Source: Kibdelosporangium aridum
GTDB lineage: Bacteria > Actinomycetota > Actinomycetes > Mycobacteriales > Pseudonocardiaceae
Direction of reading: 5' to 3'
Length of the DNA: 64,000 bases
NCBI RefSeq assembly: GCF_900176515.1
Contig: NZ_FWXV01000011.1
Span: forward strand, 248,001-312,000
Part shown: positions 1-64,000 of the stretch, piece by piece
Numbering within the stretch: position 1 is the first letter of the stretch
Layout of the letters: each line of letters begins with the position of its first letter
Program-made: the position numbers and the translations under genes
Notes under the pieces: generated by a model
Databases searched by the model: none
Seen by the model: only the letters and a program-made list of their open reading frames with translations
Told to the model about the DNA's origin: nothing

Positions 1-790
1 GGATTCGGCCGGTCTCGGTCAGGCGCAGCGCGGGATCGGCCTTGAGGCGCTCCAGCACGGCAAGACGATCACGGTCGACGATGCGGCCGAAGTCAGGCTC
101 CGTCCAACGCAATGGCTGCGGCTTTGCCTGTAATCGTCTGCTCCCGTCCGGGGTCGGGCTCTCACCACGCTCCAACCGGCCTCGCACATCCCTGACCGTC
201 TCCGGCGAGATGCCGACCTTCTTGGCGACCTGCCGCAGCGAAAGACCCGGATCACTGCGGATCAGCTCGGCGGCGAGTCTCCTGCCCTCCGAACCGTCGA
301 CCGGGCGAATGCGCCCGTCCCGTCCGATCCTCGCCTCGTTTCCACCCTCGCCTCCTCGCCTGCGCAGGTCAGCCACTGTGCCGGCGGATATACCGGTCAC
401 CGAGGCCACCCGCCGGTCGGACCACTGCGGATGTGTCCCGATGATCTGGACTGCCGCACGCTTGCGATCGGCGAGTGAGAGCGGCAAACCATGCCGTATG
501 TTCGCCTCGACAGCCATGACGAAGGCGTCTGATTCGGTACCGTCCACGAACCTCGCAAGGATCTTCGTATCGCCTCGGACTCGCGCCGCCTTCAACCTGT
601 GCAAGCCGTCGATCACCTGCATCGTCGGGCGGTGAACGAGAATAGGTGGGAGTTCCCCTTCTGCCGACAACAGTGTCTCGACATGCTCCGGATCCTCGCC
701 AGAGGTTCGTGGCGAGGATGTGGAAGACAGCCGGGACAGCTCGATTTCGACGACCGGGAGAGCGACTACGTCATCTCTCGTCGGATCCAC
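1..790 (-). CDS. StrR/ParB-like transcriptional regulator, partial (C-terminus cut by window edge)
   Basis: Reading leftward from GTG at 790, directly after an in-frame TAA and behind a GGGGG ribosome-binding site, the frame stays open to base 1 (about 263 codons). The N-terminal part has the ParB/StrR core: a GEDPEHVETL stretch near residue 35, then LPPILVHRPTMQVIDGLHR near residue 55. A helix-turn-helix-like region (SLRQVAKKVGISPETVRDV) follows near residue 185. Proteins of this layout include StrR and its glycopeptide-cluster relatives, DNA-binding activators of antibiotic pathways. That function is inferred from the family; the target genes would lie left of the window. A chromosome-partition ParB is less likely because the protein is short and no parA is seen. 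Confidence 0.75.
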   Translation of the reverse strand, partial: MDPTRDDVVALPVVEIELSRLSSTSSPRTSGEDPEHVETLLSAEGELPPILVHRPTMQVIDGLHRLKAARVRGDTKILARFVDGTESDAFVMAVEANIRHGLPLSLADRKRAAVQIIGTHPQWSDRRVASVTGISAGTVADLRRRGGEGGNEARIGRDGRIRPVDGSEGRRLAAELIRSDPGLSLRQVAKKVGISPETVRDVRGRLERGESPTPDGSRRLQAKPQPLRWTEPDFGRIVDRDRLAVLERLKADPALRLTETGRI

Positions 791-1266
791 TTAGCCCCCA
801 AATTGGATCTCTTCTTCGTCAACTTTTCGGTGCGGCACAGAACTCGGCGTTACCACCGGTTGCTCGAACTGCGCCGATAGTGCACACTGAGAGTTCTCTC
901 AGGATTTCCCTCGGTGAAGGCGAACCGAGTTCGCGTACGCGCGCACGGCCTACCCCCAGAAATGCATGGAACTCGGCCCGAACCTCAGGGGTTCCCGGTG
1001 AATTCGAATATGTGCAAGACTACGTCTCCCCCGCCATCATCTGGCGCGATGAACTCATAGTCGCGCGACTCATCGAATTGCAGAACGCTTCCCGCAAGCA
1101 TTCCAGCCACTCCGGTTTTGTGGGCCCCTCACGGACATGTTAAAGGGGGTGGTATACATGAACCACCCCCCTATTCCGGACAGTCGCCCCCGCTCTTCGG
1201 CTGCCGCCGGTTCAGGATCTTGCGAGCCGTGTCCACCCAGACGCGTCCGACCAGGTCCGTGCCATC
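791..1266. other. Non-coding or decayed stretch upstream of the StrR-like gene
   Basis: I see no convincing gene. Open frames here have poor actinobacterial codon bias and no recognisable motif. The stretch should hold the promoter of the StrR-like gene. The only clear structure is the inverted repeat at 1145-1170, listed separately. Confidence 0.4.
1145..1170. repeat. 9-bp perfect inverted repeat
   Basis: GGGGGTGGT (1145-1153) is followed by an 8-base spacer and then its exact complement ACCACCCCC (1162-1170). There is no T-run, so an intrinsic terminator is not obvious. It could be an operator or a hairpin left over from the decayed genes nearby. Confidence 0.4.
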
Positions 1267-1500
1267 TCACAGTTCGACGGCGAGCAGTTCGAGTGCCTGC
1301 CGTCCAACCGTCCGGCCTCCGCGGTTGGACGCCACGATCCCCGTCCACGCCAGCCTTTGCGGCGCAGCGGACGTCCTCGCCAGTGAGGACCCCTCTGAAC
1401 ACCACCGGCAGGTCCGCGTGCGCGCGGACCGCCTCCACGGTCTGCCAGGTGCCCGGCGGCAGCGTGCCCTTCGACAAGTGACCGGAGCTCGCACCCTTGG
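1267..1500 (-). pseudogene. Remnant of FMN-dependent alpha-hydroxy-acid dehydrogenase/oxidase
   Basis: One minus-strand frame gives WQTVEAVRAHADLPVVF-RGVLTGEDVRCAAKAGVD; another frame continues with GIVASNRGGRTVGRQALELL. Together they match the C-terminal FMN-binding core of the lactate oxidase/glycolate oxidase family, whose motif is KGVL-x2-EDA...GVDGI-x-VSNHGGR. A frameshift near 1340 breaks it and the functional His of SNHGGR is Arg here. Only about 60 residues of a normal 350-400 remain, so this is a dead fragment. The identification rests on these motifs alone. Confidence 0.6.
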
Positions 1501-2609
1501 CGGTGATCGCCGCTAAACCACTACTCATCGTGGGCCGGACCAAGGCCGACGCCCGCCGTAATGTGACACCTCAGGACATGCTCGATCTTGTGTTCTCCCC
1601 AGTAAGTCCACACCGGGCAGCATGGCACGGCCAATCGTTGTTGGCAATTAATGAACAACCACATTGCCTGCGCGAGGCGATCATGGTATTCGCTGGCCGC
1701 GTTCCGGCCCAGGTCGGCCATTCAGTAGGTTTCGACATGACGGCCGGTGACCACCCAACGTGATACGAACGGGTGATCACATGTTTCCAGCGCACGGTCC
1801 AATTGGCATGGTCTGCGCCAACCGGCTCCCCGCCGCGCGTCCCTACAGGCATTTTCAGCCACGGCTCGCTTGGCTCAGGGGCGTAATTGCTGCCCGTATT
1901 CCAAGAACTCCACGTCCTTTGTGGGCCGTCCACAGTGACTGAACACCGCCTTGAGTGGACGGTTGGCCCACTCGAGCATTTGTTGTTCCATGCCGCGCGT
2001 AAAAGCCGGAGGTGGGACGCACTCCTGGTTGCGGGGACCGTTCGTGCGTCCCACCTTCGGTGCCGGTGTCCATCTCGGGTTTGGGGGTGCCCGATCAAGC
2101 ACACCGACAGATGCCCGTCGCACTGGACGGGCAGGTCATCCGAGTGTGATGTGCCAAGGGGACGAGCGCGGAACCGCGTCATGTGAATGCGGGTCCGATG
2201 GGACGGTCGTGAGCCGCTGTTTGCAGGGTGTTGGCGAGCGGAGCTCGAACACGATCGGACTGTAGATCAGGATCATACAGGCGAAAATAGGGAATTTTCG
2301 CGTTCAACAGCATTCAGTTGGGAGCCATCGCCCTGTCGTGCGCGTGCGATCAGCCACTTGGCTCGCTGTAGGCATGCCGTCAGTCAAGGCAGCGTGGTGT
2401 TGCCTGCACGTATGCGATTTTTGATCCGCCGACGATATACGCCGTCTCGTTGCATCGGACCGCGCGCGGCGTAGCTTCACCAACTTCACATTCTCGGCAC
2501 TTGGACGTCGCGCTCACCGAGCTCGTTTCGCGCGGCGTTTGGCAAGTGCCGGCACCGATCTCTACGACGACCTGGCGCCTATAGTCCACAAAGGACTTTC
2601 CCAGCACTC
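1501..2609. other. Decayed intergenic region, no intact gene
   Basis: Several minus-strand fragments (for example around 1875-2123 and 1521-1721) look protein-like but are broken by frameshifts and carry no motif I recognise. The fragment at 1521-1721 contains SEYHDRLAQAMWLF and VWTYWGEHKIEHVL. I cannot name a family. Base composition is lower in GC than the neighbouring genes, consistent with acquired and degraded DNA. Confidence 0.4.
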
Positions 2610-3047
2610 TCAGAGGTACCGCCGGTACCCCTGAGCGAGCGGTTGAAAGCCCTGGGACTCATAGAAGGCGTGTGCGTCCGTCCGGGTGGCGCGGGACAGC
2701 AACTGGACCTTGTAGCAGTCCGCCTCGCGCGCCAGCCGGACGGCTTCCCGGAGCAGGGCGGAGCCGACGCCCGTGCGCTGGGCGGCCGCCACGACCACGA
2801 AGTTCTCGATCAACATCAGCGAGCGGGTGTTACGGGTGAGGTTGGCCTGGATCGCGCAGTCGGTCGTGCCAAGGAGACCCGAATCCGCCTCGGCCACCAG
2901 GATGGTCCGGCAGGGCTGCGCCTGGATCGCCCGCCAGGCGCGCTGCGCGGATTCCGTCGACGGGACTGGGTCATCCGGGTGGAGTTCGGCGTAGAGGCCA
3001 AGGACAGCAGGCAAATCGCTGACCGTCGCGGCTCGAATCGTTGGCAC
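2610..3047 (-). CDS. GNAT-family N-acetyltransferase
   Basis: About 145 residues starting at GTG 3047 (VPTIRAATVSDLPAVLGLY), the usual beginning of a GNAT domain; the frame is open further upstream but the extra residues look non-coding. The acetyl-CoA-binding motif A is seen as VVVAAAQRTGVGSALLREAV, with the Q/R-x2-G-x-G/A signature, and the C-terminal FYESQGF segment is typical. GNAT enzymes transfer acetyl groups to amines of small molecules or proteins. The substrate cannot be read from sequence. It lies just downstream of the C39-like protease on the same strand. Confidence 0.8.
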   Translation of the reverse strand: MPTIRAATVSDLPAVLGLYAELHPDDPVPSTESAQRAWRAIQAQPCRTILVAEADSGLLGTTDCAIQANLTRNTRSLMLIENFVVVAAAQRTGVGSALLREAVRLAREADCYKVQLLSRATRTDAHAFYESQGFQPLAQGYRRYL

Positions 3048-3088
3048 GCCATGCACTCTACGCACACATGCTGGCCCGACCTCAGAGC

Positions 3089-3805
3089 TCACCGCATGAT
3101 GGCGGTCCCGAAACCGTTGAACATATGCGACATGGCGTCTTCCGGGTAGAAGCGCACGCCTGCACGGTAGATCGGGTCCGAGGGATCGACGACCGTGAAC
3201 ACACCGTTGCGATAGCTGTCGATGACCACTACGTGTCCGCCTTCGTAGAAAGCACTACGCACGGAGGCCAGGAAGAAGTCCGCGCTTCCGCTCTCGAACA
3301 GCCTCGCGAGTGCGGCGACGTCAACGTGGCGCAGCTCAGCATCCACCCCGAACCGCTGGAACAGCGCGGACGAGAACCTGTGGTCATACCCACCGACCAT
3401 CGTGAAGGTGGGATTGAACCGCGATTGATCACCACGCTCGACCCGGTCACTGGCACGTGTGACGAGCGCGCCATCCGCGCATTCGGTCGACTGCGCCACT
3501 CGCCGGACCGTCACGGTCAGATCCTGGCCATCGCTTTCGTAGCTACGTCGCAGCACTTCGACGTCGCCATCGACGTGTTCGTCCAGGATGAATCGCACGA
3601 ACGGCGCCAACGACTCACCGGCCCGCCACTTGTCGTCAAGCAGCCCGTAGTGTGACAACACGATCGCCGCCGACGTAGGACCGCACATCCGCCTGGCCAG
3701 GTCCGGGACGGAAAGTGCACGAAACTGGCAGAAGAACGAACCTTCGCCGATTCGGGGCGAATGTATCCCGCCGGGCCAAGTCTGCTCGTGCAGGCGCAAT
3801 GTCAC
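3089..3805 (-). CDS. C39-like (papain-fold) cysteine peptidase domain protein
   Basis: 238 residues. Near residue 40 there is MCGPTSAAIVLSHYG, the Cys-bearing helix of the Peptidase_C39_2 fold, preceded by a FFCQF segment that may supply the oxyanion Gln. GGHVVVIDSYRNG near residue 190 supplies the catalytic His, and VVDPSDP follows in the usual place for the Asp. I see no signal peptide or membrane segment, so it is probably cytoplasmic. Members range from bacteriocin-processing peptidases to uncharacterised hydrolases. No bacteriocin or ABC partner is adjacent, so the substrate is unknown. Confidence 0.65.
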   Translation of the reverse strand: MTLRLHEQTWPGGIHSPRIGEGSFFCQFRALSVPDLARRMCGPTSAAIVLSHYGLLDDKWRAGESLAPFVRFILDEHVDGDVEVLRRSYESDGQDLTVTVRRVAQSTECADGALVTRASDRVERGDQSRFNPTFTMVGGYDHRFSSALFQRFGVDAELRHVDVAALARLFESGSADFFLASVRSAFYEGGHVVVIDSYRNGVFTVVDPSDPIYRAGVRFYPEDAMSHMFNGFGTAIMR

Positions 3806-4250
3806 TTCTCCGTTCCCCGGCGACGAATAGGGTTCAGTCTACGGCAGCATGACGACGTCGTTGTCATACCCCGTACCGTGAACTCCGAGTGGCCGCGACA
3901 CTGACTGTCACGACTATCGGCAAGCGCCGCCTCGGGCGGGTCAAGTGAGCAAAGGGCGAGCGTCCTCACGGATTGGCCGCATTTCGGTGATATCTGTCCC
4001 AATGCGACACGCTGGTGGCCCGTTGGCCTTTCGGCAAGCAGGTTCAGGAGTGACTGAAACTGTTGCCGCTCATGTGGCTGCCGCGTATTTTCCGGCGACG
4101 ACACCACCCTGCACGAGAGACCCGACGGCACGGTCGGGGCCGAAAGCTGCCACCGCTGAGGTGAGTTTCTCCGGCGGTGGCAGTGCTGTGTTCGCACGGC
4201 TTTCCGCTGAGGAAGCACGTCTTCCTGGCTCTCGCCGCTTGTGATGGCTT
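3806..4250. other. Intergenic region between SHMT and the C39-like gene
   Basis: No supported gene. It contains the likely SHMT terminator (4147-4183) and must hold the promoter of the C39-like gene. Confidence 0.5.
4147..4183 (-). terminator. Candidate terminator hairpin after SHMT
   Basis: A 10-bp perfect stem, CTGCCACCGC (4147-4156) with GCGGTGGCAG (4174-4183), lies about 70 bases beyond the SHMT stop. On the minus strand it is followed by CTTTCGG, a weak T-tract. Confidence 0.5.
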
Positions 4251-5810
4251 CTACGTGTCGGCGTTGGTGACTCCTGCCGAGCGAACGAAGTCGAGATCGA
4301 TTTCGGGATAAAGCGGGTACCGATCGAGCAGATCGGAGACGCGTCCCCTGGCTCCATCGGCGACTGTGTCTGGTAGCTCGTACTTCGCTTTGCTCACCGT
4401 GCCATCGCCTTTCGCCGTCGCCGCGGGCGATGTCTTGCTGAGGACTGACACGATGATCTCGGCGATTTCGGCCACTTCAGCGGCACCCATCCCGAGCGTC
4501 GTCACCGCCGCTGTGCCAAGCCGCAGGCCGCTGGTGTACCAGGGTCCGTTCGCGTCGAATGGCAACGAGTTCCGGTTGAGCGTCAACCCGCACGATCGCA
4601 GCGCCGACTCCGCTTGCCGCCCGGTAAGGCCGTACGAACTGGTGACGTCAAGCAGAACGAGATGGTTGTCGGTGCCACCGGTGACAACCGCTCCGCCACG
4701 CTTCTGCAACTCATCGGCCAACACTCGGGCGTTGTCGACAATGGAATGCGCGTAGGTCTGGAAATTCGGCTCCAATGCCTCGCGGAAGGCCACCACCTTG
4801 GCCGCCATGGCATGTGGCAGCGGCCCACCGAGGACCATTGGGCATCCTTTGTCGACCGCCGGAGCGAATTCGCTTGTACACAACACCATGCCGCCCCGCG
4901 GGCCCCGCAGTGTCTTGTGCGTCGTACTCGTCACGACGTGGGCATACGGCACGGGGTCGTACTCGCCGGTGAACACCTTGCCCGCGACGAGCCCGGCGAA
5001 GTGCGCCATGTCGACCATGAACGTCGCGCCGACCTCATCGGCCAGCTCACGGAGCCGCGCGAAGTTGATCTTGCGTGGATAGGCGCTGTACCCCGCGAGC
5101 AGGATCCTTGGCCGAACCTCGAGCGCCTGCCGGCGGATCGCGTCGAAGTCGAGCAGGTTCGTGCCGCGATCGACTGTGTAGGAGTGCGCCTCGAACAAAC
5201 GGCTCGAAACATTGTGCCGATACCCGTGGGTGAGATGCCCACCCGAGTAGTAGTCCATCCCGAGCAGGCGCTGCCCGACGAACCGTTGACGCACGTTTTC
5301 CCAGTCGGCGTCCGAGATGTTCGCCGGATTGGTCTGGCCGAAGCGCTCGAGCTCCGGCGATTCGACAGTCGTGGCAAGGATGGAAAGAAAAGCAACGAGA
5401 TTCGCGTCGGCACCGGAGTGTGGCTGGACGTAAGCGTGGTCGGCGCCGAACAGCTTATGGACCAGCTCCGCAGCCTGCAGTTCTATCGCGTCGACGTTGT
5501 CGCATCCGGCGTAGAAGCGGTGCCCCGCGAAGCCTTCGGCGTACTTGTCGGTGAAAAGGTTGCCTTGGGCCAACTGTACGGCCAACGAACTGTAGTTCTC
5601 GCTCGCGATCAGCTTCACGTTGGACCGCTGGTCGGCGAGCTCGTTGACGATGGAGGCCGCCACATCGGGCACGACCGCACCGATCGTGTCCAGCCCCGCG
5701 TAGAAGGCAGCCGCTCCTGAGTCGATGCGGTCGGCCGACGTCCTGGTCAAATATCGGTGGAGCAGTCCACCGACAGGACTGTGGCCCCTTGTTGTGTTGG
5801 CTGACGCCAT
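4251..5810 (-). CDS. glyA: Serine hydroxymethyltransferase, long form
   Basis: 519 residues from ATG 5810, with GGGAGG about ten bases upstream. SHMT converts serine and tetrahydrofolate to glycine and 5,10-methylene-THF. Diagnostic segments are [10 protein letters not shown] near residue 66, [10 protein letters not shown] near 95, the PLP-binding lysine in [13 protein letters not shown] (K299), [12 protein letters not shown] near 265 and the [15 protein letters not shown]-terminal motif. It is about 90 residues longer than the classical 420-430-residue enzyme: there is an N-terminal extension of some 40 residues and an insert near 150-185. Such long paralogues occur in actinomycetes; a specialised role, such as a secondary-metabolism amino acid, is possible but unproven. 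Confidence 0.9.
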
Positions 5811-5958
5811 CGCTGTTGGTCCTCCCGGCCGGGTCCCGGTGCAGTGCCTGGCACGTCTTCCTGGACTCTACGCATCGCCGCCGGCTTGACCTTGCCCCTG
5901 GGTCAACCCTCCATGCTTCTGGCAGGAGCTTCCGCGGGACAGCTCCGCAAGGAGGCAG

Positions 5959-6798
5959 ATGACCATGTTCGTCGAGAAGACCCCCGGCCAACACGCGACT
6001 ACGGCGACAGCACAAGCCCGATCGACCGCGATTCACGTGCAGGGTCTGGAGAAGTCGTACGGAAAGCTGGAGGTGTTGCGCGGTGTGGACTTCGACGTGG
6101 CGCGGGGCAGCATCTTCGCCCTGCTCGGCTCCAACGGGTCGGGCAAGACCACGACCGTCCGGATCCTCGCCACGCTGCTGAAAGCTGATGCGGGGACGGT
6201 CAGCGTCAACAGCTTCGACGTCGCCACGCAACCGGCGAACGTGCGGGAGTCGATCAGCCTCACCGGGCAGTTCGCCGCCGTCGACGAAATCCTCAGCGGC
6301 CGGGAGAACCTCGTCCTGGTCGCCAAGCTGCGGCACCTCAAGGACTCCGGCGCGATCGCGGACGACCTGCTTGAGCGTTTCTCGCTGACCGACGCGGCCG
6401 CACGCAGGGTGTCGTCCTATTCGGGTGGCATGCGCCGCCGCCTGGACATCGCGATGAGCCTCATCGGGAACTCACCGGTGATCTTCCTGGACGAGCCGAC
6501 CGCCGGGCTCGACCCCGAGGGGCGCATCGAGGTGTGGCATGCGGTCAAGCAACTCGCTGGGCATGGCACGACAGTCCTGCTCATTACGCAGTACCTGGAC
6601 GAGGCCGAACAGCTCGCCGACCGGATCGCGATCCTCCACAAGGGACGGATCATCGCGAACGGCACGCTGGCCGAGCTCAAGCAGCTCCTTCCGCCCGCCA
6701 CGGTCGAATACGTGGAGAAGCAGCCGACCCTTGAGGAGATCTTCCTCGCGATCATCGGCGGCCACGACAAGAGCGACGCCACCGGCACGAACAACTAG
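5959..6798 (+). CDS. ABC transporter ATP-binding protein, DrrA type
   Basis: 279 residues. Walker A GSNGSGKTTT (near residue 54), signature SYSGGMRRRLDIA (near 154) and Walker B VIFLDEPTAGLDP (near 175) are intact, followed by the H-loop region (TTVLLITQYLDEAEQ). The C-terminal YVEKQPTLEEIFLAI tail is characteristic of DrrA-like drug-export ATPases. AAGGAGG lies just before the start; ATG 5965 is a possible alternative with better spacing. Nine bases separate it from the permease, and the MerR regulator follows, so this looks like a three-gene export operon. Confidence 0.92.
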   Translation: MTMFVEKTPGQHATTATAQARSTAIHVQGLEKSYGKLEVLRGVDFDVARGSIFALLGSNGSGKTTTVRILATLLKADAGTVSVNSFDVATQPANVRESISLTGQFAAVDEILSGRENLVLVAKLRHLKDSGAIADDLLERFSLTDAAARRVSSYSGGMRRRLDIAMSLIGNSPVIFLDEPTAGLDPEGRIEVWHAVKQLAGHGTTVLLITQYLDEAEQLADRIAILHKGRIIANGTLAELKQLLPPATVEYVEKQPTLEEIFLAIIGGHDKSDATGTNN

Positions 6799-6807
6799 GG
6801 AACAAGG

Positions 6808-7569
6808 ATGACCACGTACTTCCTCGGCGACACCGGTGTGCTCACCGGACGGACCCTGCGCCACGTCACCCGCAGCGTGGACACCATCATCACGATCCTG
6901 ATCACGCCGATCGCGATGATGTTGATGTTCGTCTATGTGTTCGGCGGCGCCATCGACACCGGTCCAGTCCAGTACATCGACTACATGCTGCCCGGCATTC
7001 TGCTCATCACGATCGCGTCGGGCATCGCCTACACCGCGCTCCGGTTCTTCGTGGACATGAAGAGCGGGATCTTCGAGCGATTCCAGTCCATGCCGATCGC
7101 ACGGTCGGGCGTGCTGTGGGCACATGTCCTCACTTCCCTTGTCGCCAACCTGATCTCGCTCGTGATCGTCGTAGGCGTCACTCTGCTCATGGGTTTTCGT
7201 TCCGGAGCGGGCGTGCTGGCCTGGCTCGCGGTCGCCGGCATCCTGCCGTTGTTCACCCTGGCGTTGACCTGGATCGCCGTGATCGCCGGTCTTTCCGCGA
7301 AGTCGGCGGAAGGCGGGGGCGCGTTCTCCTACCCGCTCATCTTCCTGCCGTTCCTCAGCTCGGCATTCGTGCCCACAGCGACGATGCCCGGCCCGCTGCG
7401 CTGGTTCGCCGAGAACCAGCCGGTGACGTCGATCGTCAACACGATCCGTGGCCTGTTCGCCCAGCAGCCAGTCGGCGACGACATCTGGATCGCGCTTGCC
7501 TGGTGCGTCGGCATCCTTGTCGTGGCGTACGTCTTCGCGATGGTCGTCTACCGCCGCAAGATCGCCTGA
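6808..7569 (+). CDS. ABC-2 type transporter permease, DrrB type
   Basis: 253 residues with six predicted hydrophobic segments, beginning with TIITILITPIAMMLMFVYVFGG. The central VVGVTLLMGFRSGAG and SYPLIFLPFLSSAFVP segments are typical of the ABC-2 membrane fold of daunorubicin-resistance exporters. It should form the membrane half of the exporter with the ATPase immediately upstream. The substrate is unknown: probably a hydrophobic compound or toxin, by family. Confidence 0.9.
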   Translation: MTTYFLGDTGVLTGRTLRHVTRSVDTIITILITPIAMMLMFVYVFGGAIDTGPVQYIDYMLPGILLITIASGIAYTALRFFVDMKSGIFERFQSMPIARSGVLWAHVLTSLVANLISLVIVVGVTLLMGFRSGAGVLAWLAVAGILPLFTLALTWIAVIAGLSAKSAEGGGAFSYPLIFLPFLSSAFVPTATMPGPLRWFAENQPVTSIVNTIRGLFAQQPVGDDIWIALAWCVGILVVAYVFAMVVYRRKIA

Positions 7570-7584
7570 GGCAGGCTGCGACCC

Positions 7585-8385
7585 ATGCTCACCATCAGCC
7601 AGCTAGCGGCGTACGCCGGGGCGACGGTGCGGGCAGTACGCCACTACCACAAGATCGGGCTGCTACCGGAGCCTGAACGCGACCATTCGGGATACCGGAC
7701 CTACGACGCTGCCGCGGTGGTGCGACTGATCCGGATCCGCACACTGGCAGATGCCGGCGTGCCGCTGGCCCGGGTGCAGGAACTCCTCGACGCCGGCCCG
7801 GAGGAGTTCGCCGACGGCGTCGGTGAGATCGACAGGAACCTGCGCGCCCAGATCCGGCGGCTGCAGGACACCCGCAAACGGCTCGCCCAGCTCGCCACCG
7901 GAGATCACCTGGCGCTTCCCGAGAGCGTCGTGGGCTACCTCGACCGGCTGCGCGGTCTCGGCGCCGAGGAGCGGTACATCGAGATGGAGCGGGACGCCTG
8001 GATCATGGTCGCCGCCCAGGTGCCGCACCTGATCGACGCCGTGATCGCCAAGAAGCACGAGCAACTGGACCACCCCGATATGGTGAAGCTCTACAGCTTT
8101 CTCAACGGGCCACTGGACTGCCCGGCCGACGATCCGCGGGTCGTCGAGATCGCGGACATCCTCGAGCGCGCGCAGATTCGCGCTGTGCAGGCCGGTGAGG
8201 TGGGTCCGGACGGCTTCGACGACCAGTTCGCGGACCTGCTGGACGCGACACTGGTCCAGTCCTCACCGTGGGCCAAGCGGGTGGTGGCGATCCTCGAGGA
8301 GCGGGGCTGGCGGGGCTGGACCCGCCTCGAGCAAGTGCCCGCCGACAGACTTAACACTCAGTCCCGATCCACCGACAAGCACTGA
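7585..8385 (+). CDS. MerR-family transcriptional regulator of the DrrAB-like operon
   Basis: 266 residues starting 15 bases after the permease. The N-terminal MerR winged helix reads MLTISQLAAYAGATVRAVRHYHKIGLLPEPER, followed by a coiled-coil dimerisation helix (residues 80-120). The C-terminal half is a helical domain without the cysteines of metal-sensing MerRs, suggesting it senses an organic ligand. By position it probably controls the exporter; it has no separate visible promoter. Confidence 0.85.
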   Translation: MLTISQLAAYAGATVRAVRHYHKIGLLPEPERDHSGYRTYDAAAVVRLIRIRTLADAGVPLARVQELLDAGPEEFADGVGEIDRNLRAQIRRLQDTRKRLAQLATGDHLALPESVVGYLDRLRGLGAEERYIEMERDAWIMVAAQVPHLIDAVIAKKHEQLDHPDMVKLYSFLNGPLDCPADDPRVVEIADILERAQIRAVQAGEVGPDGFDDQFADLLDATLVQSSPWAKRVVAILEERGWRGWTRLEQVPADRLNTQSRSTDKH

Positions 8386-9096
8386 TCAGGTCCCGAACTG
8401 CGCGAGGACACCCGTGTACAGCTTCGGTGGCGGTGGCGCGTACTCCCGCATGGAGCCCGTGCGCAGGCCCATCCGGACCAGCGACTCCACCTGGAGTACC
8501 GCGGCCTGAACACCGTCGATGACCGGGACGCCGACACGTGCCGAGATTTGCGCGCAATGCGCGGTCATACCGGCGCAGCCGAGCACGACCACATCCGACC
8601 GGTCCGTGGCAACGGCCTTCTGGCAGGCGAAAGCGACCTCGTCCAGCGCCGCCTCGACTTCGAGCACGGGAATGTCGCATGCGGACACGCCAAGGCAAAA
8701 TCTGCTGACGCCATACCGTTCCGCGAGGTCCCATGCTCGGCCACAGGTGCGTTCGAGCGTGGTGACAACGCTGAAGCCGCGACCGAGATAAGCAGCCGTA
8801 CGCATCGCGGCTTCAGCGATCCCGACAACGGGACCGTCGGCGAGCTCCCGGGCGGCATCCAGGCCCGGATCGCCGAAGCACGCGATGACGTAACCGTCGA
8901 ACTGCTCCGCGGCGATCTCCGCGAGGACACCAGGAACGCTCAACGCCTCGTCATAGTGGCTCTCGATCGACTCAGGCCCCATGGCCGGGTTGACCGTCTC
9001 AACGAGACAGTCCGGACTCGCCCTCGATGTCGCCGCACGGTCGATCAGCGCGGTCATCGAAGTGCTCGTGTTGGGGTTGATGACCTTGATCCTCAT
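8386..9096 (-). CDS. Aspartate/glutamate (hydantoin) racemase family protein
   Basis: 236 residues. The start is ATG 9096, which overlaps the permease stop as ATGA. MRIKVINPNTSTSMT is the typical beginning of the hydantoin-racemase branch. The two catalytic cysteines of the Asp/Glu racemase fold are seen in VIACFGDPG (near residue 76) and VVLGCAGM (near 181). These enzymes racemise 5-substituted hydantoins or related small acids. Coupling to an NCS1 permease suggests uptake and use of hydantoin- or allantoin-like compounds. Confidence 0.85.
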   Translation of the reverse strand: MRIKVINPNTSTSMTALIDRAATSRASPDCLVETVNPAMGPESIESHYDEALSVPGVLAEIAAEQFDGYVIACFGDPGLDAARELADGPVVGIAEAAMRTAAYLGRGFSVVTTLERTCGRAWDLAERYGVSRFCLGVSACDIPVLEVEAALDEVAFACQKAVATDRSDVVVLGCAGMTAHCAQISARVGVPVIDGVQAAVLQVESLVRMGLRTGSMREYAPPPPKLYTGVLAQFGT

Positions 9097-10538
9097 CGGC
9101 GGCGCCGGGAGAGCCCGCTGAACACCACGAAGCCCAGCGCCATGCCGATGAACCAGCTGTACTGCGCCGTCGTCTTCATCCCTGGCCCGTCCGTCCACAG
9201 CACCGGGACCATCGCCACCAACGAACCGGCCACCGTGGCCACGATCGCGGACGGGTTGTATCCCTTGCGGTACCAGTACTTTCCCTCCGGCGACATGGAG
9301 AACAGGTCGTCGACGGTGACCTGCTGGCGGGCCACGACGTAGTGCCCTGCGATCAGCACACCGAACAGCGGGCCGATGAAGGCACCGAGGGTTTCCAAGG
9401 TGTAGTGGATGACTTCGGGGTTGTTGTACAGGTTCCACGGTGTGATCAGCACCGAGCCGATCGCCGCGATCATCCCGCCTGCCCGCCAGCTGATCCGTTG
9501 CGGGCTGACGTTGGAGAAGTCGAACGCGGGCGAGATGAAGTTGGCGACGATGTTGATGCCCACAGTGGCGATGCTGAACGTCAACGCGCCGAGCACGATG
9601 GCGAACGTGCTGTCGATCCGGGCGACAGTCGCGACCGGATCGGTGATCAGCTCGCCGAAGACCGGGATGGTCAGCGAGGACGTGACCACCACCAGGATCG
9701 CGAAGAGCAGGAAGTTCACCGGAAGGCCCAGCAGGTTGCCCCGTTTGACCGCTTTGAACGACCTGCCGTACCGGGAGAAGTCGCCGAAGTTCAGCATCGG
9801 GCCGGAGAAGTACGACACCACCAGCGCGATCGCGCCCAGCATCACCGGCAGCGCGTCGAACCCGGAGTACCGGACGTCACCGAGGCTGAAGTCGATCGCA
9901 CCCCAGCCCGCCTTCGCGATCAGGTACCCGGTCAGCAGGAACATCACGACGTACACCGCCGGTCCGCAGAAGTCGATGAACCGGCGGATGGTCTCCATCC
10001 CCGTCCAGAACACCGCGGCCTGCAGCACCCAGAGCAGCGCGAAGGAGAACCACCCCAGCAGGGACAGCCCGAGGAAGCCGTGCTGGCTCACGTCCGCGTA
10101 CGGCATCAGTCCGGGAAAGAGCTTGAGCAGCACGACATCCAGCGCGGCGGACGCCAGGTAGGTCTGGATCCCGTACCAGGCGACGGCGATCAACCCACGG
10201 ATCACCGCCGGGATGTTCGCGCCGAGCACACCGAACACGCTGCGGCAGATCACCGGGTACGGCACTCCGGCCGCCTGACTGGGCTTGGCGACCAGGTTGC
10301 AGAACAGGTACACGATGCCGATCCCGATCAGCAGCGAAACCAGTACCTGCCAGCTGCTCAGGCCGAGCATGAACAGGCTGCCCGCGGTGACGTACCCGCC
10401 GACACTGTGTACATCGGACATCCAGAACGCGAAGATGTTGTACGACCCCCACGTCTGTTTCTCCAGTGGCGCGAGGTCGGCGTTGGTCAGCCGTGGGTGA
10501 TGGACGGGCTTGACTACCTGCTGAGCGGTATCAGTCAT
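9093..10538 (-). CDS. NCS1-family nucleobase/hydantoin:cation symporter
   Basis: 481 residues with about twelve hydrophobic segments. The N-terminal PLEKQTWGSYNIFAFWMSD segment is the NCS1 family signature, near the first helix; CRSVFGVLGANIPAVIRG and NLLGLPVNFLL are also typical. The family includes the hydantoin transporter Mhp1 and allantoin and uracil permeases. Translational coupling to the racemase gene and the GntR regulator just upstream point to hydantoin or allantoin as substrate, but specificity is inferred only. Confidence 0.88.
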   Translation of the reverse strand: MTDTAQQVVKPVHHPRLTNADLAPLEKQTWGSYNIFAFWMSDVHSVGGYVTAGSLFMLGLSSWQVLVSLLIGIGIVYLFCNLVAKPSQAAGVPYPVICRSVFGVLGANIPAVIRGLIAVAWYGIQTYLASAALDVVLLKLFPGLMPYADVSQHGFLGLSLLGWFSFALLWVLQAAVFWTGMETIRRFIDFCGPAVYVVMFLLTGYLIAKAGWGAIDFSLGDVRYSGFDALPVMLGAIALVVSYFSGPMLNFGDFSRYGRSFKAVKRGNLLGLPVNFLLFAILVVVTSSLTIPVFGELITDPVATVARIDSTFAIVLGALTFSIATVGINIVANFISPAFDFSNVSPQRISWRAGGMIAAIGSVLITPWNLYNNPEVIHYTLETLGAFIGPLFGVLIAGHYVVARQQVTVDDLFSMSPEGKYWYRKGYNPSAIVATVAGSLVAMVPVLWTDGPGMKTTAQYSWFIGMALGFVVFSGLSRRRR

Positions 10539-10614
10539 CGCTGCGCTCCTGCCTGGTGGTTCCCGCCACCGTAGGAGCCGGTTGTTACACGCTCGTCAAC
10601 GGAAACGTATATCT

Positions 10615-11319
10615 TCACGCCTCAGCGAAGAGCCCGGTGTGCCGAGGCACCGAGGCCAACGACGACTTCAGCCGCTCGTGGTGCTCACGGGCGGCTTCGA
10701 CCAGGGCCACGCTGTCCCGCGCCACGAACGCCGCCAGCATCTCGTCGTGATCGCGGTGCAGCGTCGCCCGTTCGTCGGCGGACACGTGCGCCATCGGTTG
10801 GAGCGGCTCCGTCATGTTCCACGCGGACTCGAACATCCCCAAGAGCCGCAACATCCCGCACGGCCGCACCAAGGCCATGTGGAAACTCCGGCTTTCCCGG
10901 TGATACGCCCGGACGTCCCCGGCGGCCAAGGCGTCTTCCAACGCCTGATGGGCCGCTTGGGCCCGCTGATCGTCGTCGGTGTCGGCCTGTCCCACCCCCG
11001 CGCCCAGCGCCGCCGTCTCCAGCACGCCTCGCACGACGTACAACTCGTGCAATTCGGCCGGTGTCAGCTTGGCCACCGTGTAGCCGAAGTTGGGACGGTG
11101 TTCGACGAGGCCTTCACCGATCAACGTCTTGAGCGCCTCCCGGACCGGGATCCGGCTGACCCCGAACACGGCGGCCACCTCGTCGAGCGGAATGGAGCTG
11201 CCCGGCGGAACGCCGCCATCGAGCAGACACCGGCGCAACTCGGTGAGGATTGCCGCCTGCGAACTGCCAGGCCGCTCGCTGACCAGCCGCGCGACGATGA
11301 CCGACCGGTTCCTCGGCAT
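10615..11319 (-). CDS. GntR-family (FadR/FCD) transcriptional regulator
   Basis: 234 residues from ATG 11319, with a GAGGAGG site upstream. The longer open frame is rejected because it runs through this site. The N-terminal winged helix contains SIPLDEVAAVFGVSRIPVREALKTL (residues 43-67). The C-terminal FCD helical domain has the metal-binding His pattern (YHRESRSFHMALV). It lies just upstream of and co-directional with the NCS1 permease and racemase, and is likely their regulator. Confidence 0.88.
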   Translation of the reverse strand: MPRNRSVIVARLVSERPGSSQAAILTELRRCLLDGGVPPGSSIPLDEVAAVFGVSRIPVREALKTLIGEGLVEHRPNFGYTVAKLTPAELHELYVVRGVLETAALGAGVGQADTDDDQRAQAAHQALEDALAAGDVRAYHRESRSFHMALVRPCGMLRLLGMFESAWNMTEPLQPMAHVSADERATLHRDHDEMLAAFVARDSVALVEAAREHHERLKSSLASVPRHTGLFAEA

Positions 11320-11371
11320 CCGCCTCGCCTCCTCAAGCTGAAAAGGAGACTGTAGATCAGCCCGGCAAGCC

Positions 11372-13171
11372 CTAGCTCCGTTCAGGCCACCATGGCCTGC
11401 TGGTCTCCCGGAACGTGTTCGTTCCACAGTGGACTTCGCCACCCCCGATGTGGTGGCTGCTCCAGTCATCGACATAGTGGACAGTCATGCCGAGCTTTCC
11501 GTAGGCGGCGCTCACCGCGTTGGCGAAGATGTCCTGGCCGTTGACAACCGGTCCCCACTGCTGCGCCGCGACGTAGTGCTTGGAGTTCAGCACGATGCCG
11601 TTGACCGCCCCTGGCACATAGGCGCCCAGTCCATGCATGTTCACCTTCGTCGTTTGCCGCCTCTTGCTCACCGCGCGGGACAGGTCCGCCGTCGTGAACA
11701 GCTGAGGCACCTTGACGATCTCATCGTCGCGGACGCCGGTCTCGCGCTTGAGGATCCGGAGGTTGGCCTCGATACGTCGTGTCGCGAGTGCGTTGGCACG
11801 CAACAGCGTGTCGTTACGCAGTACCTGGTCAATGGTCTCGGCACCAGCTTCGGGTTGCGAGAACATCCTGGTGGCGCCGTGCCCGGCCCGTTGTGCCGTA
11901 CGCAGCAGGTCAAGGCCTGCCTGCGGGTCCGCCACGGCGATCGTCCAGCCGCGTCGGCCTGCGGCTGGCAGGAATTGGACGAACTCGTCGACATGGCCGA
12001 CCGCGAGCCATGAGGTGTCCACCATCAGCGGCGTTTGATATTCCTGCGACCGCAAGAACGTCTGCATCGCCTGGTCGGGAGCGCCCTCACCGGCCGAGCC
12101 GGTGTCACCCATGACGATCCGGCCGACCGGGTAACTCCTCCCCCGGTTCTCGTAAGGCGGAATCGTCTCCAGGTTGCCCATCGAATCGACACTTCTGAAG
12201 CCGCCACCGCGGCCGGCGATCTGGATCGCCCCGATTCCAGGACCGCGGAGTTTCTCGAACACCTGCCTGCCCGCCGGCCGATCAGGCTGGGCCGACCGGA
12301 TCGCGATACGCAATCCCCTGGGCTTTCCGTCCGCACCCGGCATGGTGACGTAGCCCGGCTCGAAGAAGTCCTGTGCCCACGGGTCTTCCTGGTCGAACAG
12401 TCGCAGTGGCGCGTCGATCCCGGCGGCCTTGACCCGGTCGGCCAGCTCCTTGACGAACCGCTGCTGCGCGGGCATCTCGTCGGTTCCTTCGGACGTCAGA
12501 ACCTGTTGTGTCCGTTGGAGATGATGATGTGTCAGAACCGGCGACACGCGCAGCACCACATGATCCGTGGCTGTCTTCGCGCCGTCGTTGACGGTGAATC
12601 GCACCGTGATACGCCCGTTCCAGATCTTGCTGTCGCGCACGACGTCCTTGGCGTCGATGCCCAGGTTCACGCCGGAACGCAGCTCATCAGCGGTGAGCCG
12701 ATCGGTACCGGAGACCTTGGTCCACGCGCCCGCACGGTTGACGAACAGCCTGACCTTGTCCTGTCCCGGACCGACCGTTGCCACTGTCCCCCATACATCG
12801 GACGGAGCGTTGCCGAGCGGAACCGTCTTCAGCGGGGCGAGATTCTCGGGAGCACGCGCGACGTCATCCGAGGCGTCGTTGCATTCGGCCAGTTTGTCAT
12901 CCGGCAGCGGTTTGCCGTTGGCGTCCTTGACGGGGCATCGGCGGTGCTGGTCACCGATGTTCGGCAGGAAGATCGCACCCCGGTCCAGTGTCCAGGTCTG
13001 CTTGCCCGCCACATCCGACTGGCCTGCAGTGTCGACCACGCCATCGCGGTTCACATCCGCCCGCAGATCCGCGACCAGCCCTGGCTCCGCACTGACCACG
13101 ACCGCACCACCAGCCAGGACACCGACCATCGCCATGGATATCCCGATGGACCGCCTTGTCGTTGGATTCAT
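11372..13171 (-). CDS. Secreted protein-arginine deiminase domain protein
   Basis: 599 residues from ATG 13171. A signal peptide (RRSIGISMAMVGVLAGGAVVVSAEP) is followed by an extended N-terminal region containing DVNRDGVVD, a calcium-loop-like motif. The C-terminal half matches the PAD_C fold: DQEDPWAQDFFEPGYV near residue 330, GHVDEFVQFLP (catalytic His and Asp) near 438, and EVHCGTN with the nucleophilic Cys near 582. PADs convert peptidyl-arginine to citrulline; the bacterial, vertebrate-like forms are usually extracellular and calcium-dependent. Residues 75-90 hold a low-complexity stretch of unknown role. No partner gene is obvious. Confidence 0.85.
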   Translation of the reverse strand: MNPTTRRSIGISMAMVGVLAGGAVVVSAEPGLVADLRADVNRDGVVDTAGQSDVAGKQTWTLDRGAIFLPNIGDQHRRCPVKDANGKPLPDDKLAECNDASDDVARAPENLAPLKTVPLGNAPSDVWGTVATVGPGQDKVRLFVNRAGAWTKVSGTDRLTADELRSGVNLGIDAKDVVRDSKIWNGRITVRFTVNDGAKTATDHVVLRVSPVLTHHHLQRTQQVLTSEGTDEMPAQQRFVKELADRVKAAGIDAPLRLFDQEDPWAQDFFEPGYVTMPGADGKPRGLRIAIRSAQPDRPAGRQVFEKLRGPGIGAIQIAGRGGGFRSVDSMGNLETIPPYENRGRSYPVGRIVMGDTGSAGEGAPDQAMQTFLRSQEYQTPLMVDTSWLAVGHVDEFVQFLPAAGRRGWTIAVADPQAGLDLLRTAQRAGHGATRMFSQPEAGAETIDQVLRNDTLLRANALATRRIEANLRILKRETGVRDDEIVKVPQLFTTADLSRAVSKRRQTTKVNMHGLGAYVPGAVNGIVLNSKHYVAAQQWGPVVNGQDIFANAVSAAYGKLGMTVHYVDDWSSHHIGGGEVHCGTNTFRETSRPWWPERS

Positions 13172-13309
13172 GCGGCCATGCTGTCGCCCCGGCTGCTTGG
13201 AACTCGCCCGCCGATCGGCCAGACGACCCCCGCCATCCGTCGGGATTCCACCTCGCGAACCCCACAGCGAAATCGTCCTGCACGGACAGCAGAAGGCGCA
13301 CAATCAGTA

Positions 13310-13335
13310 ACACTTGCGCATTTGGTAACAAGTGT
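13310..13335. promoter_or_regulatory. Inverted repeat, likely TetR operator
   Basis: ACACTTG (13310-13316) and CAAGTGT (13329-13335) form a perfect 7-bp inverted repeat. The arms are preceded by GTA or GGTA direct elements. It lies between the divergent deiminase and TetR genes and overlaps the TetR start, the usual place for autoregulation. Confidence 0.5.
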
Positions 13336-13949
13336 GCACGATCGTGGATGTGGACCTGACTGCGGCCGAACCTGCCCAAGACCGCCGCGTGCGCCGTTCC
13401 CGCGCGGCGCTCATGAAGGCAGCGGTCGCCCTGGTCACCGAACGCGCCACGACGGCGATCCCGCTTTCCGACATCGCGGAAGCCGCGGACGTCAGCCGAC
13501 GGGTCGTCTACCAGCACTTCGGTGATCGCGACACACTGCTGCTGGAGGCCGGTCTCGACCTGGTCCGGCAGGAACTGCTGCCACGCCTCAAACACGACAC
13601 CCAGGCGACCGAACGAGAGCTGACGCTCGCGGTAGCGCGCCACTTCGCCGACCACCGGGTGTTCTACCGCTCCCTGCTGACCGGGTCCTGCGGGTTCGCC
13701 GTGGACCGCGGGCTGAGCGGCCTGTTCCTCCCGGTCAACCGGCAGGGCATCGAGCAGGTGGCGGGTGACCGCCTCGCTCCGCAGCTCGCCGACGACCTCG
13801 CCACCTTCCTGACCGGCGGTGCCGGTGCCTTCATCACGGCGTGGGTGGTCGACGGGCCCGACCCGCTGGACCCCGAGGCGTTCACCGACCGGGTGCTGCA
13901 CGTGATGTCCGTCCTGATGACCGCCATCGGCGAGGGGACACTCCGATGA
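13332..13949 (+). CDS. TetR-family transcriptional regulator
   Basis: Up to 205 residues. The helix-turn-helix is SDIAEAADVSRRVVYQHFGDRDTLL near residues 45-68. GTG codons at 13332, 13344 and 13350 are all possible starts; the later ones are more likely because the first overlaps the putative operator. The stop overlaps the CocE-like gene start as ATGA, so the two are translated together. The ligand-binding domain is not assignable. It probably controls itself, the downstream hydrolase, and perhaps the divergent deiminase. Confidence 0.85.
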   Translation: MCTIVDVDLTAAEPAQDRRVRRSRAALMKAAVALVTERATTAIPLSDIAEAADVSRRVVYQHFGDRDTLLLEAGLDLVRQELLPRLKHDTQATERELTLAVARHFADHRVFYRSLLTGSCGFAVDRGLSGLFLPVNRQGIEQVAGDRLAPQLADDLATFLTGGAGAFITAWVVDGPDPLDPEAFTDRVLHVMSVLMTAIGEGTLR

Positions 13950-15550
13950 ACCTGATCAGTCACGTCATCCAGCGCAAGCTGAAGCTGCGCCCGCCCCACA
14001 CCCGCGACCTGGTCGTCCAGCGGGATCTCCGCGTGCCGATGCGCGACGGGGTCGAGTTGCTGGCGGACAGGATGGCCCCGCGCACCCAAAGTGAGAACCT
14101 GCCGGTCGCGCTGCTGCGCTCGCCCTACGGCCGCAGCGGACTCATCGCCCATGGGATGGCCCGGCCGCTGGCCGAACGGGGCTACCAGGTGGTGGTGCAG
14201 AGCACGCGCGGCGGGTTCGGCTCCGGCGGCACCTTCGACCCGATGCGCCAGGAGCGCGAGGACGGCCTGGCGACGCTGGACTGGCTGGTGAAGCAGCCGT
14301 GGGCGGGAGACGCGATCGTGCTCTTCGGCATGAGTTACCTGGGCTTCGTACAATGGGCCGTCGCCGACCAGCTGCCGCCCCAGGTCAAAGCGATGATCCC
14401 GGTCGTGACCGAGTCGGCACTGACGCTGGAGTTCCTGCGCGCCGACGGCATGTCCCTGGAGACGCCGTTCGCCTGGGGTGCGATGGTCGGCACCCAGCAA
14501 CGCCCGCTGGCCCTGCTGCGCAGTCTGTGGCAAGCCAAGAAGACGGCCCGTGCGTTGTGGACGCTTCCGCTCGGCCAGTCCGACATCGCCGCGATCGGTG
14601 AGCGGTCGGACTACATCCAGGACATCCTCGCCCACGACGCCAGCAGCTCGCGCTGGGCCGGTCTCGACCACAGCCACCGGGTCGCGGACACGACCGTGCC
14701 GGTCAGCTCGATCGGCGGCTGGTTCGACATCTTCCTGCCCGGCCAGCTGCGAGACTTCCGGATCCTTCAGGACGCGGGACGTCCGGCCCGGCTGACCGTC
14801 GGCCCATGGGCCCATACCGAGTTCACCAGTGCGCCCGTCGAAGAAGCCCTCGACTTCGGGCTGGCCCACTGCCGCGGCGAACAGCCTCCCGCACGTCCTC
14901 CGGTTCGCCTGTACGTCATGGGCGAGGAAGCCTGGCGTGACTTCGAGTCCTGGCCGCCGAGCGGCTACGAGCCCAAGCGGTTCCATTTGCACGCCAGTGG
15001 CCTGCTGGCAGGCGAACCGGCGGCCGAGTCCGAACCGGACCGTTACCGCTACGACCCGGCCGACCCGACGCCTGCGGTGGGCGGAGTGCGCATGGTCAAG
15101 GACAACAGCCGGGTGGACAACACCGCACTGGAGGCCAGGGCGGACGTGCTCACCTACACCACGCCGGTGCTGGATGCGGACGTCGAGGTCATCGGCGAGG
15201 TCAGCGCCGAGATCTGGTTCCAGTCCAGCCTGGCCCACGCCGACGTGTTCGTCCGGCTCTGCGACGTCGACCCGGCCGGGCGCTCATGGAACATCTGCGA
15301 CGGCCTCGTCAGCCTGACCGAGGCCGACCAGCTGAGCCGGGCAACCGTGCGACTCTGGCCCACCGCCTACCGCTTCAAACGCGGACACCGCATCCGCGTC
15401 CAAGTGTCCAGCGGCGCCTTCCCCCGCTACGCCCGCAATTCCGGCACGGGACAACCACGCGCGACGGCCACCACCCTTCTGGCGGCCGACCAGACCGTCC
15501 ACCACGACCCAGCACACCCGTCCGCCATCACCCTCCCGGTCCGGGCCTAA
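13946..15550 (+). CDS. CocE/NonD-family alpha/beta hydrolase
   Basis: 534 residues from ATG 13946, overlapping the TetR stop. The nucleophile Ser130 lies in GMSYLGF, the G-x-S-Y-x-G motif of the X-Pro dipeptidyl-peptidase S15/CocE family. GGWFDIF supplies the Asp and GPWAHTEF the His. The C-terminal 200 residues form the jelly-roll PepX_C domain (LTYTTPVLDADVEVIGEV onward). The family cleaves esters and amides such as cocaine or acylated substrates. No signal peptide is visible, so it is probably cytoplasmic. The TetR partner suggests induction by an ester-type xenobiotic. Confidence 0.9.
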   Translation: MNLISHVIQRKLKLRPPHTRDLVVQRDLRVPMRDGVELLADRMAPRTQSENLPVALLRSPYGRSGLIAHGMARPLAERGYQVVVQSTRGGFGSGGTFDPMRQEREDGLATLDWLVKQPWAGDAIVLFGMSYLGFVQWAVADQLPPQVKAMIPVVTESALTLEFLRADGMSLETPFAWGAMVGTQQRPLALLRSLWQAKKTARALWTLPLGQSDIAAIGERSDYIQDILAHDASSSRWAGLDHSHRVADTTVPVSSIGGWFDIFLPGQLRDFRILQDAGRPARLTVGPWAHTEFTSAPVEEALDFGLAHCRGEQPPARPPVRLYVMGEEAWRDFESWPPSGYEPKRFHLHASGLLAGEPAAESEPDRYRYDPADPTPAVGGVRMVKDNSRVDNTALEARADVLTYTTPVLDADVEVIGEVSAEIWFQSSLAHADVFVRLCDVDPAGRSWNICDGLVSLTEADQLSRATVRLWPTAYRFKRGHRIRVQVSSGAFPRYARNSGTGQPRATATTLLAADQTVHHDPAHPSAITLPVRA

Positions 15551-15846
15551 CCCTGCGCGTGGAAAGTGCGCACTTGTCCATCCGGGCCGGGTACGACCAC
15601 GTCCGCGCCATGGGGGACTGGTCGAGTATCTGTCCACCTAGGTCGCGCCAGCCTGTGCCAGTGTTGACCGCGAGTCCTCGCGCCGAGGCACGGGCGAACA
15701 CCGCGCCGGTGGTTGTGACGGTCGAATTTCCCCTGAGAATCCGGTCAACACCTTGTCCCCCAACGCGCGATCTAACCGGTGCCGGTCCGGTAGACGACCG
15801 CGATCCCGCCTGACACCAAGGCAGCGGACGGCGACGCGGGCCTTAG

Positions 15847-17103
15847 TTAGATTGCGTGGGGCCATACAGCGAGCGCGTAGGCGCCGAACCATAACCCGAA
15901 CAGTGACACCAGTCCCGTGATCACCACTGCGACGCGTGTAGAGCAGCGCGTCAGCCGTATCGCCGCCAAGATCAGCAGCGGGAACGCGCTCAGCAGCAGC
16001 CGTACCCGGTCCTGGACGAGGCCACTGTGCACCACGATCAACGCGACCGTGCCCAACGTGTACAGCCACACCGGCCACGGCATCTGCCGCCGCACCATCA
16101 CAACCGCCACCACCGAGGCGACGATGGCCACGGCGGTTACCACCACGAACAAATCGCGGTTCGTGGTCACCGCGTCGAACACCCATTCCGCGGTCACGAG
16201 ACCGCCATCGATGCGGTTGCCCCAACCAACCTCACTGATGTGGAAGTACCCGCGGGCCGTGTTGGCCGCCACCCAGAACAGGTAGCCCAGCATCCCGGCG
16301 GCCGCGAGCAGCGGTGTGACGCCGGCCCACCAACGGCGCTGTCCCCGCTCATCGACGGCGGCACAAGCCGCGACGATCGCGACCACGATCAGCGGGCCTG
16401 CCATCGGGTTCGACGTCCCCGCGATGCCCGTGAGCAGCGCGAACAGCCACCATCGGCGCTCAAGCAGAGCAACCAGGGCCCACACGACGAGCGCGATCAA
16501 CAGGCTTTCGGGGTACGGCAGCGTGTAGACCACCGACATCGGTGCGGCCGCCACGAGCACGACGGCGATCGCCTCGGCGCGCGAATTGCCTCCCAGCAGC
16601 CGCGTCAAACGAGCCATACCGTAGGGACCGACGACACCGGCGAGCGTGGACACCACAATGCCCGCGACGGTGTAGTTGTCTCCGAAAACGGCCGCGAAAA
16701 GCCGCACCACCATGGGGTACAGCGGGAAGAAGGCGTAGGCCCCGTCAGGTGAGGGCTTCCCGCTCGCGTCGAGCATGCCGACGCCCGACGCGACGTAGCC
16801 GTGCTCGGCGATCTTGAGATACCAGTCGGCATCCCACGGCCGCCAGTCGATGCGGTCCTGGGCCGCGGTCATGCCCCAGAAGATCAGGGTGCCGAGCCCG
16901 CGGACGGCGAGATACAGCAGCGCAGGACCCCACAGAGAACCAAGAACACGGGCGCCCGATCCCAGGACGGCCCTCATGAAACGCCGCGGTGCGGCCGCCG
17001 CATCACCCCCGTCCGGCGAAGCGCATTCGTCCCTTGTCACCTGTGCAGTCACACCAATCAGCACGCCAAAGACCGGATCAGCGTTGCCTTGAGCATCCCT
17101 CAC
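15847..17103 (-). CDS. Polytopic membrane mannosyltransferase (PIG-V/GT-C type)
   Basis: 418 residues, GTG start at 17103 overlapping the stop of the upstream gene as GTGA. About ten hydrophobic segments. WRPWDADWYLKIAEHGY near residue 90 matches the WD-x-x-WY-x-x-IA motif of PIG-V-like glycosyltransferases, and FFPLYPMVVRL near 123 follows as usual. Such GT-C enzymes transfer mannose from polyprenyl-phosphate donors onto lipids or proteins at the outer face of the membrane. The acceptor here is unknown. Alternative: a general ArnT-like glycosyltransferase. Confidence 0.8.
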   Translation of the reverse strand: MRDAQGNADPVFGVLIGVTAQVTRDECASPDGGDAAAAPRRFMRAVLGSGARVLGSLWGPALLYLAVRGLGTLIFWGMTAAQDRIDWRPWDADWYLKIAEHGYVASGVGMLDASGKPSPDGAYAFFPLYPMVVRLFAAVFGDNYTVAGIVVSTLAGVVGPYGMARLTRLLGGNSRAEAIAVVLVAAAPMSVVYTLPYPESLLIALVVWALVALLERRWWLFALLTGIAGTSNPMAGPLIVVAIVAACAAVDERGQRRWWAGVTPLLAAAGMLGYLFWVAANTARGYFHISEVGWGNRIDGGLVTAEWVFDAVTTNRDLFVVVTAVAIVASVVAVVMVRRQMPWPVWLYTLGTVALIVVHSGLVQDRVRLLLSAFPLLILAAIRLTRCSTRVAVVITGLVSLFGLWFGAYALAVWPHAI

Positions 17104-17720
17104 GGCACCCTGACGGCGATCTCCTCGCCCAGCCGCGCGCCGTCCTGCAACTCGAGATCGTCACCGCTCCAGAACCGACCGGGGTCGTACCAGTTCGGCC
17201 GCCGCGCGGGCAGCAGGCCCATCGATTCGTAGGTCAGCGCGACGATCTCCGCGCAGAACGCCGTCTCCAAGGTCCCTCCTGGCCGGCGGCTGGGCAACCG
17301 TCCCCGCAGCCAACGGCTGGCCAGACGCGCGGTGGACGGGAACGGGGTGCCGTCAAGACGGGCGATCGTGCGCAGCACGGCGTCTTCCATCTCGCGGGTG
17401 ATCTCGTGGTCGAGCTGGCGCAACCAGGCACGTTGCTTGTACTTGACCGTCCATGTGGTGACCGCGTCGCGCAGGTCGTGCAACTGGGCGCCGCGCTGGT
17501 GTGTCCCAGTCCACATGTCCGGCAGAGAGCGGCCCAGTTCCGCATGCCACATCAGCGGCGGGAGGTCCTCGATCACCACCGCCATGCCGACGTGGTTGAC
17601 CGGGCTGTTGGTGGTCACCCGGATCGCGCGGTCGGCCGGTGAGCTGCCGCGGAACACCCACACGTCGCCGGTCCGGGTCAGATGCACGGCCTCGTCGAGG
17701 CTGATCGAGCTGTCAGGCAC
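17100..17720 (-). CDS. Permuted papain-like (YiiX/NlpC-P60 superfamily) protein
   Basis: 206 residues from GTG 17720. TGDVWVFRG and TTNSPVNHVGMAVV (residues 16-50) look like the His-bearing strand-loop of circularly permuted NlpC/P60 proteins, and TAFCAEIVALTYESMGLL near residue 165 supplies the Cys-bearing helix. This order, His before Cys, is the permuted arrangement. The stop is coupled to the mannosyltransferase start. Permuted members act on lipids or peptides; the substrate here is not known. No signal peptide is seen. Confidence 0.6.
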   Translation of the reverse strand: MPDSSISLDEAVHLTRTGDVWVFRGSSPADRAIRVTTNSPVNHVGMAVVIEDLPPLMWHAELGRSLPDMWTGTHQRGAQLHDLRDAVTTWTVKYKQRAWLRQLDHEITREMEDAVLRTIARLDGTPFPSTARLASRWLRGRLPSRRPGGTLETAFCAEIVALTYESMGLLPARRPNWYDPGRFWSGDDLELQDGARLGEEIAVRVP

Positions 17721-17737
17721 GGCTGTAGGCTACGCAA

Positions 17738-17899
17738 ATGCGACTGTGGAAGATCCTGGGCATCGCCGGTTTCCTCGGTGTCGCGGCCACCGGCGTGGTC
17801 ATCGCCCGTAGCGAGCGACGGCGCCGCGCCTACACCCCGGAACAGATCAGGCTCCGGCTGCACGAGCGCGCAGCCGAAGCCCAGGCATCCGATTCCTGA
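17738..17899 (+). CDS. Small single-pass membrane protein, 53 residues
   Basis: An ATG at 17738, divergent from the permuted-papain gene by only 17 bases, opens a 54-codon frame with good GC-rich third positions. Sequence: one hydrophobic segment (residues 6-23), then SERRRRAYTPEQIRLRLHER, a basic amphipathic tail. No Shine-Dalgarno sequence is evident; a leaderless transcript is plausible. I know no function for it. Confidence 0.6.
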   Translation: MRLWKILGIAGFLGVAATGVVIARSERRRRAYTPEQIRLRLHERAAEAQASDS

Positions 17900-17915
17900 C
17901 AGCCCGCGTCAACTG

Positions 17916-18386
17916 TCAGTGGTGATGGGCGTGCACGACCGCGTGCCCACGACCGCGCCCGATCATCCACTTGTTCACCGGTAGCGTGATCACGAACGCG
18001 ACCACCAGCGCGAAGGCCAGCGCACCCCAGAACAGCGGATTGGCCAGGCCGGCGTCCATCGCGCCAGGAACGCCGATCATCACGGCGTTGTCCACGATCT
18101 CCATGACGGCGATCGACACGGTGTCCGCGGCGAGCGCCACCTTGAACGCCTGCTTCAGGCTCAGTCCGGCCTTGAGAACGCCGCGCATCGTCAGCGCGTA
18201 ACCGAACACGAACGCGAGGGCGACAGCCAGCGCGATCGTCGCGACATTCGGCAGGCCGAGCCACGTCCCGATGACCATGCCGAGCACCTCGCCGATGGCA
18301 CAACCGGTCAAGCAGTGCAGGGTGGCCGACGCGGCCGTTGACCAGGTGACTCCGGCGTGACCGTGGTGCTCATGCGCTTCAGACAT
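17916..18386 (-). CDS. DUF4396-type integral membrane protein
   Basis: 156 residues from ATG 18386, chosen because GGAGGG lies just upstream; the longer open frame runs through the promoter. A His-rich N-terminus (SEAHEHHGHAG) precedes a membrane domain with four hydrophobic segments and LHCLTGCAIGEVLGMVIG, matching DUF4396. The C-terminus is also His-rich (GHAVVHAHHH). The histidines and the CsoR-like operator upstream suggest a role with copper, nickel or another transition metal. The family is uncharacterised. Confidence 0.75.
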   Translation of the reverse strand: MSEAHEHHGHAGVTWSTAASATLHCLTGCAIGEVLGMVIGTWLGLPNVATIALAVALAFVFGYALTMRGVLKAGLSLKQAFKVALAADTVSIAVMEIVDNAVMIGVPGAMDAGLANPLFWGALAFALVVAFVITLPVNKWMIGRGRGHAVVHAHHH

Positions 18387-18400
18387 CTCAACCCTCCGTT

Positions 18401-18455
18401 GATACCCCCATGGGGTACTTGACACATGGGGAGTTATATACCGGCTGGGGGTATC
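18401..18455 (-). promoter_or_regulatory. CsoR/RcnR-like operator pair in DUF4396 promoter
   Basis: GATACCCCCA (18401-18410) and its exact complement TGGGGGTATC (18446-18455) flank the promoter. Each arm also begins a local palindrome: TACCCC-CAT-GGGGTA at the first and ATACC...GGTAT at the second. TACCCC/GGGGTA repeats are typical of operators of CsoR-family metal or sulfide sensors. TATAAC on the minus strand inside the repeat is a possible -10 box. No csoR gene is in the window. Confidence 0.55.
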
Positions 18456-18468
18456 ACGCAAGTGGCAT

Positions 18469-18978
18469 TCACTCCGCCGGTACGCGTGTCTTCTGCTGCC
18501 TGCGCCAGCCGTATCGAGTCATCCCCCGCGGCTTGTAAACCGACAGCGCCAGAATTACGAGCAACAGCACCATTCCGCCGATCGAGTGCGGCAGCGAACC
18601 GGGCAGCTGGCGCGGGTCGGCGCCCGACGCGGCGACGTCCGCCAGAGCGCACACCGTCCGCGTCTCCACCAGCAGGATCACGGTCGCGAAGATCGTCAGC
18701 ATTAACTTGGCCAACACCCAGTAATGACGGACGAGTCCCCATGTGGTGCCCAGCGCGTTGACCGTCCCGATCACAACCGATGCGAGCGCCAGCGGCACGA
18801 TCGCGTACCACACCGTCACGTTCATCATCAGATAGGCGGCGCGGGAAACGTGGACCTCGCCACTGCTGACAGCGGTGATGTCGAGTGCGATGTAGGCGAC
18901 GACCGCGCCGAGCCAGCCGACCGATGTGGCGACGTGCAGGGTGAGCACGAATTTGCGGAGCCGGGGCGGCATCGTCAT
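18469..18978 (-). CDS. DUF2269-family integral membrane protein
   Basis: 169 residues starting at ATG 18978, overlapping the stop of the upstream small gene as ATGA. Four hydrophobic segments; LRKFVLTLHVATSVGWLGAVVAYIALD and the GGMVLLLVILALSVYKPRG end are typical of DUF2269, a family with a conserved N-terminal His on helix 1. Function unknown. It is the second gene of an operon probably controlled by the divergent TetR. Confidence 0.75.
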   Translation of the reverse strand: MTMPPRLRKFVLTLHVATSVGWLGAVVAYIALDITAVSSGEVHVSRAAYLMMNVTVWYAIVPLALASVVIGTVNALGTTWGLVRHYWVLAKLMLTIFATVILLVETRTVCALADVAASGADPRQLPGSLPHSIGGMVLLLVILALSVYKPRGMTRYGWRRQQKTRVPAE

Positions 18979-19154
18979 CTGTGGCCGACGCCGACTGAGG
19001 GCTGCACCTGGCTGCCGGGTAGATGCTGCCCCGGGCCGTGTTGCCCGCCGAGGCCAGTCAGCTGCAGCACCACAACGATCAACACCAGGACACCGACCAC
19101 GATCACCGACCACTTCACCCATCGCGGCGATCCACGTCCAGTTTGACGAGCCAT
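18975..19154 (-). CDS. Small membrane protein, 59 residues
   Basis: ATG 19154 opens a 60-codon frame: a basic N-terminus (ARQTGRGSPRWVK), one strongly hydrophobic segment (WSVIVVGVLVLIVVVLQLTGL) and a Gly/His/Gln-rich tail. The stop overlaps the DUF2269 start, so the pair is translationally coupled. I recognise no family. Confidence 0.65.
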   Translation of the reverse strand: MARQTGRGSPRWVKWSVIVVGVLVLIVVVLQLTGLGGQHGPGQHLPGSQVQPSVGVGHR

Positions 19155-19186
19155 CTTCGCGTCCTCTCGACACCGACTTTTCGATA

Positions 19187-19213
19187 CAGTCTGTCTCTTT
19201 AAAGACAGCCTGT
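19187..19213. promoter_or_regulatory. TetR operator between divergent genes
   Basis: CTGTCT (19191-19196) and AGACAG (19203-19208) form a perfect inverted repeat with a CTTTAA spacer; outer ACAG/CTGT arms extend it. It lies between the TetR gene and the small-protein/DUF2269 operon, so one repressor could control both directions. Confidence 0.6.
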
Positions 19214-19228
19214 CGAGATGCAGCCAGT

Positions 19229-19813
19229 ATGTACACTGCGAAGGTGCCGAAGCTGTGGAACGAGACGATCGAGGCGCACCGCCGCGAGGTGCATGACGCG
19301 ATCCTGCAAGCCACGTGGGCGCTGGTGACCGAGCACGGCCCGTTGTCGGTGACGATGTCGCAGATCGCGGAGAAGACCGGCATCGGCCGCGCCACGCTGT
19401 ACAAGTATTTCCCCGACGTCGAAACAATCCTGCACGCGTGGCACCAACGCCACATCGCGGGCCACCTCGAGCACCTCGGCCAGTTGAACGCCGGCGCCGA
19501 CGATCCAATGCAGAGGCTAGAAGCCGTGCTCAACGCCTACGCGCTGATCTGCCGTCAACGCACTCGCCATGACGCAGCGCTCGCAGCCCTCCTGCACCGC
19601 GGCGACTACGTGGACGAGGCACAGCAACACGTCCACGACTTGGTCAAGCAGTTGATGGCCGCGGCAGCTGCAACTGGGACCGTCCGTGACGACGTCCGGC
19701 CAGAGGAGCTCGCGGCCTACTGCGTGCATGCCCTTATGGCGGCGGGCAGCTTGCGTTCCGAGGCCGCGGTCCGCCGTCTCGTCACGGTCACTTTGGACGG
19801 ACTACGCCCGTGA
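19229..19813 (+). CDS. TetR-family transcriptional regulator
   Basis: 194 residues from ATG 19229. The helix-turn-helix MSQIAEKTGIGRATLYKYFPDVETIL lies at residues 43-68. The C-terminal domain contains paired histidines but no recognisable ligand motif. It is divergent from the DUF2269 operon across the operator at 19187-19213 and probably represses both. A terminator follows at 19843. Confidence 0.88.
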   Translation: MYTAKVPKLWNETIEAHRREVHDAILQATWALVTEHGPLSVTMSQIAEKTGIGRATLYKYFPDVETILHAWHQRHIAGHLEHLGQLNAGADDPMQRLEAVLNAYALICRQRTRHDAALAALLHRGDYVDEAQQHVHDLVKQLMAAAAATGTVRDDVRPEELAAYCVHALMAAGSLRSEAAVRRLVTVTLDGLRP

Positions 19814-19842
19814 CCGAATCCGTATGAGGGAGAGCGACGAAA

Positions 19843-19884
19843 CCCGCTGGCTCTGGATGTCTGTCCAGAACCAGCGGGCTTTTG
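19843..19884 (+). terminator. Intrinsic terminator after TetR
   Basis: CCCGCTGG (19843-19850) pairs with CCAGCGGG (19871-19878), with an inner TCTGG/CCAGA extension and CTTTT immediately after. Confidence 0.7.
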
Positions 19885-19903
19885 AGCGCACGCCGCGATG
19901 CCG

Positions 19904-20419
19904 TCAGCAGCCGACGTAGACCGGCATACTCTTCTGCGTCAGCCGGGAACTACTGACGGCGGGGATGTTGATCGCCGCGTTCGCGGTGATGTGGGTAGCT
20001 GTCCGCTTGTAGTGGCACACCGCGGATCGAGTTGCCACTGTCCCGTAACAGGTCGCCCCATAGCCTCCGGACAGCCCGCTGTTGAGGCATCCGTCGTCCC
20101 GGATCTGCACAGCCGGACTGGGGACGGCCCACATGTTGATCACCGCGGCGCTCATCTGGACGCCCGTCGATTTGCCGTTCCAGATCTGCAGAATTGCTCG
20201 ATACGTCGGTTCGACTCCGTTGTGGCCCTCTTCAAGGCACGTTTTGACCGTGACGAACCCATAGTCGTTCCAGTCGCAGTTGCTGCCGTTGTGATCGACC
20301 CATGGTGCCCAACTACGCACGGCGGCCGATGCCGGTTGAGTCAGCGAAAACACCATAAGGACGCTGGACAGCAGGACGGTGGCGACGACGCCAGCTCTTC
20401 TCTTGTTGATGGACCGCAT
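19904..20419 (-). CDS. Small secreted Cys-rich protein of unknown function
   Basis: 171 residues from ATG 20419, behind AAGGAGAAAA. A clear signal peptide (basic RSINKRRAG then VVATVLLSSVLMVFSLTQPASA) is followed by a roughly 135-residue mature domain with six cysteines, likely three disulfides. Tryptophans and repeated TYRAILQIW/GKSTGVQMSA segments suggest a small beta-rich fold. I do not recognise the family. It follows the GH92 gene by 23 bases and may belong to the same secretome operon. Confidence 0.75.
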   Translation of the reverse strand: MRSINKRRAGVVATVLLSSVLMVFSLTQPASAAVRSWAPWVDHNGSNCDWNDYGFVTVKTCLEEGHNGVEPTYRAILQIWNGKSTGVQMSAAVINMWAVPSPAVQIRDDGCLNSGLSGGYGATCYGTVATRSAVCHYKRTATHITANAAINIPAVSSSRLTQKSMPVYVGC

Positions 20420-20442
20420 TTTTCTCCTTGTAGGTACGGACG

Positions 20443-23400
20443 TCAGCCAGTGCCGACGGCATGGATGTGCAGGCGGCCGCCGCTGACTTCCGTCGGCAGG
20501 GTGACCGACTCCACGGTTTTGCCGGCCTGTAGCTGGAAGGTGGCCGCGAACACGTAGGTCGGGACGTTCTCCCGTTCGCCTGAGCCCTTGTTGCGGTACG
20601 GCATTTGGGCCGCGATCGTGTTGCCGTACTGGACAGGAATCTGGCCGCCTGCTCGCGTCCAGTCTGTGAAGCCCAATGTGATCGACTGTTGTGAGCCATC
20701 GGTGTAGTTGATCGTCGCGGGGCCTTGTGCACCCCAGCCATCGGCAGCACCGAGCACACCGAGTTTGGTCACGGAACCGGCGGACGCGACTGCGATCCGC
20801 TGGCCTGCTGCGATCATGTTGTCCCGGTCGCCTGGGTTTGTTGCCGGCCAGGTATAACGGACTCCGGCATGGACGATGCTCGCGCCTGGCGTCAGTCCTG
20901 CCGCGGCCAGTGCCTGCCGTGAGTAGCTGGAGCCCACGCTGTCGAAGTCGCCACCGCCGCGGTAACTGTCGTCGCTGATCCCGACGTTGTCGCGGTGCCC
21001 ACCGAATCCGACGGCTGCGACATGGATCCGGCCGGCTGTGGGGCTGGGCAAGGTCAGGCCGATCACCGTCTTCGCTGGGTCGATCGCGATCGACGTGGCG
21101 AGCAAGTACGTCGTGACCTGCTCCTGTCCACCGATCAGGGCGTTGTTGCGGTACGGCATCGTCGCGGCTACCGCGTTGTCGGGGCGGAGCTGTCTCAAGC
21201 CGCCTGCGAGCGTCCAGTCCGAGAAGCCGACCGTCGCCTGCTGAGTCGTGCCGTCCGAATAGATCACTGTCGCCGTGCCAGCGGCGCCGTCCGCGTTGCC
21301 TTCGGCGCTGCCGAGCAAGCCGAGTTTGGTCGCGCCAGGCGGGCTTGAGACAGTCAAACGTTGTCCGGATGCGACGACGTTGTCGGGCGAGCCTGGTCGT
21401 ACGTTGGGCCACGTGTAGGTGACGCCATCAACCGAGAGCCGGCTGCCCGAAACAACTCCTGCGTTGGCGAGTGCCTCGACTGAGTATCCGGATCCCCAAC
21501 CGTCGTAGTTCGCCGCACCAGTAGCGGCATCGTGGCTGTTGCCCCTGTTGTCGGCGGCTGCGATCGCGTTCGATCCATACGACGGCGGCTCAGCACCGGG
21601 ACCGCTCGCCCACGCGACGTTCGCAGTCGTACCCAAGGTGAGATCGATGGTGCCGCCGGCGGTTATCACCGACGGTGGCAGATATGCCTTGTCCCAGGCG
21701 GCGCCGTTGAGTGTCATCGATTGGACGTATGGCGCCGCGGAGGCCGCAGCCGGAGCGTTCACGGTCAGTGTCGCGCCACCGGGAAGGTGGACAACGGCTT
21801 GCGGGAACAACGGACTGCCCAACGCCAGGTCCGCTGTCCCGGGCACGGCCGGGTAGAAACCGAGAGCCGCGAAGACGTACCACGCGGACATCGCTCCCAG
21901 ATCGTCGTTGCCCGGCAAACCGTCCGTTGCGTTGCGGAACAGTTCGTTCTGGATCCGGCGCACCACGATCTGGGTGAGGTAAGGCGACCCGGTCCAGTCG
22001 TACAGCCACGGCACGGCGAAGCTCGGCTCGTTGCCCATCCACGCGTGCTCGCCAGGAATGTCGTTGAGCGCGGCGAAGTGTGTGTTCAGGTACTCGACCA
22101 TGGCACCGTTTCCGCCCTTCGCATTGATCAGCCCACGAGCGTTATGCGGCACCATCGGTGTGTATTTCCACGAGTTGCCTTCAGCCCAGTCGCCCAACGA
22201 GAAGTCCGTCGGACTGAACCCCGGCCGCCACTGACCGTTCGCGGATCGGGGCTGGACGAACCCGCTCTGCGGGTTCAGCAGGTACTGCCAACCCTGTGCC
22301 CGGTCAGCGAATCGGGCGTGCACGGCGTTGTCACCGAGCGACTTGGCGAAAGCAGCGAGCGCGGCGTCGGCGACGTGATATTCCAGCGAGCTGGACGTTG
22401 TCGCGTAGTGGTAGCAGCAGCCATACAGGCTCCCGTCTGGCAAGTATCCGATGTTGTCCAAGTAGACGTTGCCCGGCCGGATGTTTCCGGGCCGACTCGC
22501 TTGGGCGACCATCGCGCGCAACGCTTTGGCCGTGTCGAACCGACGGGCGCCGAACGCGTGCACGGCTGCGATAGCCGGGATAGCGGGATCGCCCACCATC
22601 ACATACGTTTCGCCGTTCGCGACTGACCACTTCGGCAGCCTGCCGGACTGGTCGTAGTCGTTGAGCATGGAGGTGACGAAATCGGACATCACATCCGGCG
22701 CCACCATCGCGGCCAGCTGCATCTGGGTTCGGTACACGTCCCAGCCGGAGAAGTTCGCGTACTGATCACCTTGTCCGGCAGGCAGCGTACGCACAACGCC
22801 GTCGAATCCCCGGTACTGCCGGTTGGCGTCGCTGAACACGTTGGGGTGCAACAGCGCGTGGTAGAGCGCGGTGTAGAACATCTTTTGCTGGTCTACGGTC
22901 CCGCCACCGATCTGGATCCTGTTCAGCAGCGTGTTCCATGCCGTGACAGCGGCTTGTCTGGTGCCAGCCAGATCCCACCCGGTCAAGGTGTCGCGGTTCG
23001 CCCGCGCGTTCGCGACACTGACGAACGAAATACCTACCTTTGCTTGCACCACTGTGCCTGCAGGGAAGGACAGCGCGATCCCACCGTCACCGGTTACCAG
23101 CGGTGGCGGGCTCCACTTTGTCGCGCTGGTGAAGGGCTTGTCGAACGTCACGGCGAAGTAGAGCTGGTAGTGATTGCCTTGAGCGCAAAACGCGCCGTTG
23201 CCGACCGATCCGGTGACTTCCGTCGTGCCGGATGTCGTGACGGCCGCATCTGACACCGCCGCACCGGACGCGGCCTTGAGCAACAAGGTGGCGGCTTGCC
23301 CAGCCGGGAAGGTGAACCTGCCAAGGGCGGATCTCTTGGCCGCGGTAAGCTCGGTTTTGACCCCGTTGTTGAGCAACAACGAGTAGTACCCGGTGCTCGC

Positions 23401-23784
23401 GGACTCGTTGGCGTGGTTGATGCCGATGGTCGCCTTGTTCTTGTCCGCCGGTGGCGTTCCAGTCAACGGAAGAAACGGCACGTCGCCGTAGTCGAAACAA
23501 CCAGCACCGCTCATCCGGTTGAGGCCAAAACCTGAGATCACTGTGGCGTCGTAGTTGTAGCCACCCCCTGGGTGCCGCGGCGAAGAGTCCGGTCCCCACT
23601 GCAGCATTCCGAACGGCACGCTCGGTCCGGGGAAGGTGTTTCCGTCCCCCTTCGTACCGATCATCGGGTTGACGAGTGCGGCCGGGTTGGTCACCAGGGA
23701 TACAGCCGCTGTCGCAGGTGTCACGTAGACCAGTGACACCAGCGAGATCAGCACGCCGATGATGCCCTTGCGTCGCCCGGCCAT
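20443..23784 (-). CDS. Secreted GH92 alpha-mannosidase with two C-terminal beta modules
   Basis: 1113 residues from ATG 23784; the stop of the upstream protease overlaps this start as TGATG. A GTG at 23793 would add three residues. A signal peptide (KGIIGVLISLVSLVYVTPATA) precedes the GH92 catalytic region: VNPMIGTKGDGNTFPGPSVPFGM near residue 40, GNEPSFAVPWLYDW near 620 and GNDDLGAMSAWYVFAALGFYP near 660. GH92 enzymes are exo-acting, calcium-dependent alpha-mannosidases, usually alpha-1,2. After about residue 770 there are two repeats of about 150 residues (SGYSVEALANAG... and SSYSRQALAAAG...), each ending in a FSDWTLAGG- or FTDWTRAGG-like segment; these are probably carbohydrate-binding or spacer modules. 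Confidence 0.9.
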   Translation of the reverse strand: MAGRRKGIIGVLISLVSLVYVTPATAAVSLVTNPAALVNPMIGTKGDGNTFPGPSVPFGMLQWGPDSSPRHPGGGYNYDATVISGFGLNRMSGAGCFDYGDVPFLPLTGTPPADKNKATIGINHANESASTGYYSLLLNNGVKTELTAAKRSALGRFTFPAGQAATLLLKAASGAAVSDAAVTTSGTTEVTGSVGNGAFCAQGNHYQLYFAVTFDKPFTSATKWSPPPLVTGDGGIALSFPAGTVVQAKVGISFVSVANARANRDTLTGWDLAGTRQAAVTAWNTLLNRIQIGGGTVDQQKMFYTALYHALLHPNVFSDANRQYRGFDGVVRTLPAGQGDQYANFSGWDVYRTQMQLAAMVAPDVMSDFVTSMLNDYDQSGRLPKWSVANGETYVMVGDPAIPAIAAVHAFGARRFDTAKALRAMVAQASRPGNIRPGNVYLDNIGYLPDGSLYGCCYHYATTSSSLEYHVADAALAAFAKSLGDNAVHARFADRAQGWQYLLNPQSGFVQPRSANGQWRPGFSPTDFSLGDWAEGNSWKYTPMVPHNARGLINAKGGNGAMVEYLNTHFAALNDIPGEHAWMGNEPSFAVPWLYDWTGSPYLTQIVVRRIQNELFRNATDGLPGNDDLGAMSAWYVFAALGFYPAVPGTADLALGSPLFPQAVVHLPGGATLTVNAPAAASAAPYVQSMTLNGAAWDKAYLPPSVITAGGTIDLTLGTTANVAWASGPGAEPPSYGSNAIAAADNRGNSHDAATGAANYDGWGSGYSVEALANAGVVSGSRLSVDGVTYTWPNVRPGSPDNVVASGQRLTVSSPPGATKLGLLGSAEGNADGAAGTATVIYSDGTTQQATVGFSDWTLAGGLRQLRPDNAVAATMPYRNNALIGGQEQVTTYLLATSIAIDPAKTVIGLTLPSPTAGRIHVAAVGFGGHRDNVGISDDSYRGGGDFDSVGSSYSRQALAAAGLTPGASIVHAGVRYTWPATNPGDRDNMIAAGQRIAVASAGSVTKLGVLGAADGWGAQGPATINYTDGSQQSITLGFTDWTRAGGQIPVQYGNTIAAQMPYRNKGSGERENVPTYVFAATFQLQAGKTVESVTLPTEVSGGRLHIHAVGTG

Positions 23785-26700
23785 CAGAAGCACTCGCCAT
23801 ACTTGTCGAACGGGGTGACGCCTGGCGCCGGCATCGGTGAGAACCTGAGATTGAGCTGCCCCTCACCCTGAACCTGGCCATACCCCACAACCCTCACTCG
23901 GTAGGTATGTGTCGAGTTCACATACACCGGTTCGGTACTCCCCTCTTCGGTGAGGGATGGGTTGTCCGGGTAGTCCCGCCGTTTCTGCCAGACCATCGTG
24001 CCGGTTGTGCAATCCCAGAGCTGGTAGATGAAACTGCCGAAGTAGAGATGGTGGCCCAGCGTCGTCCAGTACCACCGGACGTCGAAGTAGTCTCCCCGCC
24101 TCGTACCGCACATCTGCGAGAACGGATAGTCGTACTGCACGGCAGGTTCACCTTCCGGCATGCCTCGCCACGACGAGGCCACTGAAGCGCATCGAACCGC
24201 GCCAACCTGTGGCCCAGGGTTGGCGAAAACGTGGTTGGACTGTCCGCTCTCCCCTGCCAAGTTGTCCGCTGTCACGAAGAACTCGTAGCGATGGCCACCA
24301 CGAAGCAGTCCAATCTCGACGGAACGGTTCGTCGTCGGGTAGTACAGCCGCCTGAAGCTCTCACCCGCCGTGACGTCTCGCATGTAGATCCAATAGAACA
24401 CATTCGACGGTGTGGATGCGCCCCATGTCAGCCGGATCGAGTTCGAGCCGGTCCAGCTGTAGCCGAGGTTGCCCGGTGCGGTCGGTTTGGGCGGCATCGG
24501 CGTCGCGCTCACAATCGCCGACCGCGGGCCGGCACCGGCGCCATTGACAGCCTCGGTGTAGAACTCGTAACGGTGGCTGTTCATCAACCAGCTGACCGTC
24601 CAGTTCGTCACCGTGACCGGGTACTTGCTTCTGGTGAAACTGGTCTGGCCGGCTGTGACGTCACGTTGGTAGATCCAGTACATCAAATCCGGGCCAGGCG
24701 CTGTCCAGCTCAAGGTCACCTTGCCGTCGCCTGGGACAGCACGCATGTTCGTGGGCGCTCCTGGCAGCGGCGGCAGCGGCTTGGCCCGGACCGCGTTGGA
24801 CATCGGGCTGTCACCGTTGGCGTTGTTCGCCGCCACCCGGTACTCGTAGACGAACGCGTTCAACACGCCGGTGTCGACGAAGCTCAACGACTGGGTCGGC
24901 CACTCGTACTTGGTGTAGTTCGCCTCGCCACAAGTGATGCAGCGCTTGTAGATCCAGTAGAAGTCACCGGTGTCGTTCCACGACAGGGTGACCTTGCTGT
25001 CACCGGCGCGCGCGGTCAGGGTCGGTGCCGCAGGCGGTTTTCCGCCGCGAGCGGTGATCCGGACGACGTTCGAAGGCCCACTGTCACCACCGCCCGCACT
25101 TGTCGTGACGTAGAAGTCGTACACATGCGCGTTGATCAGCAGGCTCGCGGTGAAACTGGTGCCCTCCACCGGGTACTGCAGCTTCGTGTACTGCGTCTGC
25201 CCCGCGGTGACATCGCGCTGGTAGATCCAGTAGAACAGATCCGGATTCGGGCCCTTCCAGCTCAAGTGGGCATGTCCGCCGTCCGACACGGTGATCGCGA
25301 GATTCGTCGGGGCGTCGACCCGGGTCGTCACCCTGGCGGTCGCCGACTGCGGACCCTCGCCACCCGCGTTGACCGCGGACACTCGGAACTCGTAGATGTG
25401 CCGGACAGTCAACGAAGCCAAGAAACTCGTGCCGTTCGACGGGTACTGCAGTCTCGTGAACGACGTCTGCCCTGCGGTCACGTCCCGCTGGTAGATCCAG
25501 TACAGCAGGTCCGGTTCCGGTTCCGTCCACTTGAGAGTCACGGTCGAGTCGCCGTTCGCCGTCACGGTCAGACCAGGAGCAGCGGGCTTGGGCGGCCGCG
25601 GGGTCGCTGACACCACATTGGACGGTGCGCTTTCACCTCCGTTGCTGATGGACGTCACGTAGAAGTGGTACTCGTGCCCGTTCGCCAGCAGCCCAGCGGT
25701 GAACGACGTGCCGCCGTCGGTCAACGGATAAGGCAATCTGCTGAACGAGGTGTCGCCTGCCGAAACATCCTTCTGGTAGATCCAGTACCAGACATCGTCG
25801 CCTGGCGGGGCGGTCCAGTTCAGCCGGACTTCACCGTCGCCTGGTGTAGCGCGCAGCCCTGTTGGTGGCGGCGGAGGGGGCATCCATACCGTGGCACGTA
25901 CGGTGTTGGAAGGCGGTCCCGTCGTGACGCTGTTGATGGCCGTCACGTAGAACTCGTACACGTGGTTGTCGATCAACAGACCCGCTCGGAACTCAGGCCC
26001 CGAGGTGATGGGATACGGCAGTTGGGTGAACGTGGTCTCCCCCGCGGTCACATCCCGTTGATAGACCCAATACCAGAGCGGTTCATCGGACGGCGGCGGA
26101 GTCCATCTCAACAGGATCGTTCCGTCCCAGCCTATCGAGGCTGTCAGGTTGGTCGGCGCTCCCGGCGGACGATGTTTCGCGGTGGCTGTGACCACATTGG
26201 ACGGTGCACTCTCCCCGCCGCCGTGCTTCGCGGTGACTCTGAACTCGTACACGTGGTTGTGCTCGAGGTTGCGAACGGTCAACGTGGTGTTCAACGGCTG
26301 GGGATGATCCACCGGCTCGAAACCCGGTTGCTGCCCGGTCACGTCCCGCTTGTAAACCGCGTACGTGACAACGTCGGGCGACGCGCCCCATTCGAGCTTG
26401 ACGTCACCGTCGAGCCCAGCCGTGGCGCGGAGATTGACCGGCGGGCGCGGCGCTGGCACCTGGACGGTGTGGCTCTTTGTCGGCGTCTGCGGGCCTTCGC
26501 AGGTGCCGTTGACTGCCGAGACCCGGAACTCGTATGTGCTGCCGTTCTTCAAGAAGGGCACGGTAGTCGCCGGTGTCGTCAGAGTTTGTTCCTGCCGAGC
26601 GAAATGCGTCTGGCCCGCAGTCACGTCACGCTGGTAGATCCGGTACTTGAGGCCGCTGCCGGACGGTGGTGTCCACGTCAGACCGACAGTTCCATCGGCA

Positions 26701-29408
26701 TTGTTCGTCGCAGCCAGGTTGGTCGGTGCCTGAGGCGCTCCCACGGTGCACGGCCCAGGCAGCGGAACGCTGACATCGACGAACCTAGGCCGGTAGATCC
26801 GGGCGTCCGCGTAGTTGTCCGCCGCGTTGAGGCTGTTGACGTTGTAGGACACGACCAGCCGGCCAGCCGGGCTGAGTTCCCGGTGAACATGGGCGTCGTA
26901 GTAGATGATCGGCTTGCCCGGGTACTGGACATCGCTGTCGAACAGGTAGATCGACTCGCCGAACGGGCCGGTGGGCGAGTCCGCGACGTGCGCGACGAAC
27001 GACCTGCTGAACGGGATGTTCGTGTCCTGGGTGATCAGCACGTATCGGTCGTCGACCCGCTCGACGGCGAAGTTCGTACCCACTCCGCTGAGCAGTCGCG
27101 CACCGGCAGACTCGTCCCCCGACCATTGCGATCCGGTCCAGAACTGCCACGTCCCGCCGACGTTGCCGCGAGCCGCCCTCGCGACCTTGCCGAACTTCAT
27201 CCCACCAGCACTCTCGGTGCCGTAGACGTACGTGTAGTCCTTGTCCTCCAACAAGGCTGAGCCCCACGCTGTCGTCGCGCCGGTCGGCAGCCGTTGCAAA
27301 CCAGTGCGTTGCAAGGTGTTGGCATCGAAGGTGGCCAGTGACGTTCCCGTGAGTTGGAAGTCGAGTCCGCCGCTGCCAGTAGTGCGGTACGTGTTGTACA
27401 GCGCCCGGATCGAGCCGCCCTCGACCACCGCGTCACCGATCCAGTAGTGCTCCCCGGAATCAGGTTGCTCCACAAGCGACACCGGCTGTGCGGGCGTCCC
27501 GCCGGTCCGCGTCTCCGTCAACGCGTTTCCCTGCTGCACGACCATTGAGTTGCGAACGAACGGGGTGCTGGTCGGTCTGGTGAAGTCGGCGTTGACGGTG
27601 CCAAGGAACGTGTCGGAGAACAACCACGCCGTACGCCCATCCGGAAGCCGGACAGACACTGTGCCATCGCCGCCAGTCCAATGACCGCCTGCGTTGCCGT
27701 AGTTGTTCCACATGGTGTTGAGGTCGCTGGACGGGTTCACATGACACGCCGGATCGGTACCTTGCACGTTCACCGCGGTCCACGACGCTTGCACAGCCCG
27801 GTATTCGGCACTGCACAAGCCGTGGAGGTCCCGAGCGGCGTTCAGCGAGGCCTGGCGTGCGCCGGCGAAGGTGATGGTCGCGGTCATGTAGTTGAACGTC
27901 TGGTACCAGATCTTCGCCGCTTTGTCCCGGCCGATCCCGGTCACGCCGGGAGCGTTGCCACATGGTGGTGGCGGGGACTGGTTGAACCGGGTCGGCCCGG
28001 AGCCTTCGGCCAGCATGTAGAAGAAGCGATCGCCGATCCCGACCCAGTCATAGACGTTTTCCGAATACGGAGGTGGCGGTCCGTCCCAGCAGTTCTTCGT
28101 GTGTCCGTCTTGACTCGGGTTGCTCATCGACCGCTGGGCCGATGTTCGCTGAGCGAGTAGATAGTCAGCTGGCTGCTCCGGGTTGTTGGCGTGGAACTGG
28201 ACCATCTCGCCAAAAATGTCGCTGGTGAACTCCATCACCGCGCGCGGTTCGCCATACCTCATCTGCAGGGTGGGCAGAATGGACTCCTCCACCCCATGCG
28301 TCAGCTCGTGTCCCATGACGTCAAGCTCCGCAAACGGAGTTCGGCCGTCTTCGCCATCACCGACGAGTATCTTGTTGCTGGACAACACCCACTCGGCGTT
28401 CTCCAAGTTCACATCAAAGTGGACACCGACCTGCACCGACTGCGGCGCGCCGGTCGTCCGGTCGGTGATCAAGCTGGACCGGCCATGCTTGGCCGCGAAG
28501 TAATCCGCTGTCTGACCGAGCGCATAGTGCGCGTCCACGGCGACACTCTCATCGTTCAGCGTTGTGCCATCGCCGAACTCAGGGTCCGCACTGGTGAAGA
28601 GTCTGCAGGTGGCGGAGTCGTTGTCTGCCCGCTGGTAGTCGCACGTCCAACTACCGTCGTGCTGCTCGTCGCGCAAGGTGAACGAGCCGTCAGGGTTCTG
28701 GGAGATGTTCAATTGCACCGGCTGACTTCCGGTGTAAACGCCACGGCCAGTGCCGACCGCCGGTGCCAACGCCGCCGTATCCGACCGCCGTTGCGCCGTC
28801 CCGATTTCTGCCGTCGACAGCACTTCGTCTGTTTGGGCATCGGTCACTACCAGCAAGCCGTGCACGGGACCGTTGACCTTGGTGCGCCAGGCGAGTCTCG
28901 GCGACTGCGGTCTCGCGTCGACCACCAGCTCCGGATCTTCAGCAACGGCTTCCGGGCGCGAAAGCTGGACCACCGCGGTCGCAGCTGCCTTCGCCGCAGG
29001 CACTGTCGGGGTCGTGGACACGGCGATCGGCGCAGACCGGGCGCCGGAAACGGTGTCGAGGTGGCCGCCTGGTGAGTGGTGCACAACGAAGTCACCGCCG
29101 AGGACCGGCAGGCCTCGATACGTGCGGTCGTAACGGACGTGCGTTCGGCCGTCCTGATCAACGGTCACGTTGACGAGCGGATGAGCCTCTTCGGGTGAAG
29201 CACCGACCAACTCTGGTCGTGCTGCGATGACTTGACTGGCTTGCGCGACAGCCTCGTCTCGGGTGGGTACGGTCCGCAATGGAGTTACTGCGGTTGGCTG
29301 AGCAGGTTGCGCCTGCCAGTCGCTTGCCACGAGCGTGGAAAGTGCGGCAACGCCGACCACGTAAGCGATGACCCGTCTGGCATGCCCAAAGTCGCGTCGC
29401 ATAACCAT
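23784..29408 (-). CDS. Giant secreted M4 (thermolysin-type) metalloprotease with propeller-like domain and nine Fn3 repeats
   Basis: 1874 residues from ATG 29408, with GAGG five bases upstream; a TTG at 29423 is an alternative. Order of domains: signal peptide; FTP/PepSY-type propeptide (to about 215); M4 catalytic domain with zinc-binding HELTH at 367-371 and the third ligand in the EFTSDIFGEMV segment; a region from about 560 to 905 (WTGGDGTVSVRLPDGRTAWLFSDTFLG) resembling a five-bladed propeller (DUF4185/DUF5005 type); nine Fn3-like repeats, each with a YWIYQRDVTAGQ-like segment; and a C-terminal beta domain of about 130 residues. The Fn3 array probably binds polymers or spaces the catalytic head. 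The gene is coupled to the mannosidase, suggesting joint attack on mannoproteins. Confidence 0.85.
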   Translation of the reverse strand: MVMRRDFGHARRVIAYVVGVAALSTLVASDWQAQPAQPTAVTPLRTVPTRDEAVAQASQVIAARPELVGASPEEAHPLVNVTVDQDGRTHVRYDRTYRGLPVLGGDFVVHHSPGGHLDTVSGARSAPIAVSTTPTVPAAKAAATAVVQLSRPEAVAEDPELVVDARPQSPRLAWRTKVNGPVHGLLVVTDAQTDEVLSTAEIGTAQRRSDTAALAPAVGTGRGVYTGSQPVQLNISQNPDGSFTLRDEQHDGSWTCDYQRADNDSATCRLFTSADPEFGDGTTLNDESVAVDAHYALGQTADYFAAKHGRSSLITDRTTGAPQSVQVGVHFDVNLENAEWVLSSNKILVGDGEDGRTPFAELDVMGHELTHGVEESILPTLQMRYGEPRAVMEFTSDIFGEMVQFHANNPEQPADYLLAQRTSAQRSMSNPSQDGHTKNCWDGPPPPYSENVYDWVGIGDRFFYMLAEGSGPTRFNQSPPPPCGNAPGVTGIGRDKAAKIWYQTFNYMTATITFAGARQASLNAARDLHGLCSAEYRAVQASWTAVNVQGTDPACHVNPSSDLNTMWNNYGNAGGHWTGGDGTVSVRLPDGRTAWLFSDTFLGTVNADFTRPTSTPFVRNSMVVQQGNALTETRTGGTPAQPVSLVEQPDSGEHYWIGDAVVEGGSIRALYNTYRTTGSGGLDFQLTGTSLATFDANTLQRTGLQRLPTGATTAWGSALLEDKDYTYVYGTESAGGMKFGKVARAARGNVGGTWQFWTGSQWSGDESAGARLLSGVGTNFAVERVDDRYVLITQDTNIPFSRSFVAHVADSPTGPFGESIYLFDSDVQYPGKPIIYYDAHVHRELSPAGRLVVSYNVNSLNAADNYADARIYRPRFVDVSVPLPGPCTVGAPQAPTNLAATNNADGTVGLTWTPPSGSGLKYRIYQRDVTAGQTHFARQEQTLTTPATTVPFLKNGSTYEFRVSAVNGTCEGPQTPTKSHTVQVPAPRPPVNLRATAGLDGDVKLEWGASPDVVTYAVYKRDVTGQQPGFEPVDHPQPLNTTLTVRNLEHNHVYEFRVTAKHGGGESAPSNVVTATAKHRPPGAPTNLTASIGWDGTILLRWTPPPSDEPLWYWVYQRDVTAGETTFTQLPYPITSGPEFRAGLLIDNHVYEFYVTAINSVTTGPPSNTVRATVWMPPPPPPTGLRATPGDGEVRLNWTAPPGDDVWYWIYQKDVSAGDTSFSRLPYPLTDGGTSFTAGLLANGHEYHFYVTSISNGGESAPSNVVSATPRPPKPAAPGLTVTANGDSTVTLKWTEPEPDLLYWIYQRDVTAGQTSFTRLQYPSNGTSFLASLTVRHIYEFRVSAVNAGGEGPQSATARVTTRVDAPTNLAITVSDGGHAHLSWKGPNPDLFYWIYQRDVTAGQTQYTKLQYPVEGTSFTASLLINAHVYDFYVTTSAGGGDSGPSNVVRITARGGKPPAAPTLTARAGDSKVTLSWNDTGDFYWIYKRCITCGEANYTKYEWPTQSLSFVDTGVLNAFVYEYRVAANNANGDSPMSNAVRAKPLPPLPGAPTNMRAVPGDGKVTLSWTAPGPDLMYWIYQRDVTAGQTSFTRSKYPVTVTNWTVSWLMNSHRYEFYTEAVNGAGAGPRSAIVSATPMPPKPTAPGNLGYSWTGSNSIRLTWGASTPSNVFYWIYMRDVTAGESFRRLYYPTTNRSVEIGLLRGGHRYEFFVTADNLAGESGQSNHVFANPGPQVGAVRCASVASSWRGMPEGEPAVQYDYPFSQMCGTRRGDYFDVRWYWTTLGHHLYFGSFIYQLWDCTTGTMVWQKRRDYPDNPSLTEEGSTEPVYVNSTHTYRVRVVGYGQVQGEGQLNLRFSPMPAPGVTPFDKYGECF

Positions 29409-29543
29409 CCCCACCTCGCTCAACCATTGAGCTCCGGCCGAGCATCATCCTCAGCGAGGCTTCCGGTTTTCTTGCGATACACCCAGGCGGAACCGCAAGG
29501 TAACGGCAAGTCGTCCGGCAGCACGTCAGTCCCGAGTGGACCA

Positions 29544-30101
29544 CTAAGTACGCGGTCGCTGACTTTCCTGCTGTTCGCCGAGTTCCATGCCGGCCTGTCC
29601 GGTGGCCATCCTGAACACTCCGGCGCGGATACGCTCATGAAGTCCTTGTGGTGCCCGATCACCCCCGGCTCGCGCGAACAGGCGCTTCAGGCGTTCGACA
29701 CGGGCCAGGAGTTCCAGGCAAGGCGTGCACTCGTCCAGATGCTCCAGAAGCTCCTCTTGGCGCTCCAGAGCCAACTCGACATCAACGAGGAGCCACAGCT
29801 CGTTTTCCTCGATGTGCGGACTCTGACGCGAGCGGAAATGTGCCGCGATCGAGCTGTGCCGGAGGCCGACCATTTCCGCGGCGGTGCCCGGATTTACGCG
29901 CAACAGCAGGGGTTGAAGTGACAACAGCACATCCCGAAGCCGCGGAACGCTGCTCGGTCCGCCGAGAGTGGATGCCGCAGCGAACAAGTCCTGCAGTGAC
30001 ATGACCGTTTCGGTCGTTTCGCTGGCAAGAACTGTGAGGACCGGGACCGAATCTGGTTGATCCATGAACTGGTCGTAGGCGTTGGCGAGAGCGTCTGTCA
30101 T
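29544..30101 (-). CDS. Small cytoplasmic protein with H-x3-C-x2-C (ZAS-like) motif, partner of the caspase-NTPase
   Basis: 185 residues from ATG 30101, overlapping the upstream stop as ATGA. Residues 100-140 (ELWLLVDVELALERQEELLE then HLDECTPCLELL) give H121-x3-C125-x2-C128, the pattern of zinc-binding anti-sigma domains (zf-HC2). There is no membrane segment, and no sigma factor is adjacent, so an anti-sigma role is not supported. The N-terminal 90 residues are helical and match nothing I know. Strict coupling to the caspase gene suggests it is a regulator, sensor or substrate of that protease; this is inference. Confidence 0.75.
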   Translation of the reverse strand: MTDALANAYDQFMDQPDSVPVLTVLASETTETVMSLQDLFAAASTLGGPSSVPRLRDVLLSLQPLLLRVNPGTAAEMVGLRHSSIAAHFRSRQSPHIEENELWLLVDVELALERQEELLEHLDECTPCLELLARVERLKRLFARAGGDRAPQGLHERIRAGVFRMATGQAGMELGEQQESQRPRT

Positions 30102-31405
30102 GCGTCACCCCGGCAGGCCACATCCGCGAGGGCGCGCGCCACCAGCCAGCTGCCTGCCGACCGGTCGACCAAGTCGGGAACGTCGGACTCGTGAACGGCA
30201 CGTCTGGTGAAGTACGAGGTAAGTTCTGCTCGCGTCGGCAGGCAAGTTCGCACGGTTGTTCCGTGTGAGCCGACTGTGACCACCTGAACGGGGACATCGC
30301 GCAGGGACAGCAGTTGCTCCACGACGTGTTCATTGGCAGGCGCGGCGTCCATGACGACCGTGATCCGCCCGGTAGACCTGGTCGACATCCACTGGAGCAG
30401 TTCGGGCAAGGTGTGCGAGGGCGAGCCCAACTGCCGTGCGATCTTGACGGCGATGTCATCGGGCGAATCGCGCTCGGCGGGAAAGACCACGGCGTTGACG
30501 AACCGGCGGCCCAACGCTTTGGCCAGGTACGCCAAGGCCGTGGACTTCCCGCTACCGGCCGGCCCGCTGATCGTGACCAGTCTGTCCTCGGAGGCAACGG
30601 CCCTGGCCAGGTGACGAACCGGTCGCGTCAAGACGCACGACCGCGTCAGGTCTGTGATGATCGCGTCGGTGAGATCGTCCATCGCCGACCGCACAGAATT
30701 GCGCGCCAGCCACAGGGCCTCATCGCTGTACGGCACAGCTCGGTTGCTGTCAAAGGCAAGGTGCTGAGCTGTCTGCTTAGGACAATGGTCGGCAATGAGC
30801 CGCTTGAGGTCCGCGCATCGCAGGTGACTGCTGCTTCGGGGTTGGCCTTTGCGCAATATCGCGGTCAACGCGCGGGTGAAACAGCCGTCCGCCGCCGTTC
30901 TGTCGTCCGTGGCCGTCAGCACCTCGAATCTTCGGCCCGCCGAGCCGATCACTCGTACCCAGTGCTCCGCGGCCTGCGCCGCTCCCAATCCGGCGTGGCA
31001 CGTGTCAATCAGGACGACAAGGCCGTCGAGCATCGAGTACTCTCGGACGGCTTCCTTGATCCGTTGTCCGAGCAAGTACGCACGTGCCGAGTTCGCCGGG
31101 CACGCGCTGTCGCGGGCCATGACGTAGAAGTCCTCGGACACGTACTCGCCATGACCCACCACGGCGAGGATGAGCGTCTCCTCAGCCTCCGAAGCCATCT
31201 GCACAGCCCGGTCGATCGCCGAGTCGAGTTGCGCGACCGTCGGGTCGATCAGCAGCTCCGCGTGGTCGCATGCCCCAATAGCCGGATCCGCCAGGACCGC
31301 GTGCAGATCGTGGGCGATTCCTGGCAGGAACGAGAGGCCAGGCAGCGTGTCGCATTGAGATCCGACGACCAGCGCACGTCTGCCTGCCACCCGTACAGGA
31401 TCCAT
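30098..31405 (-). CDS. Caspase-fold (C14) peptidase fused to a P-loop NTPase
   Basis: 435 residues from ATG 31405. Residues 10-225 have the caspase p20 layout: RALVVGSQCD start, catalytic His85 in AVVGHGEYVS and catalytic Cys136 in VVLIDTCHAGL. A linker follows, then an NTPase with Walker A GPAGSGKS (281-288) and a hydrophobic strand ending in Asp353 (ITVVMDAAP) as Walker B. The protein stops soon after, without the TPR, WD40 or NB-ARC repeats many such proteins carry. Fusions of caspases with STAND-like NTPases occur in bacterial conflict and cell-death systems; that role here is inferred. The second gene of the operon is the zinc-finger-like protein. Confidence 0.85.
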   Translation of the reverse strand: MDPVRVAGRRALVVGSQCDTLPGLSFLPGIAHDLHAVLADPAIGACDHAELLIDPTVAQLDSAIDRAVQMASEAEETLILAVVGHGEYVSEDFYVMARDSACPANSARAYLLGQRIKEAVREYSMLDGLVVLIDTCHAGLGAAQAAEHWVRVIGSAGRRFEVLTATDDRTAADGCFTRALTAILRKGQPRSSSHLRCADLKRLIADHCPKQTAQHLAFDSNRAVPYSDEALWLARNSVRSAMDDLTDAIITDLTRSCVLTRPVRHLARAVASEDRLVTISGPAGSGKSTALAYLAKALGRRFVNAVVFPAERDSPDDIAVKIARQLGSPSHTLPELLQWMSTRSTGRITVVMDAAPANEHVVEQLLSLRDVPVQVVTVGSHGTTVRTCLPTRAELTSYFTRRAVHESDVPDLVDRSAGSWLVARALADVACRGDA

Positions 31406-31410
31406 GTTCG

Positions 31411-31425
31411 TAGCTTCCGAAGCTA
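31411..31425. promoter_or_regulatory. 7-1-7 palindrome at the caspase gene promoter
   Basis: TAGCTTC-C-GAAGCTA is a perfect palindrome, five bases upstream of the caspase-NTPase start codon. It sits where a repressor would block transcription or translation of the two-gene operon. Confidence 0.45.
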
Positions 31426-31631
31426 GTCCGCTGGACGGTCATCGCATACCGACACTGTGCCGGGACCACGCCTGTCCGAATCAGTGGCCATCGGTTCACA
31501 ACGCAGGGCCGAAAGACCTCATCGAAAAATCTGTCGCCGAGGATGTCGAGCCTGGCCTGTCAGCTCCGTCCCAGGGCCGGACGCAGCCACCGGGCCGCGG
31601 CCCACCAGCACAAGGCGAAGGAGATCCAGCC

Positions 31632-32219
31632 ATGGGAAAGATCGTTGTCTGCACCATGCTCAGCATCGACGGATACACCGACGGCGCCGGCGGCGACGTC
31701 ATGGCGATGCCCATGGACGCGGCGTTCGCCCAGCACAACATCGACCGAACCCGCACTGCGACCTCGTTCCTGTTCGGCGCGACGACCTATCGCGGAGCCC
31801 TCACCTACTGGCCCGCCCAGCACAACAACCCGGACGCGTCACCACTCAACCACTACATCGCCAAGCGGTACGCCGACGGCATCCCCATCACCGTCGTCTC
31901 AGACACGCTGACCACCGACGAGACGGGCCCATGGCGTGATCAGACGACAATCGTCCGGCGCGCTGACAGCCACAATGCCGTCGCCAAGCTGCGCGAGCAG
32001 GACGGTGACGCCTTGATGTTCGGCAGCCGCACCCTCTGGACCGACCTGCTGGCCCACGGGCTGATCGACGAACTCCACCTGATGATCGGCCCCAAGATCG
32101 TGGCAGGAGACCATCGTGCCTTCACCGGAGTGCCCGAGACCAACCTGCACCTGATCGGTGTACGGACCTGGGGCGGATCGGACAACGTGGTGCTGAGTTA
32201 CGCAACGAACCGCCAGTGA
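31632..32219 (+). CDS. Dihydrofolate reductase-family (RibD C-terminal) protein
   Basis: 195 residues from ATG 31632 behind AAGGAG. MGKIVVCTMLSIDGYTDG is the typical N-terminus of the RibD_C/DHFR-like family common in actinomycetes. DGDALMFGSRTLWTDLLAHGLIDELHLMIGPKIVAG is the NADPH-binding and dimer region. These are small cytoplasmic reductases, only distantly related to true DHFR, with unknown substrates. It stands alone on the + strand and ends in a strong hairpin. Confidence 0.85.
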   Translation: MGKIVVCTMLSIDGYTDGAGGDVMAMPMDAAFAQHNIDRTRTATSFLFGATTYRGALTYWPAQHNNPDASPLNHYIAKRYADGIPITVVSDTLTTDETGPWRDQTTIVRRADSHNAVAKLREQDGDALMFGSRTLWTDLLAHGLIDELHLMIGPKIVAGDHRAFTGVPETNLHLIGVRTWGGSDNVVLSYATNRQ

Positions 32220-32229
32220 TCACCGCTCC

Positions 32230-32266
32230 CGCGACACACTGCCTACCCCGCACGCAGTGTGTCGCG
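32230..32266. terminator. Bidirectional hairpin terminator
   Basis: CGCGACACACTGC (32230-32242) pairs perfectly with GCAGTGTGTCGCG (32254-32266), a 13-bp stem with an 11-base loop between convergent genes. There is no long T-run. Confidence 0.65.
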
Positions 32267-32393
32267 AGACCGCCATATCAGCTTGTCCACCTCGACCACC
32301 AGCAATGCGACCACGCCTGCGGCCAATGAAGGTATCGATCATGCCGTCGCGGTCTTGGCCGCCTGCGGCTGTCAGTTCACCCCAAGAAAATCG

Positions 32394-33221
32394 TTACCAG
32401 CGGACAGGGGCCGATGGGATCCCTGATCCGGCGTGCGTTCGGGGGCGGTAGCCGCTGCCGATCAACGTCGTGGCCTCCAGTTCGGTGACACCTCCGTCTC
32501 GAAGCGAAGAGAGGTAGAACCCGCGCACGGCTTCCACTGTGTCGGCAGAGAACTTGGCAAGTGCGCCTCGGTACCCGGATCCGAGGATCACCAGCCACGC
32601 CAGTTCGGGAGTCATCGTCAGCCGCAGCTCGTGCACAGCGACATCCACATTGGACAAGCCGCGCTCGGTCAGCCAGGCCGCGTAGCTGTCAGGTTGGTTG
32701 ATCTGATCGAACAGGTGCGGCGGCCGTTTCTCCGGGAGTGGTGTCTTCGTGGCCTCTGCGACCGCCCTGCCGAGGTGCTCACCGGCAGCGGCCATCGCGT
32801 CGCCGCGCCAAATGGTGAACACGATCCGGCCACCCGGCCGGGCCAGGCTGATCAGCCGGTCGGTTCCGGCCGTCATGTCGGGGAAGAAGAAGATGCCGAG
32901 AGCCGACTGCACAATGTCATATCCGCCCGTTGCCCACGCGGTCACATCCGCTTGGTGAGCATGGAGTTGTGGCAGGTCTGTCGACAGCCGCCGCAACTCG
33001 TCGACCATGGAGGCGGACAGATCAACGGCGTCGACGAGACCGCCCGGCCCGACCGCTCGAGCCGTTGGAATTGCCGAAGCGCCTGCGCCACAACACGCGT
33101 CGAGGACACGCTCGCCCGGCTTCGGCATGGCGATGGCGACCGTGGCCGCGCCGATGGGATTCCAAAGGTGATGACCGAGCGCTGTGAAGTCGGCAGCGTC
33201 GAAAGCGTCACGGAGGCTCAT
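32394..33221 (-). CDS. Class I SAM-dependent methyltransferase (UbiE-like)
   Basis: 275 residues, start overlapping the stop of the anchored surface protein as ATGA. Motif I is VLDACCGAGASAIPTARAVG (near residue 39), with the acidic ribose ligand in DAVDLSASM. GYDIVQSALGIFFFPDM and RPGGRIVFTIWRGD are motifs II and III. It acts in the cytosol on an unknown small molecule. Its coupling to the LAxTG-anchored gene places it in the zinc-linked island, as is also true of the methyltransferase at 40917. Confidence 0.88.
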   Translation of the reverse strand: MSLRDAFDAADFTALGHHLWNPIGAATVAIAMPKPGERVLDACCGAGASAIPTARAVGPGGLVDAVDLSASMVDELRRLSTDLPQLHAHQADVTAWATGGYDIVQSALGIFFFPDMTAGTDRLISLARPGGRIVFTIWRGDAMAAAGEHLGRAVAEATKTPLPEKRPPHLFDQINQPDSYAAWLTERGLSNVDVAVHELRLTMTPELAWLVILGSGYRGALAKFSADTVEAVRGFYLSSLRDGGVTELEATTLIGSGYRPRTHAGSGIPSAPVRW

Positions 33222-35077
33222 CGGGCCTCGTTTCGACGTCGGCGAAGCACGAAGAGCAAGCCGCTGCCCAGCAGCACCAATGCCGTCCCAACAGCCAACG
33301 GCGGCAATATCGATACGCCTGTGCTCGCCAAACGGCTCGTGGCAGCGGAATTCGCTGTCCCGCTCGCGCCGCAGCCTGTTGTGGTGGTGGGCAGCAGAGT
33401 CTTCGGGTCGACGTCACCCACTGCGAAGGTCACGACCTGCTTGTCGGAGACGGTCGCTCCGGAGGTCAGCGTGACCGACTGGGTGAAGGTGAGCCGGTAG
33501 GCGCCGGACGCGGTGAACGCCCAGTTGCCGTGCGCGTGAGTGCCGAGCCGGATGCCGTAGTTGTCCGGCAGGCCGTCCTTGCTGTTGAAGATCACCACGG
33601 GTTTGCCGAACGGGTCCAGCTCGTACACGGCCATCGATCCCGGGCCGCTGACCTCGGTGAGCTGCCACTTCACGTCACCCGCCGCCTGCGCCGAGGTGAT
33701 TTCCTCGGTGTTCCAGCCCAGCCAGACCACGTCCGGCTTCTGCGTCTGGGGGATTTGCCAGATCTTTGCCGAGACGGGACCCAGGAACGCGAACGCGTCG
33801 GACGGCACCGTGGTCGCCGCGGCGGCCTTGAGGTGGAATACGACCTGACCGGGCGCGCGCCACTGGGGCGTTCCGCCTGTGGTTCCGTCTTTTACTTGGG
33901 AGACAAGGCGCCCATCGATGACGCGGGCCGCGTAGTCGACATGGCCTTGGTCGAGGACAACACCGGTGCGGCTTGTCGTCGGCACACAGGATGTCGTTGT
34001 TGTGGTCGAATTCGAGGTGGTTGACTGAGTCGTGGTCGACGTCGGCTGCGTTGTCGCGCTGGTCGTCGTCGTGGTGCTCGTTGTCGTCGGGTTCGTTGTC
34101 GTCGGGTTCGTGGTCGTGGGACCGCCAACGACGTCATAGGGCACTGGTGCGGACACCGACGATAAGTAGTCGTTGGCGTAGCGCGGGATGAATTTCGCCG
34201 TCAGCGTGTGCTTTCCCGGCGACAGTGCCTGTGTGGTCAGCACGGCGGTGCCGCTGCTGACTTCGCTGTATCCCAACGATGTCGAGCCGTCGAAGAACTC
34301 GACCCAGCCCGGCGCGTTGGTGGGTGTCACGCTGCTCGTCAACGTCACGCCCGCCGCGGCCGTGAGTGTGGTGGTCGTGGCGTCAGCGACCACGTCCTGA
34401 GGATTGGTCCCGCCCACGAACCACGTGTAATCCACCGGCCCGGAACTCAGGCTGGCGCCCGCGGTCGTTGTGGCGGTGACCTCGAAAGTGAGCCGGTAAC
34501 GGCCTGGCGCACCGAAGGCCCAGTTGGCGTGGACGTGGTGACCGGGCCCGACGCCTTCCCGCTTGCTGGTGTACGCGGAGTCGGCGGAGCTGAAGATCCG
34601 GACCGGCTGGCCGACGCCGTCGGTCTGGAACACCTCGACCCGGCCAGGCCCGGACACGCCACGCAAGTGCAAGTCCACAGTGTCCCCGGCCAGCACGCCG
34701 ACCGGCACGCTCTCGGTGTCCCATCCGGCGAACAACAGCGACGGATCCTGCACCTGCGGCGCGATCCACACAGGACTGTTCGCGGGGCCGAGGAACGCGT
34801 ACTCGGGTACGTCCGGCACGGCCAGCTGGCCTGCGTCGCGGAGTTGGAAGATGACGTCGCTCGCTTCGTAGAACTGGTACGGCGCGTTGCCTACCCGCGT
34901 CCTGAGCGCCAACCGACCGTCCGCGTACTGCACATCGACGGCATCGGTGTGCACATCGTTGAGCACCGTCCGGTTCTTGCTGTCCGGCGCGGCAGTCGCC
35001 GGAACTGCCGACACGACCCACGTGGTCGCGATCAGCACAGCGGCCGCCGCCCCGGCACTCAGCCAGCGTCTTGTCAT
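33218..35077 (-). CDS. Surface-anchored protein: two choice-of-anchor M domains plus LAxTG sorting signal
   Basis: 619 residues from ATG 35077. A signal peptide (LSAGAAAAVLIATTWVVSAVPATA) is followed by a first actinobacterial surface-anchor repeat (VLNDVHTDAVDVQYADG onward), an Ig-like domain (TTLTAAAGVTLTSSV), a Thr/Pro-rich linker of about 50 residues, and a second repeat (VLDQGHVDYAARVIDG to VVTFAVGDVD). The end is LASTG, a membrane segment and RRRRNEAR, a sortase signal of the class E (LAxTG) type. These repeats (the TIGR03769 type) accompany a dedicated metal-type ABC transporter; here that transporter lies 3 kb away. Binding role is inferred. Confidence 0.88.
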   Translation of the reverse strand: MTRRWLSAGAAAAVLIATTWVVSAVPATAAPDSKNRTVLNDVHTDAVDVQYADGRLALRTRVGNAPYQFYEASDVIFQLRDAGQLAVPDVPEYAFLGPANSPVWIAPQVQDPSLLFAGWDTESVPVGVLAGDTVDLHLRGVSGPGRVEVFQTDGVGQPVRIFSSADSAYTSKREGVGPGHHVHANWAFGAPGRYRLTFEVTATTTAGASLSSGPVDYTWFVGGTNPQDVVADATTTTLTAAAGVTLTSSVTPTNAPGWVEFFDGSTSLGYSEVSSGTAVLTTQALSPGKHTLTAKFIPRYANDYLSSVSAPVPYDVVGGPTTTNPTTTNPTTTSTTTTTSATTQPTSTTTQSTTSNSTTTTTSCVPTTSRTGVVLDQGHVDYAARVIDGRLVSQVKDGTTGGTPQWRAPGQVVFHLKAAAATTVPSDAFAFLGPVSAKIWQIPQTQKPDVVWLGWNTEEITSAQAAGDVKWQLTEVSGPGSMAVYELDPFGKPVVIFNSKDGLPDNYGIRLGTHAHGNWAFTASGAYRLTFTQSVTLTSGATVSDKQVVTFAVGDVDPKTLLPTTTTGCGASGTANSAATSRLASTGVSILPPLAVGTALVLLGSGLLFVLRRRRNEAR

Positions 35078-35121
35078 CCCAGGTCCCCTCTCCCACTTAC
35101 AGGGAATGATGTTCATCTTAG

Positions 35122-35144
35122 TTGAAAACGCTTATCGTGTTCAA
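35122..35144. promoter_or_regulatory. Inverted repeat between divergent anchor-protein genes, possible Zur-type site
   Basis: TTGAAAACG (35122-35130) and CGTGTTCAA (35136-35144) are arms of a near-perfect palindrome with one mismatch. The TGAAAACG half resembles actinobacterial Zur boxes. It could serve both the minus-strand surface protein and the plus-strand pair. Confidence 0.45.
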
Positions 35145-35184
35145 TAAGCCTCGCCGTGAGGCTCCTTCGATGAACGGAGAACCC

Positions 35185-35829
35185 ATGCGTCTACGAAGCC
35201 GCACCGCCGTATTGGCTGGTGCGCTCGTGCTGGCCATCGGCACCGGCGTGCCTGCGCAGGCCGCACCGCTGGTCACCCTCGACACCGGACACGTCGACGT
35301 GGTCGATGTCGAGTACGCCGACGGCGGATTCGAGCTGCACATCCACCACGAGACCCAGGGCGAGCTCGACCCGGCCGACACGCTGTTGCGAGTGCTGCCC
35401 AAGGCCAAGACCACCGTGCCGGACGACCCGGCGTACGCCTTCCTCGGCGCGCCGGGCAGATCGGTCTGGATCCTGCCGCAGGTGCAGGACCCGGACCTGC
35501 TGTTCGCCGGGCTGTCCACAGAGGAACTGGAAGCCGGGGTCTTCACCGGTGACCAGGTCACTGTGACGCTGTGCGCGGTATCCGGTCCCGGCAAGGTCAG
35601 CGTGTTCACCACCGATGCCGTCGGCAACCCCGGCGTCGTGTTCAACAGCCGTGACGGTCTGCCGGACGCCACCGCTCTGCCGGTCGCCGGCCACCAGCAC
35701 GCCAACTGGGCTTTCAGTGCGGCAGGCACGTACCGGGTGACGTTCCACGTCTCCGCGCGGCTGGCTTCGACCGGACAGGTGGTCACCTCCGAACCGATGA
35801 CCGTCACCTTCAAGGTCCTCAACCCGTGA
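35185..35829 (+). CDS. Secreted choice-of-anchor M domain protein 1
   Basis: 214 residues from ATG 35185, with GGAGA just upstream. A signal peptide (RSRTAVLAGALVLAIGTGVPAQA) precedes one full repeat: LDTGHVDVVDVEYADGG, AYAFLGAPGRSVWILPQVQDPDLL, VSGPGKVSVF and HANWAFSAAGTYRVTF. It has no sorting signal or membrane anchor at the C-terminus, so it is probably released or bound non-covalently. It forms an operon with the next gene, whose start it nearly overlaps. Confidence 0.85.
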   Translation: MRLRSRTAVLAGALVLAIGTGVPAQAAPLVTLDTGHVDVVDVEYADGGFELHIHHETQGELDPADTLLRVLPKAKTTVPDDPAYAFLGAPGRSVWILPQVQDPDLLFAGLSTEELEAGVFTGDQVTVTLCAVSGPGKVSVFTTDAVGNPGVVFNSRDGLPDATALPVAGHQHANWAFSAAGTYRVTFHVSARLASTGQVVTSEPMTVTFKVLNP

Positions 35830-35840
35830 CAAGGAACACC

Positions 35841-36479
35841 ATGCGCTTACGCACAACCGTCCTCGCCGCCGTGACGGCAGTCGCCGCGACGCTGACAATT
35901 TCCCTTCCGGCTCAGGCGCTTCCCACCGTCACCCTGAGCGCGGGACACGTCGATGTGATCGATCCCGCATACACCGCGGGGACGTTGAAGATCGAGGTGA
36001 AGGACTCCACCACGGCGACCCCGGTGCACCGCGACCCAGCCGACGTGGTGCTCCAGGTCCTTCCCGGTGCCAAGACCACGGTGCCCAGCAACTCGGCGTA
36101 CTCCTTCCTCGGCACGCCTGGTTCGACGGTGTGGGTCCTGCCCCAGACGCAGAACGCGAACCTGCTGTGGCCGGGTTGGAACACCGAACGGTTGTCCAGC
36201 AGCACCTTCACCACGACGCAGACCACCTTGTTGTCTGTCTCCGGTGGACAGTTCGCCATCTACACGACGAACGCCTTCGGCACCCCGACGGTGTTGTTCA
36301 ACAGCGGCGATGGCGTGCCCGACACCCGGACAGTGGGCGTAGGCACACACGCGCACGCCAACTGGGCCTTCAAGTCCGCAGGAACCTACACGGTCACGTT
36401 CCAGGTCACCGGCACTCTCGCCGGTGGCGGGACGGTGACGTCCGCACCGGCCTCGTTCACATTCGAAGTCCAACCCTGA
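35841..36479 (+). CDS. Secreted choice-of-anchor M domain protein 2
   Basis: 212 residues from ATG 35841 behind AAGGA; a GTG at 35826 overlapping the previous stop is an alternative. A signal peptide ending in SLPAQA is followed by a single repeat (LSAGHVDVIDPAYTAG, FLGTPGSTVWVLPQTQNANLLWPGWNTE, HANWAFKSAGTYTVTF). It is clearly a paralogue of the preceding protein, likely by tandem duplication. It ends with a strong terminator. Zinc- or envelope-related binding is inferred. Confidence 0.85.
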   Translation: MRLRTTVLAAVTAVAATLTISLPAQALPTVTLSAGHVDVIDPAYTAGTLKIEVKDSTTATPVHRDPADVVLQVLPGAKTTVPSNSAYSFLGTPGSTVWVLPQTQNANLLWPGWNTERLSSSTFTTTQTTLLSVSGGQFAIYTTNAFGTPTVLFNSGDGVPDTRTVGVGTHAHANWAFKSAGTYTVTFQVTGTLAGGGTVTSAPASFTFEVQP

Positions 36480-36492
36480 CAGTACGGTGATT

Positions 36493-36523
36493 CCGGCAGC
36501 CGCCCTTGTGCGGCGGCTGCCGG
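36493..36523 (+). terminator. Terminator after the anchor-domain pair
   Basis: CCGGCAGCCGCC (36493-36504) pairs perfectly with GGCGGCTGCCGG (36512-36523), followed by TCTT. Its presence argues that the zur-like gene starts at 36559, not earlier. Confidence 0.7.
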
Positions 36524-36558
36524 TCTTCGCCGGCTGCAGTCACGCCGAAGGACTGCAC

Positions 36559-36921
36559 ATGCGCTTCTCCGGCAGAACCCAGCAAGTCTGGGACATCCTC
36601 GTCGAGCAGGACAGGTTCACGAGCGCGATCGAAATCCACCGCATGCTTTCGTCCCGCGGCGAGAACGTCGGACTGATCACGGTGTACCGCTCGCTGCACG
36701 CATTGGCGGGCGCCGGACACGTCGATGTCCTACTTGGACCAGATGGGCACCACCGCTACCGCCACTGTTCACCGGCGGCACACCACCATCTGCTGTGCCG
36801 GGAATGCCATCGCGCGGTCGAAATCTACGACTCACCACCCGGCTTGCAGGACCTCGGATTCGTTGACGACTCCGTCCGGATCACTCTCGTCGGGATCTGC
36901 GATGAGTGTACGGCGAGCTAG
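36559..36921 (+). CDS. Fur-family repressor, Zur-like
   Basis: 120 residues from ATG 36559 behind AAGGA. The winged helix (FTSAIEIHRMLSSRGENVGLITVYRSL) recognises DNA; HHHLLCRECH and ICDEC supply the four structural zinc cysteines (C80, C83, C114, C117), with regulatory His ligands at 75-77. The layout fits Fur, Zur or Mur; Zur is preferred because Zur-type boxes lie before the CobW gene and the ZnuA-like operon. Its 3' end overlaps that of the convergent permease gene by four bases. Confidence 0.82.
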   Translation: MRFSGRTQQVWDILVEQDRFTSAIEIHRMLSSRGENVGLITVYRSLHALAGAGHVDVLLGPDGHHRYRHCSPAAHHHLLCRECHRAVEIYDSPPGLQDLGFVDDSVRITLVGICDECTAS

Positions 36922-37772
36922 ACCAGTTGTGCCTGACGCGCTCGCATCCGCGCCACGAGACCGTGTTTCGGCGCGAAGAACCACGCCAGCACGAAAACAC
37001 CCGTCACCACAAGCACAATGAGCCCGCCCGCAGCCAAGTCGAAGGCATACGACAAGTACAACCCGACGAGACACGAGACACCGCCGATGATCGGCGCGAG
37101 CACCATCATCACGCCGAGCCGATCGGTGAGCAGCCGCGCGGTGCCCGCCGGGGTGATCAGCAGCGCGAGCACCAGGATGTTGCCCACGGCCTGCAGGGAA
37201 ATCACGATCGCCAGCGTCACCATGACGTAGAGCGCGATGTCCAACGCGAACACCGGAAGACCGACCGACCGCGCCAGCTCACGGTCCAATGTGGCCGCGA
37301 CGAGATGCTTGTGCAGCAACACAGCAACCAGCAGGAGAAGTGCACCGATCACGGCGACGTTGGTCACGTCCTGGTCGCTGATGCCGAGGATGGATCCGAA
37401 CAGGAAGGACTCGAGCGAACCGCTGTAGCCGGGCGCGGTGGACAGGATCACGATACCGAGGCCGAACGCGGCGGCGAAGAGGATGCCGATCACGGAATCC
37501 TCTTTCAGGCGGCGGTTCTGTGCCAAGACCGCGACGAGGACCGCGGTGATCACACCCGCTACCGCACCACCGACCACAAGATCGAAGCCGAACACAAAAG
37601 CGACTGCGACGCCGGGGAAAACCGCGTGGGACACCGCGTCGCCGATGAAGGCCATGCCGCGCAGCACAACATGGCTGCCGATCACACCGCACACCACACC
37701 GGACATCGCCGCGACCAGGAACGCACGCTGCCAGAAAGCGAAATCCCACGGCGCGGTCAGAAATTCGATCAC
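36918..37772 (-). CDS. Metal ABC transporter permease (ZnuB-like, anchored-repeat type)
   Basis: 284 residues, GTG start at 37772 overlapping the ATPase stop as GTGA. About eight hydrophobic segments; VVLRGMAFIGDAVSHAVFPGVAVAF near residue 50 and LLITPAGTARLLTDRL near 220 are signatures of the ABC-3 zinc/manganese permease family. It should pass Zn(II) or Mn(II) from the lipoprotein binding protein into the cell. It is the last gene of the four-gene minus-strand operon. Confidence 0.88.
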   Translation of the reverse strand: MIEFLTAPWDFAFWQRAFLVAAMSGVVCGVIGSHVVLRGMAFIGDAVSHAVFPGVAVAFVFGFDLVVGGAVAGVITAVLVAVLAQNRRLKEDSVIGILFAAAFGLGIVILSTAPGYSGSLESFLFGSILGISDQDVTNVAVIGALLLLVAVLLHKHLVAATLDRELARSVGLPVFALDIALYVMVTLAIVISLQAVGNILVLALLITPAGTARLLTDRLGVMMVLAPIIGGVSCLVGLYLSYAFDLAAGGLIVLVVTGVFVLAWFFAPKHGLVARMRARQAQLV

Positions 37773-38524
37773 GCGCCCGCTCCCATCGTCCGCAACAACC
37801 CCTCGGACTGTGTCACTCCGAAGGCACGCAGCCAGATCGCGGGATCACGCAGCTCATCAGGATGCCCCGTGGCCACGACTGTCTCGTTGAGCAGGCACAA
37901 CCGGGTCGACATTCCCGCCGCCGCGGCGAGATCGTGGGTGGTCATCATCAGCGCGTTGCCCTCGTCGGCCAACTGCGCGAACAACGTGGTCAGCAATTCC
38001 TGTGTCGGCACGTCCAGACCGGTGAACGGCTCGTCCAGCATCAACAGCGCAGGCTGCAACGCCAACGCCCGCGCCACCAGGACCCGCTGCCGCTGACCGC
38101 CGGACAACTCCCCGATCGGCCGGGCACGCAAGGCGGTCATGTCGACCCGCTCCAGCGCGTGCCCGACCGCGTCCCGATCGGCCTGCCGGGGACGCCGCAT
38201 CCACCCGATCCGGTGCACCCGCCCTGACATCACCGCTTTCTCGACCGAGATCGGGAAGTCCCATGCGAACTCGTGGCGCTGTGGCACGTAACCGATCCGG
38301 CCACGGCTTTCGACCGCGGTCCGGCCATCGATCGTGATGACACCACGTCGTATCGGTGTCAGTGCGAGAACCGCCCGCAGCAGTGTCGTCTTGCCCGCGC
38401 CGTTCGGCCCGATCAGGCTGACCAGTTCACCGGAGTGCACGGTGAGCTCCACATCGTGTAGGACTTGGCGTCCTGCCAGATCCACCGCCAGGTCCCGGAT
38501 CTTCAACACAGCCTTGTCAGCCAC
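37769..38524 (-). CDS. Metal ABC transporter ATPase (ZnuC-like, anchored-repeat type)
   Basis: 251 residues, GTG start at 38524 overlapping the previous gene's stop. Walker A GPNGAGKTTLL (near 39), signature LSGGQRQRVLVARAL (near 138), Walker B LLMLDEPFTGLD (near 160) and H-loop MTTHDLAAAA are intact. It powers the adjacent ABC-3 permease. Confidence 0.92.
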   Translation of the reverse strand: MADKAVLKIRDLAVDLAGRQVLHDVELTVHSGELVSLIGPNGAGKTTLLRAVLALTPIRRGVITIDGRTAVESRGRIGYVPQRHEFAWDFPISVEKAVMSGRVHRIGWMRRPRQADRDAVGHALERVDMTALRARPIGELSGGQRQRVLVARALALQPALLMLDEPFTGLDVPTQELLTTLFAQLADEGNALMMTTHDLAAAAGMSTRLCLLNETVVATGHPDELRDPAIWLRAFGVTQSEGLLRTMGAGA

Positions 38525-39320
38525 GTGTCCGTCTCCTCAGCGCCACAACAACAACGACCACACCCAGAACCACCACAGCGCCACCACCAACCCACGCCCA
38601 CGGAAACGGCTGCGCTTCGCCGCTTACTGCAACTGGAGTCGGCGGGCTGGCAGGAGCCGATGTGGACACGTCGAACGCCTGCTCCGGCCGATCGTCACCA
38701 ACGTGCACCCGCAGCGTCCGGCGATCAGCGAGGGCTTTGCCATCGATGGCCGTTCCGGTCATCTCGATGTCCAGCAGGTACGTGCCAGGCGCGGAGAACG
38801 CCCAATTGCCGTGCACGTGGGTGTTGGCCTCGATCCCGGTCTCCTGGGGATACGGCTTGGAACTGTCGAAAATCACCTGTGGCGCACCGAAGTTCCCGCT
38901 GAGGAACAACACGAACGTGCCCGGCCCACGCACACCGCCCAACCGCCACGCGACTTCCCGGCCGACCTTCGCGACCACCTCGGGGTCCTGGGTGTTCCAG
39001 CCCGGCCACACCACGCCCGGCCGCTGCACCTGCGGCAACAACCACACCGGACTGCCTGCCACACCAAGGAATCCATAGACAGCGTCGGATGGGATCTGTG
39101 TCTTGGCCGCGTCAGGAACTTGCACGACGACATCGGACAGATCCCGCCACACGGTCGGACTGACGGTGTCGTCGCGGATCTGCACAGTCCACTTGCCATC
39201 GACAAACCGCGGCCCCATGTCGATGTGACCGTCCGCGATCACTTTCGGTGTGTCAGCAGCCGCGAACGGCGCCACCAGCACCAGCACGGCGAAGGTCAGC
39301 GCGGCGAGACGCCGGATCAC
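38517..39320 (-). CDS. Membrane-anchored choice-of-anchor M domain protein
   Basis: 267 residues from GTG 39320, with GGAGG upstream; it overlaps the stop of the binding-protein gene as GTGA. Signal peptide (RRLAALTFAVLVLVAPFAAA), one surface-anchor repeat (IADGHIDMGPRFVDGKW to LRVHVGDD), a Ser/Pro linker and a C-terminal membrane segment (WVGGGAVVVLGVVVVVVAL) ending RRRTRG. There is no sorting pentapeptide. It lies between binding protein and ATPase, so it is an integral part of the transporter operon. Its 3' end overlaps the ATPase gene. Confidence 0.85.
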   Translation of the reverse strand: MIRRLAALTFAVLVLVAPFAAADTPKVIADGHIDMGPRFVDGKWTVQIRDDTVSPTVWRDLSDVVVQVPDAAKTQIPSDAVYGFLGVAGSPVWLLPQVQRPGVVWPGWNTQDPEVVAKVGREVAWRLGGVRGPGTFVLFLSGNFGAPQVIFDSSKPYPQETGIEANTHVHGNWAFSAPGTYLLDIEMTGTAIDGKALADRRTLRVHVGDDRPEQAFDVSTSAPASPPTPVAVSGEAQPFPWAWVGGGAVVVLGVVVVVVALRRRTRG

Positions 39321-40855
39321 TGGTTGCCTCCCAGGCACTTCAGCAGTTCGTCGGCGTTGTGCCGCATCATGTCGAGATAAGTCGTTGCCTTGTCGTCGAA
39401 CGCGTCGCCGTACAGCATGCACACCTGCACGTTCTGGTCCTTGGCCACTTGCGTGAGCACCGACGCGCGTTGCACCAGGTTCGGTTCCATGAACACCGCG
39501 GGCACCCTGAGGTTGCGGATCGTCTCGGTCAGCTTGCGGATGTCCTGCACACTCGGTTCCTGCGCCGGGTTCGGAACCACGAATCCGGCCACTGTCATGC
39601 CGTAGGCGTCGGCCAGATATCCGAACGCGTCATGAGTCGTGATCAATTGCCGGTTCGTGGCCGGGATACGCCCGATCCGCTCGGCCACGTACGCGTCGAG
39701 TTCGTCGAGTTTCCTGTTGTAGTCACGAGTGTTCTGATCGTAGGTGGCCGCGCCGTCCGGGTCCGCTCGCTTGAGCCCGTCGCGGATCAGCTGAGCGTAT
39801 GCCTTGACGTTCTTGACGTCCTGCCACAAATGCGGGTCGATCTCGCCGTGCACGTGCTTGCCGAGCACGGCCTGCGGTAACTGGTGTATCTGGCTGCCCG
39901 GCTGGCCGAGGAACGCGAACCGCGGATCATCCGGCACGCTCACCAGCGCGCGGTTGGGAACGTCGATCACTGCCTGCTCGGCCGCAATCTCCGTCTGCTG
40001 CGCACCGCCCTTGGTGTCGTTGAACGTGTACAGCCTGCCGGAATCCAGATCGACAGTCAGATCCGTATGTCCCTTGTCCAGCACCGTCGTGCCCGCCACG
40101 GTGTGCGGGTCGATGCCGACAGCGAAGGTGAAAGTGCTCTCTCCCAACGGAGTTGGATTTCCGTCACCCTTGTCCAAGGCCGCGTTGAGCGTCAGCCGGT
40201 AGGTGCCCGGCTTGGTGAATGCCCAGTTCACGTGCGTGTGGGCGGCGGGCGGTAACGACGTCGAGTCCGTCGCCGCGCCAAGCCCGTCGGCGGAGTTGAA
40301 GTAGACCTTGGGTTGCCCCAACGACTCCGTCAGATACACCACCAGGTTCCCCGGCCCGTCAAGCTTGGTGGCCGACAACCGGACGTCCGAGGTCCTGGTG
40401 GCACCACGTTGGGCGCCTTCACCGCGTACCCGCAAACCGAGCCACAGCACGTCGAGCCCGATGTTCTCCACCAACGGGATCACATGCGCGCCATAGGTCT
40501 CCGACGCCTCGGCCAGCGAGATGTTCAGATCCTTGGTGCGCGCGTTGGCATCGATCGTCTTGATCAGTGACTGTTCTTCCAGCAGCAGATGATTCGTGAA
40601 CGTCACGTCCGCCTCGGCGACGCGCGCGGCGTCCTTCGGCGTGGGTTCATAGGAGTGCGGATCACCCCCAGGCGGCACGATCGAGGAGACCTCGACCCGG
40701 TCACCGCCGACATTGCGGGCAAGGTCAGCGAGGATCTCCGTGGTCGTCACGACCTTCAGCCGCGTGGAACCGGACCCGCCGGCCGTCGAACACCCCAGCA
40801 GAAGTACGGCCCCCAGCACCGAGGCGACCCACCGCACACATCTTCGCCCGCGCAC
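39317..40855 (-). CDS. ZnuA-like metal-binding lipoprotein with inserted, permuted anchor domain
   Basis: 512 residues from GTG 40855. Lipobox LLLGC gives lipidated Cys22. The ZnuA/TroA scaffold is split: residues 33-125 contain the first metal ligand His67 (GGDPHSYEP); residues 328-512 contain His332 (DPHLW), His398 (TTHDAF) and Asp474 (YGDAF). Between them, about residues 126-327, sits an anchor M domain in permuted order: the half with LWLGL, DGPGNLVVYL and HTHVNWAFTKPGTYRLTL comes first, and the half beginning VLDKGHTDL follows. In ordinary ZnuA the His-rich loop occupies this place. It binds Zn or Mn and delivers it to the permease. Confidence 0.88.
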   Translation of the reverse strand: MRGRRCVRWVASVLGAVLLLGCSTAGGSGSTRLKVVTTTEILADLARNVGGDRVEVSSIVPPGGDPHSYEPTPKDAARVAEADVTFTNHLLLEEQSLIKTIDANARTKDLNISLAEASETYGAHVIPLVENIGLDVLWLGLRVRGEGAQRGATRTSDVRLSATKLDGPGNLVVYLTESLGQPKVYFNSADGLGAATDSTSLPPAAHTHVNWAFTKPGTYRLTLNAALDKGDGNPTPLGESTFTFAVGIDPHTVAGTTVLDKGHTDLTVDLDSGRLYTFNDTKGGAQQTEIAAEQAVIDVPNRALVSVPDDPRFAFLGQPGSQIHQLPQAVLGKHVHGEIDPHLWQDVKNVKAYAQLIRDGLKRADPDGAATYDQNTRDYNRKLDELDAYVAERIGRIPATNRQLITTHDAFGYLADAYGMTVAGFVVPNPAQEPSVQDIRKLTETIRNLRVPAVFMEPNLVQRASVLTQVAKDQNVQVCMLYGDAFDDKATTYLDMMRHNADELLKCLGGNQ

Positions 40856-40904
40856 GAATCACTTCCCCAGGCCCGGTTCCACGACTAGCACACACTAACG
40901 CACA

Positions 40905-40919
40905 TGGTAATCATTATCA
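40905..40919 (-). promoter_or_regulatory. Zur/Fur box before the ZnuA-like operon
   Basis: TGGTAATCATTATCA, with reverse complement TGATAATGATTACCA, is a 15-bp 7-1-7 palindrome with one mismatch and the classical Fur/Zur core TGATAAT-n-ATTATCA. It lies 50 bases upstream of the binding-protein start and overlaps the very end of the methyltransferase gene at 40917. Confidence 0.75.
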
Positions 40920-41738
40920 AGTAGCGCTACCGGTGTGGACGGTTCGGGCAGTGAGCAGAGCGACGTCCGTACGACGGCCCAGCCAGTCAGGGGAATCTGG
41001 TTCGAGTAACCGGGTCCACGCGTCGCGGTCATCGGCATCCAGGAACTGCTGAGCCCGGCCGACTCTGGCGGCCAGTTCGGCGAGTGCGACGCGCCGAGCC
41101 GGACCTTGTAGCGGGGCAGGCAGGTCCAGCAGCACACTGCGACTGGTGACCTGCTCAAGACCGGCCGACCGCAGCAGGTCCGGCCACCCTCGCGGTTGAC
41201 GTACAACCCCTTGCCTGTCTTGGAACCACGCGGTGAACCATTCGTTGTGCGCGGCGTCCAAGCGGACCTCGAGCCCAGGCCGGCCGACGCCCACATCCCA
41301 CGGCAGGCAGCGCATCGGCAAGCCGCCTTCGCCCAACGCGAGCACACCTCCCGGGGCAAGCAGCCCAGCAAGCCCCGTCACGGCGACGCTCCACGACAAG
41401 GCGTGGTGCACACAGGCTCCGGACCAGACCAACGACACAGGCTCGGGCAGCGGTACCGGCCCATCGTCAAGGTCGTGCTTCAGCGTGCGAACCCGATCAG
41501 CCAGTCCGGCCTGTTCGGCCCGGTCACGTACGAGTTCGAGCATCGTTTCATCGTTGTCCACGGCGTAGACGCGACCGGTCGGGCCGACCCGCTCGGCGAG
41601 CCGCACGGTCATCGTGCCCGCGCCAGGCCCGATGTCGGCCACAGCGTCCCCGACGGGCAGCGGATCAACCAGTGCCCGCTCGGCAGGCGCGAACATTGCC
41701 TCCGCGGCAGCGGGATCGCCTGTTGATGGGCCGGTCAT
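40917..41738 (-). CDS. Class I SAM-dependent methyltransferase
   Basis: 273 residues from ATG 41738, overlapping the CobW stop as ATGA. Motif I is [20 protein letters not shown], with the acidic residue in [10 protein letters not shown] and [19 protein letters not shown] as motif II. Coupling to a CobW GTPase and the Zur box that precedes it implies expression under zinc limitation. The substrate is unknown. Confidence 0.85.
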
Positions 41739-42871
41739 GACGTGTGCTCGTGCAGATCGGCGGTGTCCCACACTGGCAACGGGTCCACAAGCGTGCGCCA
41801 ATACTCCGGCCCGGTCGCAAACTCCGCGTCGGTCAGCAATGCCGGATCCAGGCGGCGACGCGGTTCGTCAAGGTCGAGGCCGACGCCGATGAAGACCAAT
41901 TCCTGGCGTGCCACGGGCTTTTCCAGCAACTGCCCGGGTTCCAGGGTGAGATTGGGTCCCGCCTGCGACCACACAGCGAGCACGTCGGGCCGCGTGGCGA
42001 TGTGGCAGAAGCCCTTGCTGCGCAGCACACCGTCCCAATCGGACAATGCTGTCATCAGCCGTTCCGGGTGGAACGGCCGGGACGCGCGGTAGGTGACCGA
42101 CCGGATGCCGTACTCCTCGGTCTCGGGCGTATGCCCGCCTGCCAGTTCGGCGGCCCATCCGGGAGTCTGCGCGGCAGTGATCGGGTCGTAGCGGCCGGTG
42201 TCGAGCACCTCTGACAGGTCGACGGCGCCGTGCTGGGCACGGATCATTCGTGCGGTCGGATTCATCCGGCGCAGTACGGCCTCGAGCATGGCGAGCTGCT
42301 CGGCCGTGACGAGGTCGGTCTTGTTGACCACCAACAGATCGGCGAACTCGACTTGGTCGACCAGCAAGTCCGAGACCGTGCGCTCATCCTCCTCAGCCGC
42401 GGCCATGTCGCGTTCGGCAAGCCGGTCCCCTACGGTCAGCTCGCGCAGGAATCCCGCAGCGTCCACGACAGTCACCATGGTGTCCAACTGGGCATGGTCG
42501 GACAGGCTCGTGCCGTCCTCAAAGGTCCAGTCGAACGTGGCGGCCACCGGCATCGGCTCGGAGATCCCGGTCGACTCGATCAGGATCGTGTCGAACCTGC
42601 CGCCACGAGCCAGCTCACCGACACTCTCGAGCAGGTCTTCCCGCAGCGTGCAGCAGATACAGCCGTTGGTCAGCTCGACCAGCCGCTCACTGGTGCGGTC
42701 CAGCCTGCCTTGACCGGCGACCAGAGCGGCGTCGATGTTGACCTCGCTCATGTCGTTGACGATCACGGCGACCCGCCGGCCCTCCCGGTTGGCCAGCACA
42801 TGGTTGAGCAGCGTGGTCTTCCCGGAGCCGAGAAAACCGGACAGCACGGTGACAGGGGTACGTTCGACCAT
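41735..42871 (-). CDS. CobW/COG0523 zinc-chaperone GTPase
   Basis: 378 residues from ATG 42871; GTG 42877 would add two residues. Walker A GFLGSGKT (12-19), the metal-binding C-x-C-C in [11 protein letters not shown] (71-74), SEVNID, DAAGFL and NKTD are all present, with the CobW C-terminal domain near 270-360 (RPFHPERLM). COG0523 GTPases deliver zinc to client enzymes during zinc scarcity (YciC/ZigA/ZNG1 types). A perfect Zur-type palindrome covers the start region. There is no Shine-Dalgarno sequence, so a leaderless message is likely. Confidence 0.9.
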
Positions 42872-42875
42872 CTGC

Positions 42876-42890
42876 ACATGATAATCATGT
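42876..42890 (-). promoter_or_regulatory. Zur box at the CobW gene start
   Basis: ACATGAT-A-ATCATGT is a perfect 7-1-7 palindrome with the TGATAATCAT core of Zur/Fur sites, ending four bases before the ATG at 42871. Binding would block initiation of a leaderless transcript. Confidence 0.7.
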
Positions 42891-43008
42891 TCGACACTGC
42901 GGTGACAGCGGTCTTGACATCCTCACTTTCACGCGACCTGCGCGAGTCTCACGAACCAGGACGCGACGGTCCGCACACAGGCACGTCCATGGCGGGGATG
43001 CGGTCGCG

Positions 43009-43125
43009 TCAGGGGGCTCCGCCGCCACCCGGCGCGCCGCCCATGCCCAAGGAGATCTGCACGATGACCAGGACCATCCAGGCCGCCAGGAACAGCAGAA
43101 CCCAGAACCGCCACTTGGTGAACAT
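43009..43125 (-). CDS. Small single-pass membrane protein, 38 residues
   Basis: ATG 43125 starts a 39-codon frame: FTKWRFWVLLFLAAWMVLVIV is one hydrophobic helix with a basic N-terminus, and the tail is Gly/Ala/Pro-rich (GMGGAPGGGGAP). I recognise no family. It lies just upstream of the CobW gene on the same strand; a role in the metal island is only positional. Confidence 0.5.
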   Translation of the reverse strand: MFTKWRFWVLLFLAAWMVLVIVQISLGMGGAPGGGGAP

Positions 43126-43293
43126 CGCTACAGCCACCTGTTCCACTGGCCACCCCGACGGTGACGGTGCACATATCCAGCTCGATCGGAGGTCGCGGTG
43201 ACAGTCGCTCCGGATCCGAGCCACCCGCACCCCCTTCTGCCACGAGCCCTTACGCCGAGGCTAGCCACAAACCCGTTACGTGGGCGTCAATAC

Positions 43294-44865
43294 TCAAGCG
43301 TGCAGGCTCGCGGCCTGGGAGAGGATCTCAGTGGCCCACTTGTAATCCGGTTTGCCTGACGGGGAACGCTGAATACGGCCCACGACGTGAGTCAGGCGCG
43401 GAAGTTTGTAACGGGCGATGAGCGGCGCGAGGTGGTTTTCAAGGTCTTGCCGGGTCGGGACGGGCGTGCCGGGGTGGAGTTGGAGTACCGCGGCGACTTT
43501 CTGGCCCCAGCGGGGGTCTGGGATCCCGGCCACCACGGCGTCGGTGATCGCGGGGTGGGTTTTGAGGGCGGCTTCGACTTCTTCGGGGTAGATCTTCTCG
43601 CCGCCGGAGTTGATGCAGATGGTGCCGCGGCCGAGGAAACGGACAGAGCCGTCGGCGTCCACTGTGGCCTGATCACCGGACAACGCCCAGCGGACGCCGT
43701 CGACTTCGACGAATGTGCGGGCTGTCTTGTCAGGGTCGCGGTAGTAGCCGAGGGCGATGTGGCCGCGGCGGGCTACCTGACCCACGGCACCGCTGCCTGG
43801 GATGACCGGTCGCAGAGCTTCGTCGAGGACGGTGGTGGTGTCGTTGACGGTGAACCGCCGGTCATGGTCCACTCCTGCTCCACTGTGGCCGGTCTCCGTG
43901 GATCCGAAGCTGTCCACTATGTACAACTCTGGCAGATGGGCTTGGAGACGGTCGCGGACGGGTTGGGTGAGCAGGGCTCCCGCGCTGGCGATGACGTGCA
44001 GTGATGGCAAGGACTGCGGTTCGGCGTCGAGTGCTTCGACTAGCGGCGTGGCCATCGCGTCGCCGACGATCATCATGGTCTGGCAGCTCTGTTCCTGGAT
44101 CACGCGGATCGCACCGTCGCCGGTGTACTTGCGGACAAGGCACACCTTGCCGCCGCCCAGGAACGTGATGAACGTGGCGAGGACGGCGGTGCCGTGCATC
44201 AAGGGTGGCGCCGCGAACATCACGTGCGGGGCGGCGGCGGCCGCGCGTGGGCCGACTTCCTCGGGCGTGCTGAGAGGTGCGACGCCGCCGCTCATGGCGC
44301 CGAACAGCAGGTCCTCGTGTCGCCACATGACGCCCTTGGGAATGCCGGTGGTGCCACCGGTGTAGATGATCATGAGGTCGTCGGCAGACCGCTTGGGAAA
44401 TCCTGAGCGGTCGCCCGGATGGGCACACAGCGCGTCCTCGTACCGTTGCGTGCCGGGCACGATCTCACCTTCGCCCACAGCCAGCAGGTGCCGAAGGCGG
44501 GGAACCTGCGGCAGGACAGCGGCCACGCGGTCAGTGAACTCGGTGTCGTACACCAATCCCACGAGATCAGCGTTGTCGTACAGGTAACGCAACTCGTCAC
44601 GGACGTACCGGAAGTTCACGTTGATCGGCACCGCCCGGATCTTCAGCAGCGCCACGATAGTTTCGAGGTACTCGGGGCCGTTCATCATGTGACAGCCGAC
44701 ATGATCCCCCGCGCCGATACCGGCCGCGGTGAAGTGGTGCGCAAGGCAGTTGGCTCGCCGATCCAGCTCTTGGTAGGTCAGTGTCCGCCCCTCGGCGTAC
44801 ACGGCCTCCCGGCCGGGGACGGCGTCGACGATGTGCTCGAACAGGTCAGCGAGGTTGAATTCCAT
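43294..44865 (-). CDS. Acyl-CoA synthetase (AMP-binding, class I adenylate-forming)
   Basis: 523 residues. The A3 loop is MIIYTGGTTGIPKGVMWRH (near residue 163), VDSFGSTETG (near 316) is A5, ALSGDQATVD (near 393) is A7, and SPSGKPDYKWA near the C-terminus supplies the catalytic Lys of A10. These enzymes activate carboxylic acids, usually fatty acids, as acyl-AMP and then CoA thioesters. It follows the PPOX-type gene by nine bases on the same strand, with a divergent TetR, which suggests a lipid or xenobiotic degradation unit. Confidence 0.9.
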   Translation of the reverse strand: MEFNLADLFEHIVDAVPGREAVYAEGRTLTYQELDRRANCLAHHFTAAGIGAGDHVGCHMMNGPEYLETIVALLKIRAVPINVNFRYVRDELRYLYDNADLVGLVYDTEFTDRVAAVLPQVPRLRHLLAVGEGEIVPGTQRYEDALCAHPGDRSGFPKRSADDLMIIYTGGTTGIPKGVMWRHEDLLFGAMSGGVAPLSTPEEVGPRAAAAAPHVMFAAPPLMHGTAVLATFITFLGGGKVCLVRKYTGDGAIRVIQEQSCQTMMIVGDAMATPLVEALDAEPQSLPSLHVIASAGALLTQPVRDRLQAHLPELYIVDSFGSTETGHSGAGVDHDRRFTVNDTTTVLDEALRPVIPGSGAVGQVARRGHIALGYYRDPDKTARTFVEVDGVRWALSGDQATVDADGSVRFLGRGTICINSGGEKIYPEEVEAALKTHPAITDAVVAGIPDPRWGQKVAAVLQLHPGTPVPTRQDLENHLAPLIARYKLPRLTHVVGRIQRSPSGKPDYKWATEILSQAASLHA

Positions 44866-44874
44866 TGCCGTGCC

Positions 44875-45372
44875 TCACAAGTAGGCGGCGGTCGTACCGC
44901 CGAGCGGGAGCGCAGGCAGGCCGAGTTTGCGGTGGTCCCACGATCGGGTTCGCGTGACGTCAACCCGCACGGCGATCCGTTTGGCGAGCATGAACTCCAC
45001 CATCGGCCTGGTTTCCTCGGTGTAGGGCCCGTTGTAGCGCTCCCACACGTTCACGCCGACCGCCCACAACGCGTCGGGGTCGTCGACGATCGTGGCGTGG
45101 CCTTCCAGCGCGACCCCGCGCAACGTGTCGTAGGTGTGGCCGGTCTCGATCATCACGGTGACCCGGTTGTCACGGCGGATGTTCACGGCCTTCTGCGACT
45201 TGGCCTTGGTCTCGAACCACACCACGCCGTCGATCACCGCGTACCACATCGCGACGAGATGAGGCTGCCCGGACGGGGCGATCGTGGCGAGTGTCGCGAC
45301 CCGCTGTTCGGTCAGGAACTGGGTGATCTCTTCGGCGGACATCACGATCTGCGCGCGCTGGTTCACTCCCAT
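44875..45372 (-). CDS. PPOX-class pyridoxamine 5'-phosphate oxidase-fold protein
   Basis: 165 residues from ATG 45372. LTEQRVATLATIAPSGQPHLVAMWYAV is the split-barrel flavin/F420-binding start; WFETKAKSQKAVNIRRDNRVTVMIE is the dimer and cofactor region. Actinobacterial members are often F420-dependent reductases. It is the first gene of the two-gene unit with the acyl-CoA synthetase. F420 rather than FMN use is a guess by taxon. Confidence 0.8.
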   Translation of the reverse strand: MGVNQRAQIVMSAEEITQFLTEQRVATLATIAPSGQPHLVAMWYAVIDGVVWFETKAKSQKAVNIRRDNRVTVMIETGHTYDTLRGVALEGHATIVDDPDALWAVGVNVWERYNGPYTEETRPMVEFMLAKRIAVRVDVTRTRSWDHRKLGLPALPLGGTTAAYL

Positions 45373-45410
45373 GAGAGCCCCTTTGCCACTCGATGAGACG
45401 TAGTCCAGAA

Positions 45411-45425
45411 TGAGACTGTGTCTCA
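45411..45425. promoter_or_regulatory. TetR operator palindrome
   Basis: TGAGAC-TGT-GTCTCA is a perfect palindrome covering the TetR start codon. A further TGAGAC occurs at 45394. It can control both the TetR gene and the divergent PPOX/acyl-CoA synthetase unit. Confidence 0.6.
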
Positions 45426-46011
45426 CAGTGAACCGGAGAGCCTCGCAGTTCGCAAGAGGCGGGCCACCTACGCCCGGATCGCCGCCTCGGCGGCCCGGCT
45501 CGTCGGCGCGCAGGGAATCGCCAACACCACGGTGGACCAGATCGCCGCGGACGCCGAAGTCGCACGCGCGACCTTTTTCCGTTACTACGACACAAAAGAG
45601 AGCGCTGTCGCCGAAGGCGTCACCGGGCCATGGCTCACCCTCGTCAGCGACGCGATCGCCCGCCAGCCCGATCACCTGCCCGCGAAAGACGCACTCGTCG
45701 CCGCCTTCAGCGAACTCGCCGGGCAATTCCCCGCCTACCACGACCAGATCCGGGAACTGGCCCGGCTCACCCGCTCGTCTCCCACCCTCGACGCCTGGAC
45801 CACACAGGCATATCAGCGTTACGAACACGCCATCGCCGAACTGCTTGCTCCACGCTTCGCCAATGTCGAAGCACGCGATCCACGACCACGCCTACTCGCA
45901 GCACTCGTCATGGCCGCGGTGCGCATATCCCTCGACGACTGGATCGACCAGGGAGGCGATCTTCCCGAGCTCATCCACCGCGCCCTCGACTCGATCTCCA
46001 TCGGGCCGTAA
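45418..46011 (+). CDS. TetR-family transcriptional regulator
   Basis: 197 residues from GTG 45418. The helix-turn-helix is VDQIAADAEVARATFFRYYDTKESA (residues 39-63). It is divergent from the PPOX and acyl-CoA synthetase genes and its start lies within a palindrome, so it likely represses itself and that pair. The ligand might be an acyl-CoA, by analogy with FadR-type TetRs. Confidence 0.87.
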   Translation: MSHSEPESLAVRKRRATYARIAASAARLVGAQGIANTTVDQIAADAEVARATFFRYYDTKESAVAEGVTGPWLTLVSDAIARQPDHLPAKDALVAAFSELAGQFPAYHDQIRELARLTRSSPTLDAWTTQAYQRYEHAIAELLAPRFANVEARDPRPRLLAALVMAAVRISLDDWIDQGGDLPELIHRALDSISIGP

Positions 46012-46105
46012 CCGTTGACCTTGACGGCGGGCCGTCCCGCGTACCACAGTGTCTACGAGAGCGCTCTCATCCTCTCTCGACCCTGCGGAGAAGCGAGAGC
46101 ACCAC

Positions 46106-47236
46106 ATGAACAGATCCAAGAAGCTGTGCGCGTCCGTCGCGGGCGCGCTCCTTGTGCTGGGCACCGGTCTCCTGGGTGGCGGCACGTCCGCCGCCGCGAG
46201 CCCGACACCACAAGAGGGCAGTTTTGTCGCCGCCATGCAGCGCGACCTCGGACTCACCGCCGACCAGGTTCAGACTCGGCTGAGCCAGGAAGCCACCGCC
46301 ATGGCCGTCGACCCGGCCGCCAAAGCCGCGGCGGGAACCGCGTTTGGCGGGTCTTGGTTCGACGCGAGGACAGGGCGGCTCACGGTCGGCTTGTCCACGT
46401 CGGACAAGGCGGTGCACGACGCGGTCCGGGCCGCCGGTGCGGACACCGTCCACGTCGGACAGTCGCTCGCCGCGCTCGACGCGGCCAAGGCCAAGCTCGA
46501 CACGCTCAAAGCACCAGTCGACGTCGCCGCATGGCGCGTCGACCCGCGGCGTGGCGGGCTGGTCGTCACTGTCCGGAAAGGCGGCGACACCGGGGACTTC
46601 CTCGCTGCGGCCCGCCAGTTCGGGCCCGTGATCGTCGAAGAGATCACCACGACGCCGAAGACATTCGCGGCCGGGACGGTCGGCGGCGACCCGTACTACA
46701 TCAACGGCAACACGCGCTGCTCGATCGGATTCTCGGTACATGGCGGGTTCGTCAGCGCGGGCCATTGCGGCGGCGTGAACAGCTCCGTGGTGGGCTGGGA
46801 CGGGTCATGGATGGGCACCTTCGCGGGCTCGTCGTTCCCGGGCAACGACTACGCGTTCATCCGCATCGGCGGCGGCTGGTGGACCGCGCCGGTCGTGCTC
46901 GGGTGGGGCGCCGTCCCCGACCGGTTGGTGCGAGGCTCGGCCGAGGCGCCGGTCGGCTCGTCGATCTGCCGATCCGGCTCGACGACGCGCTGGCATTGCG
47001 GCACGGTCCTCGCGAAGAACGAGACCGTCAACTACCAGCAGGGCGCGGTACACCAGATGACCAAGACCAGTGTGTGCGCCCAGCCCGGCGATTCCGGCGG
47101 CTCGTTCATCACCGGTGAGCAGGCCCAAGGCGTCACGTCCGGCGGGTGGGGCAACTGCTCCACCGGCGGTGAGACCTGGTTCCAGCCGGTGAACGAGATC
47201 CTTGGCGTCTACGGCCTTTCGCTGGTCACCGCCTGA
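46106..47236 (+). CDS. Secreted S1 serine protease with alpha-lytic-type propeptide (streptogrisin-like)
   Basis: 376 residues from ATG 46106. Signal peptide (KKLCASVAGALLVLGTGLLGGGTSAAA); Pro_Al_protease propeptide (FVAAMQRDLGLTADQVQTRL onward, to about 190); then the mature protease. The catalytic triad is His in GFVSAGHCG, Asp in GNDYAFIRI and Ser in QPGDSGGSFI. Paired cysteines around the His and Ser sites form the expected disulfides. Alpha-lytic/streptogrisin-type enzymes are extracellular endoproteases that need the propeptide to fold. It is followed by a 16-bp terminator hairpin. Confidence 0.93.
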   Translation: MNRSKKLCASVAGALLVLGTGLLGGGTSAAASPTPQEGSFVAAMQRDLGLTADQVQTRLSQEATAMAVDPAAKAAAGTAFGGSWFDARTGRLTVGLSTSDKAVHDAVRAAGADTVHVGQSLAALDAAKAKLDTLKAPVDVAAWRVDPRRGGLVVTVRKGGDTGDFLAAARQFGPVIVEEITTTPKTFAAGTVGGDPYYINGNTRCSIGFSVHGGFVSAGHCGGVNSSVVGWDGSWMGTFAGSSFPGNDYAFIRIGGGWWTAPVVLGWGAVPDRLVRGSAEAPVGSSICRSGSTTRWHCGTVLAKNETVNYQQGAVHQMTKTSVCAQPGDSGGSFITGEQAQGVTSGGWGNCSTGGETWFQPVNEILGVYGLSLVTA

Positions 47237-47242
47237 TCAACC

Positions 47243-47280
47243 CCACCAAGGTCGCAGTTCGCGGACTGCGACCTTGGTGG
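47243..47280 (+). terminator. Strong hairpin terminator after the S1 protease
   Basis: A perfect 16-bp stem: CCACCAAGGTCGCAGT (47243-47258) and ACTGCGACCTTGGTGG (47265-47280), loop TCGCGG. Confidence 0.75.
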
Positions 47281-47368
47281 AGTTCAACGAAATCCGATCT
47301 TGACAACAGCTGGCCGCGTTGACCGCAGCGATGTTGTGCAGCGGTGACTCTCAGTACGCTGGCGAGTC

Positions 47369-48601
47369 ATGCGACCCGACATACTGCGCACGCATCTACA
47401 TAGCCGGCGCGATGTTCTTGGTTTGACAGCAAAGGCGGCGGCAGTCACGGCCGCTGTCTCGGTGGGCATGGACACGTCCACCGCGGCCGCCGAAGAGGAG
47501 TTCAGCGACCGCATGTTCTCGCTGGACGAGGTAGCGGGATGGGCCGAGCGCACCGCCCGCCGCTACGGCCGCGATGACCAACGGGGCACGTGGAACGAGG
47601 TGACGCCCGAACGGACCGGCCAAGCTTTGCGGCTGCTTGACGGGCGCGGCCCGGTGAAGACGTACAACCTGGGCGAACTGCTGCAGGACAACTTCCCGGC
47701 GTTCGCCGGTGTCCCGCCCAGGGTGCTGCGTCAGCGGCTGCTCGTCACCGGCTACCAGCCGCAGGGCGACTTCATCCCGTCCGCGAGCTACGACCCGCGG
47801 ACGCATCCGGAGTCGGGCATCCTGCAATCGCCCACCCCGTTGGGCGCCAACATCATCTCCTTCCACGAGGAGCGGTTTCCGCACAGCGGCACGTACCAGA
47901 TCGCCACCCAGCTCGACAACCTCGGGCATATCGGTGTCGGCGAGATCTACTACAACGGCTTCCGCGGGCCGGACATCGCCACTCCGCGTGGACTGGCCAA
48001 ACTCGGCAACGAACACACCGGCCCGATCGTGACCCGCGGGATCGTCTACGACATCGTCGGGCTGAAGCTGGCGCAGGGAGCTCGTACCGACCTGTTCCGT
48101 TCACCCGTGAACGGTGAATGGGTGCTGCGCGACAACTATCGGATCACCCTGGCCGACCTGGGCGCTGCGCTCCGCAGGCAGGGCGTGCGCCGTGAGCCTG
48201 GGCCCGGCGACGTCGCGCTGTTGCGCACCGGGTGGACGCACCTGCTTGACCGAGCGGGGTTCGACAACCCGGAAAACCCGAACAACCGCCGGTACATCAC
48301 CAACGAGCCGGGCATCTATCTGCGTGAGGCCCGGTACTTCGCGTCTCGCCGCGTCGCCATGGTCGGCAGCGACACCTGGGGACTCGAGGTGACCGATCCG
48401 GCCGTCACCGGCCAGAACGTCTTCCCGGTGCACCAGGTGCTGCTCACCCAGCACGGCGTGCGCATCGGCGAGGGGATCCGGACCGAGGAACTGGTCGCCG
48501 ACGGCGTGTCGGAGTTCGTCTACATCGTCACGCCCCAGTTCCACGTCGGCTCCACTGCCGGAAACACCCCACCTGCCGCCCTCGCCGTGCCGCGACGCTG
48601 A
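47369..48601 (+). CDS. Tat-exported cyclase-family (kynurenine formamidase-like) protein
   Basis: 410 residues. SRRDVLGLTAKAAAVTAAVS (residues 12-31) is a twin-arginine signal. The body matches the PF04199 cyclase fold: SGTYQIATQLDNLGHIGVG near 175 stands where the metal-binding H-x-G-T-H-x-D-x-P-x-H motif lies, with the Asp and last His kept but the first positions altered; DVALLRTGWTHLL and FPVHQVLLTQHGVRIGE follow. Members hydrolyse N-formylkynurenine or cyclic compounds. The degenerate motif makes activity uncertain. Confidence 0.75.
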   Translation: MRPDILRTHLHSRRDVLGLTAKAAAVTAAVSVGMDTSTAAAEEEFSDRMFSLDEVAGWAERTARRYGRDDQRGTWNEVTPERTGQALRLLDGRGPVKTYNLGELLQDNFPAFAGVPPRVLRQRLLVTGYQPQGDFIPSASYDPRTHPESGILQSPTPLGANIISFHEERFPHSGTYQIATQLDNLGHIGVGEIYYNGFRGPDIATPRGLAKLGNEHTGPIVTRGIVYDIVGLKLAQGARTDLFRSPVNGEWVLRDNYRITLADLGAALRRQGVRREPGPGDVALLRTGWTHLLDRAGFDNPENPNNRRYITNEPGIYLREARYFASRRVAMVGSDTWGLEVTDPAVTGQNVFPVHQVLLTQHGVRIGEGIRTEELVADGVSEFVYIVTPQFHVGSTAGNTPPAALAVPRR

Positions 48602-48737
48602 CCGTTCACGCAAAAGGCTCCGGTCGGCGGTCGCCAGTCCGCCGGCCTGAGTCAGGTCAGGTCGACGCTCGGGCTGACCCCATCGGCCGAGCTGATGAAG
48701 TCTGACTGCCGTCGCTCGGCCGCAGGCGGCCGAAGGA

Positions 48738-49949
48738 TCATCCACCTTTTCGTGAACCTGCCCGCGTCAGCAGAACCAACGCGATCCCCATCCACAACGC
48801 CAGATAACCGAATGCGACGCTCGGCGCCACGAACGTGTACAGCAGACCCGCGACCGCACTGGCCGCGACATTGCCAGCAGCCTGCAGCGTCGCAAGGAGA
48901 CCGAAAGCCGAACCTCGAAGTTCCTCGGGTGCCAACGTGGCCACAGCCGCGTGTTCGGCTGTCTCCGCGCACCCGATACCCAATCCGGCCAACGCGAACG
49001 CCGCTCCCAGCAACAGGATCACCGGCCCGGAGACCGCGAACACCGAATAAGCAAGCAAAAACGCCGCCACACCCAGCATCGTGACCACAAGCGGCCCGAA
49101 CCGATCAGACCATCGGCCAGCGGGAAACGACACAACGGTGGCCGCCATGTTGTAGACGACGTACAGCCCGATCGCGATCTGGGTTGCCGTGTCGACACCG
49201 TGGCCGGGAGCGAGCAAGTCGGTCGCCCTCAGGATCAGCAACGTGGCCGCGACGTTGCCCACTTCGAACGCGGTGAACCCGGCCATCACGCGTCCGAGCT
49301 GTCCCCGCAGTACCGGCCGGACGCGGAAACGCAGCTCCCGTCGCTGCGCCACCTTGGGCGCTTTCGTTCGCCGGATCGCGTAGACGATCGCTGCCGCGGC
49401 AAGCAATCCGGGAATGACCGAGAGCAGGATCGCTGTTCGTACCCCGACCAGCGACACGAGACCAAGCGCGAGCAGCGGCCCGGCAATCGCGCCGAGGTTG
49501 TCCATGGTGCGCTCAAAGCCGTAAGCACGACCGTAAGCGTGCTTGGGCACTAAGTCCGCCAACAACGCGTTGCGGGCCGGTACCCGCAGACCACGAGCTG
49601 CCCACGCCGCCCCGCGCAGAACACCCGCCTGCACAGCCGAGCTCGCGGTGCCGATCAACGCCGAGAAAACCGCCGTGGCGGAATATCCGCCCACAGCAAC
49701 CGATCGCCTCCGCTTTGGGTCGTCGGCCAACGCTCCGCCAACGAACCGCCCTGCTCCCGCAAGCCCTTCCGAAACACCTTCGATCACTCCGAGCGCCGCA
49801 GCGGGGGCACCCAACGTCGAGGTGACGAAGCTGGCCATGAGCGACGTCGGCACCTCATGACCCACATCGGCCAGAAAGCTGGCGGCGCCGATCCCACTGA
49901 CTCCACGCGTCAACCACGGCCGTTCCGACACCGTCACCCACTCGCCCAC
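48738..49949 (-). CDS. MFS transporter
   Basis: 403 residues, about twelve hydrophobic segments. Loop 2-3 reads GGALADDPKRRR, a variant of motif A, and the second half carries FPAGRWSDRFGPL, its counterpart. SYATAV-type drug-efflux signatures are weak, so the substrate is open. Several GTG codons near 49949 could serve as start. It is divergent from the GntR-PBP regulator at 50068, which may control it. Confidence 0.85.
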   Translation of the reverse strand: MGEWVTVSERPWLTRGVSGIGAASFLADVGHEVPTSLMASFVTSTLGAPAAALGVIEGVSEGLAGAGRFVGGALADDPKRRRSVAVGGYSATAVFSALIGTASSAVQAGVLRGAAWAARGLRVPARNALLADLVPKHAYGRAYGFERTMDNLGAIAGPLLALGLVSLVGVRTAILLSVIPGLLAAAAIVYAIRRTKAPKVAQRRELRFRVRPVLRGQLGRVMAGFTAFEVGNVAATLLILRATDLLAPGHGVDTATQIAIGLYVVYNMAATVVSFPAGRWSDRFGPLVVTMLGVAAFLLAYSVFAVSGPVILLLGAAFALAGLGIGCAETAEHAAVATLAPEELRGSAFGLLATLQAAGNVAASAVAGLLYTFVAPSVAFGYLALWMGIALVLLTRAGSRKGG

Positions 49950-50067
49950 GCCCCACAGGCAACAGCAGGCGAAACAGAATCGGCAGACTGTTTCCGCAGC
50001 TCGTGGCGGGATACAATGAGATCCCGAACCAATCTGTGTTCCTACTCAACGAAGCAGAGCACGCCGA

Positions 50068-51000
50068 ATGGCCCGCTACATCGAGATCGCGTCACAGCTC
50101 GCCCAGCGTGTTCGGTCCGGTGACCTGCCGCCAGGCGCCTCGTTACCCGCGGTCCGGGCGTACGCGGCGGAGCTCGGGGCAACGTCATCCACGATCGTGC
50201 GCGCCTACCGCCACCTCGCCCGCGCTGGCGTCGTCATCGTGGCTGACCGCCGCCGAGCCCGCGTAGCCACCGATGGCGTCATCGCCGCGGCGCGTCTCCT
50301 CGAAGCAGACCGCGTCTTCCGCCTCGCCGGAAGCGACGACCCAGCGCTCCAGCTCCTGCTCGACCACACCACGCCCTCGGTGACACCAGTCGGCACGCGT
50401 GGCAGCTTCCAAGCATTACGAGCCCTTGCCCGTAGTGCCGCCGACGGCGCCGCGATCCACTTGCGACACCGCGACGGTGACTACAACGCTCCCTTCGCAC
50501 GCGCGCTGCTGCGCGAGAACGACCCGCACATGCTCCACCTGTGGCGACGTGAACAAGGTTTGCTTGTCCCACGGGGAAATCCACGGAATCTCCGTAGCGC
50601 GGCAGACCTCGCCAGCTTGTTGGTCGCCCGCCGTGAACAAGGCGCAGGCACCCGTGTCCTGTTGGATCAACTGCTCATCGCCGACAACATCCAGCCGGAC
50701 ACCATCGCCGGGCCCGAACTGCACTCCCACCTCGAGATCGCACTCGCCATCGCGGCAGGCATCGCCGACACCGGCCTCGGCATCCGCGCCCACACCAGCG
50801 AACTCGGTCTCGACTTCGTCCCACTGACATGGGAGTCCTACGACATCGCCCTGCCCGGATCCGCCCTTGGCGCCGCGCAACCACTACTGACTGCCCTCAA
50901 AAGTCCCACCCTCCACAACGCCATCACCGAACTCGGCGGCTACGACCTCACCACCACCGGGACAGTCACGCGGCTTGTGCCAGCCCGTACTTCCGGATAG
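50068..51000 (+). CDS. GntR-type HTH regulator with C-terminal periplasmic-binding-like domain
   Basis: 310 residues. The winged helix is at 1-70 (LAQRVRSGDLPPGASLPAVRAYAAELGATSSTIVRAYRHL). The rest resembles PBP_like molybdate- or ligand-binding domains fused to regulators: RREQGAGTRVLLDQLL near residue 190 and HLEIALAIAAGIADTGLGI near 225 are typical. It probably senses an oxyanion or small solute and controls the divergent MFS gene. Confidence 0.82.
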   Translation: MARYIEIASQLAQRVRSGDLPPGASLPAVRAYAAELGATSSTIVRAYRHLARAGVVIVADRRRARVATDGVIAAARLLEADRVFRLAGSDDPALQLLLDHTTPSVTPVGTRGSFQALRALARSAADGAAIHLRHRDGDYNAPFARALLRENDPHMLHLWRREQGLLVPRGNPRNLRSAADLASLLVARREQGAGTRVLLDQLLIADNIQPDTIAGPELHSHLEIALAIAAGIADTGLGIRAHTSELGLDFVPLTWESYDIALPGSALGAAQPLLTALKSPTLHNAITELGGYDLTTTGTVTRLVPARTSG

Positions 51001-51132
51001 CCCGCCAGTCCTGGACCGCGATGTGTCCGGTGCCAGAAGATGCGCACTGTATTGGTTGTTGGGACGCCGTGTCAGGGGAGCTGACAGCGCGGTGACCGTC
51101 CTGTGTCAGGACGGTTGGCGATCGTTGCTGCC

Positions 51133-52371
51133 ATGAACAGCTCATCGATTGCGGCCCCGGAGCCGCGAATGACCAGCGATGCCAACGACAACAAGGGCCG
51201 GATGCAGCGGCTCGTCCGGCGAGCGGGGGTCACGGCGGTGGCGGCCGCACTGCTGGCCGGGGCGGCGTTGTCCGGGGTGGCCGAGGCCGGGCAGGATCGC
51301 CCGGACCTGCAGGCGACGGTCCAGGCGATCGTCGACTCCGGTTTCGCCGGAGCGCAGCTAAGGGTGCACGACCAGCGCGGCCACTGGGTCGGCAGCGCCG
51401 GCGTGCGCAAGCTGGGCGAGACCGCGAAGCCGCCGACGAACGGGCGGTTCCGGATCGGCAGCAACACCAAGACCTTCGTCGCGACCGTGGTGCTGCAACT
51501 GGTCGCGGAGGGCAGTGTCGGCCTGGACGCACCGGTGGCCGGCTACCTGCCCGAGTTCGGCTTGGACCGGCGGATCACGGTGCGGATGCTGTTGCAGCAC
51601 ACCAGCGGGTTGTTCGACTACACCGGCGCGATGCTGCCCGACGGGACGATCGTGCCGGGGATTCCCTTGGTGGGCCAGGAGTTCGTGGACAACCGGTTCC
51701 ACACCTACCGGGCGGAGGAGTTGGTGCGGTTCGGCTTGTCCAAGCCGGCGCTGTTCGCGCCGGGAACGGACTGGACCTACACCAACATCAACTACATACT
51801 GGCCGGACTGCTGATCGAGAAGATCAGCGGCCGCCCCTACGGCGACGAGCTCCAGCGCCGGATCCTGCGGCCGCTCGGGCTGCGGGACACCGTGGTGCCG
51901 GGCACGCAGCCGGGGATCCCCGGGCCGCACGCCCACGGCTACTACCGCTACCAGGACGCTGGGCAGTGGAAGACGGTCGACATCACCCGCCAGAACCCGT
52001 CCTGGGCGGGCAGCGCCGGTGAGCTGATCTCGACCACCAAGGACCTCCACACGTTCTTCTCCGCGCTGCTGGGCGGGAAGCTCCTCCCGAGCCCGCTGTT
52101 GGCCGAGATGCGTAAGCCGCACCCCAAGGGCGGCTACGGCCTCGGGTTGTGGGTGCAGGACGCGGGACCGGACTGCGGTGGCATCGTCCTCAAAGGCATG
52201 GGCGGCTTCCACGGCTACGGGACGATCATGGCAAGCACCCCGGACGGCAGCAGGGCCTTCGAGCTGTCGCTGACCTACGGTGACTCCGCGGCCGACCTGG
52301 GACAGGCGTACGACAAGGCCGACCGGACGCTCGTCAACAAGGTGATCTGCGGCGGACAGCCCGGTCGATGA
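51133..52371 (+). CDS. Secreted class C beta-lactamase-fold serine hydrolase
   Basis: 412 residues from ATG 51133; GTG 51103 is possible. A long basic N-region and hydrophobic stretch (AGVTAVAAALLAGAALSGVAEA) form the signal peptide. The catalytic S-x-x-K is in IGSNTKTFVA, the Y-x-N in WTYTNINYIL, and HGYGT stands for the third motif. Actinomycete members include D-alanyl-D-alanine carboxypeptidases and esterases. It is transcribed alone and ends at a shared terminator. Confidence 0.9.
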   Translation: MNSSSIAAPEPRMTSDANDNKGRMQRLVRRAGVTAVAAALLAGAALSGVAEAGQDRPDLQATVQAIVDSGFAGAQLRVHDQRGHWVGSAGVRKLGETAKPPTNGRFRIGSNTKTFVATVVLQLVAEGSVGLDAPVAGYLPEFGLDRRITVRMLLQHTSGLFDYTGAMLPDGTIVPGIPLVGQEFVDNRFHTYRAEELVRFGLSKPALFAPGTDWTYTNINYILAGLLIEKISGRPYGDELQRRILRPLGLRDTVVPGTQPGIPGPHAHGYYRYQDAGQWKTVDITRQNPSWAGSAGELISTTKDLHTFFSALLGGKLLPSPLLAEMRKPHPKGGYGLGLWVQDAGPDCGGIVLKGMGGFHGYGTIMASTPDGSRAFELSLTYGDSAADLGQAYDKADRTLVNKVICGGQPGR

Positions 52372-52385
52372 AGTCACGAACGCCC

Positions 52386-52445
52386 GGCCGAGCAGGCAGA
52401 CCCGGGTCGACACCCCCAGTCGGCCGACGGATTGCCTGCTCGGCC
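52386..52445. terminator. Bidirectional terminator with long loop
   Basis: GGCCGAGCAGGCA (52386-52398) and TGCCTGCTCGGCC (52433-52445) are exact complements, separated by 34 bases, between convergent genes. Confidence 0.6.
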
Positions 52446-52455
52446 TTGGCGTGCG

Positions 52456-52887
52456 TCAAGGCGCCGAAGGCCGGGCGTGGTGCACGGAGTCCTTGGAGAT
52501 GATCTCGATGCCGTGGCCGGTGAACCGGTCCCGCACCTCGTCGAAGCCGCTCGCGAGCGTGACCGGCAGTTCGTAGAACTCGTCAAGAACGGCCCGAGCC
52601 ATGTCGTTGTCACCAACAGCCATGTCCCAGGCGACCTGTTGGCCTAAAAGGGAAATCTCGTAGGCGAAGAACGCACAGCAGGCCTTCTCCCGTGCCGCGA
52701 GGTCCCGCACCCAGGCCTCGACGCCAGGGTTGGCGTGGAACAGAAAGCGGATGCCCGTCCCGGTCCTTTCCCTGCCCGCAAGCGCCTCGCCGAACAGCCG
52801 CTTGTATTCGGCGAGACGCTCGTCCTCGGTGTCAGGCGCGGTGGTCATGTCACACACGATCGGTGTGGAAGCAGCTGGAATATCCAT
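52456..52887 (-). CDS. CCAFF-motif protein, divergent from a MerR regulator
   Basis: 143 residues from ATG 52887. The middle reads VRDLAAREKACCAFFAYEI (residues 84-102), with a K-A-CC-AFF core; the N-terminus has DMTTAPDTEDERLAEYKRLFGEAL. No signal peptide or membrane segment. The same R-DL-ARE-x-x-CC-AFF segment recurs in the protein at 54018. Adjacent cysteines beside a MerR regulator and a MerT-like protein suggest a thiophilic-metal-binding role, which is inference. I recognise no named family. Confidence 0.7.
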   Translation of the reverse strand: MDIPAASTPIVCDMTTAPDTEDERLAEYKRLFGEALAGRERTGTGIRFLFHANPGVEAWVRDLAAREKACCAFFAYEISLLGQQVAWDMAVGDNDMARAVLDEFYELPVTLASGFDEVRDRFTGHGIEIISKDSVHHARPSAP

Positions 52888-52903
52888 ACCGCAGACCTTA
52901 GAG

Positions 52904-52921
52904 TCTGGACCTAACTCCAGA
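52904..52921. promoter_or_regulatory. MerR-type operator and long-spacer promoter
   Basis: TCTGGA (52904-52909) and TCCAGA (52916-52921) form an inverted repeat. On the minus strand it lies between TTGACT (-35) and TCTAAG (-10) elements about 18 bases apart, the stretched spacing used by MerR activators. It faces the CCAFF gene at 52887. Confidence 0.65.
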
Positions 52922-52938
52922 GTCAAGGGAAATCGGGC

Positions 52939-53307
52939 ATGAAAATCGGACAGGTCGCCGAGCAGGCCGGTGTCAGCGTCGACACCGTGCGTTTCTACGA
53001 ACGCCGCGGCGTGCTGCCCGCGGCACAACGCCGCCCATCGGGGTATCGAATGTTCGCACCGGACGCGGTCGACCGGATTCGCATGGCCAAGGCGTTGCAG
53101 GACTTGGGATTCACGCTGGACGAGATCGTCGACGCGCTGCACTCCCACGGCACCTGTGAGACCGAACGCTGGCGGCTGGAGGCCGTGGTCGACCGGCTCG
53201 ACGCCAAGATCGCCGAACTGCGCCACGCCCGGCGCAACGCGATGAAAACCTTGCAGGACTGCCGATCCGGCCAGTGCGGACTCACGCCGCCCGAAAACCG
53301 AACGTAG
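52939..53307 (+). CDS. MerR-family regulator, cysteine-bearing (metal-type)
   Basis: 122 residues from ATG 52939. The HTH is MKIGQVAEQAGVSVDTVRFYERRGVLPAAQRR. Residue 71 onward includes the dimerisation helix with a Cys (GTCETERW), and the C-terminus ends QDCRSGQCGL, a C-x5-C loop like the metal sites of MerR/CadR-type sensors. It is divergent from the CCAFF gene across a MerR-type promoter. Metal identity is unknown. Confidence 0.88.
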   Translation: MKIGQVAEQAGVSVDTVRFYERRGVLPAAQRRPSGYRMFAPDAVDRIRMAKALQDLGFTLDEIVDALHSHGTCETERWRLEAVVDRLDAKIAELRHARRNAMKTLQDCRSGQCGLTPPENRT

Positions 53308-53350
53308 CCGCCAAGACAGAGGGACGCGAAGGCACCAGGTCAGTCAGCCT

Positions 53351-53608
53351 TCAGCACGAGCATGCACCGGAACAGGTGTGTGGCCGCGTCCGCCGGTGGT
53401 GGAGGAACCACACTAGGCCTGCGATCACGAACAGCACCGCGGACACGACGAGCAGGCCGGTCGTCGCCGCGGCGACACCTGCACCGCCGAGCAGCCCCAG
53501 CGGCACCAATAGAGGCACTGCGCAACACCCTGCACAGGCGACTGCCGCTACAGCTGCGATCACCTTGCTGCGTTTGGGCGGCCCTGAAGCGGCATCGGGT
53601 CTGCTCAT
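53351..53608 (-). CDS. Small MerT/MerF-like membrane protein with Cys-rich ends
   Basis: 85 residues from ATG 53608, overlapping the MerR stop as ATGA. KVIAAVAAVACAGCCAVPLLVPLGLLGGAG has a C-x-x-CC-x-x-P motif in the first helix, as in mercury importers MerT and MerF, and a second helix follows (GLLVVSAVLFVIAGLVWFL). The C-terminus is HTCSGACSC, a further soft-metal site. It probably moves Hg(II) or a related metal; this fits the motif but is not proven. Confidence 0.75.
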   Translation of the reverse strand: MSRPDAASGPPKRSKVIAAVAAVACAGCCAVPLLVPLGLLGGAGVAAATTGLLVVSAVLFVIAGLVWFLHHRRTRPHTCSGACSC

Positions 53609-54021
53609 TCGAGTCCTTCCTGGACAGTGGCGAGGTCGACGAAGGGCAGCGGACAGTCCTCGCACGTGCAGTGCGACAGGCTGTCGCAGCGGGCGTCGAT
53701 GACTTGGACGAGTCCCTGCCTGATCTTCGCGAGATCCGCCATCCGCTGGTCGACCTCGGCGAGCTTGGCCCGTGCGCGTGCCTGCAGATCCGGTGTCGGA
53801 TGCCGCGGACGGCCGGTGTCCAGCAACTCAGCGACCTCGTCGAGTGTGAAGCCGAGCCGCTGGGCCGCTTTGACCATCCGCAGCAGTGCCACCGCGTTCT
53901 CGTCGTAATCCCGATAGCCGCCCAACGACCGACGCGGCTCCGGCAGCAACCCTCGCCGCTCGTAGTAACGCAACGTCTGCACGTTCACCCCGGCCGCCGC
54001 GGCCAACTCTCCCGACCTCAT
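53605..54021 (-). CDS. MerR-family regulator with Cys-rich metal loop
   Basis: 138 residues from ATG 54021, overlapping the upstream CCAFF gene's stop as ATGA. HTH: MRSGELAAAAGVNVQTLRYYERRGLLPEPRR. Cys near 110 and the CDSLSHCTCEDCPLPF segment supply up to four cysteines in the metal-binding loop. The gene order CCAFF, merR-like, merT-like, all translationally coupled, implies one metal-responsive operon. Confidence 0.88.
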   Translation of the reverse strand: MRSGELAAAAGVNVQTLRYYERRGLLPEPRRSLGGYRDYDENAVALLRMVKAAQRLGFTLDEVAELLDTGRPRHPTPDLQARARAKLAEVDQRMADLAKIRQGLVQVIDARCDSLSHCTCEDCPLPFVDLATVQEGLE

Positions 54022-54413
54022 CGCCCACCCCGAGCGGTCAGGACGGCCTCGGCCTGCGCAGCCAGTCCATCCAGCACCAGTTCCTTGTCAGCGGGCACCC
54101 GGACGTCCACGATCACCTGGCCGCCATCGCGGCCAACAGCGAAGTCGAAGAACGCACAGCACTCCGCCTCCCGCGCGGTCAGGTCCCGCGCACGGCTCTC
54201 CACATCCGCGCCACCGCCGAGCCGCAACCGCAGCCACCCTGACTCTTCGCGGCTCATGTCGAGCAAAGAGGTGGTGAACAGCCCGTCGAACTCGGCGATA
54301 CGCACCGCCTGCCCGGCAGTCGGCAAAGTGCACGCCTCAGTCAGCACCCATCCGGTCATCGCCGCCGAACCACCGAGTCCACCCTCGGTGGTGCAACCAC
54401 ATCCACAAGTCAT
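54018..54413 (-). CDS. CCAFF-motif protein with N-terminal Cys cluster
   Basis: 131 residues from ATG 54413. The N-terminus MTCGCGC is a soft-metal cluster. A central RARDLTAREAECCAFFDFAVG segment (near residues 80-100) repeats the E-x-CC-AFF motif of the protein at 52456. The remainder predicts a beta-rich domain. First gene of the MerR operon, driven by the operator at 54460. Function unknown; metal binding is likely from the cysteines. Confidence 0.75.
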   Translation of the reverse strand: MTCGCGCTTEGGLGGSAAMTGWVLTEACTLPTAGQAVRIAEFDGLFTTSLLDMSREESGWLRLRLGGGADVESRARDLTAREAECCAFFDFAVGRDGGQVIVDVRVPADKELVLDGLAAQAEAVLTARGGR

Positions 54414-54459
54414 GCCCTACCTCCGGGCTGCGCGAACCAGAACCAACACCGACAACGCT

Positions 54460-54483
54460 AAGGCTGTACCTCAGTACAACCTT
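54460..54483 (-). promoter_or_regulatory. MerR operator before the CCAFF-merR-merT operon
   Basis: AAGGCTGTAC-CTCA-GTACAACCTT is an inverted repeat with one mismatch in ten. On the minus strand a TTGAAG -35-like element overlaps its right edge and TTAGCG its left, with about 19 bases between. This matches MerR-type promoter geometry. Confidence 0.7.
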
Positions 54484-54567
54484 CAACGAGACCTGCGTCA
54501 CAGTCCGGTCGTGCTCGGACTCCAGCTCCATGGCCTGGTCCTGCCGACTCATCGCGGTTGACGCTTG

Positions 54568-54589
54568 ACCTTGTAGTTACCGCAAAGGT
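54568..54589 (+). promoter_or_regulatory. MerR-type operator before the BmrR-like gene
   Basis: ACCTTG (54568-54573) and CAAAGGT (54583-54589) form an imperfect inverted repeat just downstream of TTGACC, a likely -35 element. Autoregulation by the MerR gene at 54602 is probable. Confidence 0.5.
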
Positions 54590-54601
54590 GACCATGGGGG
54601 C

Positions 54602-55441
54602 ATGTTGTCCATCAGCGATTTCAGTGAGATGTGCTGCCTGTCGCCGCAGACGCTGCGGTTTTACCACTCCGAGGGCCTGCTTGTCCCAGCTGAGGTCAAC
54701 GAACAGACCGGCTACCGCTCGTACACGTTCGACCAGATCGAACAGGCCATGCTGATCACCGTGCTACGCGGCGCGGGGATGAGCGTCAAACTCGTCCGGC
54801 GTGCACTCGACGAGCCGGACACAGCCCACGCCTTGTTGCGGCAACACGCTGCCGACGTGCAGCGCGAGCGGGAGGCCCAGGACGAGGCGATCAGCGATGC
54901 CCACGAACTGCTCAGCTCGTGGCCGCAAGCCCATGTGCGCCACGTGCCGGAAATGACCGTGGTGTCAAAGGTGGTGCCTGGCCCGTCGGCCGGGCTCAAC
55001 CAGTACGACTGGGACCAAGCCGATGCCGCCCTCTACGCCACAGTCCGAGAGGTCATCGAGACCGTGGAGTCCTGCGGAGTCGTTGTGTCGGGAACCCCGT
55101 GGCGAGCCCCGGCCATCGAAACCCCGGAACAGAAGAAACAGAACCTCACCGCCGCGGGACCGCACTGGCTGGTGAAGGTCCCCGTCGCAACCGACGACAA
55201 CGCACTCGCGGCACTGCCCGGCGACATCGAGGTGCAGACCTTCGAGGCTCGTACGGAACTGTCGATACGCATCCCCGGCAAGAGCTCGATGGCCAAGTAC
55301 GGCACCGCACTCTCACGCCTGGCCGCGCATCCCCTCGACGACGCCTTCATCGACTTCTCACGCATCCGCCAGGTACTGCACGACGACAGCGTGGAAACCA
55401 CCGTGGCCATCTGCAAGCTCGACGAGGCCACAAACCTATAG
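54602..55441 (+). CDS. MerR-family regulator with GyrI-like effector domain (BmrR type)
   Basis: 279 residues from ATG 54602 behind GGGGG. HTH: MLSISDFSEMCCLSPQTLRFYHSEGLLVPAEV; coiled coil near 75-110; then a GyrI-like domain (VVSKVVPGPSAGLNQYDWDQADAALYATVREVIE onward) of the kind that binds hydrophobic drugs in BmrR. Ligand and target are unknown; the FAD oxidoreductase unit downstream is a candidate. Confidence 0.85.
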   Translation: MLSISDFSEMCCLSPQTLRFYHSEGLLVPAEVNEQTGYRSYTFDQIEQAMLITVLRGAGMSVKLVRRALDEPDTAHALLRQHAADVQREREAQDEAISDAHELLSSWPQAHVRHVPEMTVVSKVVPGPSAGLNQYDWDQADAALYATVREVIETVESCGVVVSGTPWRAPAIETPEQKKQNLTAAGPHWLVKVPVATDDNALAALPGDIEVQTFEARTELSIRIPGKSSMAKYGTALSRLAAHPLDDAFIDFSRIRQVLHDDSVETTVAICKLDEATNL

Positions 55442-55503
55442 CCGGAAAGTCGCCCCGATCCGCATGACGGCTCCGCCAATCGGTTCCTTGACACGCATTC
55501 AGG

Positions 55504-55538
55504 TCATTCATACATTCAGTGTCACTTTGTATGAATGA
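55504..55538 (+). promoter_or_regulatory. 11-bp perfect inverted repeat upstream of the FAD oxidoreductase
   Basis: TCATTCATACA (55504-55514) and TGTATGAATGA (55528-55538) are exact complements, 13 bases apart, centred about 40 bases upstream of the oxidoreductase start. It is a strong operator candidate, probably for the TetR at 58108. Confidence 0.75.
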
Positions 55539-55559
55539 TGACGTGGGGAGTCGGTCCGC

Positions 55560-57023
55560 ATGGAGCTCGGCAAGACCGCCGTCGTCCTTGGTGGCAGTGC
55601 CGCCGGTCTCTGCGCCGCGGGGGCGCTCGCGCCGTACTTCGGTCAGGTGCTGGTGCTGGAACGCGATGAGCTCCCCGCCGAGGCTGAGCACCGGCGTGGC
55701 GTGCCGCAGAGCAAGCACCCGCATTTCCTGCTGAACTCCGGCCGTCGCGCGATTGGCGAGCTGTTCCCCGGGTTCGAGGACGACCTCATCGGTGCTGGCG
55801 GGCTGCATCTGATGCCGTCGATGGATGCCGCCTACCTCGGCGGGGAGGGCTGGTCGGCACGCAAGCGCAGCTCGATGACGATGGTCTACAGCTCTCGCAT
55901 CCTCATCGAGCGCGTGCTGCGCGACAAGGTGCGGGATCTGTCCAATGTGGTCATTCGCGAAGGTGTCTCGGTGACCGGCCTGACGGTTCGGGGTGGCGGC
56001 ACCCGCGACGGGGCGGTCACTGGAGTCGACTTCTCCACTCCCACTGGTGACGAGCACGTCGACGCCGATTTCGTGGTGGACGCGATGGGCCGTGGTTCCT
56101 CGGTCGGCAACTGGCTGGTGGCGGCGGGCTGGCCCGAGCCCGAGGTGCGGACCCTCGACGCCAAGGTCACCTACACCTCGCGTTGGTACGACCTGCCTGC
56201 GGAGCGACCGCCGTCCTGGTGGTGGCAGCACCTGGTGGTCATGCCGACGTTGGACAAGGGCGAGCACCCCGCCGAGCACGAGTTCCTGGTGAACTTCTTC
56301 CCGATCGAGGGCAACCGTGTCATCGCCTGCATGGGCTCGTGGGGCATCGAGATGCCTCGCACCGCCGACACGTTCGTCGAGTCGGCCGGCCGAGTGCGGA
56401 CGCCGTTGTTCGCGGCCGCGATGGCCCGGTGCACCCCTACCTCGGAGGTTCATCTGACCCGGTCGACCGGCAACAAGTGGCGCCGCTACGACCGGTGGGC
56501 CAACCCTCCACTGGGGATTGTGTTCATCGGCGACTCGATCTGCGCGTTCAACCCGTTCTACGCACAGGGCATCAGTTCCGCCTCGGCTTCGGCGCTGCTG
56601 CTGCGTGAGCACCTCGCCCGCGCCAGCCGTCTCGACGCGGCGTTCCACACACGCTTCCTCGTGGCCCAGCGCAAACTGCTCGACGTGCCGTGGCGCCTGG
56701 CGATGGCCAGGGACCAGGGCTACGAGTGCGCGGTGGGGACCGAGAAGTTGCGCGAGTGGCGACGTCGCATCGTCGCGGCCGCGTCAGGCCCGGCGTTCAA
56801 CCTCATCGTCGGTGCGGCCCGGGAGGACGATGCGGTCGACGAGCATTTCGCCAAGGTGTTCAACATGGAGGAGTCGCTGGGCGAGATGATGAGGAACCCA
56901 CGTGTGCTCGCAGGGCTCGTGCGCTACCGCATCCGTGCTGCGCTGGGGCGCCACCGGGTTCCCTACGGATTCGATCCCCAGGTCGATCCTCCGGCCAGGG
57001 ACTACAGCGCGGCGACGCGATGA
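55560..57023 (+). CDS. FAD-dependent oxidoreductase (monooxygenase/geranylgeranyl-reductase-like)
   Basis: 487 residues. KTAVVLGGSAAGLCAAGALAPYFGQVLVLERDE (residues 5-37) is the Rossmann GxGxxG-type FAD site with its terminal acidic residue; VVDAMGRGSSVGNWL near 175 and GIVFIGDSICAFNPFYAQGISSASASALLL near 320, the GD-x6-P FAD motif, follow. Such proteins hydroxylate or reduce lipophilic substrates. The stop overlaps the next gene as ATGA. Confidence 0.87.
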   Translation: MELGKTAVVLGGSAAGLCAAGALAPYFGQVLVLERDELPAEAEHRRGVPQSKHPHFLLNSGRRAIGELFPGFEDDLIGAGGLHLMPSMDAAYLGGEGWSARKRSSMTMVYSSRILIERVLRDKVRDLSNVVIREGVSVTGLTVRGGGTRDGAVTGVDFSTPTGDEHVDADFVVDAMGRGSSVGNWLVAAGWPEPEVRTLDAKVTYTSRWYDLPAERPPSWWWQHLVVMPTLDKGEHPAEHEFLVNFFPIEGNRVIACMGSWGIEMPRTADTFVESAGRVRTPLFAAAMARCTPTSEVHLTRSTGNKWRRYDRWANPPLGIVFIGDSICAFNPFYAQGISSASASALLLREHLARASRLDAAFHTRFLVAQRKLLDVPWRLAMARDQGYECAVGTEKLREWRRRIVAAASGPAFNLIVGAAREDDAVDEHFAKVFNMEESLGEMMRNPRVLAGLVRYRIRAALGRHRVPYGFDPQVDPPARDYSAATR

Positions 57024-58102
57024 GCGTCCTGTGCGGGCCGCAGGCCGAGGCCGTCACCCGCGAGCTTGGCTTCGACTGCCACGACGTCTCCCCCGTGGTC
57101 TCGATCCGCTTCCCCTGGGATCTGGCCCACTGGACGATGCCGCTACTCGAAGTGCTGATCATCAGCGGCGCCGTTTTCGCCCTTGTGCACGCCATCCGCC
57201 GCCATCGTGCGGGCGATCCGGTCAACCTGGCGCTGTGGTGCGCCTCGCTGGTCTATCTCTTCGTGACCGAACCGCCGCTGTACTTCCCGGAGTGGTTCGG
57301 TCTCGACAAGCTGTACGGCTTCATCTTCGCGCACAACCAGTTCACCGTGCAGTTCATGTGGGACCGGTTGCCGCTGTACATCGTGGCGTTCTACCCGGCG
57401 ATCAGTCAGCTCGCCTACGAGCTTGTCCGGTCGCTCGGCGTTTTCCGCCGTGGCGCGCTGACCGGTTCGGTAGCCGTTGCCTTTGCCTGCCAGGTGTTCT
57501 ACGAGGTCTTCGATCACGTCGGCCCGCAGCTGAAGTGGTGGGCCTGGAACATGGACAACCACATCGTCAACCACCCTGCGATGGCGTCGGTACCGATGAA
57601 CAGCATGCTGCTGTTCGCGTCTGTCTCGATGGGCGCCATGACCTACCTGGTCGTGCGTCTGACCAGTGGGCGGCGCGGGCGGTCACTGGCGCTGCGCACC
57701 TTGCTGGCCGGTGTCCTCACGCCGCCGACCATGGCCATCGCGGGCATCCCGTCGAGCTTCTTCAGCGGAAACACCACTGCGCAGGCGTGGGTCCTCGGCA
57801 TCGAACTGGCCCTGGTCTGGTTGGCAGGTGCGTGGATTGTGATCGCCCACGCAGGGAAAACGGACGAGCCCCTGTCCGCCTTCGCCCGGTTCTATCCTGC
57901 GGCCTACCTAAGTGGGATGGCTGTGTGCTGGATCGGTGCCCTACCGGCATACCTCGCCGCGGAGAACGGCATCACCAGCGACGGCACCCCGATCGGAAGC
58001 GGAGCCTACGCGCTCGCGTGTTTCATCGGGGCCGGTCTGTTGCTGGCCACGCTGTATCGCGTACACCGCAAGACACCTGCCAACCCCGTTCGTGGAACAT
58101 AG
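57020..58102 (+). CDS. Polytopic membrane protein of unknown function, coupled to the FAD oxidoreductase
   Basis: 360 residues from ATG 57020, overlapping the oxidoreductase stop. About eight hydrophobic segments. Between the second and third there is TEPPLYFPEWFGLDKLYGFIFAHNQFTVQFMWDRLPLY, rich in aromatic and acidic residues, and VGPQLKWWAWNMDNHIVNHP follows later. The layout recalls AveC-like membrane proteins, but the match is not clear enough to name. It may be a membrane enzyme acting with the oxidoreductase on a lipophilic compound. Confidence 0.7.
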   Translation: MSVLCGPQAEAVTRELGFDCHDVSPVVSIRFPWDLAHWTMPLLEVLIISGAVFALVHAIRRHRAGDPVNLALWCASLVYLFVTEPPLYFPEWFGLDKLYGFIFAHNQFTVQFMWDRLPLYIVAFYPAISQLAYELVRSLGVFRRGALTGSVAVAFACQVFYEVFDHVGPQLKWWAWNMDNHIVNHPAMASVPMNSMLLFASVSMGAMTYLVVRLTSGRRGRSLALRTLLAGVLTPPTMAIAGIPSSFFSGNTTAQAWVLGIELALVWLAGAWIVIAHAGKTDEPLSAFARFYPAAYLSGMAVCWIGALPAYLAAENGITSDGTPIGSGAYALACFIGAGLLLATLYRVHRKTPANPVRGT

Positions 58103-58107
58103 AGCGC

Positions 58108-58707
58108 ATGGGGCACCACGGATGGCAGGGCAACCCACCCGGTTCTGAAGACGAGGCACGCCGCCGGATCGTCGAGGCGGCGACGGCGTGCATCGACCGT
58201 TTCGGGCTCGCCAAGACCAACCTCTCCGACGTCGCAGCCGAGGCCGGAGTGACCCGCCAGACCGTCTATCGCTACTTCCCGAGCCTGACGGACATTCTCA
58301 GCGCCGTCGCCCTCGCCAGAGTCGAAGAGTTCGCGGGGCGGATGGAACGTCACCTGGCCAAGTTCGACAGCGCCGCCGAGGTTGCCGTGGAGTCCGTGGT
58401 GTTCGGCGTCCGGACCGTCCCCAACGAGCCCTACCTCGGCCTGCTCTTGCAGGCAGGCGAAGCCGACGTCTTCACCGTCGCGGTCACCTCTCCCATGTCC
58501 TTCGCCCTTGGCGCACGGATCCTGCGCAACGTGCCGGTCGACTGGCCTGCCGTCGGCGTCACCACCGACGAGGACCTCAAGGGACTCGCCGAGATCCTGA
58601 TGCGACTCTTCCTGTCGTTCCTGCAGTACCCCTCGACACCAGCGCTCACTGACGATCAGCTGCGATCTCTGGTCCGCCGCTGGATCGCACCGGCACTGCG
58701 CGGATAG
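58108..58707 (+). CDS. TetR-family regulator of the FAD oxidoreductase operon
   Basis: 199 residues from ATG 58108, five bases after the membrane gene. HTH: LSDVAAEAGVTRQTVYRYFPSLTDIL (residues 33-58). As third gene of the operon headed by the 11-bp inverted repeat it likely represses its own operon. The C-terminal ligand domain is not assignable. Confidence 0.87.
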   Translation: MGHHGWQGNPPGSEDEARRRIVEAATACIDRFGLAKTNLSDVAAEAGVTRQTVYRYFPSLTDILSAVALARVEEFAGRMERHLAKFDSAAEVAVESVVFGVRTVPNEPYLGLLLQAGEADVFTVAVTSPMSFALGARILRNVPVDWPAVGVTTDEDLKGLAEILMRLFLSFLQYPSTPALTDDQLRSLVRRWIAPALRG

Positions 58708-58749
58708 CTCGGGGCGAACAACCCCAATTCGTCGCTTTCGCCTGTTGCC

Positions 58750-58761
58750 TACCGGCCGGTA
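58750..58761. promoter_or_regulatory. 12-bp perfect palindrome before the cutinase gene
   Basis: TACCGGCCGGTA, 36 bases upstream of the cutinase start. Operator-like, but GC-rich palindromes of this length arise by chance. Confidence 0.35.
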
Positions 58762-58797
58762 ACGTAAAGGGGCTTCGGTCTCCCTGCGACCTATGAG

Positions 58798-59670
58798 GTG
58801 TACGACGACGTGCATACTCGAAGTCTGTTCGCCCTGCTCACGTTGACGATCGCCACGCTTGTCAGTCCGGCACAGGCACAGGCGGCCGCCAATCCCTACG
58901 AACGCGGTCCCGCTCCTACCGTCGCCAGTATCGAGGCGTCCCGCGGACCGTTCGCCATCGCGCAGACCACTGTGGCGGCGAGTGCTGTCCGAGGGTTCGG
59001 CGGCGGCACGATCTACTACCCGACATCCACCAGTGAGGGCACGTTCGGTGCCGTCGCGATCTCCCCCGGATTCACCGCGCGCCAAACCAGCGTCGCCTGG
59101 TACGGCCCGCGGCTGGCCTCCCAGGGGTTCGTGGTGATCACCATCGACACCCTGTCCACATTGGACCAGCCGGACCAGCGCGGTGCTCAACTGCTTGCGG
59201 CACTGGACTATCTGGTGCAGACCAGTTCCGTCCGCTCAAGGATCGACGGCACCCGGCTCGGCGTGATGGGCCACTCGATGGGCGGCGGTGGCAGCCTGCG
59301 AGCCGCGGCCACGCGGCCGGCTCTTCAGGCGGCCATTCCGCTCACCGCGTGGCACACCACCAAGAACTGGTCATCGGTACAGGTTCCGACGCTCATCGTC
59401 GGTGCCGAGAACGACACGACAGCGTCGGTCAGCGCGCATTCCGAGCCGTTCTACCAAAGCCTCTCGTCCACACCGGACAAGGCATACCTTGAACTCAACA
59501 ACGCCGGCCATTCCGCGCCGACATCCGCCAACACCACGATCGCGAAGTACAGCATCTCGTGGTTGAAGCGGTTCATCGACAACGACACCCGCTACGAACA
59601 GTTCCTCTGCCCGCCACCACCACCGAGTTCACTGATCGAGGAGTACCGGCACACATGCCCGCACTCCTGA
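58798..59670 (+). CDS. Secreted cutinase / PET-hydrolase homologue
   Basis: 290 residues from GTG 58798; GTG 58810 is an alternative. Signal peptide ([21 protein letters not shown]); mature start [11 protein letters not shown] closely resembles Thermobifida cutinases. Catalytic triad: Ser160 in GHSMGGGGS, Asp206 in AENDTT, His238 in AGHSAPT. The wobbling Trp185 in TAWHTTKNW is kept, as is the C-terminal disulfide (Cys271, Cys287). His precedes Ser160 as in cutinases, while Ser follows His238 as in Ideonella PETase. The enzyme hydrolyses cutin-like polyesters and probably PET; activity is inferred from the family. Confidence 0.93.
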
Positions 59671-59688
59671 ATCGCTGACGCCGGGTAG

Positions 59689-59715
59689 CGCCTTGGCCGG
59701 CTGTCGGCCAAGGCG
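59689..59715 (+). terminator. Terminator hairpin after the cutinase gene
   Basis: CGCCTTGGCCG (59689-59699) pairs perfectly with CGGCCAAGGCG (59705-59715), loop GCTGT. Its loop and right arm contain TGTCGG, a possible -35 element of the ECF42-type promoter for the next gene. Confidence 0.65.
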
Positions 59716-59747
59716 TGGCGTTCGAGTATGTCGGGCATAGTGGGGTC

Positions 59748-60083
59748 ATGAAGTATGTCTTGCTGATCTGTGACGATGAGAAGGCGTCGCCGACCATGGA
59801 GGAGATCGCGGCGGACCCGGCGTACCAAGCCTTTGACGCGGAGGTGGAACGGCGGGGAGCCAGCCTCGGTGGCGCGCGGCTGCGTCCGGTGGCCAGTGCG
59901 ACGACGGTGCGCGTCCGCGACGGAGAGACTCTGGTGTCCGATGGCCCGTTCGCGGAGACGAAGGACTTCGTCGGCGGTATCGACATCATCGAATGTGCCG
60001 ATCTGGACGACGCGATCGCGATCGCGGCGCGGCACCCCTACGCGAGCTGGGGTTGTGTCGAAGTCCGCCCAGTGTGGGAATGA
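59748..60083 (+). CDS. DGPF/YCII-domain protein, partner of ECF42 sigma factor
   Basis: 111 residues from ATG 59748. [13 protein letters not shown] and [20 protein letters not shown] carry the DGPF motif. The stop overlaps the sigma-factor start as ATGA. DGPF genes are the usual partners and targets of ECF42 sigma factors; their biochemical role is unknown. Confidence 0.88.
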
Positions 60084-61297
60084 CCGCGCCAGAGGCGGTT
60101 CGAGCAGCGGTCGATGCGGCGTATCGGCACGAGTGGGGCCAAGTCGTCGCCACGCTGATCGGGCTGACCGGAGACTGGGATCTGGCAGAGGACTGCGCGC
60201 AGGACGCGTTCGCCGCCGCGCTGACCACGTGGGCGCGCGATGGGGTTCCAGATCGTCCGGGTGCGTGGCTCACCACGACGGCCCGGCACCGGGCGATCGA
60301 TCGGCTGCGGCGTGACACGACGGGGGCGGCGAAGGTTCGGCAGCTCGCTGTACTGGAGCGCAGTCCGATTGAGCCGCCAGCCGAGGAGATTCCGGACGAG
60401 CAGCTGCGACTGATCTTCACGTGCTGCCATCCCGCACTGCCGTTCCCCGCGCGGGTCGCCCTGACGTTACGCACGTTGGCGGGACTGAGCACAGCTGAAA
60501 TCGCCAAGGCGTTCCTGACCGCCGAGCCGACGATGGCGCAACGCCTGGTACGCGCCAAGCGCAAGATCGTCGAAGCCGGGATACCGTACCGGGTTCCACC
60601 AGCGGAGCTCCTGCCGCAGCGGCTGACAGCCGTCCTCGCGGTGCTCTACCTGATCTTCAACGAGGGCTACGACGAACAGGACGGACGCAGGGCGCTCGCG
60701 GCTGAGGGAATCCACCTCACCCGGGTACTGGTTCATCTGATGCCGCGTCAGCCCGAGGCACGCGGCCTGTTGGCGTTGATGTTGCTGCTCGAAGCCCGGC
60801 GCGCGAATCGCACCGACGACGGCGTGCTGGTCACGTTGGAGAACCAGGACCGATCCCTGTGGGACCGCGCCCTGATCGCCGAAGGCGTTGCGACGCTTGA
60901 CGAAGCGTTGGCCATGCGGCGTCCCGGGCCGTACCAGGTACAGGCCGCGATTGCCGCCTGTCACGCTACGGCGCCTGACGCCGCGGCCACCGACTGGCCG
61001 CAGATCGCCGCCCTCTACGCAGAGCTCGCGCGGTTGGCGCCGTCCCCCGTGGTCGACCTCAACCGCGCCGTGGCGATCGCGATGGCCGACGGCATCTCCG
61101 CCGGACTCGCCCTCGTCGACGAGCTCGCCGAGTCCGGCAAGCTCGATGGCTACTACCTGCTGCCCGCGACCCGCGCTGATCTTCTCCGCCGGGACGGCCG
61201 CCTCGCCGAGGCCGCCAGGTACTACGAAGAGGCACTGGGTCTGGCGCCGACCGACGCCGAACGCCGCTATCTGACGAGTCGCCTTTCTGCGCTCTGA
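60080..61297 (+). CDS. ECF42-type RNA polymerase sigma factor with C-terminal TPR-like extension
   Basis: 405 residues from ATG 60080. Region sigma-2 includes [18 protein letters not shown] and [17 protein letters not shown]; sigma-4 includes [35 protein letters not shown] helical extension of about 220 residues follows ([16 protein letters not shown]-like segment to [18 protein letters not shown]), the mark of ECF42 sigma factors, which lack an anti-sigma and are regulated through this extension. Coupled to the DGPF gene. Confidence 0.9.
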
Positions 61298-61320
61298 CCA
61301 GCACAAAGACCATCGCGGCC

Positions 61321-61376
61321 AAGTTTTTCGAAGTTTTTCGCTGATCGATGTCGATCCCGGGCGGGCCTGGTTCGTC
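61321..61376 (+). promoter_or_regulatory. Tandem 10-bp repeat and possible ECF42 promoter
   Basis: AAGTTTTTCG occurs twice in tandem (61321-61340). TGTCGA at 61349-61354 followed by CGTC at 61373 resembles the ECF42 promoter pattern, TGTCGA with CGA/TC, but the spacing (18) is uncertain. It would drive the SRPBCC gene. Confidence 0.35.
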
Positions 61377-61412
61377 GGTGGGGCAAAACCACCAGACGGA
61401 GAGGCAAGAACG

Positions 61413-61907
61413 ATGTCGAACACCGAGTACCTGACCGCCACCATGACCGTCGACCAGACGCCGGACGAGGTCTTCGAGGCCATCACCAACGTCCGCGGAT
61501 GGTGGAGCGAGAATCTCATCGGCAACAGCGCCGCGCCGCGCGACGAGTTCGTCTTCACCGACGACAGCAAGTACCCCGGCGAGGCCGCCCGGACCAAGAC
61601 GGGCATCCGGTTCGCCCGGTTCCAGGTCACCGAGGTCGTGCCCGGCCGCCGAGTGGTCTGGCACGTCGTGGACTCCTACCTCGACTTCATCGACGACCAC
61701 CACGAGTGGACCGGCACCGACGTCATCTTCGAAATCACCACCGATGCGCAGGGCACCACACTGCATTTCACGCACGAAGGCCTCACCGCGACGGAATCCG
61801 CGTGCTTCGAAGCCTGCTCGCGCGGCTGGACCTTCTACATCACCAGGAGCCTGCCGCAGCTGATCACCACCGGCATCGGTCAGCCCATTCCCGCCTACGA
61901 GCACTGA
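61413..61907 (+). CDS. SRPBCC (AHSA1-like) domain protein
   Basis: 164 residues. MTVDQTPDEVFEAITNVRGWWSE is the typical beginning of START/AHSA1 proteins, and the TDVIFEITTDAQGTTLHFTHEGL strand and the final helix (SACFEACSRGWTFYITRSLPQLI) complete the helix-grip fold. Such proteins bind hydrophobic ligands. It follows the sigma factor and precedes the MFS gene, and may belong to the ECF42 regulon. Confidence 0.87.
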   Translation: MSNTEYLTATMTVDQTPDEVFEAITNVRGWWSENLIGNSAAPRDEFVFTDDSKYPGEAARTKTGIRFARFQVTEVVPGRRVVWHVVDSYLDFIDDHHEWTGTDVIFEITTDAQGTTLHFTHEGLTATESACFEACSRGWTFYITRSLPQLITTGIGQPIPAYEH

Positions 61908-61938
61908 CCCGCCGCGAGCCGCGAAGGACACCGAACCC

Positions 61939-63333
61939 ATGTCTGTCATCAACAGCCCCGTGAAAACCACGGGCCAGCAGAAGGCAAGCGCTCACCAAAA
62001 GCTCGTACTGGGACTGGCGTGTGCCACCCAGGCGATGGTGGGCCTCGACATCGCCATCGTGAACGTGGCGCTGCCCTCGATCCAGCGAGACCTCGGCGTC
62101 AGCCAAAGCAGTGTGCAGTGGGTTGTCGTCGCCTACGGCCTGCTCCTCGGCGGATTCCTTCTCGTCGGTGGCCGGATGACCGATTTGCTGGGACGACGCC
62201 GCATCCTGCTCGCCGGTCTCGGCTTGTTCACTGCCGCATCGTTGCTGGCGGGCATGGCGCAGCACGGCGGCGTGCTGATCACAGCCCGTGGGCTGCAAGG
62301 TCTGGGTGGCGCACTCGTGGCACCGGCAGCCTTGTCGCTGTTGGCCGTCACTTTCCGCGAAGGACGGGAACGCAATCGGGCCCTCGGTGTCTTCGGAGCA
62401 GTCGGCGGAGTGGCCGGAACTGTCGGCGTTGTCGCGAGCGGTCTCATTGCCGCTGGCCCGGGCTGGCGGTGGGCGTTCTTCATCAACGTGCCCGTGGGCC
62501 TCGTGCTCATCGCGCTCGCCATCACCTGCCTTGCTGCAGATCAGCCCCGTCGCCGTTCCGGGCGGCTTGACGTCGCGGGGGCGAGCACGGTGACCGGCGG
62601 ACTGCTGACGTTCGTCTACGCACTTCACCATGCCTCGACCCACGGATGGACCTCTGCCTCCACGCTGGCGTGGTTCGTCGCGGCCGGCGTGCTGATAGCG
62701 GCGTTCGTGCGGATCGAGAAGCGTTCGCCCGCCCCGCTCGTGCCGGCCAGTGCGCTGAGGCACCGCACGCTCGTCGCGGCGAACCTCACCGCGCTGCTCG
62801 CGTTTGGCGCGTTCTTCTCGTTCATCTTCCTCGGATCGCTGTTGATGCAGCAGGAACTCGGCTACTCGTCAACGCAAACGGGTCTGGCGTGGCTGGCCAC
62901 GACGGTGACCGAGTTCGTGACAGCCTCGATCGCCGGCCGCCTCGCGGCCGCCATGGGCGTCCGTCTCCTGCTGGGAACTGGCCTGACGCTGTTGACCGCC
63001 GCAATGGTGTGGCTTGCCCAGGTTCCCGCCGACGGCAACTACGTCACCGACCTGCTTCCAGCGTTCCTGCTCGCCGGACTCGGCTTCGGGCTTTGCGTGC
63101 CCTCGCTGCAAATCGGCGCGCTGTCCGGTGTCACCGAATCGGAATCAGGACTCGCCTCGGGCTTGATCGAAACGACGCGCGAGATCGGCGCCGCGGCAGG
63201 TGTTGCCGCCATATCAACAGTTCTCGTGGCCGGAACCGGTCTCGACGGCTTCCACACAGCGTTCGTCGCCATCGGAATCCTCGCCGGCCTCGGAGCCATC
63301 ACCGCGATAACCGGGTTTCGGCGCGCTGCTTGA
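61939..63333 (+). CDS. DHA2-family MFS drug exporter (EmrB/QacA type)
   Basis: 464 residues, fourteen hydrophobic segments expected. [17 protein letters not shown] is motif D1, [12 protein letters not shown] motif A, and [13 protein letters not shown] motif C-end. The family exports drugs and dyes by proton antiport. It starts 31 bases after the SRPBCC gene and ends at a strong terminator. Confidence 0.9.
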
Positions 63334-63340
63334 TTCACCT

Positions 63341-63382
63341 CGAACGGTCCTGCCTCGCACACCATGTGGGCAGGACCGTTCG
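63341..63382 (+). terminator. Strong hairpin terminator between the MFS gene and lgt
   Basis: CGAACGGTCCTGCC (63341-63354) and GGCAGGACCGTTCG (63369-63382) form a perfect 14-bp stem. Confidence 0.75.
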
Positions 63383-63448
63383 CACGTGAGTCTCTGGACA
63401 ACAACCATGTGCCCAAACCAGACCCTCAAGGGTTCGCCGACCGCTACG

Positions 63449-64000
63449 GTGAGCCCCGTGACCGCCTCGACTGCGTTTCTGGCGACCATCCCGAGCCCGC
63501 CGCAGGGTGTGTGGGAGATCGGTCCCTTCCCGATCCGCGCCTACGCACTGTTCACCATCATCGGGATCGTCGTGGCCATCTGGTGGGGCCAGAAGCGCCT
63601 GGAAGCCAGGGGTGGCGCTGCCGGGACAGTGGTCGACGTCGCCATGTTCGCCGTGCCGTTCGGCGTGATCGGCGGCCGGGTGTACCACGTGATCACCGAC
63701 TATCACCTGTACTTCGGCGAAGGCAAGGACCCGGTCCGCGCGCTGTACGTCTGGGAGGGCGGTCTCGGCATCTGGGGCGCGATCGCCCTCGGCGCGGTCG
63801 GCGCGTGGCTGGGCTGCAAACGTAAAGGCTTGCCGCTGCCGGTGTTCGCCGACGCGGTCGCTCCTGGTATCGCGGTCGCGCATGCGATCGCCCGGATCGG
63901 CAACTACTTCAACCAGGAGTTGTACGGCGCGCACACCACGCTGCCATGGGGCCTGGAGATCTACCAGCGCGTCAATGCCCGCGGCGAGGCCGATCAGCTC
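63449..64000 (+). CDS. lgt: Prolipoprotein diacylglyceryl transferase, partial (right edge)
   Basis: GTG 63449 or GTG 63458 starts a frame open to the window end. [34 protein letters not shown] is the N-terminal helix of actinobacterial Lgt, [15 protein letters not shown] contains the YHV motif, and [14 protein letters not shown] holds the catalytic Arg-Gly-Asn-like HxxGN signature. The membrane enzyme transfers diacylglycerol to lipobox cysteines, for example that of the ZnuA-like lipoprotein here. The window ends before the C-terminal third. Confidence 0.93.

What the first reader, a model, noticed from the sequence alone, without database searches (positions are those of the whole stretch)
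29544..31425. Two-gene caspase-NTPase plus zinc-finger-like operon with its own palindrome
A bacterial caspase domain (His85, Cys136) is fused to a P-loop NTPase (Walker A 281-288) that stops without the usual sensor repeats. It is coupled by ATGA to a 185-residue protein with H121-x3-C125-x2-C128, and a perfect palindrome (TAGCTTC-C-GAAGCTA) sits five bases before the caspase start. Caspase-STAND-type proteins are known in bacterial conflict or cell-death systems. I do not know this precise pair. Inference: the small protein is the sensor, inhibitor or substrate that releases the protease.
Basis: partly seen in the sequence, partly recalled or inferred. Interest (0 to 1): 0.75.

Follow-up and report, generated by a model that had tools for sequence, protein, structure and literature searches.

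The report
Split caspase-STAND protein with anti-sigma tail
Two overlapping genes in an actinomycete encode the two halves of what relatives make as one cell-death-type protease-switch protein, and the usual sensor tail has been replaced by a domain from a stress-response regulator (an anti-sigma factor), so the protease may control gene expression; only this one copy has been found.

Summary
The described genes are real: a caspase-NTPase (30098-31405, minus strand) overlapping by ATGA a 185-aa protein (29544-30101). The small protein is not an independent partner. Residues ~1-95 are the winged-helix domain that, in more than 30 related single-chain caspase-STAND-TPR proteins, follows the NTPase (profile match E 1e-12; AlphaFold model matches NLR winged-helix domains). 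Residues ~96-165 are an RsrA-type zinc anti-sigma domain (TIGR03988, E 1.7e-12, below the curated cut-off). So the pair is one caspase-STAND protein split at the NTPase/winged-helix linker, its TPR sensor replaced by an anti-sigma domain. That domain keeps H121-C125-C128 and most RsrA core residues but lost the redox-trigger Cys (position now P95/H96), so it should not sense disulfide stress as RsrA does. The caspase fold and His/Cys dyad are supported; the palindrome is unremarkable. No other genome searched has this split or fusion, and all ten relative species inspected keep a divergent alpha/beta-hydrolase gene that this copy lacks. Best mechanism (inferred): caspase-controlled release of an ECF sigma factor, as in Craspase/Csx30 and CalpL/CalpT. 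A recent frameshift or decaying paralogue is not excluded. In passing: relatives carry a conserved poly-C tract that looks phase-variable.

The parts
30098..31405 (-). caspase-NTPase chain, 435 aa: caspase domain ~1-237 (His85, Cys136), P-loop NTPase ~265-435 (Walker A 281-288; Walker-B Asp353 without the usual following acidic residue)
   Evidence: ORF and motifs; Pfam C14/AAA; NF047832 58.5 bits; fold match MALT1 Z 20.5; NTPase part low-confidence in the model
29817..30101 (-). small protein residues 1-95: winged-helix domain of the STAND module, homologous to the segment that follows the NTPase in single-chain relatives
   Evidence: match to Frankia chain E 2e-9, BLAST to L039/L052, family HMM 33.8 bits vs best shuffle 8.2, model pLDDT about 90 or more for residues 11-80 and match to NRC2 WHD residues 392-496, Z 8.7
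29544..29816 (-). small protein residues 96-185: RsrA-type zinc anti-sigma domain (H121-x3-C125-x2-C128; first ligand possibly H96) plus a low-confidence tail
   Evidence: TIGR03988 47.3 bits, E 1.7e-12; 45% identity to the genome's own RsrA; second-best TIGR03988 match of the genome; alignment; PDB RsrA 5frf E 0.012
30098..30101 (-). ATGA stop/start overlap joining the two ORFs, preceded by a GGGGTGA Shine-Dalgarno-like stretch
   Evidence: sequence; a random one-base indel in the linker region of relatives gives a 4-base overlap in 4.9% and with an SD-like motif in 1.5% of cases
29826..29834 (-). basic linker R90-S91-R92 between winged helix and anti-sigma domain: candidate caspase cut site (inference)
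   Evidence: sequence position; no cleavage evidence
   Evidence: 81 comparable palindromes in the window; absent from the relatives shown

Best explanation
The two genes encode one caspase-STAND switch split into two chains made from one message: caspase plus nucleotide-binding domain on the first, winged-helix domain plus an RsrA-type anti-sigma domain on the second. Shown here by homology: the domain order, the point of the split, the loss of the TPR tail and its replacement by the anti-sigma domain, and the loss of the redox cysteine. Inferred: the chains reassemble through the NTPase/winged-helix interface as in other STAND proteins; the anti-sigma domain holds an ECF sigma factor; when the caspase is activated it cuts the small protein (for example in the RSR linker) and frees the sigma factor, or the sigma-bound domain acts as the input that holds the caspase off. 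The trigger is unknown and, with the redox cysteine gone, is probably not thiol oxidation read by this domain. My confidence is about 0.85 in the anatomy and about 0.25 in the sigma-release mechanism; the figure below is for the whole statement.
For: Split caspase-STAND: the family profile built without the window matches gene 1 at positions 1-346 and gene 2 at 517-617 of 864, collinear; alignment runs up to both sides of the junction with the Frankia, Crossiella and G638 chains. Anti-sigma domain. Loss of redox Cys: alignment; PMC4960319 shows that RsrA Cys11His keeps zinc but no longer dissociates from sigma-R on oxidation. Retained core: 20 of 32 positions conserved in at least 90% of RsrA are kept, including C125, P127, C128, L129, K139, G146, A150, P151 and R159, while the other three conserved cysteines are lost. 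Precedent for protease-cut anti-sigma factors in immunity: Csx29/Csx30/CASP-sigma (PMC10028731) and CalpL/CalpT/CalpS (PMC12751052).
Against: One genome only. No sigma-factor gene at the locus; the nearest is about 30 kb away at window ~60.1 kb, and the genome has 115 sigma-region-2 matches. Sigma binding and cleavage are untested. The NTPase half has lost much of the family pattern after residue ~338, so switch function may be impaired.
Confidence: 0.45

Rival explanations
1. Decaying or recently broken paralogue: a duplicate of the caspase-STAND gene that lost its TPR end, picked up an RsrA fragment and then took a frameshift; no function.
For: Unique to one genome; the same genome keeps a single-chain paralogue; the divergent hydrolase partner is missing; family members do decay (G690 copy); NTPase half degenerate.
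Against: Both ORFs are open over long divergence (about 46% identity to relatives) with the caspase dyad, Walker A, winged-helix core and anti-sigma core kept; the junction forms an SD-ATGA overlap that random indels give in about 1.5% of cases; GC3 is in or near the range of the neighbouring genes, with the small gene lowest.
Confidence: 0.3
2. One single-chain caspase-STAND-anti-sigma protein: the split is a sequencing/assembly error or a very recent one-base indel.
For: Homology is continuous across the junction and one inserted base in the few bases between the two stop codons would join the frames.
Against: The indel would have to fall in that short stretch and by luck create an SD-ATGA overlap; the junction has no homopolymer longer than four G.
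Confidence: 0.2
3. The anti-sigma domain is only an adaptor or oligomerisation module; it binds no sigma factor.
For: No sigma gene in the operon; many RsrA-conserved positions changed (12 of 32).
Against: The fold-defining and zinc residues of the RsrA class are kept, and it groups with RsrA apart from the genome's other zinc anti-sigma candidates in a small tree with modest support.
Confidence: 0.25

Closest known systems
Single-chain caspase-STAND-TPR proteins of Pseudonocardiaceae and Frankia (family delineated here; 38 of 390 genomes of the host's family)
   Same: Caspase about 46% identical, same NTPase and winged-helix order
   Different: Relatives are one chain with TPRs (FHA insert in Amycolatopsis azurea) and, in all ten species inspected, a divergent alpha/beta-hydrolase gene; the window copy is split, lacks TPRs and hydrolase, and carries an RsrA-type domain
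EACC1-caspase two-gene systems (Kaur et al. 2020, PMC7159879)
   Same: Caspase domain of the same broad group with a variable C-terminal part and a two-gene layout
   Different: No EACC1 membrane gene upstream; here the partner gene is downstream and encodes winged helix plus anti-sigma domain; caspase scores below the family cut-off
RsrA and other zinc anti-sigma factors (PMC4960319)
   Same: H-x3-C-x2-C, helices and core residues of the RsrA class
   Different: Fused to a STAND winged helix, no neighbouring sigR, first zinc Cys lost
Craspase (Csx29/Csx30/CASP-sigma, PMC10028731) and CalpL/CalpT/CalpS (PMC12751052)
   Same: Protease encoded together with an anti-sigma protein; proposed logic the same
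   Different: No cas genes among the annotated neighbours and no sigma gene in the locus; a STAND module instead of crRNA or cA4 sensing

Membership tests
Caspase (peptidase C14) | caspase fold with His-Cys dyad | tested here: met
   Pfam C14 above cut-off; MALT1 Z 20.5; H85/C136 invariant in the alignment
EACC1-caspase system | 5' gene for the EACC1 membrane domain beside the caspase gene | tested here: not met
   The adjacent upstream gene is a divergent RibD_C protein
EACC1-caspase system | caspase over the NF047832 cut-off (140 bits) | tested here: not met
   58.5 bits
STAND NTPase | P-loop NTPase followed by a winged-helix domain | tested here: met
   Walker A; winged helix in the second chain
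STAND NTPase | Walker B with tandem acidic residues (hhhhDGhD in relatives) | tested here: inconclusive
   D353 present but read as MDAAP, second acid missing
STAND NTPase | C-terminal sensor repeats | tested here: not met
   TPRs present in relatives, absent here
RsrA (mycothiol-system anti-sigma-R) | CHCC zinc motif with N-terminal redox Cys | tested here: not met
   HCC kept; Cys11 position is P95/H96
RsrA (mycothiol-system anti-sigma-R) | TIGR03988 score over the 62.5-bit cut-off | tested here: not met
   47.3 bits
RsrA (mycothiol-system anti-sigma-R) | neighbouring sigma-R gene | tested here: not met
   No sigma-factor match near the gene; the true RsrA is on another contig, about 0.4 kb from a sigma match
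Zinc anti-sigma (ZAS) domain, broad sense | H-x3-C-x2-C and anti-sigma helices | tested here: met
Zinc anti-sigma (ZAS) domain, broad sense | binds and inhibits a sigma factor | not testable with these tools
   needs a binding or transcription assay
Craspase/Calp protease-anti-sigma systems | dedicated sigma-factor gene in the locus | tested here: not met
Craspase/Calp protease-anti-sigma systems | protease cuts the anti-sigma protein | not testable with these tools
   needs a cleavage assay

The most novel reading that the evidence does not exclude
A caspase-STAND death switch, outside any CRISPR system, rewired to transcription: its sensor tail replaced by a redox-blind anti-sigma domain so that caspase activation (or sigma occupancy) sets a sigma-factor response, with the STAND module working as two separately encoded chains.
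Probability: 0.25. Interest if true: 0.7.

Novelty: new variant of a known kind. Interest (0 to 1): 0.48.

Why it matters
If both chains work, it shows that a STAND switch can be divided between nucleotide-binding and winged-helix domains, and that apoptosis-type caspases can be coupled to sigma-factor control without CRISPR. It gives a small two-protein system in which caspase, switch and transcriptional output can be tested. It also leads to a family (caspase-STAND-TPR plus divergent hydrolase) with a conserved poly-C tract, which may be a phase-variable bacterial caspase.

Tried and rejected
Palindrome as specific operator: frequency no better than chance and not conserved. SigR-type promoter (GGAA-N16-20-GTT) in the 300 bases upstream: none. 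Sigma-70 promoter and terminator scan: none. Mobile or phage origin: no small-protein match in plasmids or phages, no caspase relative in viral contigs; only distant (28-35%) caspases on Streptomyces plasmids. Independent widespread small protein: its matches in 149 of 150 family genomes are almost all confined to the anti-sigma part and, in the 30 loci read, look like ordinary RsrA. Other caspases with an anti-sigma neighbour: none among the 107 loci scanned besides this one and true RsrA. Foreign composition: GC3 similar to the neighbours. RsrA rows for the structure job from viral contigs: none found, so the anti-sigma part of the model is low-confidence. Programmed ribosomal frameshift at the junction: no slippery heptamer seen there.

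Full report
WHAT IS THERE. On the minus strand a 435-aa ORF (30098-31405) and a 185-aa ORF (29544-30101) overlap by ATGA. The first has H85 and C136 in a caspase domain, a Walker A at 281-288 and then ends. The second has H121-x3-C125-x2-C128. The palindrome is at 31411-31425, but equally good ones occur 81 times in the window and none is seen upstream of the relatives shown.

THE SMALL PROTEIN HAS TWO KNOWN PARTS. Residues 100-162 match the RsrA model TIGR03988 (47.3 bits, E 1.7e-12; cut-off 62.5) and are 45% identical to the genome's own RsrA. It is the second-best TIGR03988 match in the genome after true RsrA (49 against 102 bits; third 28.6). Residues 1-99 alone found only one match in 395 genomes of the class besides itself, and that match lies inside a caspase-NTPase-TPR chain of Frankia (E 2e-9). 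A profile built from 32 single-chain relatives, window excluded, matches gene 1 at profile positions 1-346 and gene 2 residues 15-119 at 517-617 (33.8 bits; best of 2000 shuffles 8.2). Alignments with the Frankia, Crossiella and G638 chains continue to both sides of the junction...SAGSWLVARALADVACRGDA | MTDALANAYDQFMDQ... against ...SGGSWLTISLLADVAVREAAVEEPAGLAGFYASALDSV.... The AlphaFold model of the small protein gives a confident winged helix at residues ~11-80 that matches plant NLR winged-helix domains (NRC2 392-496, Z 8.7, 2.9 A over 93 residues) as well as ArsR-type winged helices. The pair is therefore one caspase-STAND protein in two chains, and the zinc domain stands where relatives have TPRs.

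THE CASPASE. Catalytic motifs are kept in the window and in 31 of 32 relatives by pattern. The predicted domain aligns to MALT1 (Z 20.5). The NTPase is weaker: Walker A is intact here, while 9 of 32 relatives have lost it; D353 lacks the second acidic residue seen in relatives, and this half of the model has low confidence.

THE ANTI-SIGMA DOMAIN IS RSRA-TYPE BUT PROBABLY REDOX-BLIND. Of 32 positions conserved in at least 90% of 30 RsrA sequences, 20 are kept. The C-x2-C and H are kept; the other three conserved cysteines, including the N-terminal trigger cysteine, are gone; the trigger position is P95/H96. In RsrA, Cys11His keeps one zinc but no longer lets go of sigma-R under peroxide (PMC4960319). 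If H96 is the fourth ligand, this is an HHCC-type domain that should hold a sigma factor regardless of thiol stress (inference).

DISTRIBUTION. The caspase-STAND family occurs in 38 of 390 genomes of the host's family, in 7 of 8 genomes of the genus, and in ten species in the GTDB contig scan (three further, far weaker matches were not counted). All other members examined are long single frames apart from one frame-broken copy (G690); none is split at this place. The window genome also has a single-chain paralogue with TPRs. No anti-sigma domain was found near any other caspase locus fetched (107 loci scanned). All ten relative species, and the paralogue, have a divergent alpha/beta-hydrolase gene next to the caspase gene (43-95% identical outside the window genome); the window copy does not.

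IS THE SPLIT REAL? One inserted base in the short stretch between the two stop codons would join the frames. Simulated random one-base indels in relatives produce a 4-base start/stop overlap in 4.9% and with a Shine-Dalgarno-like motif in 1.5% of cases. This favours an adapted, coupled pair but does not exclude a recent indel or an error; with a single known example it cannot be settled here.

MECHANISM. Shown by homology: the anatomy. Inferred: chains reassemble; the anti-sigma domain binds an ECF sigma factor; the caspase controls it by cleavage. Precedents for protease plus anti-sigma plus sigma exist in type III CRISPR (Csx29/Csx30/CASP-sigma, PMC10028731; CalpL/CalpT/CalpS, PMC12751052), and Kaur et al. 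2021 (PMC8195603) report ECF sigma genes beside EACC2-caspase genes. Against it: no sigma gene at the locus (nearest ~30 kb away; 115 sigma matches in the genome). From general knowledge of metacaspases, an Asp two residues before the catalytic Cys (D134 here) favours cutting after Arg/Lys; R90 and R92 in the linker are candidate sites (inference).

NEIGHBOURHOOD. Flanking genes are an M4 metallopeptidase with fn3 repeats, a GH92 glycosidase, a divergent RibD_C protein, a methyltransferase, secreted or surface proteins and a Fur regulator. None is a defence gene.

SIDE OBSERVATION. In relatives, a C-tract of 7-10 bases encoding HPPP-like residues lies at one conserved place in the TPR region. 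18 of 33 distinct genes have a run of at least 8 C, against 4.2 expected anywhere in the genes under synonymous shuffling, and run length differs so that the last TPRs are in frame in some species and out of frame, in either direction, in others. Runs of 9 or more C are very rare in two 12-Mb genomes (four and three places), and in each one of them is this gene. This suggests phase variation, though sequencing error in homopolymers was not excluded.

VERDICT. A real, coherent but so far unique rewiring of a known type of system: a new variant of a known kind.

Noticed in passing
L066-L099 and L053-L062 (e.g. L067 tract at CDS position 2279, L072, L091, L069, L073): Single-chain caspase-STAND-TPR relatives carry a poly-C tract of 7-10 bases at a conserved place in the TPR region; the run length puts the last TPRs in or out of frame between species, in both directions (18 of 33 genes have at least 8 C vs 4.2 expected). 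Looks like a phase-variable contingency tract.
   Followed up: partly
L053-L062 upstream flanks, L038:6780-7988: An alpha/beta-hydrolase gene stands divergently beside the caspase-STAND gene in all ten relative species, 43-95% identical: a conserved two-gene unit without a family name in NCBIfam.
   Followed up: partly
L096:3643-5379: The G690 copy of the caspase-STAND gene looks frame-broken after the caspase, and its hydrolase is split over two frames: a decaying unit.
   Followed up: no
L053, L055 (Amycolatopsis azurea, A. oliviviridis): An FHA domain is inserted between the NTPase and the winged-helix/TPR part of the caspase-STAND chain (FHA shown by Pfam for L053).
   Followed up: no
L066, L067, L070, L072, L091-L095: Nine of 32 family members have lost the Walker A motif while keeping the caspase domain: pseudo-NTPase switches.
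   Followed up: no
window 58798-59670 and 59993-61297: A PET-hydrolase-like esterase gene (Pfam PETase, E 5e-121) followed by a sigma factor with DUF6596.
   Followed up: no
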